DNA from: Gammaproteobacteria bacterium
GTDB taxonomy: Bacteria; Pseudomonadota; Gammaproteobacteria; DSM-19610
Direction of reading: 5' to 3'
DNA length: 42,738 nt
NCBI GenBank assembly: GCA_011374975.1
Contig: DRNU01000138.1
Span: 1 to 42,738, forward strand
This document shows positions 1 through 42,738 of the stretch, piece after piece (within the stretch, counting starts at the first letter, position 1; every line of letters begins with the position of its first letter). Made by a program: the position numbers and the translations under genes. Below the pieces are notes generated by a model that was not told the DNA's origin, made no database searches, and was given only the letters and a program-made list of their open reading frames with translations.

Positions 1-883
1 GCAGTTGCCGCTCGATGCTGGCGGCGACCCGGTCGAGGAAATCCGCATCCGGGCTGACCAGGATGGCCTGCGCGTCTTCGTCGTGTTCGGCCTGCGAGAA
101 CAGGTCCATGGCGATCCAGTCGGGGTCGGTCTGGCCGTCGCACACAACCAGTATCTCGGAGGGGCCGGCAATCATGTCGATACCGACCTGGCCGAATACC
201 ATGCCCTTGGCGGTGGCCACGTAGATATTGCCCGGCCCGACAATCTTGTCGACGGCGGGAATGGTCTCGGTGCCGAAGGCAAGGGCCGCCACCGCCTGCG
301 CACCGCCAATGGCGAACACCCGGTCGACGCCGGCCACGGCCGCGGCCGCCAGCACCAGTTCGTTGCGCACGCCGTCCGGCGTCGGCACCACCATGATCAG
401 TTCAGCAACACCCGCCACCCGGGCCGGTATGGCATTCATCAGTACTGAAGACGGGTAAGCAGCCTTGCCACCCGGCACATACAGGCCGGCGCGATCCAGC
501 GGCGAAATCTGCTGCCCGAGCACGGTGCCATCGGCCTCGGTGTAGGACCAGGATTCCATTTTCTGGTGCTCGGCGTAGGCACGCACACGCTGCGCGGCGC
601 GCTCCAGCGCCGCGCGCTGGTCGTCGGGCGTGTTGTTCAATGCATCCTGCAGATCCTGTTGCGGGATTTCCAGCTGCGCGACACTGTCCGCCTGCACCCG
701 GTCAAAGCGTTGCGTATATTCCAGCAACGCCGCATCGCCACGGTGGCGCACAGCTGCAAGAATATCGCGCACGGTCTGCTCGACCTGCTGGTCGGCCGCC
801 TGCTCCCAGGCCAGCAAGCGATCAAGCTGCGTATAAAAATCCGCGGCGGCACTGTCCAGCCGTTGTATATCGATATCGCTCAC
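1..883 (-). CDS. hisD: Histidinol dehydrogenase, C-terminal part outside window
   Basis: Catalyses the last two steps of histidine synthesis, the NAD-dependent oxidation of L-histidinol to histidine, in the cytoplasm. About 294 codons are visible; the family is usually about 430 residues, so roughly the last third lies beyond position 1. The visible part contains the [11 protein letters not shown] stretch with the Gln and His that ligand zinc in the family, and the AGPSEILV stretch just before it. The start is GTG at 883-881 ([16 protein letters not shown]), which forms a GTGA overlap with the hisG stop codon, so translation is probably coupled. No ATG start fits better. The identification is firm; the catalytic Glu-His pair of the family cannot be checked here. 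Confidence 0.95.
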
Positions 884-1527
884 GCGGCTTCTTCCTGCTT
901 GCGCACCGCCTCGGCGATCTGGTCGATGAACGCCTGCACACGTGCATGCTTGCGTTTCATCGAGGCCTTGTTGACCACCAGCCGCGAGCTGATGTCGGCG
1001 ATGGTTTCCAGTGGCTGCAGGCCGTTCGCTTTCAGCGTGTTGCCGGTATCCACCACGTCCACGATCAGGTCGGACAGGCCGACCAGCGGCGCCAGTTCCA
1101 TGGAACCGTACAGTTTGATGATTTCCACCTGCAAGCCGCGCCCGGCAAAATAGCGCCGTGCGCTGTTGACGTACTTGGTGGCAATACGCAGCCGCGTGGC
1201 CTGCTCCGACCAGGGCTCGCGTCCGGCCACCATCAGGCGGCAACAGGCGATGCGCAGGTCCAGCGGCTCGTACAGGCCTTCGCCACCGTGTTCCATCAGC
1301 ACGTCCTTGCCCGCCACACCGAGGTCAGCGGCACCGTACTGCACGTAGGTCGGCACATCGGAGGCACGAATGATCACCAGCTTCACGTCATCATGATTGG
1401 TGTCCAGGATCAATTTGCGACTGGTCTCGGGATCATCGACGGGCTCAATCCCGGCATGCGCCAGCAGCGGCAGGGTTTCCTTGAAGATACGCCCCTTGGA
1501 GAGTGCGATGGTCAACTGTTCGGACAT
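880..1527 (-). CDS. hisG: ATP phosphoribosyltransferase, short form (catalytic subunit)
   Basis: First enzyme of histidine biosynthesis; joins ATP and PRPP to give phosphoribosyl-ATP. The 215-residue length marks the short HisG form, which lacks the C-terminal regulatory domain and in other bacteria works as a complex with the HisZ subunit; hisZ is not in this window. Visible family features are the N-terminal [10 protein letters not shown] stretch, the [11 protein letters not shown] segment and the PRPP-binding region [21 protein letters not shown] start at 1527. It lies 44 bases downstream of ibaG and overlaps hisD by 4 bases, so it probably belongs to the tail of the mla-ibaG transcription unit. 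Confidence 0.97.
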
Positions 1528-1571
1528 GGTCTGTGCCTGGCAAGTGCGCGCGCCATAATGGCGCTGCGCGG

Positions 1572-1811
1572 TTACTGGATCTGTTGTGCCGACTGTTCCG
1601 GCGTCAGGGTGCGGAATGACAGGGCATGTACCGCGCCCTGCATCAGGTCGCCCAGCGCGCTGTACACCATCTGGTGTTGCTGCACCCGCGACTTGCCTTC
1701 AAATGCCGGGCTTACCACGGTGGCTTCGAAGTGATCCCCGTCGCCCACCACGCTGACCTGTGCCGAGGGAATGCCCGCTTCGAGAAGTTTTTTGATGTCG
1801 TCTGCCTGCAT
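1572..1811 (-). CDS. ibaG: BolA-family protein IbaG (YrbA)
   Basis: A 79-residue BolA-like protein. Members of this family pair with monothiol glutaredoxins and take part in iron-sulphur cluster handling; IbaG was named for acid-stress induction in E. coli. Visible family features are [21 protein letters not shown] followed by [17 protein letters not shown], containing the conserved region with His near the middle of the protein. ATG start at 1811. It is 74 bases downstream of mlaB, enough for a separate promoter although none is convincing. In E. coli and Pseudomonas the next gene is murA; here hisG follows directly. Confidence 0.93.
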
Positions 1812-1885
1812 GATTTTGCCTGTCGATAAAGTGTCAGAACGTGAATGGTACTATATTTGTGTGCCGCCCCCCCACAGGAAAGCCG

Positions 1886-2191
1886 TTAGTCGCGTTGCAG
1901 GGGTAACACCTGGTCCAGGCTGCTGACACGCGCCAGTGCCAGCATCTGCGCGGGCATGTTGAAAAACCGCAGGGTTTTTCCGGATTGGTGCGCCTGGCGC
2001 ATGCATTCCACCAGCAACGCCACGCCGGCGCTGTCGGCGCGTTCCACGCCGTCCAGGTCGATTTCCAGCGTATCCTGTTCGGCAAAACAGCGGGCGCAGT
2101 CGCGCCACAGCCCCGGGACCGTTTCAAAGCTCAGGTCGCCGCACAATTCCAGGCGCCCGTTGCTGCATTTCTGCAGGGCGGTCCCGGCCAT
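1886..2191 (-). CDS. mlaB: Mla transport complex STAS-domain subunit MlaB
   Basis: Cytoplasmic STAS-domain protein that binds the ATPase MlaF and stabilises the MlaFEDB phospholipid transporter of the inner membrane. 101 residues, the usual size for the family. The STAS signature is visible as DLDGVERADSAGVALL around residues 43-58, with Ser at the DSAG position. The reading frame is open farther upstream into mlaD, but ATG at 2191 (MAGTALQKC) is chosen because it gives a family-length protein and lies one base after the mlaD stop. In E. coli mlaC sits between mlaD and mlaB; it is absent here. Confidence 0.88.
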   Translation of the reverse strand: MAGTALQKCSNGRLELCGDLSFETVPGLWRDCARCFAEQDTLEIDLDGVERADSAGVALLVECMRQAHQSGKTLRFFNMPAQMLALARVSSLDQVLPLQRD

Positions 2192-2192
2192 G

Positions 2193-2654
2193 CTATTCGC
2201 CGGCCTTGTTGAGCAGGAACTTGCCCACCAGCTTTTCCAGCACCAGCGCGGACGTGGTGAACTCGATTTCCGAACCGTCGGCCAGCAGATCCTCGGAGCC
2301 GCCCGGGTCGAGCGCCACGTACTGCTCGCCGAGCAACCCGGCGGTGTAGATGCTGGCCACGCTGTCATCCGGGAACTGGTCGTAAGCGCTGTCCATTTCC
2401 ATGACCACCACCGCCTGGTAGCTGCGGTTGTCGTAGTCGATGCTGGCCACCCGCCCCACCAGCACGCCGCCGGCCATCACCGGTGAGCGCTCTTTCAGGC
2501 CGCCGATGTTGTCGAAATGCGCGGTCAGGCGGTACGTGCCGGCGGGTGAGAAACTGCTCAGATTACTGACCTGCATCGCCAGCACGAACAGTCCCGCGAT
2601 ACCGGCGGCGATAAACGCGCCGACCATCAGCTCCATCGTTCTTGTCTGTTTCAT
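2193..2654 (-). CDS. mlaD: Mla phospholipid transport MCE-domain protein MlaD
   Basis: Inner-membrane-anchored periplasmic MCE protein that forms the hexameric lipid-binding ring of the MlaFEDB complex. With the ATG start at 2654 it has 153 residues: an N-terminal anchor (MKQTRTMELMVGAFIAAGIA onward, to about residue 28), then one MCE domain (residues ~35-115) with the typical GLKERSPVMAGGVLVG stretch, and an alpha-helical C-terminus. A TTG at 2669 would add five residues; ATG is preferred because GGGA lies 9 bases upstream and the protein then begins like E. coli MlaD. It follows mlaE by a short gap and is separated from mlaB by one base. Confidence 0.93.
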   Translation of the reverse strand: MKQTRTMELMVGAFIAAGIAGLFVLAMQVSNLSSFSPAGTYRLTAHFDNIGGLKERSPVMAGGVLVGRVASIDYDNRSYQAVVVMEMDSAYDQFPDDSVASIYTAGLLGEQYVALDPGGSEDLLADGSEIEFTTSALVLEKLVGKFLLNKAGE

Positions 2655-2697
2655 AGTCGCAAGTCCCAATGTTCCTTCACGGTTTTACTGCCGGCCG

Positions 2698-3477
2698 TCA
2701 GTCGCCAAACATCAGCGCCGTCAAAACGAAATCCAGCGCCAGGATGGCAAACGCCGAGTACACCACGGTACGGGTGGTGGCGCGGCTCACGCCTTCCGAA
2801 GTCGGCACCGTATCATAGCCTTCAAATACCGCTATCCAGGTTGCCACCCAGCCGAAGGCGATACTCTTGATGATGCCGTTGACGACATCACCGTGCAGGT
2901 CAACCTTGGCCTGCATCTGCGCCCAGTAGGCGCCTTCGTCCACACCCAGCAGGCCAACACCGACAAAGTGACCGCCGTAGATGCCCACCGCGCTGAACAT
3001 CAGCGCCAGCAACGGCATCGAGATAAAGCCGGCCAGGAAGCGCGGCGCAATAACCCGGTGCATCGGGTCCACCGCCATCATTTCCATACCCGCCAGCTGT
3101 TCGGTAGCCTTCATCAGGCCGATTTCGGCCGTCAGCGCGGAACCGGCACGGCCGGCAAACAACAGGCCGGTCACTACCGGGCCCAGCTCGCGCACCATGG
3201 ACAGCGCCACCGCCACACCCAGCGATTCCTCGGCGCCGAAATCCACCAGCGTATTATAGCCCTGCAGCGCCAGCACCATGCCCACGAACAGGCCCGACAC
3301 CACGATGATGGGCATCGACAGCACACCCACCGACAGCAGCTGGGCAATCAGCAGGCGCGGCCGCAGTATCACACCGGGCAGGCCGGCCAGCGTTTTCAGC
3401 AGGAACAGGCTGGAACGCCCCAGTTTCTCGAAGAAACCGATGCCGCTGCGTCCCAGTTCGCGTAGCCACTCAAGCAT
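2698..3477 (-). CDS. mlaE: Mla phospholipid ABC transporter permease MlaE
   Basis: Permease subunit of the MlaFEDB lipid transporter, an integral inner-membrane protein. 259 residues, the family length. The sequence has an amphipathic N-terminus, then several hydrophobic segments. The most conserved region is [20 protein letters not shown] with the following [18 protein letters not shown], the hallmark of MlaE permeases where the coupling helix meets the ATPase. The start ATG at 3477 overlaps the end of mlaF by 8 bases, which suggests translational coupling. The pathway maintains outer-membrane lipid asymmetry in relatives. Confidence 0.97.
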
Positions 3478-4294
3478 TCAGTAAATCTTCCCGGTAGTCC
3501 GGCGCCGGATAGTGGAAGGGCACCGGGCCATCCGGCAGGCCCTGCATGAACTGCCGCACCCAGTCGGAATCTGTTTTACCCAGTTCTTCGGGGGTACCCT
3601 GCCCGACCACCTTGCCCTGGGAAATCACGTAGATGTAGTCGGATATCGCCGTGGTTTCCTGGACATCATGCGAGACGATGATGCTGGTCAGCCCCAGCGT
3701 ATCGTTGAGCAGACGGATCAATTGCACCAGCGCCGCCATGGAGATCGGGTCCTGGCCGGTGAAGGGCTCGTCGTACATGATCATCATCGGGTCCAGCGCG
3801 ATGGCGCGCGCCAGTGCCACGCGCCGCGCCATGCCGCCGGACAGCTCGGCGGGCTGCAGATCGCGCGCACCGCGCAGGCCGACGGCCTGGAGTTTCATCA
3901 ACACCAGGTCGCGGATCATGGATTCCGGCAGCCGGGTGTGTTCGCGCAGCGGGAAGGCAACATTATCGAATACCGGGAGATCGGTGAGCAGGGCGCCGGA
4001 CTGGAACAGCATGCCCATGCGCCGGCGCAAGCGGTACAGCGCCGCCCGGCCCAGCTCCGGCACCTGTTCGCCGTCGACCTCGATACTGCCCGCATCCGGC
4101 TGCAGCTGCCCGCCGATCAGGCGCAGCAGGGTGGTCTTGCCGGTGCCGCTGGGACCCATGATGGCGGTCACCTTGCCACGCGGGATATCCAGGTCCACGC
4201 CATCGAAAATAACCCGCTCACCACGCGCAAAGTACAGGCCACGGATCTTCACCAGAGTCTCGTGCGCGGTGTCGGATGTGGCCGTGTCTTGCAT
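3470..4294 (-). CDS. mlaF: Mla phospholipid ABC transporter ATPase MlaF
   Basis: ATPase that energises the MlaFEDB phospholipid transporter on the cytoplasmic face of the inner membrane. 274 residues with a complete ABC set: Walker [10 protein letters not shown] at 47-55, Q-loop in MLFQSG near 96-100, signature LSGGMARR at 151-158, Walker B IMYDEPF at 172-178 and the switch His in IIVSHDV at 209. First gene of the mlaFEDB-ibaG-hisG-hisD run. ATG start at 4294; AAGGA lies some 15 bases upstream, farther than ideal, but stop codons just upstream exclude a longer protein. A perfect TATAAT box is found about 35 bases upstream. Confidence 0.97.
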
Positions 4295-4328
4295 TATTAT
4301 TCGTTACCGTCCTTGATGGAATCGCCGC

Positions 4329-4334
4329 ATTATA
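4329..4334 (-). promoter_or_regulatory. Candidate sigma-70 -10 box for the mla operon
   Basis: Perfect TATAAT on the minus strand, 35 bases upstream of the mlaF start codon. No good -35 hexamer is visible at 16-18 bases (the best is ACTATT), so the promoter would need an activator or be weak. Inferred from sequence alone. Confidence 0.4.
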
Positions 4335-4410
4335 CGGAACAAGCCGCCCATAATAGTAGCCTCCCGGCCAGACCGCTGTAAGTGGCAGGCATACCCCGGG
4401 TCACGGACTG

Positions 4411-4593
4411 TCAGCCAGCCCCGGTTTTTTCCGCGCCGCAGCGCCGGCAACGCCAGCAGGTCACCAGCCGTCCGGCCTTCACGTCGAACGGCCTGTCCAC
4501 TACCTCCCACTTGTGAAATCCGCGCCGGCACAGGGTATTGCCGCGGTGTTTTTGCGCGGGCGCGGGTTTTTTGAAGGGTACGACCTTGCCCAT
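4411..4593 (-). CDS. Small cysteine-rich protein, possible zinc ribbon, function unknown
   Basis: A 60-residue basic protein. It begins MGKVVPFKKPAPAQKHRGNT and carries two cysteine groups: LCRRGFHKWEV around residues 21-31 and CWRCRRCGAEKTG near 46-58, which together could bind one zinc ion. The ATG at 4593 has a well placed GGAG six bases upstream. Coding is also supported by the clean separation from neighbours: it is divergent from yrbG (62 bases apart) and lies upstream of mlaF in the same orientation. I do not recognise a named family. The Cys pattern and basic N-terminus would fit nucleic-acid or protein binding, but that is only a guess. Confidence 0.65.
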   Translation of the reverse strand: MGKVVPFKKPAPAQKHRGNTLCRRGFHKWEVVDRPFDVKAGRLVTCWRCRRCGAEKTGAG

Positions 4594-4615
4594 CGCTGCT
4601 CCGTGGTGCGCGGAT

Positions 4616-4645
4616 TTGTCCCCGCGCGTTTTAAACCGCTACTAT
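4616..4645 (+). promoter_or_regulatory. Candidate promoter for yrbG
   Basis: TTGTCC at 4616-4621 and TACTAT at 4640-4645 with an 18-base spacer, directly upstream of the yrbG ATG at 4655. Transcription would start at about 4652, giving an almost leaderless mRNA, which agrees with the absence of a ribosome binding site. Weak evidence. Confidence 0.3.
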
Positions 4646-4654
4646 ACGCGACCT

Positions 4655-5623
4655 ATGTGGATGCAGTTTTTTGGTGTCGTTGCCGGGTTCGGTTTGCTGG
4701 TGTGGGGGGCGGATCGTTTTGTCGTGGGAGCGGCGGCGACCGCGCGCCTGCTCGGCGTTTCGCCGCTGCTGATCGGCCTGACCATTGTCGGTTTCGGCAC
4801 CTCGGCGCCTGAAATTCTGGTCTCGATGGTGGCCTCCCTGCAAGGCAACCCGGGGCTGGCGATCGGCAACGCCATCGGCTCCAATATCACCAACGTCGCC
4901 CTCATCCTGGGCACCACCGCGCTGGTGATACCGCTGGCCGTGAACTCCCTCACCATGCGGCGCGAAATGCCTATTCTCATCGGCACCACCCTGTTCGCCT
5001 GGGTGTTGATCGGCGACGGCAAGCTGGAATTCAGGGACGGGCTGGCGCTGCTGATCGGCCTGCTGGTAATGCTGGGCTGGGTGATCTATGTCGGCCTCAC
5101 CTCGCGCGGCAAGGACCCGCTGGCCGCCGAATACGCCGCCGAGATCCCCACGGATATGTCGTTGCGCCAGGCGCTGCTGTGGTTGCTGGCGGGCGGCCTG
5201 GTGCTGCTGGCCGGCTCGCGCCTGCTGGTGTGGGGCGCGGTCGGCATCGCCCAGCACTTCGGCGTCAGCGACCTGGTCATCGGCCTGACCATCGTGGCAC
5301 TGGGCACCAGCCTGCCGGAGCTGGCGGCCTCCATCACCAGTGCGCTGAAAAACGAGCCGGATATCGCCATCGGCAATGTCATCGGTTCCAACATGTTCAA
5401 CCTGCTGGCGGTGCTCGGCATACCCGGCCTCATCAGCCCCGGTCCCATCGACCCCGGTGTACTGAGCCGCGATATGCCGATCATGGTGGCACTGACCGTG
5501 GCGCTGCTGGTGATGGCCTACGGCTTCCGCGGCCGGGGACGCATCAACCGCGTGGAAGGCTCGCTGCTGCTGACCGCCTATGTCGGTTACCAGACCCTGT
5601 TATACTTCAGCACCGTCCACTGA
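4655..5623 (+). CDS. yrbG: Calcium/sodium antiporter of the CaCA family (YrbG)
   Basis: Inner-membrane cation antiporter. 322 residues with about ten hydrophobic segments in two homologous halves. Each half has the alpha-repeat of the family: GFGTSAPEILVS near 47-57 followed by GNAIGSN, and ALGTSLPELAAS near 215-226 followed by GNVIGSNMFN. The acidic residues in the two TSxPE motifs are the ion ligands in characterised members. Start chosen at ATG 4655 (MWMQFFGVVAGFG); the frame stays open to 4538, but the upstream part is not membrane-like and overlaps the divergent small gene. In many Gammaproteobacteria yrbG precedes kdsD, as here. Whether Ca2+ or another cation is exported cannot be read from sequence. 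Confidence 0.92.
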   Translation: MWMQFFGVVAGFGLLVWGADRFVVGAAATARLLGVSPLLIGLTIVGFGTSAPEILVSMVASLQGNPGLAIGNAIGSNITNVALILGTTALVIPLAVNSLTMRREMPILIGTTLFAWVLIGDGKLEFRDGLALLIGLLVMLGWVIYVGLTSRGKDPLAAEYAAEIPTDMSLRQALLWLLAGGLVLLAGSRLLVWGAVGIAQHFGVSDLVIGLTIVALGTSLPELAASITSALKNEPDIAIGNVIGSNMFNLLAVLGIPGLISPGPIDPGVLSRDMPIMVALTVALLVMAYGFRGRGRINRVEGSLLLTAYVGYQTLLYFSTVH

Positions 5624-5643
5624 AGCCGGAATTCCAGACCTCT

Positions 5644-6615
5644 ATGACCGACGCGACAATGAAAAAACTGGGCCTGGCGGTACTGGAAACAGAAGCCGCC
5701 GCCATCGAGGCCCTCAAGTCACGCATCGATGCCGATTTTGTACGCGCCTGCCAGCACATGCTGGACTGCGAAGGCCGCGTGGTGGTCATCGGCATGGGCA
5801 AGTCCGGGCATATCGGCAGCAAGATCGCCGCCACCCTGGCCAGTACCGGCACCCCGGCCTTCTTTGTCCACCCCGGCGAGGCCAGCCACGGCGACCTCGG
5901 CATGATCACTCCCAAAGACGTGGTACTGGCGCTGTCCAACTCCGGCGCCACCGAGGAAATCCTCACCATCCTGCCAATCATCAAGCGCCTGCACGTGCCG
6001 CTGATCTCGCTCACCGGCAACCCGGATTCGGCACTGGCACAGGCCGCCAGCGTCAATCTCGATGTTAGTGTCGCCGAGGAGGCCTGCCCGCTGGGACTGG
6101 CTCCCACCGCCAGCACCACCGCGGCGCTGGCCATGGGCGACGCGCTCGCCATCTCGCTGCTGGAAGTACGCGGCTTCACCTCCGACGACTTCGCCCGCTC
6201 GCACCCCGGCGGCAAACTGGGCCGGCGCCTGCTGCTGCTGATCGATGACCTGATCCATACCGGCGAACGGGTGCCGAAAGTCACCTCCGGCACCCTGATC
6301 TGCGACGCCCTGCTGGAAATCACCCGCAAGGGGCTGGGTGTGACCGCGATCGTCGACAATGACAACGTGGTGCAGGGTATTTTCACCGACGGCGACCTGC
6401 GCCGCGCGCTGGACCGCGCCGCCGACCTGAACGCCACACCTATCGATGAACTGATGACACGCGACTGCACGCTGGTCTCGCCCGGCCTGCTGGCGGCGGA
6501 AGCCCTGCAGATCATGGAAGACGGCAAGTTCAGCGCACTGCTGGTGGTCGATAACAACAAGCACCTGATAGGCGCTTTGAATATGCACGACCTGCTGCGT
6601 GCCGGGGTAGTATAA
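5644..6615 (+). CDS. kdsD: Arabinose-5-phosphate isomerase
   Basis: Converts D-ribulose 5-phosphate to D-arabinose 5-phosphate, the first step of Kdo synthesis for lipopolysaccharide. 323 residues: an N-terminal SIS sugar-isomerase domain (VVVIGMGKSGHIGSKIAATL near 47-66; LALSNSGATEEIL near 98-110; SHPGGKLGRRLL near 190) and two CBS domains in the last third (RKGLGVTAIVDNDNVVQGIF and GKFSALLVVDNNKHLIGAL). ATG at 5644 (MTDATMKKLG) is preferred; the frame is open upstream through yrbG, but that region is the yrbG gene in another frame. It is followed two bases later by kdsC, the third enzyme of the same pathway. Confidence 0.96.
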   Translation: MTDATMKKLGLAVLETEAAAIEALKSRIDADFVRACQHMLDCEGRVVVIGMGKSGHIGSKIAATLASTGTPAFFVHPGEASHGDLGMITPKDVVLALSNSGATEEILTILPIIKRLHVPLISLTGNPDSALAQAASVNLDVSVAEEACPLGLAPTASTTAALAMGDALAISLLEVRGFTSDDFARSHPGGKLGRRLLLLIDDLIHTGERVPKVTSGTLICDALLEITRKGLGVTAIVDNDNVVQGIFTDGDLRRALDRAADLNATPIDELMTRDCTLVSPGLLAAEALQIMEDGKFSALLVVDNNKHLIGALNMHDLLRAGVV

Positions 6616-6617
6616 AA

Positions 6618-7139
6618 ATGAAAGACATCCTTGAAAAAGCCGCCCGCATCAAACTCCTGATCTTCGATGTCGATGGCGTACTCACCGACGGCAGCCTGTA
6701 CCTGGACGATGACGGCCGTGAGTACAAGGCGTTCCATTCCCAGGACGGGCACGGCATCAAGATGCTGCAGAAGCACGGCGTGCGCTGCGCCATCATCACC
6801 GGCCGCACCTCGACGCTGGTGGAACACCGTATGCGTAACCTGGGCATCGACCTGATCTACCAGGGGCAACACAACAAGCTGGAAGGCTTCGCCGACCTGC
6901 TCGCACGCGTCGACCTGGCCCCGGAACAGGTAGCCTATGTCGGCGACGACGTGGTGGACCTGCCGGTGATGCGCAAGGTCGGCCTCGCCATCGCGGTACA
7001 GGATGCCCACCACTGGGTCATCAAGCACGCCCACTGGCAAACCCCGCGCGCCGGCGGCCGCGGCGCGGCGCGTGACGTCTGTGAAATGCTGCTGGAGGCG
7101 CACGGCGTGCTGCAACAGGAGCTGGAAAGCTACCTGTGA
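6618..7139 (+). CDS. kdsC: 3-deoxy-D-manno-octulosonate 8-phosphate phosphatase
   Basis: Removes phosphate from Kdo 8-phosphate to give Kdo for LPS core synthesis; a cytoplasmic HAD-superfamily phosphatase of the tetrameric, cap-less type. 173 residues, the normal length. HAD motif I is FDVDGVLTDG with the nucleophile and acid at Asp17 and Asp19, motif II is in IITGRTS, the motif III lysine lies in GQHNKLEGF, and motif IV is YVGDDVVDLPVM. ATG at 6618 is two bases after the kdsD stop. The stop TGA overlaps the GTG start of lptC, so the genes are probably translated in sequence. Confidence 0.97.
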   Translation: MKDILEKAARIKLLIFDVDGVLTDGSLYLDDDGREYKAFHSQDGHGIKMLQKHGVRCAIITGRTSTLVEHRMRNLGIDLIYQGQHNKLEGFADLLARVDLAPEQVAYVGDDVVDLPVMRKVGLAIAVQDAHHWVIKHAHWQTPRAGGRGAARDVCEMLLEAHGVLQQELESYL

Positions 7140-7687
7140 CCGGCAGCGAGCGATGGACTTTGTCCGGCGTACTGGTTATCAGCATGGCCAGCCTCTGGCT
7201 GTACCTGTACAGCAGCCGGCTGACCCTGCCCCCCTCCGCCACCGCCCCGCAACCCGACCTCACCATCGAACAACCGCACTGGCTGCTGTTCGATGCCCGG
7301 GGCCGCATCAGCCGGCGCCTGCAGGCCACCCGCCTCGAGCAATGGGCCGGGGAAGACGGCGCACGCCTGTTCGACCCCCGGCTCCGCTTCAGCGACAGTC
7401 AGCAGCGGCCGTGGCTGGCAGAAGCCCGCCACGGCCGTGTTCATACACAGGACGACACCTCCCTGTTGCTCGAACAGCAGGTGGTACTGCGCCGGGAACA
7501 GACCACGCACGGACCGGTCATAAAGACCGGGCGCCTGCACATCGCACAGCACGGCGACCGCATCGAAACCGACGATGCGGTTGAACTGGACGCGGGGAGC
7601 TGGCATTTTACTTCCAACGGGCTGCGTACCGATCTGGGCAAGCAGCGCCTGGAACTTCTCGCCAGGGTACGAGGTATACATGAATAA
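7136..7687 (+). CDS. lptC: LPS export system protein LptC
   Basis: Bitopic inner-membrane protein that receives LPS from LptB2FG and passes it to LptA. 183 residues: one N-terminal membrane anchor (about residues 9-26, SGVLVISMASLWLYLYSS), then a periplasmic beta-jellyroll domain with low sequence conservation. It is identified as much by position between kdsC and lptA as by sequence. It starts with GTG at 7136 in a GTGA overlap with the kdsC stop, and its 3' end overlaps lptA by 8 bases. The lptF and lptG permease genes are not in the window, as is usual. Confidence 0.9.
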   Translation: MTGSERWTLSGVLVISMASLWLYLYSSRLTLPPSATAPQPDLTIEQPHWLLFDARGRISRRLQATRLEQWAGEDGARLFDPRLRFSDSQQRPWLAEARHGRVHTQDDTSLLLEQQVVLRREQTTHGPVIKTGRLHIAQHGDRIETDDAVELDAGSWHFTSNGLRTDLGKQRLELLARVRGIHE

Positions 7688-8209
7688 TCTGCACAAGCGG
7701 TTGTTGTTGCTGCTACTGACCACCTTCCCGGTAACCGGCTGGACACTCTCCAGTGACCGCGAACAACCCATGCTGATCGAGGCTGACCGCGCCGAACTGG
7801 ACGATGCAAAAGGCATCAGCATCTACCGCGGCAACGTACGCGTAACCCAGGGCACGCTGCTGCTGACCGGTGAAGTCATGACGGTCTACAACAAGGGCGA
7901 CGAGGTCCAGAAAGTGATCATGGAAGGCACCCCGGCCACCTACCGGCAGCGCCCCGACAACAAGGACCAGGACGTGCGCGCCCGCGCGCTGCACATGGAA
8001 TATTTCACCAACCCGGAAAAAATCGTCCTCACCAAACAGGCCGAGGTAGAGCAGGAAGGCAACGTGCTGCGCAGCGAACGCATTGTCTACGATGTGCCGC
8101 TGGACCGGGTCAACGCCGGTACCACCGAACCGGACGAGCGGGTACGCATCACCATCCAGCCCAAACCCGGCAAGCCGCCCGAAGTCAAAGACGCGCCACC
8201 GGCCAGCCC

Positions 8210-8213
<4 letters not shown>
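7680..8213 (+). CDS. lptA: LPS transport periplasmic protein LptA
   Basis: Forms the periplasmic bridge that carries LPS from LptC to the outer-membrane LptD. 177 residues: a signal peptide ([20 protein letters not shown]), then an OstA/LptA beta-jellyroll domain with the typical opening [20 protein letters not shown] and [20 protein letters not shown] proline-rich tail ends the protein. ATG at 7680 is chosen because it gives a good signal peptide; the frame is open farther upstream inside lptC, but without one. It overlaps lptC by 8 bases and lptB by 4 (ATGA). Confidence 0.95.
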
Positions 8214-8935
<722 letters not shown>

Positions 8936-8960
8936 GCTGGTAATAAATAGCAATAAATCC

Positions 8961-8990
8961 TTCACTGGCATAATAAATGCAGTAGAATAC
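8961..8990 (+). promoter_or_regulatory. Candidate rpoN promoter with an embedded sigma-54 -24/-12 element
   Basis: A sigma-70-like pair, TTCACT at 8961-8966 and TAGAAT at 8983-8988 with a 16-base spacer, lies about 65 bases upstream of rpoN. Inside the spacer sits TGGCATAATAAATGCA (8966-8981), with GG and GC exactly ten bases apart, as in sigma-54 promoters. The two overlap, so RpoN holoenzyme bound there would block the sigma-70 site. Autoregulation is an inference. Confidence 0.4.
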
Positions 8991-9050
8991 GAACCTGTTA
9001 CCGGGCCCCGCCTGTCGGGCAGCCGGACTACAGAGAATCAGTAACAGCAT

Positions 9051-10550
9051 ATGAAGCAGTCCATCCAGCTCAGGCTTGGCCAGCACCTGACCATGACCCC
9101 CCAGTTGCAACAGGCAATCCGCCTGCTGCAGCTCTCCACGCTGGAACTGCAACTCGAGGTCCAGGGCATCCTCGATTCCAACCTGATGCTGGAACCGGAT
9201 GAAGCCGACGCCCCCGCCAGCGCCGACAGCAACATGGAAGCCGGCCAGGAACAGCGCAACAAGAACGAGGCGGAAGCCGGCAATGAAACCCCGCCGGACA
9301 GCCCGGAAGCCGAGGTCTCAAGCGCCAGCGAAACTATTCCCGAAGACCTGCCGGTCGACACCAACTGGGAAGACACCTTCGACATGGGCGCCACCAGTTT
9401 CAGCGCCCCGGCCGACGGCGACGGCAGGGATTTCTTCGAAACCCACACCGGCTCCGGCGAAACCCTGCACGAACACCTGGCCTGGCAACTGGACCTGACC
9501 CGCTTCAGCGATATCGACCGCCATATCGCCGAAACCATCATCGATTCCATCAATGACGACGGCTACCTGAAAGCCAGCCTGGAAGAGCTGCGGGAAGGCC
9601 TGGATCTCGACCCCGAGCTGGGAATCGGCGTCGAGGAGATCGAGGCCGTACTGCACCGCATCCAGCATTTTGACCCGGTCGGCGTCGGCGCACGCGACCC
9701 CGCCGAGTGCCTTGTCATCCAGTTGCTGGCGCTGGATCCCGACACGCCCTGCCGCAAGCAGGCGCTGCAGCTGGTGCAGGAGCACGTCACATTGCTCGGT
9801 AATCGGGACTATAATCAGATTATGCGGCGCATGAAGCTCTCCGAAGCAGAGCTTCAGGAAGTGCTGAAACTGGTCCAGTCGCTCAACCCGCGGCCCGGAT
9901 CGCAGATCACCAGCGCCACGCCGCAATATGTAGTACCAGACGTATTTGTCTTTAAAAACAAGAGCAAATGGCAGGTGGATCTGAATATTGAAGCGGCACC
10001 CCGGCTACGCATCAACAGCCATTACGCCAGTCTGGTGAAGCGTGCCGACAATAGCGAAGACAATACCTATCTGCGTAATCACCTGCAGGAGGCGCGCTGG
10101 TTCCTCAAAAGCCTGCAAAGCCGGCACGAGACGCTGCTCAAGGTGGCTCGCTGTATCGTCGACCGGCAGCGTAATTTCTTCGAGTACGGCGAGGAAGCCA
10201 TGAAACCGCTGGTGCTGCGCGACATCGCCGAAGCCGTGGAAATGCACGAATCCACCATCTCGCGCGTCACCACCCAGAAGTACATGCACACGCCACGCGG
10301 CATCTACGAATTCAAGTATTTCTTTTCCAGCCACGTCGGCACTGAAGATGGCGGCGAATGTTCGGCAACCGCCATTCGCGCCATTCTCAAGAAACTGATC
10401 GCCGCTGAAACCCCGACCAAGCCGTTGAGCGACAGCAAAATCGCCGCCCTGCTGGCCGATCAGGGCATCAAGGTAGCTCGCCGGACCATCGCCAAGTACC
10501 GCGAAGCGATGTCCATTCCCCCTTCTAATGAACGTAAACGCCTCTCCTGA
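9051..10550 (+). CDS. rpoN: RNA polymerase sigma-54 factor
   Basis: Alternative sigma factor that recognises -24/-12 promoters and needs AAA+ enhancer-binding activators. 499 residues. Region I is the Gln- and Leu-rich N-terminus ([20 protein letters not shown]). An acidic, low-complexity region II spans about residues 45-120. The core-binding region III follows, and the RpoN box [10 protein letters not shown] lies near residue 480 close to the C-terminus. ATG at 9051. It is the first gene of the rpoN-hpf-ptsN-hprK-rapZ run that links nitrogen-type transcription with the regulatory phosphotransferase system. A sigma-54-like site also lies upstream of a broken surface-protein gene in this window. 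Confidence 0.98.
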
Positions 10551-10573
10551 GGCCATGGACGAGGAGTATATCC

Positions 10574-10897
10574 ATGCAAATAGATGTCACCGGACACCAC
10601 GTCGAACTGACGGATCCGCTAAGAAACTATGTCAACGAAAAATTCGAACGCCTGGAACGCCACTTTGACCACGTCACCGACGTGCACGTCATCCTGAGCG
10701 TAGAGAAGCTGCGCCACACCGCGGAAGCCACCATGCATATCACCGGCGGCAAGCTGTTTGCCGACAGCACCGAGGAAGACATGTACGCAGCCATCGACAG
10801 TCTCACTGACAAACTGGACCGTCAGATCAAGAAGCACAAGGAAAAAATCACCAACCACCATCGCAGCGAAGGCGCGATCAAGAAACAGAGCCTGTGA
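10574..10897 (+). CDS. hpf: Ribosome hibernation promoting factor, short form
   Basis: Binds the 30S decoding region of inactive ribosomes during slow growth. 107 residues, close to the short HPF type without the long C-terminal dimerisation domain. The HPF fold is visible as MQIDVTGHHVELTDPLRNYV, VHVILSVEKLRHTAEATMHI, and DMYAAIDSLTDKLDRQIKKHKEK at the end of the domain, followed by a basic tail. A strong ribosome binding site, GAGGAG, lies upstream of ATG 10574. The gene follows rpoN by 23 bases, its usual place in proteobacteria. Confidence 0.96.
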   Translation: MQIDVTGHHVELTDPLRNYVNEKFERLERHFDHVTDVHVILSVEKLRHTAEATMHITGGKLFADSTEEDMYAAIDSLTDKLDRQIKKHKEKITNHHRSEGAIKKQSL

Positions 10898-10913
10898 CAC
10901 CATGAACCAGATG

Positions 10914-10940
10914 CGGGCAGCCGTGATGCATGGCTGCCCG
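10914..10940 (+). promoter_or_regulatory. Stem-loop between hpf and ptsN
   Basis: Inverted repeat CGGGCAGCC (10914-10922) and GGCTGCCCG (10932-10940), a perfect 9-base stem with a 9-base loop. No T-run follows, so it is not a standard terminator. It could stabilise the hpf mRNA end or dampen read-through into ptsN, whose ATG at 10961 lies 20 bases downstream and lacks an obvious ribosome binding site. Confidence 0.45.
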
Positions 10941-10960
10941 CCGGATCAGAACCCGCTACC

Positions 10961-11431
10961 ATGCCAATCTCAGAGCTTTTGCAACCCGACCGCATCGCCT
11001 GCCAGCAGGACAGCTCCAGCAAGAAACGCTGCCTGGAAACACTCAGCACACTGCTGGCCGGCAACCTGACGGATTTCACCGACGGCGAGATTTTCAACAG
11101 CCTGATCGGGCGTGAACGCCTGGGCAGCACCGGGCTGGGCAACGGCGTGGCATTGCCGCACGGCCGTATTCGCGGCCTGAAACAGCCCATAGCCGCACTC
11201 GTTACCCTCAAACACGGCATCGACTTCGACGCCATCGACCGTAAACCGGTGGACCTGCTGTTCGCACTGCTGGTGCCGGAAGAATCCACCGACGAACACC
11301 TGCAAATACTGGCCCAGCTGGCCAGCCTGTTCAGTGACCCGGAGTTCTGTTCCCGGTTGCGCAACTGTAATGACAGTGAGCAGTGCTTTGAACTGATCAA
11401 CAATCAGGGCCGACAACAACTGTCCGCATGA
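10961..11431 (+). CDS. ptsN: Nitrogen-regulatory PTS IIA protein EIIA-Ntr
   Basis: Phosphoryl acceptor of the nitrogen PTS; in relatives it regulates potassium transport, sigma-54 functions and envelope stress according to its phosphorylation state. 156 residues of the EIIA-fructose fold. The phosphorylated residue is His67 in GNGVALPHGR; the following LVPEESTDEHLQILAQLASLF is typical. ATG at 10961 is the only start that keeps the conserved N-terminus ISELLQPDRI. It is coupled to hprK by an ATGA overlap. Confidence 0.96.
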   Translation: MPISELLQPDRIACQQDSSSKKRCLETLSTLLAGNLTDFTDGEIFNSLIGRERLGSTGLGNGVALPHGRIRGLKQPIAALVTLKHGIDFDAIDRKPVDLLFALLVPEESTDEHLQILAQLASLFSDPEFCSRLRNCNDSEQCFELINNQGRQQLSA

Positions 11432-12369
11432 ACATCGATGCCTCAGTCGGTACGCTGTTCGAAACCCTGGAAGACAAACTGGGACTGCGCTGGCCGGGCA
11501 GCCGCCTGGGCGAAAGCCGCGCCATCAAGAACCCCGTATCGGACCAGACCGGCACCGCGCTGGTCGGCCACCTGAACCTCATCCACCCCAACCAGGTGCA
11601 GGTACTCGGCGATACCGAGATCAGCTACCTGGAACGTCTTGGCGAGGCCTCGCGCCGTGACCTGGTCGACCAGCTGTTCGACGGCAATACCGACCTCATC
11701 GTGGTGGGTGACGGGCAGCAGGTGCCGGACGACATCAAGCAACGCAGCGAGGCCAGTTCCACGCCGCTGCTGGTCTCCGACCAGCCCACCGTGCAGCTGG
11801 TCAACTACCTGCAGTACTACCTGACCAACCTGTTTGCAGAGAAAATCACCCTGCACGGCGTGTTCATGGAGGTATTCAGCCTGGGCATGCTGATTATCGG
11901 CGATCCCAGCGTCGGCAAAAGCGAACTGGCGCTGGAACTGGTGGCACGCGGCCACCGCCTGGTGGCGGACGATGCGCCGCTGTTCGCGCGCACCTCGCCC
12001 GATACACTCAGTGGGCGCTGCCCGGAAATATTGCGCGACTTCATGGAGGTACGCGGCCTGGGCGTGCTCAATATCCGCGCCATGTTCGGCGACAGCGCCA
12101 TCAAACAGGCCCGCAACCTGCGCCTGATCCTGAAACTGGTGCAGATGTCGGAAGCCGAAATGCATACGATCGACCGCCTGCACGGCGCCCGCGCCACGCG
12201 CACCATCCTCGGCGTCGACATCCCGGAAATCACCCTGCCGGTGGCGCCCGGCCGTAATCTGGCGGTGCTGGCCGAGGCCGCGGCCCGCAACCATACCCTG
12301 CTGTTAAAAGGCTACGACTCCGCGCGTCTGTTTATGGAACGTCAGACGCGTTTCATGGACAATAGCTGA
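11428..12369 (+). CDS. hprK: HPr kinase/phosphorylase
   Basis: Bifunctional enzyme that phosphorylates HPr on a serine and removes that phosphate again, depending on metabolic state. 313 residues: an N-terminal domain, then the kinase domain with Walker A GDPSVGKS at 158-165 and the HprK signature EVRGLGVLNIRAMFG at 207-221. The HGVFMEVFSLG segment before the P-loop matches the conserved HGV motif. In Gram-negative bacteria with this gene it acts in a regulatory rather than sugar-uptake PTS. The target HPr in this operon keeps the Ser46 region it needs. It overlaps ptsN by ATGA and is followed 25 bases later by rapZ. Confidence 0.97.
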   Translation: MNIDASVGTLFETLEDKLGLRWPGSRLGESRAIKNPVSDQTGTALVGHLNLIHPNQVQVLGDTEISYLERLGEASRRDLVDQLFDGNTDLIVVGDGQQVPDDIKQRSEASSTPLLVSDQPTVQLVNYLQYYLTNLFAEKITLHGVFMEVFSLGMLIIGDPSVGKSELALELVARGHRLVADDAPLFARTSPDTLSGRCPEILRDFMEVRGLGVLNIRAMFGDSAIKQARNLRLILKLVQMSEAEMHTIDRLHGARATRTILGVDIPEITLPVAPGRNLAVLAEAAARNHTLLLKGYDSARLFMERQTRFMDNS

Positions 12370-12394
12370 CACCAAACATACGGACTAGCGTGCT

Positions 12395-13252
12395 GTGAAA
12401 CTGGTTATTGTCAGTGGACATTCCGGCTCGGGCAAAAGTGTGGCGCTGCACACACTGGAAGACCTCGGCTATTACTGCATCGACAACCTGCCTGCCGGGT
12501 TGCTGAGCGCGCTGGCGCTGGAGCTGAAACTGGCCCCGAACCCGGTGGAAATCGCCGCGGTTGGTATCGATGCGCGCAACCTGCCGCAGGCACTGGAGCA
12601 GTTCAACGATATCCTCGACCAGCTCCGTACCCAGGGCGTGGACAGCGAGATCCTGTTCCTTACCTGTGACCCCGACACCCTGATCAAGCGTTTCAGCGAA
12701 ACCCGCCGCCGCCACCCCCTGAGCAATGACAAGGTGTCCCTGGCGGAAGCCGTGGCACAGGAACGCGCCCTGCTGGAGCCCATCGCGAAAAATGCCGACC
12801 TGTTTATCGACACCAGCAAAACCACTATCCACCAGCTGCGCGGCCTGGTGCACCAGCGCATCGAACGCCGCCATGAAAGCCGCCTGTCACTGTCATTCGA
12901 ATCCTTCGGCTATAAACACGGCATCCCGACCGATGTCGATTTCGTGTTTGATGCACGCTGCCTGCCCAACCCGCACTGGCTGCCCGAGTTGCGCCCGCTG
13001 ACCGGGCGCGACCCCGATGTCGTCGCCTTCCTGGAAGGTGAGGAGCTGGTGAAAAAAATGTACCAGGAGTTATGCGACTTTCTGGACAACTGGATCCCGG
13101 CCTTCGAGGCCGACAACCGCAGCTACCTGACCATCGCCGTAGGCTGTACCGGCGGCCAGCACCGCTCCGTGTACCTGACCGAGCGGCTGGCACACTATTT
13201 CGAGGACCGCTACCCAAGCGTGGCGATCCGGCACCGCGAGCTGACGTCGTGA
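12395..13252 (+). CDS. rapZ: RNase adapter protein RapZ
   Basis: Nucleotide-binding adapter. In E. coli it binds the GlmZ/GlmY small RNAs and directs RNase E to GlmZ, controlling glucosamine-6-phosphate synthase; whether those RNAs exist here is unknown. 285 residues: Walker A GHSGSGKS at 8-15, the YYCIDNLPAGLL segment that follows it, then a C-terminal domain with DVDFVFDARCLPNP and GCTGGQHRSV, the phosphate-binding loop of the RNA-binding part. The start is GTG at 12395 (VKLVIVSGHSG); a nearby alternative GTG runs into a stop at once. It overlaps the next gene by GTGA. Confidence 0.97.
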   Translation: MKLVIVSGHSGSGKSVALHTLEDLGYYCIDNLPAGLLSALALELKLAPNPVEIAAVGIDARNLPQALEQFNDILDQLRTQGVDSEILFLTCDPDTLIKRFSETRRRHPLSNDKVSLAEAVAQERALLEPIAKNADLFIDTSKTTIHQLRGLVHQRIERRHESRLSLSFESFGYKHGIPTDVDFVFDARCLPNPHWLPELRPLTGRDPDVVAFLEGEELVKKMYQELCDFLDNWIPAFEADNRSYLTIAVGCTGGQHRSVYLTERLAHYFEDRYPSVAIRHRELTS

Positions 13253-13659
13253 ACGTCGGCATTCTGCTCATCACCCACGGCAACGTCGGCGCAGTCCTGC
13301 TGCAATCGGCCACCGAAGTGCTGGGCGTCTGCCCGCTCTCCACCACCACCCTGTCGGCCCCCTCCGGTTGCGACCCGGAACGGGTGCTGGAACACGCCCG
13401 CGAAGCCGCGCGCAAGCTGGACAGCGGCGACGGCGTGCTGGTTCTGACCGATATGTACGGCGCCACGCCCAGTAACATCGCCTGCCGCCTGCGCGACACA
13501 CATGCCGTGCGTGTCGTCTCCGGGCTTAACCTGCCAATGCTGATCCGGGTACTGAACTACCCTTACCTGGACCTGGATGACCTCATGCACAAGGCGGTCA
13601 CCGGCGGCCGTGACGGGATACTCCTGTGCAGTGCCGAGGGGGATCCACATGCGGGATAA
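13249..13659 (+). CDS. PTS IIA component of the mannose (EIIA-Man) family
   Basis: A 136-residue single-domain phosphoryl carrier of the EIIA-Man fold. It starts VNVGILLITHGNVG, with His10 in ITHG as the predicted phosphorylation site, and contains VLVLTDMYGATPSN, the typical second motif. No IIB, IIC or IID genes are near, so it likely accepts phosphate from HPr for signalling rather than sugar uptake. The GTG start at 13249 overlaps the rapZ stop (GTGA), and the gene overlaps ptsH by 11 bases. The rapZ-EIIA-HPr-EI order is known from Xanthomonas-like PTS clusters, where the gene is often called manX or ptsM. Confidence 0.9.
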   Translation: MNVGILLITHGNVGAVLLQSATEVLGVCPLSTTTLSAPSGCDPERVLEHAREAARKLDSGDGVLVLTDMYGATPSNIACRLRDTHAVRVVSGLNLPMLIRVLNYPYLDLDDLMHKAVTGGRDGILLCSAEGDPHAG

Positions 13660-13918
13660 GACCGTCACCATCGTCAACAAACTCGGCCTGCATGCGCGTG
13701 CCGCTGCCAAATTCGTAACCCTGGCTTCATCCTTTGCCAGCAATATCAAGCTGGCGCGTAACGGCCAGCAGGTCAACGGCAAGAGCATTATGGGCGTGAT
13801 GATGCTGGCCGCCTCGCGTGGCAGCGAGATCACACTCAGCGCCGAGGGCGAAGACGAGCAGGAAGCCATCGAACGCCTCGCCGAACTGATTGCACAGCGT
13901 TTCGGTGAAGACGAATGA
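13649..13918 (+). CDS. ptsH: Phosphocarrier protein HPr
   Basis: Small phosphocarrier that takes phosphate from EI and passes it to the EIIA proteins. 89 residues. His15 in KLGLHARAA is the EI phosphorylation site. Ser46 in NGKSIMGVMML is embedded in the sequence seen in HPr proteins of bacteria with HprK, fitting the hprK gene upstream. ATG at 13649 lies inside the 3' end of the EIIA-Man-like gene, with GAGGGGGA just upstream as ribosome binding site. The stop overlaps the EI start by ATGA. Confidence 0.97.
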   Translation: MRDKTVTIVNKLGLHARAAAKFVTLASSFASNIKLARNGQQVNGKSIMGVMMLAASRGSEITLSAEGEDEQEAIERLAELIAQRFGEDE

Positions 13919-15654
13919 GTATCGCCATTTCCGGCATCGGGATTTCACGCGGCATCGCTATCGGTGCGGTGCAACGGCTGGAACAGGGTGAGATTGAAGT
14001 CTATGAAGCCGCCATTCCCGGCGCCCTCATCGAGGAGGAAATATCGCGCTTCCGCCGCGCAGTACGCACCGCGCGCCAGCAACTGAAAGCGATCCGTAAC
14101 AGTATCCCCGAAACCACCACCGCCGACATCACCGATTTTATCGATACCCACCTGCTGATGCTGGAAGACAGCATGCTGACCGCCACGCCGGTGGAACTGA
14201 TCCGCCAGCACCAGTGCAATGCCGAATGGGCGCTGAAAATCCAGCGTGACGCACTGGCACAGGTGTTCGATGAGATGGATGACCCGTACCTGCGCACCCG
14301 CAAGGATGATGTGGACCACGTGGTCAACCGCATCCTGCGCATCCTCACCGGCCGCGACACCCACGCCGACCCGCTGGATGACGACCAGCTGCGCGGCGCC
14401 ATCGTGATCGCCCATGACCTGACACCGGCCGAAACAGCCCTGCTGCACCACCAGGGCATTGCCGGCTTCATTACCGAATCCGGCGGACCGCTGTCGCACA
14501 CTGCCATCCTGGCGCGCAGCCTCGGGCTGCCCGCCATCGTCGGCACACACACCACCCCGCACCAGATCCGCGACGGTGACAACGTTATCCTGGACGCCTC
14601 GCGTGGCGTACTGCTGGCCGACCTCGATGCCGCCACCCTGCGCGACTACCGTCGCCAGCAACGCCAGCAGCAGAAATACCGCAGCGAACTGAAACACCTC
14701 AAGGATGAGCCGGCGATCACACTCGACGGCACGCGCATGCACCTGGTCGCCAACGTGGAGCTGCGCGAAGACGTGCTCGCGGCGCGCCGCGCCGGTGCCG
14801 AGGGTATCGGCCTGTACCGTACCGAGTTCCTGTTCATGAACCGCACAGATATTCCTGACGAGGAAGAACAGTTACAGCAATACCTGAGCGTGGTGAAAAC
14901 CCTCAAGGGACTGCCGGTCACCATCCGTACGCTGGACCTGGGTTCCGACAAGGAGTGCGGCGCCGAGCCGGCCCGGGAACATACCCCGGTAAACCCGGCA
15001 CTGGGACTGCGCGCCATCCGCCTGTGCCTGAAACATGCCGACCTGTTCCGTCCCCAGCTGCGCGCTATCCTGCGCGCCTCGGCCAAGGGGCCGGTACGCA
15101 TGATGATCCCGATGCTGTCCAGCGCGCACGAGCTCGACACGGTGCTGGCGCTCATCGATGACGTCAAACAGGAACTGCAACGCGAGCGCCTGGCGTTCGA
15201 CCTGCATATCCCCGTGGGAGGCATGATCGAGGTGCCCGCCGCCGCGTTGTCCGCCAGCCTGTTCGCCCGCAAGCTGGATTTCCTGTCCATCGGTACCAAC
15301 GATCTGATCCAGTACACGCTCGCCATCGACCGTGTGGATGACGAGGTCACCTATCTCTATGACCCGCTGCACCCGGCGGTGCTGCGCCTGGTTAAAATGG
15401 TCATCGATGCCGGCCGGCAATACCACACGCCGATCGCCATGTGCGGTGAAATGGCCGGTGACACGCGCTACACGCGCCTGTTGCTGGGTATGGGCCTGAC
15501 CGAATTCTCGGTGCACCCCACGGCGCTGCTGGAAATCAAGGACACCATCATCCACAGCCGCGTCGCCGATTTCCATACCCAGGTGGACGGCATCCTGCAG
15601 GACGACGAACCCGCTGCCATTATCGAACGGCTGGACGCGCTCAACAAAATGTAG
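13915..15654 (+). CDS. ptsI: PTS phosphoenolpyruvate-protein phosphotransferase, enzyme I
   Basis: Transfers phosphate from PEP to HPr, the entry step of the PTS. 579 residues, close to the standard EI and without the GAF domain found in EI-Ntr (PtsP). The phosphorylated His is His195 in GGPLSHTAILAR; the residue two before it is Leu where the usual signature has Ser, Thr or Asn. The C-terminal PEP-binding barrel has LDFLSIGTNDLIQYTLAIDR at about 454-473 and the catalytic Cys510 in MCGEMAGD. Coupled to ptsH by ATGA. It probably supplies both EIIA-Ntr and the EIIA-Man-like protein, since no other EI gene is visible. Confidence 0.96.
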   Translation: MSIAISGIGISRGIAIGAVQRLEQGEIEVYEAAIPGALIEEEISRFRRAVRTARQQLKAIRNSIPETTTADITDFIDTHLLMLEDSMLTATPVELIRQHQCNAEWALKIQRDALAQVFDEMDDPYLRTRKDDVDHVVNRILRILTGRDTHADPLDDDQLRGAIVIAHDLTPAETALLHHQGIAGFITESGGPLSHTAILARSLGLPAIVGTHTTPHQIRDGDNVILDASRGVLLADLDAATLRDYRRQQRQQQKYRSELKHLKDEPAITLDGTRMHLVANVELREDVLAARRAGAEGIGLYRTEFLFMNRTDIPDEEEQLQQYLSVVKTLKGLPVTIRTLDLGSDKECGAEPAREHTPVNPALGLRAIRLCLKHADLFRPQLRAILRASAKGPVRMMIPMLSSAHELDTVLALIDDVKQELQRERLAFDLHIPVGGMIEVPAAALSASLFARKLDFLSIGTNDLIQYTLAIDRVDDEVTYLYDPLHPAVLRLVKMVIDAGRQYHTPIAMCGEMAGDTRYTRLLLGMGLTEFSVHPTALLEIKDTIIHSRVADFHTQVDGILQDDEPAAIIERLDALNKM

Positions 15655-15683
15655 GCGGGCTTGGTGTTGCGGCGGCGGCCGGA

Positions 15684-15708
15684 CTGTTACACTGCGCAGC
15701 TGTTACAC
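15684..15708 (+). repeat. Direct repeat upstream of mgtE
   Basis: CTGTTACAC occurs at 15684-15692 and again at 15700-15708, one and a half helical turns apart, 26 bases before the mgtE start codon. It could be a regulator site, or one copy may be part of a -10 region (TACACT). No known motif is recognised. Confidence 0.35.
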
Positions 15709-15733
15709 AGCACAGGCAGTCCCGGAGCCCGTC

Positions 15734-17092
15734 ATGGCGGAGACCACCGAGCAGAAAAATACCCAGGAACGGCTGGAAGTCCTCACCGCGGCGCTGCACA
15801 GCGGCACCGCCGACCAGGTACGCCACCTGCTGGCCAGCCTGCACCCGGCTGAAATCGGCGACCTGCTGGAATCCCTGCCGCACGGCCCGCGCGAAATCCT
15901 CTGGGAACTGGTCGACGCCGCCGACAAGGGTGAAGCCCTGGTCGAGGTCAACGACGAGGTACGTGCCGGTCTTATCGAGGAAATGGAAGCCGACCAGCTG
16001 GTCGCCATCACCGAGGGTCTCGATACCGACGATCTGGCCGACGTGCTGCACGACCTGCCCGGCGCCGTCATCCACGAGCTGCTGTACTCCATGGACAAGC
16101 AGAACCGGCAGCGACTGGAAGCGGTGCTGTCCTACCCGGAGGACACTGCCGGCGGCCTGATGGACCTGGACGTGGTCACGGTGCGCGCCAATGTCTCGCT
16201 GGACGTGGTGCTGCGCTACCTGCGCCTGCGCGGCGAAATACCGGATCTCACCGACAGCCTGATCGTGGTCGACCGTTTCGACCGTTACCAGGGTCTGCTG
16301 TCACTGGCCACCCTGCTCACCAGCGACCCGGATGCCAGCGTTGCCGAGGTCATGGACAGCGAGGTGGACGGCATCCCCGCCAGTACACCCAGCGACGCCG
16401 TCGCGCGCCTGTTCGAGGACCGCGACCTGATCACCGCGCCGGTTGTCGACGACGACGGCAGGCTGCTCGGGCGTATCACGATCGACGACGTGGTCGACGT
16501 CATCCGTGACGAAGCCGACCACTCGCTGATGAGCATGGCCGGCCTGGACGAGGAAGACGATATCTTCGCCCCGGCGATACTCAGCGCCCGGCGCCGCGCC
16601 GTGTGGCTGGGCATCAATCTCGGCACCGCCTTCCTGGCCTCCTGGGTCATCGGGCTGTACGAGGGAACGCTGGAAAAAGTGGTCGCCCTGGCGATCCTGA
16701 TGCCCATCGTCGCCAGCATGGGCGGCATCGCAGGCAGCCAGACGCTGACCATCATGATTCGCGGCCTGGCCCTCGGCCAGGTCGGGCACGGCAACTCGCG
16801 CATGCTGATGCGCAAGGAAATCCTGGTCAGCATGATGAACAGCCTGATCTGGTCACTGGTGGTTGCAGCTATCGCCATGGCCTGGTTCCAGAGCATGGAG
16901 ATCGGGCTGATTATCGCGGCCGCGCTGGCCATTAACCTGGTGTGCGCGGCGCTGGCCGGTTTCAGCATCCCGCTGGCCCTGAAACGCCTGGGCATCGACC
17001 CGGCACTGGCCGGCACCGTGATACTGACCACCATTACTGACGTGGTGGGTTTTATGGCTTTCCTGGGCCTGGGCACCCTGTACCTGATGTAG
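15734..17092 (+). CDS. mgtE: Magnesium transporter MgtE
   Basis: Mg2+-gated magnesium channel of the inner membrane. 452 residues in the family order: N-terminal helical domain (about 15-125, with LHPAEIGDLLESLP and DLADVLHDLP), two CBS domains (about 130-255, starting YPEDTAGGLMDLDVVTV), a plug helix, and five membrane segments from about residue 290. These include the conserved PIVASMGGIAGSQTLT. ATG at 15734 has GGAG six bases upstream. The place after ptsI is seen in other HprK-type PTS clusters. It converges with the next minus-strand gene, only nine bases away, and no terminator is visible between them. Confidence 0.97.
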   Translation: MAETTEQKNTQERLEVLTAALHSGTADQVRHLLASLHPAEIGDLLESLPHGPREILWELVDAADKGEALVEVNDEVRAGLIEEMEADQLVAITEGLDTDDLADVLHDLPGAVIHELLYSMDKQNRQRLEAVLSYPEDTAGGLMDLDVVTVRANVSLDVVLRYLRLRGEIPDLTDSLIVVDRFDRYQGLLSLATLLTSDPDASVAEVMDSEVDGIPASTPSDAVARLFEDRDLITAPVVDDDGRLLGRITIDDVVDVIRDEADHSLMSMAGLDEEDDIFAPAILSARRRAVWLGINLGTAFLASWVIGLYEGTLEKVVALAILMPIVASMGGIAGSQTLTIMIRGLALGQVGHGNSRMLMRKEILVSMMNSLIWSLVVAAIAMAWFQSMEIGLIIAAALAINLVCAALAGFSIPLALKRLGIDPALAGTVILTTITDVVGFMAFLGLGTLYLM

Positions 17093-17101
17093 CGCAGCAA
17101 C

Positions 17102-17494
17102 CTACGCAGGCGTTTCCCCTGCAAGCACCGCCTCCATCTGCGCCTCGCTCACCGGGAATTGCAATACCGCGTACAGCGTAAACAGCTCCGCCAGCTTGTC
17201 GATATACTGGTGCTCGGCCTTGTGCACCAGCACGATCATGCGCGCCTGCGGTGCATATTTGCGCAGACTCGCCAGCAGCACATCCAGGTTGCTGACATTC
17301 ACCCCCGCGTAATTATTGCTGTAGCCGTAGGCGAATTCGGCAACGACATAATCAGGCCGGTTCTTTTTCAGGCTGGCCATGGCCTTGCGCATGGAATTGA
17401 ATTTCAGCTCCCGGATACCCAGCCGCCGGTACAGCGCACTGAATTTCGGGTGCGAAGGCGATTCAATGACAGAAAAAAGTATCGTTTCAGGCAT
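17102..17494 (-). CDS. Conserved-looking small protein, receiver-like, function unknown
   Basis: 130 residues, soluble, no signal peptide. The pattern of alternating hydrophobic strands and helices (DYVVAEF near 48-54, ARMIVLVHKAE near 84-94, AVLQFPVSEAQMEAVL near the end) resembles a response-regulator receiver fold. However, the residue expected to be the phospho-accepting Asp is Glu or Ala, and the lysine before the final Pro is missing. It would then be a pseudo-receiver. I do not recognise a named family. It lies 5 bases after the oxygenase-like gene, so the two are probably co-transcribed. ATG at 17494, with GGGAATAA upstream. Confidence 0.75.
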   Translation of the reverse strand: MPETILFSVIESPSHPKFSALYRRLGIRELKFNSMRKAMASLKKNRPDYVVAEFAYGYSNNYAGVNVSNLDVLLASLRKYAPQARMIVLVHKAEHQYIDKLAELFTLYAVLQFPVSEAQMEAVLAGETPA

Positions 17495-17499
17495 GGCGC

Positions 17500-18027
17500 T
17501 TATTCCCGCACGCCGAAATTCATTCCGATAGAGAGACGGATCGCGCTGCTGTTATTACGTGTCACTTCGTGTACCACCTTTGGCGGGAAAAATACAAAAC
17601 GCCCCTCGCGCGGCGCAATGCGACGACTGTCATCACCCTCCCCCAGCACCAGTTCACCGGAGTCCTCCGGCACCCGCACGTAGTAGACGCCCGACACCAG
17701 CTCGTCATCTTCGTCGTGCCGGTGCGGCAGGGTGACATGACCCGGCCCCATTTCATTCAGCCAGAAACCGCAGGCCAGCCCCTCGACCCGGCGCCCGAGA
17801 AACTGCTGCGCCCCCTGGCGAGCCGCCTGCAATACCGGCGCCAGTGCGGGCAGCAGGGTTTCCGGCACATAGATATTTTCGTAACGCCCCTCGAAATAAT
17901 GCGAACGTTGCAGGTCCGGCATGTCGCGCACGGCCTGGTACTGCTGCCATAGGTCACGGTTGATGCGTTTTGCATCAGGCAGTTCCAGCAAATGGCAGTC
18001 GGGCCGGGCGTCCTGTAATCCGGTCAT
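17500..18027 (-). CDS. Probable 2-oxoglutarate/Fe(II)-dependent oxygenase
   Basis: 175 residues, probably cytoplasmic. The second half matches the double-stranded beta-helix of 2OG/Fe(II) oxygenases: PHRHDEDDELVSGVYYVRVP (about 100-119) supplies a His-x-His/Asp metal motif and the SGVYYV strand, and GRFVFFPPKVVHEVTRNNSS supplies the distal His. This is followed by a basic strand AIRLSIGMNFG, where Arg would bind 2-oxoglutarate. Cupin-type proteins share this fold, so the reaction is unknown. ATG at 18027 is chosen; the frame is open farther upstream, but across the divergent darP promoter region. First gene of a pair with the receiver-like protein. Confidence 0.75.
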   Translation of the reverse strand: MTGLQDARPDCHLLELPDAKRINRDLWQQYQAVRDMPDLQRSHYFEGRYENIYVPETLLPALAPVLQAARQGAQQFLGRRVEGLACGFWLNEMGPGHVTLPHRHDEDDELVSGVYYVRVPEDSGELVLGEGDDSRRIAPREGRFVFFPPKVVHEVTRNNSSAIRLSIGMNFGVRE

Positions 18028-18107
18028 GGCGTGATTGGCATACTGTGCATCGAATGCCGCATAATACCGGCAAGCTCGGCAATTCTGAACCCGGTACGCC
18101 AAAACCC

Positions 18108-18608
18108 ATGAATGAAGACGATGAATTCGATCCGGAAACCGCACCGCCCAGTAAATCCCGGCTGAAGCGCGAAGCGCATGCCCTGCAACAGCTGGGCATC
18201 GACCTGCTGGATCTCTCTGAATCCGTTTGGGAGACACTCGGCCTGCCGGAGACACTCATAGCCGCCCTCACCGAGGCCAAACGCCTGCATTCACGCGGCG
18301 GCCGCAAACGGCAGTTGCAATTCATCGGCAAACTGATGCGCGACGTCGATCCCGAACCCATCGAGGCCTACTTCACCCGGCAGCGCCTCAAGGCACGCCA
18401 ACTGGCCCAGGCGCACCACCAGCTGGAGGACTGGCGCGACCGGTTGATCGACGAAGGCGACCCTGCCGCCGAGGACTTTCTGCAGCAGCACCCGCAGGCC
18501 GACCGCCAGCACCTGCGGCAACTGATCCGCCAGGCGAGAAAAGAACAGGCACAGAACAAACCGCCCAAATCCAGCCGGGCGTTGTTTCGTTATATCAGGG
18601 ACATCTAA
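18108..18608 (+). CDS. darP: Ribosome-associated protein DarP (YjgA, DUF615)
   Basis: A 166-residue, mostly helical protein of the YjgA family, which binds late 50S ribosome precursors in E. coli. Family features: acidic N-terminus, then PPSKSRLKREAHALQQLG, DLLDLSESVWETLGLPETLIAAL, GGRKRQLQFIGKLMRDVD, and a C-terminal RQLIRQARKEQAQNKPPKSS. Start at ATG 18108 (MNEDDEFDPETAPPSKSR); an open frame upstream overlaps the divergent oxygenase gene and looks unrelated. Its stop codon TAA forms part of the left end of the palindromic element that follows. Confidence 0.95.
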   Translation: MNEDDEFDPETAPPSKSRLKREAHALQQLGIDLLDLSESVWETLGLPETLIAALTEAKRLHSRGGRKRQLQFIGKLMRDVDPEPIEAYFTRQRLKARQLAQAHHQLEDWRDRLIDEGDPAAEDFLQQHPQADRQHLRQLIRQARKEQAQNKPPKSSRALFRYIRDI

Positions 18609-18713
18609 GGAAGGCCTGATTAATTCGTCATTCCGGCGAAGGCCGGGGATCCAGGCGCTGGATTCCGGCATCCGCCGGAATGACGTATACGGAATTAATC
18701 AGGGTTTCCCTAA
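18605..18713. mobile_element. MITE-like palindromic element after darP
   Basis: About 109 bases with imperfect terminal inverted repeats of 22 bases (18605-18626 against 18692-18713, 18 matches). The repeats share CCTGATTAATTC and have AGGGAA/AAGGAA toward the ends. Inside are perfect 13-base arms CGTCATTCCGGCG (18626-18638 and 18673-18685) and a central hairpin around GGATCCAG and CTGGATTCC. There is no coding capacity. Short CGTCATTCCGGCG-type elements are common dispersed repeats in proteobacteria. It overlaps the darP stop codon and may act as its transcription terminator. No second copy is seen in this window. Confidence 0.65.
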
Positions 18714-18733
18714 GTACTGCACCTGACAGCCGG

Positions 18734-18762
18734 AAAAAAAACGGCCCCCGAAGGAGCCGTTT
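18734..18762 (-). terminator. Rho-independent terminator of the PEP-CTERM gene
   Basis: On the minus strand a 10-pair stem, AAACGGCTCC and GGGGCCGTTT (one G-U pair), closed by a TTCG tetraloop, is followed by a run of eight T counting the last stem bases. It lies 19 bases after the stop codon of the broken PEP-CTERM gene and is a textbook terminator. Confidence 0.9.
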
Positions 18763-18780
18763 CTGACCGTACCGCCCTGA

Positions 18781-20174
18781 TTATGCGGCGGCTTTACGCC
18801 TGTCCATTCCAGCCAGCCCGAGCAAACCGGAACCAAACAGCCAGACGGCAGCCGGTACCGGGACGACACTCTGGTTGATAATCTGGCCCGAATCACCGAT
18901 CAGGTTGTTGTAGTAAATATTCAGCCCGTTAAGGTTCAGCAAGCCGGAAGCATCTGCAAACACCAGGGTATCGACGTACAGTGCCTCTGCGACACCGAAG
19001 CTTCCGTTACGGTTGCCGTTATCCCAGAAGTCGCTCAGGGATACCCGCCCGCGCCGATCACCAGTTCCGCAAGATCGAAATTATTGCTGAAACCCAGGGG
19101 ATCGCCAACATGGTTAAGCGGGTCGGTGCCGATATCCACGCCACCGATTTCAAGCGTACCCCAGGCACCCCAGTCGCCCACGGCAGCACCGACACCGCCG
19201 GTCATCTCCAGCGTTGACAGCGTATCGAAAGACCACAGGGTCTCGTCTGTCATTGCAAACGACAGGTCTCCCGATACCGACAGGGTGGCGTTACCAATCA
19301 TATCCAGTGTTGCGGTAGGGTCCAGGGTCAGATTGGTACCGGTCAATGTGGCATTGGTATTGATCTCCAGTGCACCGCCATTCGAAACACCGATGTCGCC
19401 GGATGTTGTGACATTTCTATTGGCGTTCAACTGGAGCTTGCCGCCGTCGGCCTGCCATTGCCCGCTACCGCTTGCATTGGCCTCCATGGCGAGCGTGCCA
19501 TTCTGTACCGTCACGCTACCGTCGTTAACCACGCCGCTGTTGACCGTCAGGGTTTCCGTAGTGCCGGCAAGTGCCACCTTAAGATTTCCGTTATTTTGAA
19601 AGCTGCCGTTGCCCAGCAAACTACGGCTGGTGCCGGTGATGTTGAAGCTCGCACCCGCCTCGTTGCGCAAGGTCAAACCGGCATTCAGCAGGCGTACCGT
19701 GCCCGCCGTCCAGTTCGCCGTCTGGCCCGTGCCGTTCACCAGTACGCGCGTGTTCTGGATATCCATGAAGTCGCTCGACATGGTCAGGCCGCCGTCCGCG
19801 CGGGTTGTACCCGCGCCTGCCATGGTGCCGGCCGTACCCGTCCAGCTGGTCAGCCCTGTAATAAAGAGGTCGTTACTTCCGTTAACAGTGCCCCCCTGAT
19901 AAAGCCAGCTCCTGTACGGTGATTGCCTGGTCCAGCGTCACGGTACCGGTTGTAACGGCAGCGGTATCGTTACTGTTCGGGAAACTGCCTAGACAATTAT
20001 TCCAGTTACTGTCCGTCCAGTTACCGATGCCACCCACCCAGACACAGTTTGCAGCACTGGCACTGAAACTGGCCGCACCTGAACAGATAAGGCCAGCAAC
20101 GAGTTCGCCGCAAGGGTTAACGATGATTTGGATTTGGCGGCGCGTGCTGCGCCATACGAGAGTGAATCATTCAT
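18781..20174 (-). pseudogene. PEP-CTERM-sorted surface protein gene, broken by three frameshifts
   Basis: Four pieces in different frames together make one protein of about 460 residues. N-terminus: MNDSLSYGAARAAKSKSS plus a signal-peptide-like segment. The first break is near 20095, after which GLICSGAASFSASAANCVW continues. The second break is at a run of six C (19891-19896; G on the coding strand). A long piece with repeated Asn/Thr/Gly-rich beta strands follows (about 19038-19890). The third break is near 19040. The last piece holds RVSLSDFWDNGN, EALYVDTLVF, LNLNGLNIYYNNL and the C-terminal sorting signal VPVPAAVWLFGSGLLGL with RRK. Such signals are recognised by exosortase in other bacteria; no exosortase gene is here. 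AGGAG lies seven bases before ATG 20174. Real decay is likelier than sequencing error, as all neighbours are intact. Confidence 0.8.
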
Positions 20175-20197
20175 CTCTGGACTCCTGGAGATTTTCT

Positions 20198-20260
20198 CAT
20201 TGCCTGAATTTCTTTGTCTGACTTGAACAGTGACGGGTCTGGGCACTGAATCAGGCAATG
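20198..20260. repeat. Nested inverted repeat in the 5' leader of the PEP-CTERM gene
   Basis: CATTGCCTGA at 20198-20207 and its exact complement TCAGGCAATG at 20251-20260, enclosing a second, weaker pair CAGTG (20228-20232) and CACTG (20244-20248). In the transcript it would fold into a long stem-loop 24 bases before the start codon. It could control translation or mRNA stability. Confidence 0.45.
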
Positions 20261-20391
20261 CTAAAGTAAATTGAAAAATATGCCGACGCAGAACGCGGCC
20301 AGCAAACGTGGTTTCTTATTGTTCCTTCTACCTGCTTACGCATCCTGGCGTTCATAACGTACTGAACCGACTGCGACGATTTATGCAGTAA

Positions 20392-20406
20392 GCAACTACC
20401 ATGCCC
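20392..20406 (-). promoter_or_regulatory. Candidate sigma-54 promoter of the PEP-CTERM gene
   Basis: On the minus strand GGGCATGGTAGTTGC has GGCA and TTGC in the sigma-54 spacing (GG and GC separated by ten bases), followed by T. Only the base before GG differs from the TGGCA core. Transcription would start near 20381, about 205 bases before the start codon. In other bacteria PEP-CTERM genes are linked to a sigma-54-type response regulator, which fits. Confidence 0.5.
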
Positions 20407-20471
20407 GCCAAACGAGGCTTATTGAAATCATGAACTTATATTTTTTTGCACCCAAAGGCACACAGCAATAA

Positions 20472-20541
20472 TGTAAAGTTTTCCTGAAGGGGTTCTGGCA
20501 TTTTTTACAGGCGCCGGAGATTTGTCGCAATCTGCCGACAA
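20472..20541. promoter_or_regulatory. Candidate upstream activator sites, two inverted repeats
   Basis: TGTAAA at 20472-20477 and TTTACA at 20504-20509 form one dyad. TTGTCG at 20522-20527 and CGACAA at 20536-20541 form a second, tighter one. Their centres lie about 110 and 150 bases upstream of the predicted sigma-54 transcription start, the usual distance for an enhancer-binding regulator. The regulator gene is not in the window. Confidence 0.35.
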
Positions 20542-20595
20542 TCACCAGGACACCAGTTTTTTGCGCCGTACCGTCCGGATTAGCGCAAAACCGGG

Positions 20596-21417
20596 TCAGA
20601 CCTTGCAGACGATGTTGCGGTGTTCCAGGCAGGGGAAGGTACGGCGGATATTGTTCAGACGCTCCATGTCGATGGGGGCGCAGACCAGGCCCGAACCGTT
20701 GGCCAGCTCATTCATGACCAGGCCCCAGGGATCGACGATCATGCTGTGGCCCCAGGTTTCCCGACCATTGATATGGTAGCCACCCTGGGCGGCGGCAAAC
20801 ACGTAGCAGAGGTTTTCGATGGCGCGGGCGCGCACCAGCACTTCCCAGTGCGCCCTGCCGGTTATGGCGGTAAATGCTGCCGGCATGGCGAGGCATTCCA
20901 TACCCTGGTCGAGCATGGTGCGAAACAGCTCCGGGAAACGCAGGTCGTAACACACCGCCAGCCCCAGTTTGCCGAACGGCGTATCGACCACCACGACCTG
21001 CTCGCCGGCCTCGATGGTTTCCGATTCGGTATAGCTTTCATCGCTGTCCATGACCGAGACATCGAACAGGTGAATCTTGTCATAGCGTGCGACCTGCTTG
21101 CCCGTGTCGTCATAGAGCAGGCAGGCGGCGCGTATCTTGTTATCGACACCGGCGACCATGGGGATGGTGCCGCCCACCAGCCAGATGCCGTGTTTGGCAG
21201 CCTGCTGGGCAAGGAACTCCTGGATCGGACCACCCGCGTCGGCTTCACGCACGGCGACCTTGTCACTCTCTTCCTTGCCCATAATGGCGAAATTTTCGGG
21301 TAACACGACCAGTTTGCCGCCCTTGTCGACCGCCATGCCTATCAGGCGCTCGGCCTCGAGCAGGTTGGCGCCCACGTTGGGGCCCGATGCCATCTGTATA
21401 CAGGCTACTGTCGTCAC
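20596..21417 (-). CDS. Carbon-nitrogen hydrolase, nitrilase superfamily (Nit1-like amidase)
   Basis: 273 residues, cytoplasmic. The nitrilase-type triad is visible: Glu41 in LPENFA, Lys114 in RYDKIHLFD and Cys156 in VCYDLRFPE. Overall it resembles the bacterial Nit1 branch, whose characterised members remove the amide from deaminated glutathione; that substrate is an inference here. It is the last gene of the leuS-to-nit run, starting five bases after the small secreted gene, and matches the yhdP-nit order of Pseudomonas. The tldD gene that often follows in relatives is absent; the broken PEP-CTERM locus comes next instead. Confidence 0.9.
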   Translation of the reverse strand: MTTVACIQMASGPNVGANLLEAERLIGMAVDKGGKLVVLPENFAIMGKEESDKVAVREADAGGPIQEFLAQQAAKHGIWLVGGTIPMVAGVDNKIRAACLLYDDTGKQVARYDKIHLFDVSVMDSDESYTESETIEAGEQVVVVDTPFGKLGLAVCYDLRFPELFRTMLDQGMECLAMPAAFTAITGRAHWEVLVRARAIENLCYVFAAAQGGYHINGRETWGHSMIVDPWGLVMNELANGSGLVCAPIDMERLNNIRRTFPCLEHRNIVCKV

Positions 21418-21422
21418 TCCGC

Positions 21423-21752
21423 CTACCTCGTCAGTTCCAGTTCAATACGGTCAGCCTGGTGACTGCCCGCAACAAGTTCCTGGTCGTCCAGCGGCACACC
21501 CAGCGCCACCAGCCAGGAACGCAGTTCATGCGCCCACAACAAACCTTCCTCTCCACCGGGATAGCGGATCAGCAGCCGCTGCCCTTTAGCCGCTGACCAG
21601 CCGGCAATGACCTGCGGCAGGGGCGGCATGGCGGCAACCGACTGGCCGTCACGCGGGCGCGCCCACGCATCGGCCTTCAAGGTCCATTGCGTGGTTTCTG
21701 CCTGCACCCAGAGGGGCGCCAGCAACAGTATTGTGAGGACGAATGCTTTCAT
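21423..21752 (-). CDS. Small secreted protein, function unknown
   Basis: 109 residues from ATG 21752. A clear signal peptide MKAFVLTILLLAPLWVQA is followed by ETTQWTLKADAWARPRDGQS, so the mature protein is periplasmic, about 90 residues. It has no cysteines for lipidation. The region RLLIRYPGGEEGLLWAHELR followed by WLVALGVPLDDQELVAG suggests a compact alpha/beta domain. I know no named family. An alternative GTG start at 21791 forms a GTGA overlap with the yhdP stop and would add 13 residues (MSRQWFMLCYALP) before the signal peptide; coupling favours it, signal-peptide shape favours the ATG. The position between yhdP and the nitrilase suggests an envelope-related role. Confidence 0.75.
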   Translation of the reverse strand: MKAFVLTILLLAPLWVQAETTQWTLKADAWARPRDGQSVAAMPPLPQVIAGWSAAKGQRLLIRYPGGEEGLLWAHELRSWLVALGVPLDDQELVAGSHQADRIELELTR

Positions 21753-21787
21753 GGGCAAAGCATAACACAGCATAAACCACTGCCGGC

Positions 21788-24700
21788 TCACGGCTCGGAT
21801 TCATCCTCTGCATCGTCAACCTGTGCACCATCATCATTGTCATTGTTCAACCGGGTATATACCGGGTCGTCCCAGCTGCCGCTGACCTGGTAGCGCACCC
21901 GTGTCATGCGGTTGAATTTGTCACCCACCAGCTTGTCGGCCAGGAATACGGCGGCACCTACTGCCGGACCACCGGCAATAACACCGGCAAGCGGCAAGGT
22001 TGAACTGACCTGCGGCGTAACGCTGACCAGCTGGTCGTAATCCCGTGCTACCAGCCCGGTGCGGCCCGAGATCTCGATCGTGGCGGACGAACCCTCGATG
22101 GTGAAATTATTGGTGAAGGCATCGCCGCCCATCACCACGAAATGTCCTTCCATCTTGTCGAAGCTGAAACCCTCCTTGAACACATCCCGGAAATCCAGCG
22201 TCAGGCGGCGCTGCAGGGAGTTCAGGCTGAACAGACTGAGCAGTTTACCGGCACCGCCCTCATCGACACTGACCAGCCGCCCGTCCTTGGCACTGAGCCT
22301 GATATCGGCTTCCAGTGTCGCCAGGCTGAAGTCGGCCGGCGAACCGGGCCAGTTCAGCTGCAGATTGCCCTTCAGTGCACCACCCTTGACAGCTTTGCCG
22401 GTACTCAGCAGTTTCACCAGTTCACCCAGGTCGCCACCATTCACCGTGGCGAAGAAACGCGTGTTCTGCCGGTCGTCAGTATCCAGCCATGCGCCGTAGC
22501 CATTGAAAACAATGGCTTTCGAATCCATTGCCAGTGTCTCGAAGCGCAGGCCCTGCGGGATACGCTTGGCAATCAAACTGATCTTGCCGAGGTCACGCTG
22601 GCCCCACCTGAGATCGGCGATATTCAGGTTCATCTCGGGCAGGGACTGCGGGCGCACGGGCGAGGCATCCTGATCCGGCGCATCCGCGGCCCGGCTGTCC
22701 ACGATCAAATGTTCCAGGTTGGCTTTCACCCGGGCCGGAACGCCCTTGTCCGCAAAGATCCAGCGCACCCAGCCGCTGGCACCTTCACCCTGCACGTGGA
22801 AATACCAGGGATCGGGCAACTTGCTTTGCGCCTGTATATTGCGCACCCGCATGCCGGCAAGGTAGAAATTTTCAGCCGCCAGGTCCACGCTCAGCGGCGG
22901 CACCTTGCCACCCTTGCCGGCGCCGGCGCTGAACAGTGCGATCCAGCGCCCGAGATCCAGCTCGGCAACCCGGCCGGAGACGTGGATCTCATCCTGCTCC
23001 GGCAGTTGCAGCACACCGCCCCCCAGCTGTACGTGCGCCTTGCGCAGGTCGCGTCCGTTGCCTGCCAGCAACAGGCGCATGTCGGCGCTACCGGCGTAAT
23101 GTATATCAAAGGGGTAGCGGGCTTCCTCGCCGGGTACCCAGCTGACTTTCAGGGCGCGCTTTTCGTCAGCAGTCTTGGCAAAGGGGGCCGGGAGATCGGC
23201 AGCCACGCCCTGCAGGTCGGAACTCAGCTCCAGTTCCACGGCATGACTGCCGGGGTTCTGCTGGTTGTTGATCCTGAGCAGGGCGCCCCATTGTGTCGAG
23301 CCCCGGAGATAAGGGGCCAGCATGGATTTTTTGTCATGCAGGTATTTAACAAGCTTCAACCTGCCATTGATATCGACCAGTGTTTGCGAACTGCCTTCCT
23401 TGCCCTGCCGGTATACTGCAACCTGCACCGGTTGACCCAGCACCCTGGCCTGCACCCCGTCAGCGCTCATCCCGTGCCCGGTGAAATGCAGCGTGCCGTG
23501 GATGTCATTAAGGCCGATGGCACCACTGCGCGGCACCAGGTCATTGCCGTCCAGGACCACGTCACCGTCAACCCTGACTTTCCCCAACCCGGGTTTCAAC
23601 GGTATATCCAGTTCCAGGTGCAGGTTTGCCTCACCGGTCGAATCGACACTCCGGACGATAGCGCCGAACTGTTTGCCCAGCGGGCTGGTGGCGGTGTACT
23701 CCAGCATGCCGGCCAGTGTCCCGCCTGCCGTGCCGCGTATTTCCAGCAGCGGGTGCTTCAGGTCCGCGATACGGGCAACCACCCGCTTGACCGGCGAATC
23801 CTGTATACGCCCCCGGGCGCCGGTAATCTCCATGCTGCGCCCCGTGAACAGCGCCGAGCCATCCAGTTCATCGATCCGGCCCCAGGCGGGGTGATAATCC
23901 AGCAGCGTATCCCGGAAGTTGAAACGTGCCTCGAAACGCCCTTCGCCATGGTCAAACGGCATCTGGTTCAGCCTGCCCTGCAACAGCATCCGCGCGTCGC
24001 TGACCGTGCCTTTGCGGAAGGCCTGCTTCAGCCACTTGACGGCCTTGGGCGGCATCACATTCTCCGGCAGGTAGTGCGCCACATCGGTCAGCGGAAATTC
24101 ATCCAGCGCCACCTGCATATCCAGCCAGGGAGCGGACTGCGCGTATGGCCAGTCCAGTTGCCAACGTGTCTCCAGCGACAACGGGCCGGATTCCAGGTGC
24201 AGCCGCTGACTTTCGATACGGAACATGTCGGCATAGCGTTCCCAGTGCACCACGCCGTCCAGCCGCGCGACGTCCAGCGTGTCAGAAAACACCTTCGGCA
24301 TACTCAGCGCAGCGCGACTGGATTCCAGGCGCAGGTAACCCGATTGCAGGTTACCCTCGATTTGACCGGACAGACCGGTCACACCCGGCAGGCCGCCGTT
24401 GGCAGCGACCTGCAGGTTCTCGATGGTGGCGCGCGCGGAAAAAGCGGGGGCCGCACCCTCCGCAAGGCGGAAATCGAACTCGGCATGACGTAACAGGCCG
24501 TGCGGTTGCAGACGGTCGACCATCGCCATGGCATCGATATCAACCCACGGAAACAAGGGCAGCATGGCCTGTACTTCTTCCAGCACCACCAGCGTCACAC
24601 CACCGCTTACCGTCAGCGCCGAACCGGTATCGATAGTCATCTGGACGTCGGTCGCCGGCCACACAACGGCATCCTCGCGCTGCAGTTCCAGCCCGAACAG

Positions 24701-25603
24701 GCGGGCCTGCCAGTGCTCGTCTACGGCCTGCCAGCGGAACCGGCTGCCCAGGCTGTCCACGCTGAATGCCTGGGCATCCGGCGTGGCATTTTCCAGGTGC
24801 AGGTGGTGCAGGGTGAAGGCACCACTGCCCCATTCCGCGCGCAGGGCGCGCACACCCACCCACAGCTCAAGGTCGGCCGTACCGCTGACAATCAGCGGCG
24901 CACCCGGCAGCAGGTGGCGCAGGGCGTCGAGTTGCAGGGCTTCGGTATCGAGGTAGAGAGTACCCTTCCAGTTGCGCAGGTCCGAACCGCGCCCTTCGAG
25001 GTCAGCCGCAATTTTCAGACTGCGTCCCAGCGTATCGGGCAAGCCGGCCTGCAATGCAAGCTGGTGACGCCGGTTGTCATTCAACAGTTGCAGTGACAGG
25101 TCAGTGAAACGCTGCGGGGCTTCGAACAGGCCGGGGTCGGTCCAGTCCAGGCGCACTTCCTCGAGGCTGACACTTTCCTGCAGCAGCAACCAGTCGAGCC
25201 CTTTCGGCCACTGGCCCGCCCCGTGCAACACATCGGTTTCCAGGCTGAGTTCGATGCCGATCAAGCGGATACCGGCCGTAATCCATTGGTGCTGTGTAAT
25301 GGAATTAACGATATCCAGCGCGACATGAACTTCATCGACGCTCAGGCTGCCACCGGGAAAACGCGCGTCGCTGATTGTCACCTGCTTGAGTTTCAGTACC
25401 GGTGACAGGCCATGCCAGGCGGCATCCAGCGCACCGATCTGCACCGGTCGCTGCAACACCTTTTGCGCCACCGCCTCGATCTGTACCCGGTACTCGGACA
25501 TGCCCGGCAACAACAGGCGCGCGGCACTGAGCGTCACGGCCAGCGACACAATCACGATGGCAATGCCCCACCAGGCGAAACGGAAAATGCGCCGCGTAAC
25601 CAC
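21788..25603 (-). CDS. yhdP: AsmA-like envelope protein YhdP
   Basis: Very large inner-membrane-anchored periplasmic protein of 1271 residues, the YhdP family length. In E. coli YhdP, with TamB and YdbH, forms a beta-groove bridge that carries phospholipids to the outer membrane. An N-terminal anchor (RIFRFAWWGIAIVIVSLAVT, about 5-24) is followed by YRVQIEAVAQKVLQRPVQIG and LKLKQVTISD, typical of the AsmA-like start. The middle is a long series of beta-strands. The C-terminal part has the DUF3971/AsmA region (GKLLSLFSLNSLQRRLTLDF). The final acidic tail NDDGAQVDDAEDESEP is unusual. GTG start at 25603. Follows rng, as in other Gammaproteobacteria. Confidence 0.95.
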   Translation of the reverse strand: MVTRRIFRFAWWGIAIVIVSLAVTLSAARLLLPGMSEYRVQIEAVAQKVLQRPVQIGALDAAWHGLSPVLKLKQVTISDARFPGGSLSVDEVHVALDIVNSITQHQWITAGIRLIGIELSLETDVLHGAGQWPKGLDWLLLQESVSLEEVRLDWTDPGLFEAPQRFTDLSLQLLNDNRRHQLALQAGLPDTLGRSLKIAADLEGRGSDLRNWKGTLYLDTEALQLDALRHLLPGAPLIVSGTADLELWVGVRALRAEWGSGAFTLHHLHLENATPDAQAFSVDSLGSRFRWQAVDEHWQARLFGLELQREDAVVWPATDVQMTIDTGSALTVSGGVTLVVLEEVQAMLPLFPWVDIDAMAMVDRLQPHGLLRHAEFDFRLAEGAAPAFSARATIENLQVAANGGLPGVTGLSGQIEGNLQSGYLRLESSRAALSMPKVFSDTLDVARLDGVVHWERYADMFRIESQRLHLESGPLSLETRWQLDWPYAQSAPWLDMQVALDEFPLTDVAHYLPENVMPPKAVKWLKQAFRKGTVSDARMLLQGRLNQMPFDHGEGRFEARFNFRDTLLDYHPAWGRIDELDGSALFTGRSMEITGARGRIQDSPVKRVVARIADLKHPLLEIRGTAGGTLAGMLEYTATSPLGKQFGAIVRSVDSTGEANLHLELDIPLKPGLGKVRVDGDVVLDGNDLVPRSGAIGLNDIHGTLHFTGHGMSADGVQARVLGQPVQVAVYRQGKEGSSQTLVDINGRLKLVKYLHDKKSMLAPYLRGSTQWGALLRINNQQNPGSHAVELELSSDLQGVAADLPAPFAKTADEKRALKVSWVPGEEARYPFDIHYAGSADMRLLLAGNGRDLRKAHVQLGGGVLQLPEQDEIHVSGRVAELDLGRWIALFSAGAGKGGKVPPLSVDLAAENFYLAGMRVRNIQAQSKLPDPWYFHVQGEGASGWVRWIFADKGVPARVKANLEHLIVDSRAADAPDQDASPVRPQSLPEMNLNIADLRWGQRDLGKISLIAKRIPQGLRFETLAMDSKAIVFNGYGAWLDTDDRQNTRFFATVNGGDLGELVKLLSTGKAVKGGALKGNLQLNWPGSPADFSLATLEADIRLSAKDGRLVSVDEGGAGKLLSLFSLNSLQRRLTLDFRDVFKEGFSFDKMEGHFVVMGGDAFTNNFTIEGSSATIEISGRTGLVARDYDQLVSVTPQVSSTLPLAGVIAGGPAVGAAVFLADKLVGDKFNRMTRVRYQVSGSWDDPVYTRLNNDNDDGAQVDDAEDESEP

Positions 25604-25671
25604 CGGCTACCCGCCCGCGTTCCGGCATGGAGAGGTATATTGCTGGCGACGGATCACGGGATAGCGGGACC

Positions 25672-27138
25672 TTACATCAACACGACGTCAAACTGTTCCT
25701 GGTTGTACAGGGCCTCCACCTGGAACTTTATCGGTTTGCCGATGAAGGCCTCGAGTTCCGCCAGGCTGGTGGATTCCTCGTCCAGCAGCATATCCACGAC
25801 TTCCTGCGCCGCCAGTACCAGCAGCTTCTGCACATCAAACTGGCGTGCCTCGCGCAGGATTTCACGGAAGATTTCGTAACACACGGTCTCGGCGGATTTC
25901 ACCGAGGCCCGCCCTCCACAGGTGGGGCAGGTCTCGCACAGGATGTGCTCCAGGCTTTCACGTGTGCGCTTGCGCGTCATCTGCACCAGGCCCAGGCTGG
26001 AAATTTCACTGATGTGGCAGTTGGCATGGTCGCGCTCGATGTGTTTCTCCAGCGCACGCAGCACCTGGCGCTTGTGTTCCTCGGTCTGCATGTCGATGAA
26101 GTCGACAATGATAATACCGCCCAGGTTGCGCAACCGCAGCTGGCGCACAATAGCCTGTGCCGCTTCCAGGTTGGTCTTGAAAATGGTTTCTTCGAGGTTA
26201 CGGTGCCCGACGTAGGCGCCGGTATTGACGTCGATGGTGGTCATCGCCTCGGTCTGGTCGATGACCAGGTGTCCGCCGGACTTGAGTTGTACCTTGCGGT
26301 CCAGCGCTTTCTGGATTTCATCGTCGACGCTGTACAGGTCGAAGATCGGGCGCTCGCCGGGGTAGTATTCCAGCTTGTCTGCAAGGTCCGGCGTAAAGCG
26401 CTGCACGAAGTCCTCGATCCGCTGGAAGGTCTCGCGCGAATCGATGCGCAGCTTCTCCACCTCGGCGTCGGAGATGTCACGCAACACGCGCAGCACCAGC
26501 GGCAGGTCCTCGTGTACCACCTCGCCCGGGGCAGCTGACCCGACCCGTTCCTGCACCGAAGCCCACAGGCGCTGCAGGAAGCGCAGGTCGTAGGCGATAG
26601 CCTCCTCGTTTACACCTTCCGCCGCAGTACGCAGGATAAAACCACCCACGCCCTCCTCGCCACGCGCCGCGAGGACGATATCACGCAGGCGCTGTCGCTC
26701 GGTCTCATCCTCGATGCGCTGCGATACGCCCACGTTACTGACCTCCGGCATGAATACCAGGTAACGCGAGGGGATGGTGATATGCGTGGTAAGGCGGGCG
26801 CCCTTGGTACCGAGCGGGTCCTTGATCACCTGCACCAGCACCGTCTGGCCCTCGCTCAGCAGGCGGGTAATATTGTCATCGCCGTTGTGCTCGGGCTTTT
26901 CTTCCTCGCCCGCCACGGAGATATCCGAGGCATGCAGGAAAGCTGCCCGTTCCAGCCCGATATCGATAAAAGCCGCCTGCATACCAGGCAGCACCCGGCT
27001 CACGACACCTTTATAGATGTTCCCCACCAGGCCGCGCCGCCGCGCGCGCTCGATGAAGACTTCCTGCAACATGCCATTCTCGACCAGCGCGACACGCGTT
27101 TCCTGCGGCGTCACGTTCACCAGTAATTCAACTGTCAT
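25672..27138 (-). CDS. rng: Ribonuclease G
   Basis: Endoribonuclease of the RNase E/G family, involved in 16S rRNA 5'-end maturation and mRNA decay. 488 residues, the RNase G size without the RNase E C-terminal scaffold. The N-terminal S1-like domain spans about 38-125 ([20 protein letters not shown]). The catalytic acids lie in [11 protein letters not shown] and in IIIVDFIDM, and the Zn-link is CETCPTCGG. Start ATG at 27138 overlaps the maf stop by ATGA. The C-terminus [12 protein letters not shown] is family-like. It is followed 68 bases later by yhdP. Confidence 0.97.
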
Positions 27139-27722
27139 TTGAACTGATCCAATACCTGAATACCGAAATCCTGTAACAGCCGGGCTGTTTCGTACAGTGG
27201 CAACCCCATTACACCCGAGTAGCTGCCTTCCAGCCGTTCAATAAATACTGCGCCGAGCCCCTGTATTGCATAGGCACCGGCCTTGTCGCGTGGCTCACCG
27301 CTGCGCCAGTAGGCGTCGATCTCATCGTCGCCGAGGCGGCGGAACCAGACACGGCTGTCGCTGACATGGACCGCCTCGCGCCCGGCAACCAGCGCAACCG
27401 CGCTCAGCACCCGGTGTTCGCGCCCTGATAACTGCCCAAGCAGTTCACGCGCATGTTGCGCATCGCGCGGTTTGCCGAGTGGCCGGCCGTCGACCACCAC
27501 TGCCGTATCGGCACCCAGCACCGGTGCTTCATCATTACCTAATTGCGCATGGACCGCACGCGCTTTTTCCAGCGCCAGGCGCGTCACATAAGCCTCCGCA
27601 GCCTCATTATCCCACGGCGTTTCGTCGATTTCCGTGACCTGCTGACGGAAGCTGACACCGATCTGGCGCAAAAGCGCCTGACGGCGTGGCGAAGCGGAAG
27701 CCAGGATGATCTGCTCGCTCAT
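27135..27722 (-). CDS. maf: Maf family nucleoside triphosphate pyrophosphatase (YhdE type)
   Basis: Hydrolyses non-canonical or excess nucleotides; the YhdE subfamily prefers dTTP and UTP. 195 residues. Visible features: N-terminal [18 protein letters not shown], the catalytic Asp region [18 protein letters not shown], and [20 protein letters not shown] with [10 protein letters not shown]. Two-base gap from rlmH and ATGA overlap with rng. The lack of the YceF-type sequence and the neighbours rng and rlmH both favour the YhdE type. Confidence 0.95.
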
Positions 27723-27724
27723 GT

Positions 27725-28195
27725 TCAGGACCGGTGGTAGGGGTGGTTATTGAGTATCGTCCAGGCACGGTACAGCTGCTCGGCGAGCAATACCCGCACC
27801 AGCGGGTGCGGCAGCGTCAGGGTGGAGAGCGACCAGCGCTGTTCGGCACGTTCCAGGCAGGCCGGCGCCAGGCCGTCCGGCCCGCCGACCAGCAGACTCA
27901 CGTTGCGGCCGTCCTGCAGCCAGCCCTGCAACTGCCCGGCCAGCTGTTCAGTCGACCAGGCACGCCCTTTGACATCCAGCGCGACGGCCAGTTGCCGCGG
28001 TGCGACAGCAGCGAGCATGTGCTTGCCCTCCTCGTCAACGGCGCGCGCCACGGGCGTGGCCCGGGCACGCCGGGCAAGCGGTATTTCAGTGAGTTTCAGG
28101 GCACACTCGCGCGGCAGGCGCCGGGCATATTCCTGGTACCCCTCGTTGACCCAGGCCGGCATGCGGGTGCCGACAGCGACCAGGTTGATCTGCAT
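27725..28195 (-). CDS. rlmH: 23S rRNA (pseudouridine1915-N3)-methyltransferase
   Basis: Methylates pseudouridine 1915 in helix 69 of 23S rRNA, using S-adenosylmethionine; a SPOUT-fold enzyme that acts as a dimer on the 70S ribosome. 156 residues, the family length. Visible: [52 protein letters not shown], the SAM-binding [11 protein letters not shown], and the C-terminal [18 protein letters not shown] at 28195 is chosen; an open frame continues upstream but overlaps rsfS. It follows rsfS by seven bases, the classical pairing. Confidence 0.97.
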
Positions 28196-28202
28196 CGCCG
28201 GC

Positions 28203-28556
28203 CTACCTCTGCTCGCTTTTCTCCCGTTTTTCCTCGGTGTAGGACCAGAGTTTTTCCAGCGCGTAGAATTCACGGGTACGCGGCTGCATGACATGCACCA
28301 CCACATCGCCAAGATCGACCAGCACCCATTCGCCTTCGCTTTCACCCTCTACACCCAGTGGCGCCACACCCGCTTCCTTGCAGGCCATGACCACCGCACC
28401 GGCCAGTGATTTAACATGCCGGTCCGAGGTACCGCTGGCGATGAGCATGACATCGGTCACCGAGGTCATATCGCGCACATCGAACTCGACGATGTCGACG
28501 CCTTTCAAATCTTCCAGCGCCTGTCGCGCCGTTTGTTTCAGTTGTTCAGTCTGCAT
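28203..28556 (-). CDS. rsfS: Ribosomal silencing factor RsfS
   Basis: Binds ribosomal protein L14 and stops 50S and 30S from joining when nutrients are short. 117 residues with family stretches [56 protein letters not shown] and ALEKLW. ATG at 28556 overlaps the end of nadD by 11 bases. Confidence 0.97.
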
Positions 28557-29175
28557 ACCAGTTCTCTTGCCTGATGTGATCCAGTACGGTCTCCGGTAAT
28601 AAATAACGCGGGCTGTTGCCCTGCGCCAGCAGTTCCCGGATCCGCGTCGATGAAATGGCCATCTGTGTCACGCCGACCCCGAGCACACAGCCGGCCGGCC
28701 GTTCGTGTAGCTGTTCGACGCCTGTCACGCGCGCGGCGTCCACCCGCTGCGCCAGTTCGCCCTGCTGTGGCCAGACGCCCCCCGGACGCTGCATAACCAC
28801 CAGGTGACACAGGTCCAGCAGTTCCTGCCAGCGGTGCCAGGTATCCAGTCCTGCCAGGGCATCCATGCCCAGTGCCAGGCACAGGGCCTCGTCACCGGAT
28901 TCCCCGCGCAGTGCTTCGAGGGTGTCTATCATATAGGACGGTCCCGCCCGCTGCAGTTCACGTTCGTCTATTGCCAGCGCCGGTTCGTCCCGTACGGCCA
29001 GCTGTAACAGCGCCAGGCGCTGCCCGGCGTCCAGTCGTGGCGCAGCGCGGTGCGGCGGCAAGCGGCAGGGCAACAGGTGAACACGGGGGATACCCAGCGC
29101 CTGTTGCACATCCAGCGCGGGTCGCAAATGGCCAAAATGGACGGGATCGAAAGTGCCGCCGAGGAGACAGATCAT
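28546..29175 (-). CDS. nadD: Nicotinate-nucleotide adenylyltransferase
   Basis: Joins nicotinate mononucleotide and ATP to deamido-NAD in NAD synthesis. 209 residues of the nucleotidyltransferase fold: [13 protein letters not shown] near 6-18 holds the (T/H)xGH-type motif, and [15 protein letters not shown] near 170-184 is the ISSTxxR motif. ATG at 29175 lies immediately after the proA stop codon, and the 3' end overlaps rsfS. The order proA-nadD-rsfS-rlmH is common in this class. Confidence 0.97.
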
Positions 29176-30459
29176 CTACTCTCTGATATGCCCGTCGCCG
29201 AGCACCACGAACTTCAGCGAGGTCAGGCCTTCCAGGCCGACCGGCCCGCGTGCGTGCAGCTTGTCGGTACTGATACCGATCTCTGCGCCGAGGCCGTATT
29301 CAAAGCCGTCGGCGAAACGCGACGAGGCATTGACCATCACCGAGCTGGAGTCGACTTCGCGCAGGAAGCGACGGGCGCGGGTGAGGTTTTCTGTAATGAT
29401 AACGTCGGTGTGCTGTGAACCGTGCCGGTCGATGTGATCCATGGCGGCATCCATGTCGGCAACCACCCGGATCGACAGGATGGGCGCGAGGTATTCCTCG
29501 TCCCAGTCAGCCTCGGTTGCCTCGTTTACACCGTCGAGCAGGGCGCGGGTCTTTTCGCAACCGCGCAGTTCCACGCCTGCCTCCCGGTACATAGCACCCA
29601 GCACCGGTAACACACGCGCCGCGATGCCCTCGGCGACCAGCAGGGTTTCCATGGTATTGCAGGTGCCGTAGCGCTGGGTCTTGGCGTTAAATGCCACCTT
29701 CACGGCCTTGTCCAGGTCGGCCTGGTCGTCGATATAGGTATGACAGACGCCGTGCAGGTGCTTGATGACAGGAATACGTGACTCGGCCATTACTCGTTCG
29801 ATGAGGCCCTTGCCCCCGCGTGGCACGATAACGTCGACAGAATCTTCCAGCCGCAACAGCTCACCGACCGCCGCCCGGTCGGTGGTGGCAACCACCTGTA
29901 CCGCCGTCGCGGGCAGGCCGGCCTGTTGCAGGCCCTGTTCGATGCAGCGCGCCACGGCCTGGTTGGAATGCAAGGCTTCCGAACCGCCGCGCAGGATGCA
30001 GGCATTACCCGACTTCAGGCACAACGCCGCCGCATCGGCGGTTACGTTGGGACGCGATTCATAGATGATGCCGATCACACCCAGCGGCACGCGCATGCGC
30101 CCGACCTGGATACCGGACGGCCGGTAGTCGAGATCACTGATGGCGCCCACCGGGTCGGCCAGTGCGGCGATCTGGTGCAGGCCCTCGGCCATGCTATCGA
30201 TACGCGCATCGGTCAGTTCAAGGCGGTCCAGCAGTGCGGCATCCAGACCGTGCTGGCGGCCGGCTTCAAGGTCCTTGCGGTTTTCACTGCGCAGCTGTTC
30301 CCGGTTGGCCAGAATAGTATCGGCAATCGCAAGCAACGCGGCATTTTTGGCCCCGCTCTCCGCCCGGCTCATGAGCCGTGCTGCCGCGCGCGCCTGCCGA
30401 CCCAGCTCCTGCATGTAGGCGGGTACATCGAAATCCATGGATTCTGCTGATTTACTCAT
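29176..30459 (-). CDS. proA: Gamma-glutamyl phosphate reductase
   Basis: NADPH-dependent reduction of gamma-glutamyl phosphate to the semialdehyde, the second step of proline synthesis. 427 residues, an aldehyde-dehydrogenase-fold enzyme. The catalytic Cys is in [14 protein letters not shown]. Other family stretches are [42 protein letters not shown] and [23 protein letters not shown] at 30459 ([17 protein letters not shown]) is chosen; the frame remains open upstream across the holA end but without similarity to the family. The proB partner is not in the window. Confidence 0.96.
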
Positions 30460-30491
30460 GACACAAAACGCATTCCAGTGAAGACCAAAAT

Positions 30492-31520
30492 TCAGGCGGA
30501 AACCGGCAAGGTTGCCACACCGGCCAGCCGCAGCGTCAATTGTAACAGCTCGTCCCAGGCACTGCCTGCCGCGCGGCCCTTGGCGACCCGATCGATGTGC
30601 GCGCAATGCTGCATCAGCGACCACCACTGGCGCCCGCGAATACGCTGTAATACGCCGCTGATCAGGGGTTTGCGCTTATCCCACACATGCCATGAGGCCA
30701 TAACCTGCGCCATACCGGCACCGCCATGCAGCTCGCGCGCCATGCCTGCCAGACTGCGGATTTCACGGTTCAGCGCCCACAATACCAGCACCGGCTCGAC
30801 ACCTTCACCGCGCAACCCGGCGAGTATGCGCTGGGCATGCAGCGCGTCACCGCCCAGTGCAGCATCCACCAGCCCGAAAACGTCATAGCGCGCACTGTCG
30901 GTAACCAGTTCGGTGACGCGCTCCAGGTCCAGCGGCCCCGGCCCGTTGAGCAGATAGAGTTTTTCGATCTCCTGGTCTGCAGCCAGCAGGTTACCCTCCA
31001 CGCGCTCGGCGATCAGGCGTAAGGCATCGCGGTCCGGCTGCATCTTGTGCACACGCATGCGCTGCTCGATCCACGCCGGCAGCCGGTTAATATCGACCGG
31101 CCAGACGGTCACCGAGACACCTGCCTTGTCCAGCGCCTGTACCCACTTGCTGCGCCGCGCCGCCGTCTCCAGCTTGCCGGAAACGATAAGTAACACCGTG
31201 TCTTCAGGCGGTCGTTCGGCGTACTCGCGCAGGATCCGGGTCCCCTCCCGGCCGGGCTTGCCGGTCGGCAGGCGCAGCTCCAGGAGACGTTGCTCGGAAA
31301 ACAGCGACAGGCTGTCGCCGGCCGCCAGCAGGCTGTCCCAGTCGAAACCCGGCTCGACGCTGAATACCTGTCGCTCACTGAACCCCTGTGTACGCGCGGC
31401 ATTGCGAACCGCATCGGCGCATTCGTTCACGATCAGGGTTTCGTCACCGTGGATGAAATACACCGGCGCCAGCGTGCCGGCCAGCTGTTTTGCCAGTTGT
31501 TCGGGACGCAGCTGGGTCAC
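30492..31520 (-). CDS. holA: DNA polymerase III delta subunit
   Basis: Clamp-loader subunit that opens the beta sliding clamp. 342 residues, the HolA length. Visible: [21 protein letters not shown] at the N-terminus, [12 protein letters not shown], an [21 protein letters not shown] stretch around 165-185 and [18 protein letters not shown] around 210-227. These are typical of the family's second and third domains. It begins with GTG at 31520 in a GTGA overlap with the lptE stop, the conserved lptE-holA pairing. Confidence 0.95.
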
Positions 31521-32017
31521 TGTTTGCGCAACCCGGCGCCGATGCGGGTAATGATCTGGCGCGCCAGGCTGGCACGCATCTGCACATGCAGTTGCTCGGA
31601 TTCCGACACCTTGCCCAGCAGTTCAGTTTCGTCAAACACGAGGTCGCGCACCATGCGCAGTGACTGCGGCTGCAACAACACTTTGCCCCCGGGGTCGGTC
31701 AGCACAAAGGTCACCTGTTCCAGCAGTTCATACTCGGTGGCCTTGCCGGTACTGCCCACGGACAGGATGCGGTTCTGGGAATTCTCGTGGGTGATTTTCA
31801 GGATCGCCGTGGCCTGTTCGCTGTTTTCCACAATGCGCGCGCCGGCCGCCTCCAGTTCTACACGCAGTGCACGCGCCATGCCGGTGTAGGGATTATTCGA
31901 CTCCAGGAAGGTCTCCTGCAGCACCGGTGGCAAATCGACATCGCCACGCAACTTGAAACCACAGGCCGACAACATCACCAGCAGTAATGGCACGACAAGG
32001 TAACGGTAGTGTTTCAT
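31517..32017 (-). CDS. lptE: LPS-assembly lipoprotein LptE
   Basis: Outer-membrane lipoprotein that plugs the LptD barrel and helps insert LPS into the outer leaflet. 166 residues. Signal peptide MKHYRYLVVPLLLVMLSAC with lipobox LSAC and the lipidated Cys19, then GFKLRGDVDLPPVLQ, the typical opening of the mature protein. The sequence conservation beyond this is low, so the identification also rests on position between leuS and holA. It complements the lptCAB genes on the other strand of this window. 18 bases downstream of leuS. Confidence 0.94.
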   Translation of the reverse strand: MKHYRYLVVPLLLVMLSACGFKLRGDVDLPPVLQETFLESNNPYTGMARALRVELEAAGARIVENSEQATAILKITHENSQNRILSVGSTGKATEYELLEQVTFVLTDPGGKVLLQPQSLRMVRDLVFDETELLGKVSESEQLHVQMRASLARQIITRIGAGLRKQ

Positions 32018-32035
32018 CTATAGTCCTTTCCGGTC

Positions 32036-34489
<2,454 letters not shown>

Positions 34490-34519
34490 TTACTGCCCGT
34501 TTTATGCGATAAAGCGGGG

Positions 34520-34549
34520 AGAATACCGTACCGCGCCGCGGGCGGCCAA
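34520..34549 (-). promoter_or_regulatory. Candidate promoter of the leuS transcription unit
   Basis: On the minus strand, -35 TTGGCC (34544-34549) and -10 TATTCT (34520-34525) with an 18-base spacer. The predicted start is about 25-30 bases upstream of the leuS start codon. Both boxes match four or five of six consensus bases. Confidence 0.4.
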
Positions 34550-34609
34550 TACACAGCCGCGCCGGAAACCTCTAAACTGGGGGAAACCCCGGTCATCACG
34601 GAGACATTC

Positions 34610-35125
34610 ATGAACAACCCCGCCACAGACAAACTGGTAGAGGCCTACAACCGCATGATGGAGCGCGTGCGCCATGCGCTTGAGGAAGCCGAGGCGAAGG
34701 CGCTGCCCGGCATCCGCCACAGCATCGAAAAAGCCCGTGAAACCGCGGTGGAGCTGGAAGAACTGAGCCATGACGAGGCGGAAAAGGTCGCCTATTACCT
34801 GAAACGCGATATGCAGGACGCCGGCCGCCACCTGGCGGAGACCAGTCATGAACTCGGCGACTGGCTGCGTTTCGACATCGACCGTATCGAGGACAGCCTG
34901 CTGGAGATTTTCAGCCGGGTCGCCGACCGCACCAAGGTTGAATGGGTGGAACTGCAGCGCGAACTGGAAAAAGACCCGCCCTTCCACACGGGAGAAATCA
35001 CCGGGCCGGGCACACTCTATTGCGGGGCCTGCAACGAGGCCCTGCATTTTCACCACACCGCGCGAATTCCTCCCTGTCCGAAGTGTCATGGCACCACATT
35101 CAGGCGCTGGCCGGTGGAAGAATAA
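34610..35125 (+). CDS. Zinc ribbon-containing protein (YbeL-like, DUF1451)
   Basis: 171 residues, cytoplasmic. The N-terminal two thirds are charged and helical (KLVEAYNRMMERVRHALEEA onward), probably a coiled coil. The C-terminus is a zinc ribbon, LYCGACNEAL followed by PPCPKCHGTTFRR, with four cysteines. Matches the YbeL family, whose gene is the divergent neighbour of leuS in E. coli as well; function unknown. ATG at 34610 with GGAG seven bases upstream. The open frame extends farther upstream but over the leuS promoter. It converges with the next minus-strand gene at six bases distance. Confidence 0.9.
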   Translation: MNNPATDKLVEAYNRMMERVRHALEEAEAKALPGIRHSIEKARETAVELEELSHDEAEKVAYYLKRDMQDAGRHLAETSHELGDWLRFDIDRIEDSLLEIFSRVADRTKVEWVELQRELEKDPPFHTGEITGPGTLYCGACNEALHFHHTARIPPCPKCHGTTFRRWPVEE

Positions 35126-35131
35126 CCGGTT

Positions 35132-35971
35132 TTAACGCCCGGCGGCTGAAAAATCCAGCGTCAGACGCTGCCCGGTCAGTGTGATCAGGTGACGCACAAA
35201 CAGCATCAGCAGCAATGAAATGGCCAGCATCTCCAGGAACTCTTCCAGTGACTTGGCAAAATGCCGCACGGTGTATTTGCTCAGGTCATACGCCCCGCGA
35301 ATCCATACCTGCACATTCCAGGCATGGCTATCGTCCAGTCCCTCGATAAAATCCAGGCCCACTGCCAACGCCATACAGCCTGCTGCCGTGAACAGCAGCA
35401 GGCGTTCCCCGCGCGTATGGAACTCGCGCCACAGGAAAAACAGCATGAACAGGCCCGCAGCCGCCAATAGCGGCAACGCTGCCAGGTGCCAGTCGTAACT
35501 GGGGAACAACGCCTGCACACGTCCCAGCAGGCTATCCTGTGCAATGGAACCGCCCTCTTCGGTCGCCACAGAAAACATCGATCCCAGCCGCTCGTGGATT
35601 TTTGCGCCGTCGTCGGCAGCCATGTAGGTGAAAAAAACGGCCAGGAAACCCCAGCCCGCGATACGTCCGCGGCCGGCGTCATAACTGCGTTGCACCAGGA
35701 ATATCAGCCACAGCACCAGGCCGGCAACAAAGGTCTGGGTCACCATGAACCAGGTGGCAAGGCCATCCTCGCGGGTGATATTGAACAGACGCTGAATCTG
35801 CCCGTACTTGCTGTACTCGGCGTAATTCACCACGGCATCGAGCAGCACAAAAAGGATTTCCGCCGTCAGGCAGAACAGGAAGATACGCAGCGGCAAACGC
35901 TGCCCGTTAATGTCGATACGGGCGCCGGAGGTACCGCCCGGGGTTACGGCTGTCTTGTCATTATTGTTCAT
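35132..35971 (-). CDS. Multi-pass membrane protein, function unknown
   Basis: 279 residues with about six membrane segments, near 30-50, 73-93, 103-121, 162-181, 190-207 and 246-265. Charged residues cluster at membrane edges in AADDGAKIHERLG (118-130), DFIEGLDDSHAW (207-218) and RHFAKSLEEFLEM (236-248). These could form a metal- or substrate-binding site, a pattern I note without assigning activity. I do not recognise a family. ATG at 35971 has AAAGGAG six bases upstream and TATATT farther up as a possible -10 box. It follows the DUF4382-like lipoprotein in the same direction but is separated by a stem-loop. Confidence 0.8.
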   Translation of the reverse strand: MNNNDKTAVTPGGTSGARIDINGQRLPLRIFLFCLTAEILFVLLDAVVNYAEYSKYGQIQRLFNITREDGLATWFMVTQTFVAGLVLWLIFLVQRSYDAGRGRIAGWGFLAVFFTYMAADDGAKIHERLGSMFSVATEEGGSIAQDSLLGRVQALFPSYDWHLAALPLLAAAGLFMLFFLWREFHTRGERLLLFTAAGCMALAVGLDFIEGLDDSHAWNVQVWIRGAYDLSKYTVRHFAKSLEEFLEMLAISLLLMLFVRHLITLTGQRLTLDFSAAGR

Positions 35972-36000
35972 GACCGGCTCCTTTGCGGAACCAATATAGC

Positions 36001-36037
36001 ATAACGCCCGGACACCGAAACGGCGACCGGGCGTTAT
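36001..36037 (-). terminator. Stem-loop after the DUF4382-like lipoprotein gene
   Basis: ATAACGCCCGG (36001-36011) and CCGGGCGTTAT (36027-36037), a perfect 11-base stem with an inner CCG/CGG pair in the loop. It lies 20 bases after the lipoprotein stop codon. There is no clear T-run, so termination is likely but not certain. Confidence 0.5.
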
Positions 36038-36057
36038 ACCGTGCTGTTACTCAGCGA

Positions 36058-37707
36058 TCAGGGTAACGGCTGGGGAACAACCATTTCCTCTTCATAGATA
36101 ACGGTTTCCGCTTCCAGGCAACCGGTCACGGTGTTCTCGCTGCCGAATACATCGGCCATCTGGCCGGCGGCGAGGTCGAACACCAGGCGTTGCTCGAAGC
36201 TGATGTTGTTCTCGTCATCGAGGTAGGTTTTGAATACCCGCATGCCGTCCTTGAACACCACGCAGCGGTCACCGCTGTCGGCCTGCAGGATCATACCCGA
36301 GTAATCCGTCTCGACAGAGCCGATGATACCTGTCAGCTGGGTCAGCAGCGCGTCGGTATCGAGGATGATCAGCGCGGACTTCAGATCGCCGGGCCTGGTA
36401 TCGAACATGCCGTCCACGCGAGCGGGGATACCGTCCGCGATAGCGTCAGTGGTCAATGCCTCGCCCTGGCGGGAGAACAGTTTGGTCCCGTTCTGGACCA
36501 GGACAGCCAGCGCCGCCTCGGAATCAATCGGGTTGCCGTCCAGGTCGGTCTGACCAGGCAGCGCCAGGAACCTGAACCAGTCGCCCTTGTCGACATCGTT
36601 CTGCAGCGGGCTGCGGGCAACACCCACGACCTGCTCGAAATCACCCGGCCAGATGACTTCCGCCACCAGCACCAGCTTCCTGTGGTCGCCGTCATCGGAC
36701 GAATCATCGTCAGACGAGTCATGATCGGATGCATCATGGTCCTGGCTCTGGTCATCGTGGTTGTCGTGACTCGACTGGCTGTTCGTGTCATTGAGGTCAG
36801 CGTCGTCGTTCCGGTCGCCATCGCTATCCTCACTGCGGCTGTCCTGGCCATCATCCTGACTGCTGGGGCTCACACCAGGATTGCGCATGGCGAACCGGCC
36901 CACGGCCGTCACGATGTCACCCCTGCTGATCATATTGATATCGGCAGGATTACCGCCGGCATCGAAAAACGAAGCCGGTGCAGTGGCGGCATCGACTTTC
37001 ACGCAGTAGGGATTGCCGTCCTGTGAGTCATCGTCCAGCGCGTGTCCCTGCGCATCGATATAGCACAGGTCGAAACTGCCGCCGGTATAATCCAGGTTGT
37101 AGGCTTCGCCCTGCAGCCGGACCAGCTTGGTGTCGGCGCTGTTGTTCACGACCTTGACGAATACCACGGGGCGGAACTGGTAGCGCATGGCGTTGCCGGT
37201 TCCGGTTACCTTGATAGACTTTTCAGCGTCCATGTCCAGCTGGAGCATCAGGCTGTCCCCGGCGGCAACGTCAAAGCTGCCACGCGGGTTGAGGTCCAGC
37301 TTGCCGTTACCCGGCAGCGCAGGACTGGCCGTACTGCCATCTTTCATGACCAGCTCGATGTTGGTCAGTGTCAGGCGGATCTTGTCGTAACTGCCTGCCG
37401 GAACATCGGTCACGGAAAAGATTTCCGTGGCGGTGGCCAGTTGCAGCAGGTCGAACGTCTTGTTACCGCTGAACAGGATCACGCTGCCGCGGTCGGACAT
37501 CAGCTCCGCCTGAGTTACCGTCAGGTTGATGGCACTGAAGTCATCGCTGGGCGCATCGGTAACCAGCAGGGTCACAGTACCCGTACCGGCAGGAGAAACC
37601 GTGCCGGTTGCGGCCGTGTCACCACCGCCTCCACCACCACAGGAGAACAGGAACAGGGAAATCAGGGGAATGGCCATAAAACTGAACAGCCGGTTAGGCT
37701 TTCTCAT
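36058..37707 (-). CDS. DUF4382-like lipoprotein with an acidic linker
   Basis: 549 residues. Signal peptide with lipobox LFSC, Cys23 followed by six glycines, so probably lipidated and anchored in a membrane facing the periplasm or outside. Residues about 43-190 look like a DUF4382 domain (GTVTLLVTDAPSDDFSAINL; DVPAGSYDKIRLTLTNIEL). Residues 285-342 are a linker almost wholly Asp, Ser, His, Asn and Gln, which might bind calcium or simply be disordered. The C-terminal part (about 345-535) is a set of short beta-rich units, the kind of DUF5666-like repeats seen in such proteins. ATG at 37707 with GAGGAG eight bases upstream. Function unknown. Confidence 0.85.
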   Translation of the reverse strand: MRKPNRLFSFMAIPLISLFLFSCGGGGGGDTAATGTVSPAGTGTVTLLVTDAPSDDFSAINLTVTQAELMSDRGSVILFSGNKTFDLLQLATATEIFSVTDVPAGSYDKIRLTLTNIELVMKDGSTASPALPGNGKLDLNPRGSFDVAAGDSLMLQLDMDAEKSIKVTGTGNAMRYQFRPVVFVKVVNNSADTKLVRLQGEAYNLDYTGGSFDLCYIDAQGHALDDDSQDGNPYCVKVDAATAPASFFDAGGNPADINMISRGDIVTAVGRFAMRNPGVSPSSQDDGQDSRSEDSDGDRNDDADLNDTNSQSSHDNHDDQSQDHDASDHDSSDDDSSDDGDHRKLVLVAEVIWPGDFEQVVGVARSPLQNDVDKGDWFRFLALPGQTDLDGNPIDSEAALAVLVQNGTKLFSRQGEALTTDAIADGIPARVDGMFDTRPGDLKSALIILDTDALLTQLTGIIGSVETDYSGMILQADSGDRCVVFKDGMRVFKTYLDDENNISFEQRLVFDLAAGQMADVFGSENTVTGCLEAETVIYEEEMVVPQPLP

Positions 37708-37751
37708 AATCAGTACTCCTCATGACGCTATTTTATTTTTCAGACTCGCCA

Positions 37752-37782
37752 ATTGTAGCATAATTTGGGATTTTTATACCAA
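37752..37782 (-). promoter_or_regulatory. Candidate promoter of the DUF4382-like lipoprotein gene
   Basis: On the minus strand an extended -10, TGCTACAAT (37752-37760), with a possible -35 TTGGTA (37777-37782) at a long 19-base spacing. It lies about 45 bases upstream of the start codon, in AT-rich sequence between lnt and the lipoprotein gene, so the lipoprotein is probably transcribed separately from the lnt operon. Confidence 0.45.
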
Positions 37783-37836
37783 TACAGGTGTCTATATCGC
37801 CATGCATCCTTATGGTGCAGCGCGATACCCGGCGCC

Positions 37837-39330
37837 TCAGCCCCCACTTGCCCGGCGCCACGCGAGCACCAGTAACCCCATACTGACAAGCACCACCGGC
37901 CAGTTCCCCCAGCGTACATAAGGTGTGGCGCCCGCGCGTGGCTGCACCTTGCCGGTAACAGTCACGGTTTCAAACAGCTGGCTGCGCGCCACCCAGCCAC
38001 CGTCGGCATCGATAATGGCGGAGATACCGGTATTGGTGGCGCGCAGTACATAGCGTTCCGTTTCGCGCGCGCGCATACGCGCCATTTCCAGGTGCTGGTG
38101 CGGCGCCAGAGAGTCACCAAACCAGGCGTCGTTACTGACATTGACCAGGAAAGCCGCCTCCGGCAAGGCATGGATGAGCTGTTCGCCAAAGGCAATTTCA
38201 TAGCAGATAGAAGCGCCAACCGGGTAACCGGCGGCCTGCAACAGCGGCTGCTGCAGCTCCCCGGCACTGAAATCCGCCTGCGGCACCGGCAAAAAGCCCA
38301 GCACGCCGGCCAGCCAGTCGCGCAACGGCAGGTACTCGCCGAACGGCACCAGGTGGACCTTGTAATAAAAGCGGCCCGGCTGGTCGAGGCTGATCACCGT
38401 GTTGTAATAGCGCCAGCCGCTACGATCCAGCAGCGGCACACCGGTTAACAGTGATACACCGTGCCGGGCCAGCTCCTCGCGCAGCGGAGCGATGAAATCG
38501 GCCTCGACCTGGTCGTAGAACGCCGGGATCGCCGTCTCCGGCCATACCACAAGGGAACTGTCCAGGTGTTCACGGGTGAGCCGGGCATAGTGTTCCAGCG
38601 TAGCCTGCTGCTGCCCGGGCTTCCATTTCATGTCCTGCGGTATATTGCCCTGCACCAGGGTGGTGACCAGCGCGTCGCCCACCGGCCGGGTCCAGTGATG
38701 CTGGTTCAGCCCGAATCCCGCGGCCCACAGCACCAGCAGGGCGACAGGGGCGACAACACGGGCAGAGCCGCCGGCACGCCACAGCCAGGCCAGCAACCCC
38801 GCGCTCAGCGCTGCAACCCAACCGACGCCATACGCCCCCAGCAATGGCGCAAAACCCAGCAGCGGGCTCTCGACCTGGCTGTAGCCAAGGTTAAGCCAGG
38901 GAAAACCGGTGAAGATCCAGGAACGCACCCACTCGCTCAGCGTCCATGCCGCGGGGAAAGCCGCCAGCAAAAACCAGCGCGCGGACGCAATCCGCAGGCG
39001 TGCCAGCGCCCAGCCCATGAGCCCCGGGAACAGGGCCAGGAACATCACAAACAGCAACATCACGAGAACGGACAGCGCCAGCCCCGCGTTGCCATACAGG
39101 TAGATACTGACGTAGACCCAGGAAACACCGACGCCGAACTGTCCGACACCGAACAACCAGCCGGACAGGAACGCATCACGACCGCGGCCGGTGTGCAACA
39201 GCAGCGCCAGTACGGCCAGCGACAGCAACGGCAGGGGGTACCACTCAAAGGGCGCAAAACCCAGCGGGAATGCGGCGCCGGCCAGCAGCGCACTCAGTCC
39301 TTTCCAGGCCTTGCCCGCGGGGAATGACAT
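37837..39330 (-). CDS. lnt: Apolipoprotein N-acyltransferase
   Basis: Adds the third acyl chain to the N-terminal cysteine of lipoproteins in the inner membrane, the last step before Lol sorting. 497 residues: about six to seven membrane segments in the first 210 residues and near the C-terminus, and a periplasmic nitrilase-like domain with the triad Glu265 (VVWPETAIP), Lys324 (YYKVHLVPFGEY) and Cys376 (SICYEIAFGE). ATG at 39330, four bases after the corC stop. Substrates in this window would include LptE and the DUF4382-like lipoprotein. Confidence 0.97.
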   Translation of the reverse strand: MSFPAGKAWKGLSALLAGAAFPLGFAPFEWYPLPLLSLAVLALLLHTGRGRDAFLSGWLFGVGQFGVGVSWVYVSIYLYGNAGLALSVLVMLLFVMFLALFPGLMGWALARLRIASARWFLLAAFPAAWTLSEWVRSWIFTGFPWLNLGYSQVESPLLGFAPLLGAYGVGWVAALSAGLLAWLWRAGGSARVVAPVALLVLWAAGFGLNQHHWTRPVGDALVTTLVQGNIPQDMKWKPGQQQATLEHYARLTREHLDSSLVVWPETAIPAFYDQVEADFIAPLREELARHGVSLLTGVPLLDRSGWRYYNTVISLDQPGRFYYKVHLVPFGEYLPLRDWLAGVLGFLPVPQADFSAGELQQPLLQAAGYPVGASICYEIAFGEQLIHALPEAAFLVNVSNDAWFGDSLAPHQHLEMARMRARETERYVLRATNTGISAIIDADGGWVARSQLFETVTVTGKVQPRAGATPYVRWGNWPVVLVSMGLLVLAWRRASGG

Positions 39331-39334
39331 GAAT

Positions 39335-40210
39335 TCAGGCGAGAGAGGAAGGGGTAATCGCGTCGGGATTCAGCAACAGCGTAACCTTGAGCAACAGGAT
39401 ACGCCGGTTATCGGCGTTAATGACCTGGAAGCTCATGTTGCCGATAAGAATGGTTTCACCGCGCTTGGGCAAGCGGCCGAACTTGCTGGTCACCAGGCCA
39501 CCGATGGTATCGAATTCGTCATCGCTGAAATCGGTGCCGAAATATTCGTTGAAGTCCTCGATCGGCGTCAGCGCCTTGACCGTAAAATTGACATCGCTGA
39601 ACTTGCGGATAAAGGAATCTTCATCGATGTCGTGCTCGTCCTCGATTTCGCCCACGATCTGTTCCAGCACATCCTCGATCGTCACCATGCCGGCGACACC
39701 GCCGTACTCGTCGACCACGATGGCCAGGTGGTTGCGGCTGGCGCGGAATTCCTTGAGCAGGACGTTCAGGCGCTTGCTTTCCGGCACGAAGACCGCCGGG
39801 CGCAGTATTTCACGCAGCGAAAACTGTTCTGACTGGTTGCGGGATGAATAACGCAGCAGGTCCTTGGCCAGCAGCACGCCGACCACTTCATCGCGGCTGT
39901 CGCCCACCACCGGGAAACGCGAATGCCCGGATTCGATGGCGGATTCGATCAGTTCCTCGGGACTTGCATCGCGATTCACCACCACCATTTGCGAACGCGG
40001 GATCATGATGTCGCGCACCTGCATGTCGGCTACCTGCAGGACGCCCTCGATCATGCTCTGTGCATCGGCATCGAACAGCCCGCGGCCCTGTGCCTCGCGC
40101 AACAGGTAGACCAGCTGCTCCCGGTCTTTCGGTTCGCCCAGCAACGCCTGGCCGAGACGGTCTATCCACGAGCGCTGCGCAGAACCGTTGGCAGATCTAT
40201 CTTCTTTCAT
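39335..40210 (-). CDS. corC: CorC/HlyC family protein with CBS domains (YbeX)
   Basis: 291 residues, cytoplasmic, without the N-terminal membrane domain of larger relatives. Two CBS domains (about 65-190: VRDIMIPRSQMVVVNRDAS; NHLAIVVDEYGGVAGMVTIE) and a C-terminal CorC_HlyC transporter-associated domain (from about 200: FDTIGGLVTSKFGRLPKRGE). Linked to magnesium and cobalt efflux in enterics; YbeX has also been tied to ribosome metabolism. ATG at 40210 overlaps the end of ybeY by 14 bases; the longer open frame upstream lies within ybeY. A second Mg-related gene, mgtE, is elsewhere in the window. Confidence 0.95.
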   Translation of the reverse strand: MKEDRSANGSAQRSWIDRLGQALLGEPKDREQLVYLLREAQGRGLFDADAQSMIEGVLQVADMQVRDIMIPRSQMVVVNRDASPEELIESAIESGHSRFPVVGDSRDEVVGVLLAKDLLRYSSRNQSEQFSLREILRPAVFVPESKRLNVLLKEFRASRNHLAIVVDEYGGVAGMVTIEDVLEQIVGEIEDEHDIDEDSFIRKFSDVNFTVKALTPIEDFNEYFGTDFSDDEFDTIGGLVTSKFGRLPKRGETILIGNMSFQVINADNRRILLLKVTLLLNPDAITPSSLA

Positions 40211-40685
40211 TTTGATAAGGGTCTCCGATACCCAGTCCCTGTAATACCTGTTTTTCCAGGGTCTCCATGGCCTCCGCCTGCACATCGTCCTGGTGGTCAT
40301 AACCTTGCAGGTGCAGCACACCATGCACCACCATGTGTGCCCAGTGGTCCTGCTCCGGCTTGTGCTGCTGCCGGGCCTCGCGTTTTACCACAGCCGCGCA
40401 GATAACAATATCCCCGAGGTGGTTGCAGTCGACGCCGGGCGGCGCCTCGAAGGGAAATGACAGTACATTGGTCGGCCTGTCCTTGCCGCGATAACGTTTG
40501 TTCAGCGCACGGCTTTCCGCTTCATCGACCACACGGACAACAAGCTCCACAGCATGCCCCCCGATGCCGGGAACCGCCTGTACCCAGCGGGCAAAGTCCT
40601 GTTCAGCAGGTAGTGCAGTGTCTGCGCACGCATACTGAACCTCCAGCTGCAGGCCACCCGTGGCGGCAATGGCTTCAGTCGTCAT
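40197..40685 (-). CDS. ybeY: Endoribonuclease YbeY
   Basis: Single-strand RNase needed for 16S rRNA 3'-end maturation and ribosome quality control. 162 residues with the zinc site HGVLHLQGYDH, His121, His125 and His131. The preceding RYRGKDRPTNVLSFPFE is also characteristic. ATG at 40685 ([11 protein letters not shown]) is preferred to an upstream ATG that would lie deeper in phoH; it overlaps phoH by 11 bases. Usual partner of phoH in this operon. Confidence 0.95.
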   Translation of the reverse strand: MTTEAIAATGGLQLEVQYACADTALPAEQDFARWVQAVPGIGGHAVELVVRVVDEAESRALNKRYRGKDRPTNVLSFPFEAPPGVDCNHLGDIVICAAVVKREARQQHKPEQDHWAHMVVHGVLHLQGYDHQDDVQAEAMETLEKQVLQGLGIGDPYQNERR

Positions 40686-41655
40686 CACGGGCTTTCTCGA
40701 AGCGTTCGTAAGCATGCAGGATTTTCTTCACCAGCGGGTGACGCACCACGTCGCGTGCATCGAAGCGGGTAAAACCGATACCCTCGACACCGTCCAGGAC
40801 ATCCATGACCTGGCACAGGCCGGACTTGATGTGCTTGGGCAGGTCGATCTGGGTGATATCACCGGTGACCACAGCAGTGGAACCGAAACCGATACGGGTC
40901 AGGAACATTTTCATCTGTTCGACAGTGGTATTCTGCGCTTCGTCCAGGATCACAAACGCATCGTTGAGGGTACGGCCGCGCATGAATGCCAGCGGCGCGA
41001 TCTCGATGACATTACGTTCGATCAGTTTCGCCACGCGTTCGAAACCCAGCATTTCATACAGCGCATCATAGAGCGGCCGCAGGTAGGGATCGACTTTCTG
41101 CGACAGGTCACCGGGCAGGAAGCCCAGGCGCTCGCCGGCTTCCACCGCCGGCCTCACCAGCACCATGCGGCGCACCTTCTCCTGCTCCAGCGCCTGCACC
41201 GCGCAGGCTACCGCGAGGTAGGTTTTACCGGTACCGGCAGGACCGATGCCGAAGTTGACATCCAGTTCGAGGATGTTGCGCAGGTAGTCCTGCTGGTGCG
41301 CGCCGCGCGCCTTCACCAGGCTGCGGCGGGCATGGATCAGCAGTTCCTGCTCATCGGCGACCGGTGCTTCATGCAACGCATCGAGGCCGGCCTGCTGCAG
41401 ATAGAGATGTACGCGCTCCGGCGTCAGCGGCGCTTCGCGGGTCGCGTCGTAAAGATCCAGCAGCACTTCGCCTGCAATATCCGGGGCATTGTCATTGCCG
41501 TCGATCTGGAACCTGTTGCCACGGTTACTGATTTCGACATGCAGGCGCCGTTCCAGCTGCCGCAGGTGCTCGTCGAACTGCCCGCACAGGGAGGCCAGCC
41601 GCTGATTGTCAGCGGGTTCCAGGGTGAGGCTGATTGAAGAGGGTTCCGGGTCCAA
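40675..41655 (-). CDS. ybeZ: PhoH family ATPase (YbeZ)
   Basis: 326 residues. ATPase with Walker A GPAGTGKT at 138-145 and Walker B in [32 protein letters not shown] is the family signature between them. It works with YbeY, possibly as an RNA helicase partner. The first 120 residues form the N-terminal domain ([30 protein letters not shown]). The start is TTG at 41655, the only reasonable start codon before the conserved region, although no good ribosome binding site is seen; it lies 21 bases after the miaB stop. Confidence 0.93.
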
Positions 41656-41676
41656 GGTAACAGTTCGTGGCGGGGA

Positions 41677-42738
41677 TCAACCCCAGTTAACTACTTTTGC
41701 GGCAGCTGTCGCATCGTCTACAGCGATGAACTCCCCGCGCAGCGAGTTGGGATTGGCGCCGGTGATACGTACCCGCACGAAGCGGCCGACCAGCGCTTTG
41801 CCGGCATCGAAATTGACCATGCGGTTGTTCTCGGTGCGCCCGGCCATCTGTGCCGGGTCCTTGCGCGACGGACCTTCCACCAGGATGCGCTGTTCGCTGC
41901 CCACCATGTCGGCACTGATCTGCGCCGCCATGTCCTGGATACGTTTCTGCAGGCGCGCCAGGCGCTGTTTTTTGACTGCCGGCGGCACATCGTCCGGCAT
42001 ATCGGCCGCGGGTGTGCCGGGCCTGCGGCTGTAGATGAAACTGAAGGAATGATCGAAGCCGACCGACTCGATCAGCTGCATGGTGGCTTCAAAGTCAGCC
42101 TCGGTCTCGCCCGGGAAACCGACAATGAAATCCGACGACATGCTGATATCCGGGCGCAGCTCGCGCAGGCGGCGGATCTTCGATTTATATTCCAGCGCGG
42201 TGTGGTTGCGCTTCATGGCTGCCAGCACCCGGTCCGAACCGCTCTGCACCGGCAGGTGCAGGTGGCTGACCAGTTCCGGCACTTCGCCGTATACCTGGAT
42301 CAGGCTGTCGCTCATCTCCTGCGGATGCGAGGTGGTGTAGCGGATACGGTCGATGCCGTCGACAGCGGCTATATAGGTGATCAACAGTGCAAGGTCGGCC
42401 GTCGAACCGTCGGCCATGGCACCGCGGTAGGCATTGACGTTCTGCCCCAGCAGGTTGATTTCACGCACCCCCTGCCCCGCCAGGCTGACCGCCTCGGCAA
42501 TGATGTCGTCGAACGGGCGACTGACTTCCTCGCCACGCGTGTAGGGCACCACGCAGAAGGTGCAGTACTTGCTGCAGCCTTCCATTACCGACAGGAAAGC
42601 GGTCGGACCCTCGGCACGCGGCTCCGGCAGGTTGTCGAATTTTTCGATCTCGGGGAAAGACACATCCACCACGCTGCGCGCGCCACGCGCCGCATCGATC
42701 ATGGCCGGCAGACGGTGCAGGGTCTGCGGACCGAATAC
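41677..42738 (-). CDS. miaB: tRNA-2-methylthio-N6-dimethylallyladenosine synthase, N-terminus outside window
   Basis: Radical SAM enzyme that adds a methylthio group to isopentenyladenosine at position 37 of certain tRNAs. 353 codons are visible out of about 440; the N-terminal methylthiotransferase domain with its own cluster cysteines is mostly beyond 42738, as the frame stays open to the window edge ([13 protein letters not shown]). The radical SAM motif is CSKYCTFC, and [12 protein letters not shown] and [16 protein letters not shown] are typical. The C-terminal TRAM domain spans about the last 70 residues ([26 protein letters not shown]). First visible gene of miaB-ybeZ-ybeY-corC-lnt. 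Confidence 0.97.

Follow-up and report, generated by a model that had tools for sequence, protein, structure and literature searches.

Which regulator acts on the AT-rich DNA ahead of a broken PEP-CTERM gene is the question raised by the window, the stretch of 42,738 nucleotides of a gammaproteobacterial genome that was analysed here. The control region begins about 55 nt past the stop codon of a nitrilase-family gene (minus strand). An initial annotation had proposed a sigma-54 promoter with two upstream dyads, both serving as target of the response regulator of the PEP-CTERM system. The region is probably a PEP-CTERM box, a sigma-54 promoter that depends on PrsR and serves one PEP-CTERM gene. 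Its elements and their surroundings are listed below.

18781-20174, minus strand: broken PEP-CTERM gene, read in three frames with breaks near 20.10, 19.89 and 19.05 kb
20175-20380, minus strand: leader of about 206 nt, as read from the sequence, with an inverted repeat just ahead of the ribosome-binding site
20380-20381, minus strand: expected transcription start, about 11 nt past the GC of the -12 element
20391-20405, minus strand: sigma-54 -24/-12 element GGCATGGTAGTTGCT (motif 2 of the PEP-CTERM box), by pattern and a weight-matrix score of 12.7
20472-20488, minus strand: proximal motif 1 TTCAGGAAAACTTTACA, putative PrsR site with a variant left half, 66 nt ahead of GGCA
20493-20509, plus strand: second motif-1-like copy TTCTGGCATTTTTTACA in opposite orientation, forming an inverted repeat (10.9 bits), 4 bp from the proximal copy
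20523-20540, no strand assigned: palindrome TGTCGGCAGATTGCGACA (TGTC-N10-GACA), candidate QseF/GlrR-type site by its fit to the consensus, the same class being found at the same junction in loci L077, L078 and L080
20596-21417, minus strand: nitrilase-family gene (CN_hydrolase), the upstream neighbour, by profile match; found in 19 of the 20 family genomes, our own included
9051-10550, plus strand: rpoN, the sigma factor that the promoter needs (TIGR02395, 494 bits, over the cut-off), within the window

On the minus strand positions 20406-20392 read GGGCATGGTAGTTGC and contain the GG-N10-GC element exactly where it had been annotated, the sigma-54 core GGCATGGTAGTTGCT occupying 20405-20391. 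The bare GG-N10-GC pattern is close to background in the window (841 matches, 796 expected). The stricter GGCAY-N5-TTGCT occurs once in 42.7 kb against 0.20 expected, and since 18 of 100 shuffles reach at least one such match, the element by itself, without an upstream motif, is suggestive and not decisive. The composite pattern of TTTACA followed after 45-75 nt by GGCA-N6-TTGC also has a single match in the window, with an actual spacing of 66 nt, and occurred in none of 100 shuffles. An A-rich spacer separates proximal motif 1 from GGCATGGTAGTTGCT, and a scan for sigma-70 promoters gave nothing ahead of the broken gene on the minus strand.

This arrangement is of the type of the PEP-CTERM box, which Haft et al. 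(2006) reported before 99 of 167 proteobacterial PEP-CTERM genes and linked to PrsR, PrsK and the TPR protein PrsT (PMC1569441). The box was described as a 17-nt motif 1, which ends in TTTACA and is 'sometimes repeated', separated by 62.8 +/- 10.6 nt from a sigma-54 motif 2 that lies at a mean of 71 nt, and a maximum of 221, from the start codon (PMC1569441). The window shares with that description the TTTACA-ending motif, the spacer of about 63 nt, motif 2, a PEP-CTERM gene with a long intergenic region, and the presence of PrsR and PrsK. It differs in its variant left half, the motif-1 pair, the distance to the start codon, an extra TGTC-N10-GACA and the broken gene. The 66-nt spacer fits the published range; the 217 nt between box and ATG, as measured by our script, are near the published maximum and contrast with 38 (L005), 54 (L008), 64 (L001) and 64 nt (L022) at other boxed promoters of the same genome.

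The TTTACA/sigma-54 pattern has seven matches in the own genome against none in a reversed control, and 60 against two in the 20 family genomes (summed rows). Of the 60 matched box loci 35 were read, and a weight matrix was built from 25 of these, all with a clear left half, which define motif 1 of the family as TG(T/A)CG(G/A)-N5-TTTACA. Their spacers fall into classes of 62-66 nt (15 loci; the main class, which includes the spacing of the window), 74-75 nt (nine loci) and 53 nt (one locus). A PEP-CTERM gene lies directly or second downstream in 8 of the 35 box loci: the window (L025), L022 (with L004), L024, L029, L036, L046, L049 and L054. Six others (L026, L037, L040, L041, L042 and L045) precede a recurrent small membrane protein, and several have no clear gene. 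This small protein (RRRHSWRT..TYCG..GRGRR), directly behind the box in six genomes, lacks a PEP-CTERM end.

A search for the same motif before other PEP-CTERM genes, proposed in the initial annotation as the test of its claim, showed that the motif is shared. Six of the 13 own PEP-CTERM genes tested have a box, each scoring higher than any of 60 shuffles of the DNA upstream of it (window 22.1, L001 24.9, L004 41.6 through its operon promoter L022, L005 13.9, L008 24.7, L024 39.0), three of these six promoters (window, L022 and L024) having first been met through the box pattern. The remaining seven showed no box, the closest being L006, whose score was reached by 4 of 60 shuffles. The 13 genes derive from 15 TIGR02595 matches, from which L007, for lack of DNA upstream, and L014 and L015, for lack of a clear gene, were dropped, and to which L024, found via its box, was added. 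The genome also encodes PrsR (TIGR02915, 707 bits, over the cut-off), beside which a contig end carries the C-terminal portion of PrsK (TIGR02916, 368 bits for what is present). Box type and regulator pair agree with the annotated sigma-54 promoter for the response regulator of the PEP-CTERM system.

An exosortase (EpsH), which belongs to the PEP-CTERM system and does not define the box, gave no match to TIGR02602 or PF09721 in the own assembly, which is 88.8% complete. PrsR is found in 15 and exosortase in 7 of the 20 family genomes; PEP-CTERM boxes and PrsR are commoner in the family than a detectable exosortase. G005, G006, G008 and G013 (91-97% complete) have PrsR and no PF09721 match, as if the regulon had outlived, or had never needed, the sorting enzyme.

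Both dyads are found at their annotated places, about 92-130 and 142-161 bases upstream of a start near 20380. The TGTAAA/TTTACA dyad (20472-20509) consists of the two motif-1 copies: on the minus strand 20509-20472 the inverted pair reads TGTAAAAAATGCCAGAA-CCCC-TTCAGGAAAACTTTACA, with arms that extend to 17 nt, are 71% complementary and lie 4 nt apart. TGTAAA-N20-30-TTTACA has a single match in the window and none in 100 shuffles, and among the 35 box loci TGTAAA stands ahead of TTTACA only in the window and in L024. When 30 box loci were scanned for a second copy, over 46 inverted and 40 direct spacings, six scores exceeded 4 bits, of which three were inverted at 3-4 bp and the other three were scattered over other spacings. 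The inverted pairs at 3-4 bp were found only in three own PEP-CTERM promoters (window 10.9, L005 13.5, L024 6.8 bits). L005 and L024 both precede unbroken own PEP-CTERM genes and have copies 3 bp apart, compared with 4 bp in the window. The back-to-back layout would allow two PrsR dimers to bind side by side.

In leave-one-out comparison, motif 2 of the window scores below all 25 reference boxes (12.7 versus 13.2-25.4), and so does proximal motif 1 (9.7 versus 15.8-27.9 bits), although the left-half scores are partly circular because the reference boxes were picked partly by left half and spacing. The TTTACA end of motif 1 is present, and its left half, TTCAGG, differs from the relatives' TGTCGG/TGACGG, having neither the G at position 2 (25/25 reference boxes) nor the C at position 4 (24/25). 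Since the box of L005, which belongs to an unbroken gene, is weaker still and has a comparable TTC left half, TTCTGAAGAACCTTACA, the variant need not mean decay and does not demonstrate erosion.

The second dyad, TTGTCG/CGACAA, with a full extent of 20522-20541, is not part of the PEP-CTERM box, since TGTC-N10-GACA occurs within 200 nt of TTTACA in only 1 of the 35 box loci, the window itself. It fits the published QseF (GlrR) consensus TGTC-N10-GACA (PMC8745638), also given as TGTN12ACA (PMC6075780), and recurs in three relatives at the same junction before another gene. Of the proposal that both dyads are the target of the PEP-CTERM regulator, the part on the TTTACA dyad therefore stands and the part on this palindrome does not. 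The core TGTCG-N8-CGACA has two matches in the window against 0.06 expected. The other one, at 8274-8291, is inside an open reading frame and has no such sigma-54 site within 260 nt.

The own genome has a GlrR homologue, for which NF011695 (GlrR) is the best family (628 bits, the next family reaching 418 and the curated cut-off being 763). Its gene stands behind those of a histidine kinase and a small protein in the qseG position. At 12 nt past it the same palindrome is found (TGTCGCCGATTGGCGACA), and 152 nt further on the sigma-54 site GGCACAGCCCTTGCT, before a gene for an EF-hand-like protein (L017/L103, own contig C175) that is possibly a GlrR target other than glmY. The exact order of palindrome, TTTACA and sigma-54 site returned no genome_contigs record, from a set that may omit this genome and its near kin. 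A pattern of palindrome and sigma-54 site with a gap of 87-117 nt, applied to six genomes, matched once in each of G000 (the own genome), G006 and G011, with one control match in G004; this range misses the 86-nt gaps of G006 and G011, and the count is not used as evidence for enrichment.

The junction between the nitrilase gene and darP carries TGTCGGGAACAGGCGACA or TGTCGGGATCTGGCGACA in three relatives (G006, G011 and G019; loci L077, L078 and L080). A sigma-54 site follows 86 nt past the palindrome in G006 and G011, versus 117 nt in the window, a difference of 31 nt or about three helical turns; at the G019 junction, which also has the palindrome, no sigma-54 site could be recognised. The gene behind these palindromes encodes a small signal-peptide or membrane protein that shows no evident resemblance to the PEP-CTERM gene, and a related small gene on another contig in G017 has TGTCTCAGAACGGCGACA and GGCACGGCTATTGC. 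The small protein is present in 4 of the 20 family genomes and has no match in the own genome. The leader was considered as a remnant of its gene and rejected, the best score of 1.4 bits being below many shuffles.

The proteins at L077, L078, L080, L110 and L111, of about 73 residues, begin like signal peptides and have a single membrane helix and a basic end. Several members of this family, which has no NCBIfam match, are encoded behind TGTC-N10-GACA and a sigma-54 site. Among 18 relatives the distance from the nitrilase gene to darP is below 100 nt in nine, 138-649 nt in five and 1.2-1.9 kb in three; in the remaining one no darP was detected within 5 kb. The junction DNA is too divergent across relatives for a usable alignment. 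In the window, the distal palindrome may predate the PEP-CTERM gene at this place, or it may have arisen there twice.

The broken gene begins with an ATG at 20174, preceded by a good AGGAG ribosome-binding site. Read across its three frame breaks, it shows a signal-peptide-like start, a repetitive middle and the C-terminus VPVPAAVWLFGSGLLGLAGMDRRKAAA, of which the P-x-P, helix and basic end VPVPAAVWLFGSGLLGLAGMDRRK matches TIGR02595 at 18793-18864 with 15.4 bits, just under the cut-off of 16. The protein has no homologues in the 19 other family genomes, none in genome_contigs (close-relative search) and no Pfam family. Since the other genes of the window match in one frame over nearly whole profiles (PtsI-like, MgtE, DarP, nitrilase, YhdP, RNase E/G, and likewise rpoN), the three breaks within this 1.4-kb gene suggest a true pseudogene; an assembly error could also have produced them. 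The notion that the control region is better preserved than the gene is upheld in so far as all elements are present, compared with three frame breaks, and has to be qualified for proximal motif 1, which is off consensus at positions 2 and 4.

The leader contains a 15-nt inverted repeat (20193-20265, 87% complementary) that ends just ahead of the ribosome-binding site, and its fold is no more stable than that of shuffles (z -0.42). A riboswitch or other Rfam RNA was rejected as an explanation of the leader, there being no Rfam match in the window. The stretch 18600-18690, between the broken gene and darP, holds a repeat-like hairpin, GTCATTCCGGCGGATGCCGGAATCC...GGATCCCCGGCCTTCGCCGGAATGAC, with TGATTAATTC/GAATTAATCA in inverted orientation on either side; it resembles a small mobile repeat.

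On the PrsR reading, the polymerase, carrying RpoN, would be poised at 20405-20391, and phosphorylated PrsR would bind the motif-1 pair at 20472-20509 and loop over the 66-nt spacer, opening the promoter for an RNA start near 20380. The palindrome at 20523-20540 would be a separate site of QseF/GlrR type, either a second input or the leftover of an older junction promoter. The transcript would run into a gene with three frame breaks, and therefore no full product is expected.

Counted against this reading are the scores of both motifs, the 217 nt to the ATG, the absence of the triple order from genome_contigs records, the missing exosortase match and the seven of 13 genes without a box. That the resemblance is due to chance and has no promoter function is very improbable: GG-N10-GC alone is near chance level and shuffles do reach GGCAY-N5-TTGCT, but the composite pattern and the first dyad were each absent from 100 shuffles, and the site is intergenic, ahead of a PEP-CTERM gene, and of a type enriched in the own genome and the family. 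A former PEP-CTERM box that is now inactive and decays along with its gene would account for the frame breaks, the scores under all reference boxes, the deviating positions 2 and 4 and the long leader. We nevertheless think such a dead control region unlikely, as no damage is seen in the -24/-12 core, TTTACA or either dyad, and the box of the unbroken L005 is weaker still, with a comparable left half.

A further alternative is a promoter of the QseF/GlrR regulon, in which GlrR at 20523-20540 would, as it may do at this junction in relatives, drive the sigma-54 element, TTTACA would be a by-product, and the PEP-CTERM gene would have arrived behind an older GlrR promoter. The fit to the published consensus (PMC8745638, PMC6075780), the palindromes of the same class between nitrilase and darP in G006, G011 and G019, the first two of them followed at 86 nt by a sigma-54 site, the gap difference of about three helical turns, the small gene of G017 with TGTC-N10-GACA and GGCACGGCTATTGC, and the own glrR homologue with its palindrome and sigma-54 site all agree with it. 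It would, however, make accidents of both TTTACA at box spacing and the inverted motif-1 pair; moreover, the GlrR homologue falls short of the curated cut-off, the control region has one TGTC-N10-GACA site where E. coli glmY has three QseF sites (PMC6075780), the small gene is absent from the own genome and has left no trace in the leader, and the G019 palindrome has no recognisable sigma-54 site. We regard this alternative as improbable. Dual control, with PrsR on the proximal motif-1 pair and GlrR/QseF on a distal TGTC-N10-GACA inherited from an older junction promoter behind which the PEP-CTERM gene was recruited, is put forward tentatively, as a possibility on the doubtful side.

Two characterized systems bear comparison. 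The pepA promoter of Aquincola tertiaricarbonis RN12 likewise places an RpoN-type -24/-12 element and a predicted enhancer ahead of a PEP-CTERM gene; for pepA the requirement for RpoN1 was demonstrated and the -24/-12 start mapped (PMC9850573), whereas in the window both the start and the RpoN dependence are predicted. The glmY promoters of E. coli and Proteus mirabilis share with the window a TGTC-N10-GACA upstream of a sigma-54 promoter, and their system shares the GlrR homologue behind a histidine kinase and a qseG-position gene (PMC6075780, PMC8745638). They differ in having three sites and a small RNA as target, as opposed to one site and, as would be the case here, a PEP-CTERM gene. The promoter type has been known since 2006 (PMC1569441); the new points are the inverted motif-1 pair and the likely GlrR-type distal site. 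No paper naming PEP-CTERM together with QseF or GlrR was found among the open-licence PMC papers searched.

The promoter is a clear added member of the PrsR-sigma-54 regulon in this bacterial family, for which the survey provides a motif 1 and spacings of mainly two classes, 62-66 and 74-75 nt. If functional, the distal palindrome would connect the PEP-CTERM/exopolysaccharide system with the envelope pathway of QseE/QseF (GlrK/GlrR), and dual control, if true, would tie the production of a surface protein to envelope sensing, GlrR/QseF being a regulator of the cell envelope.
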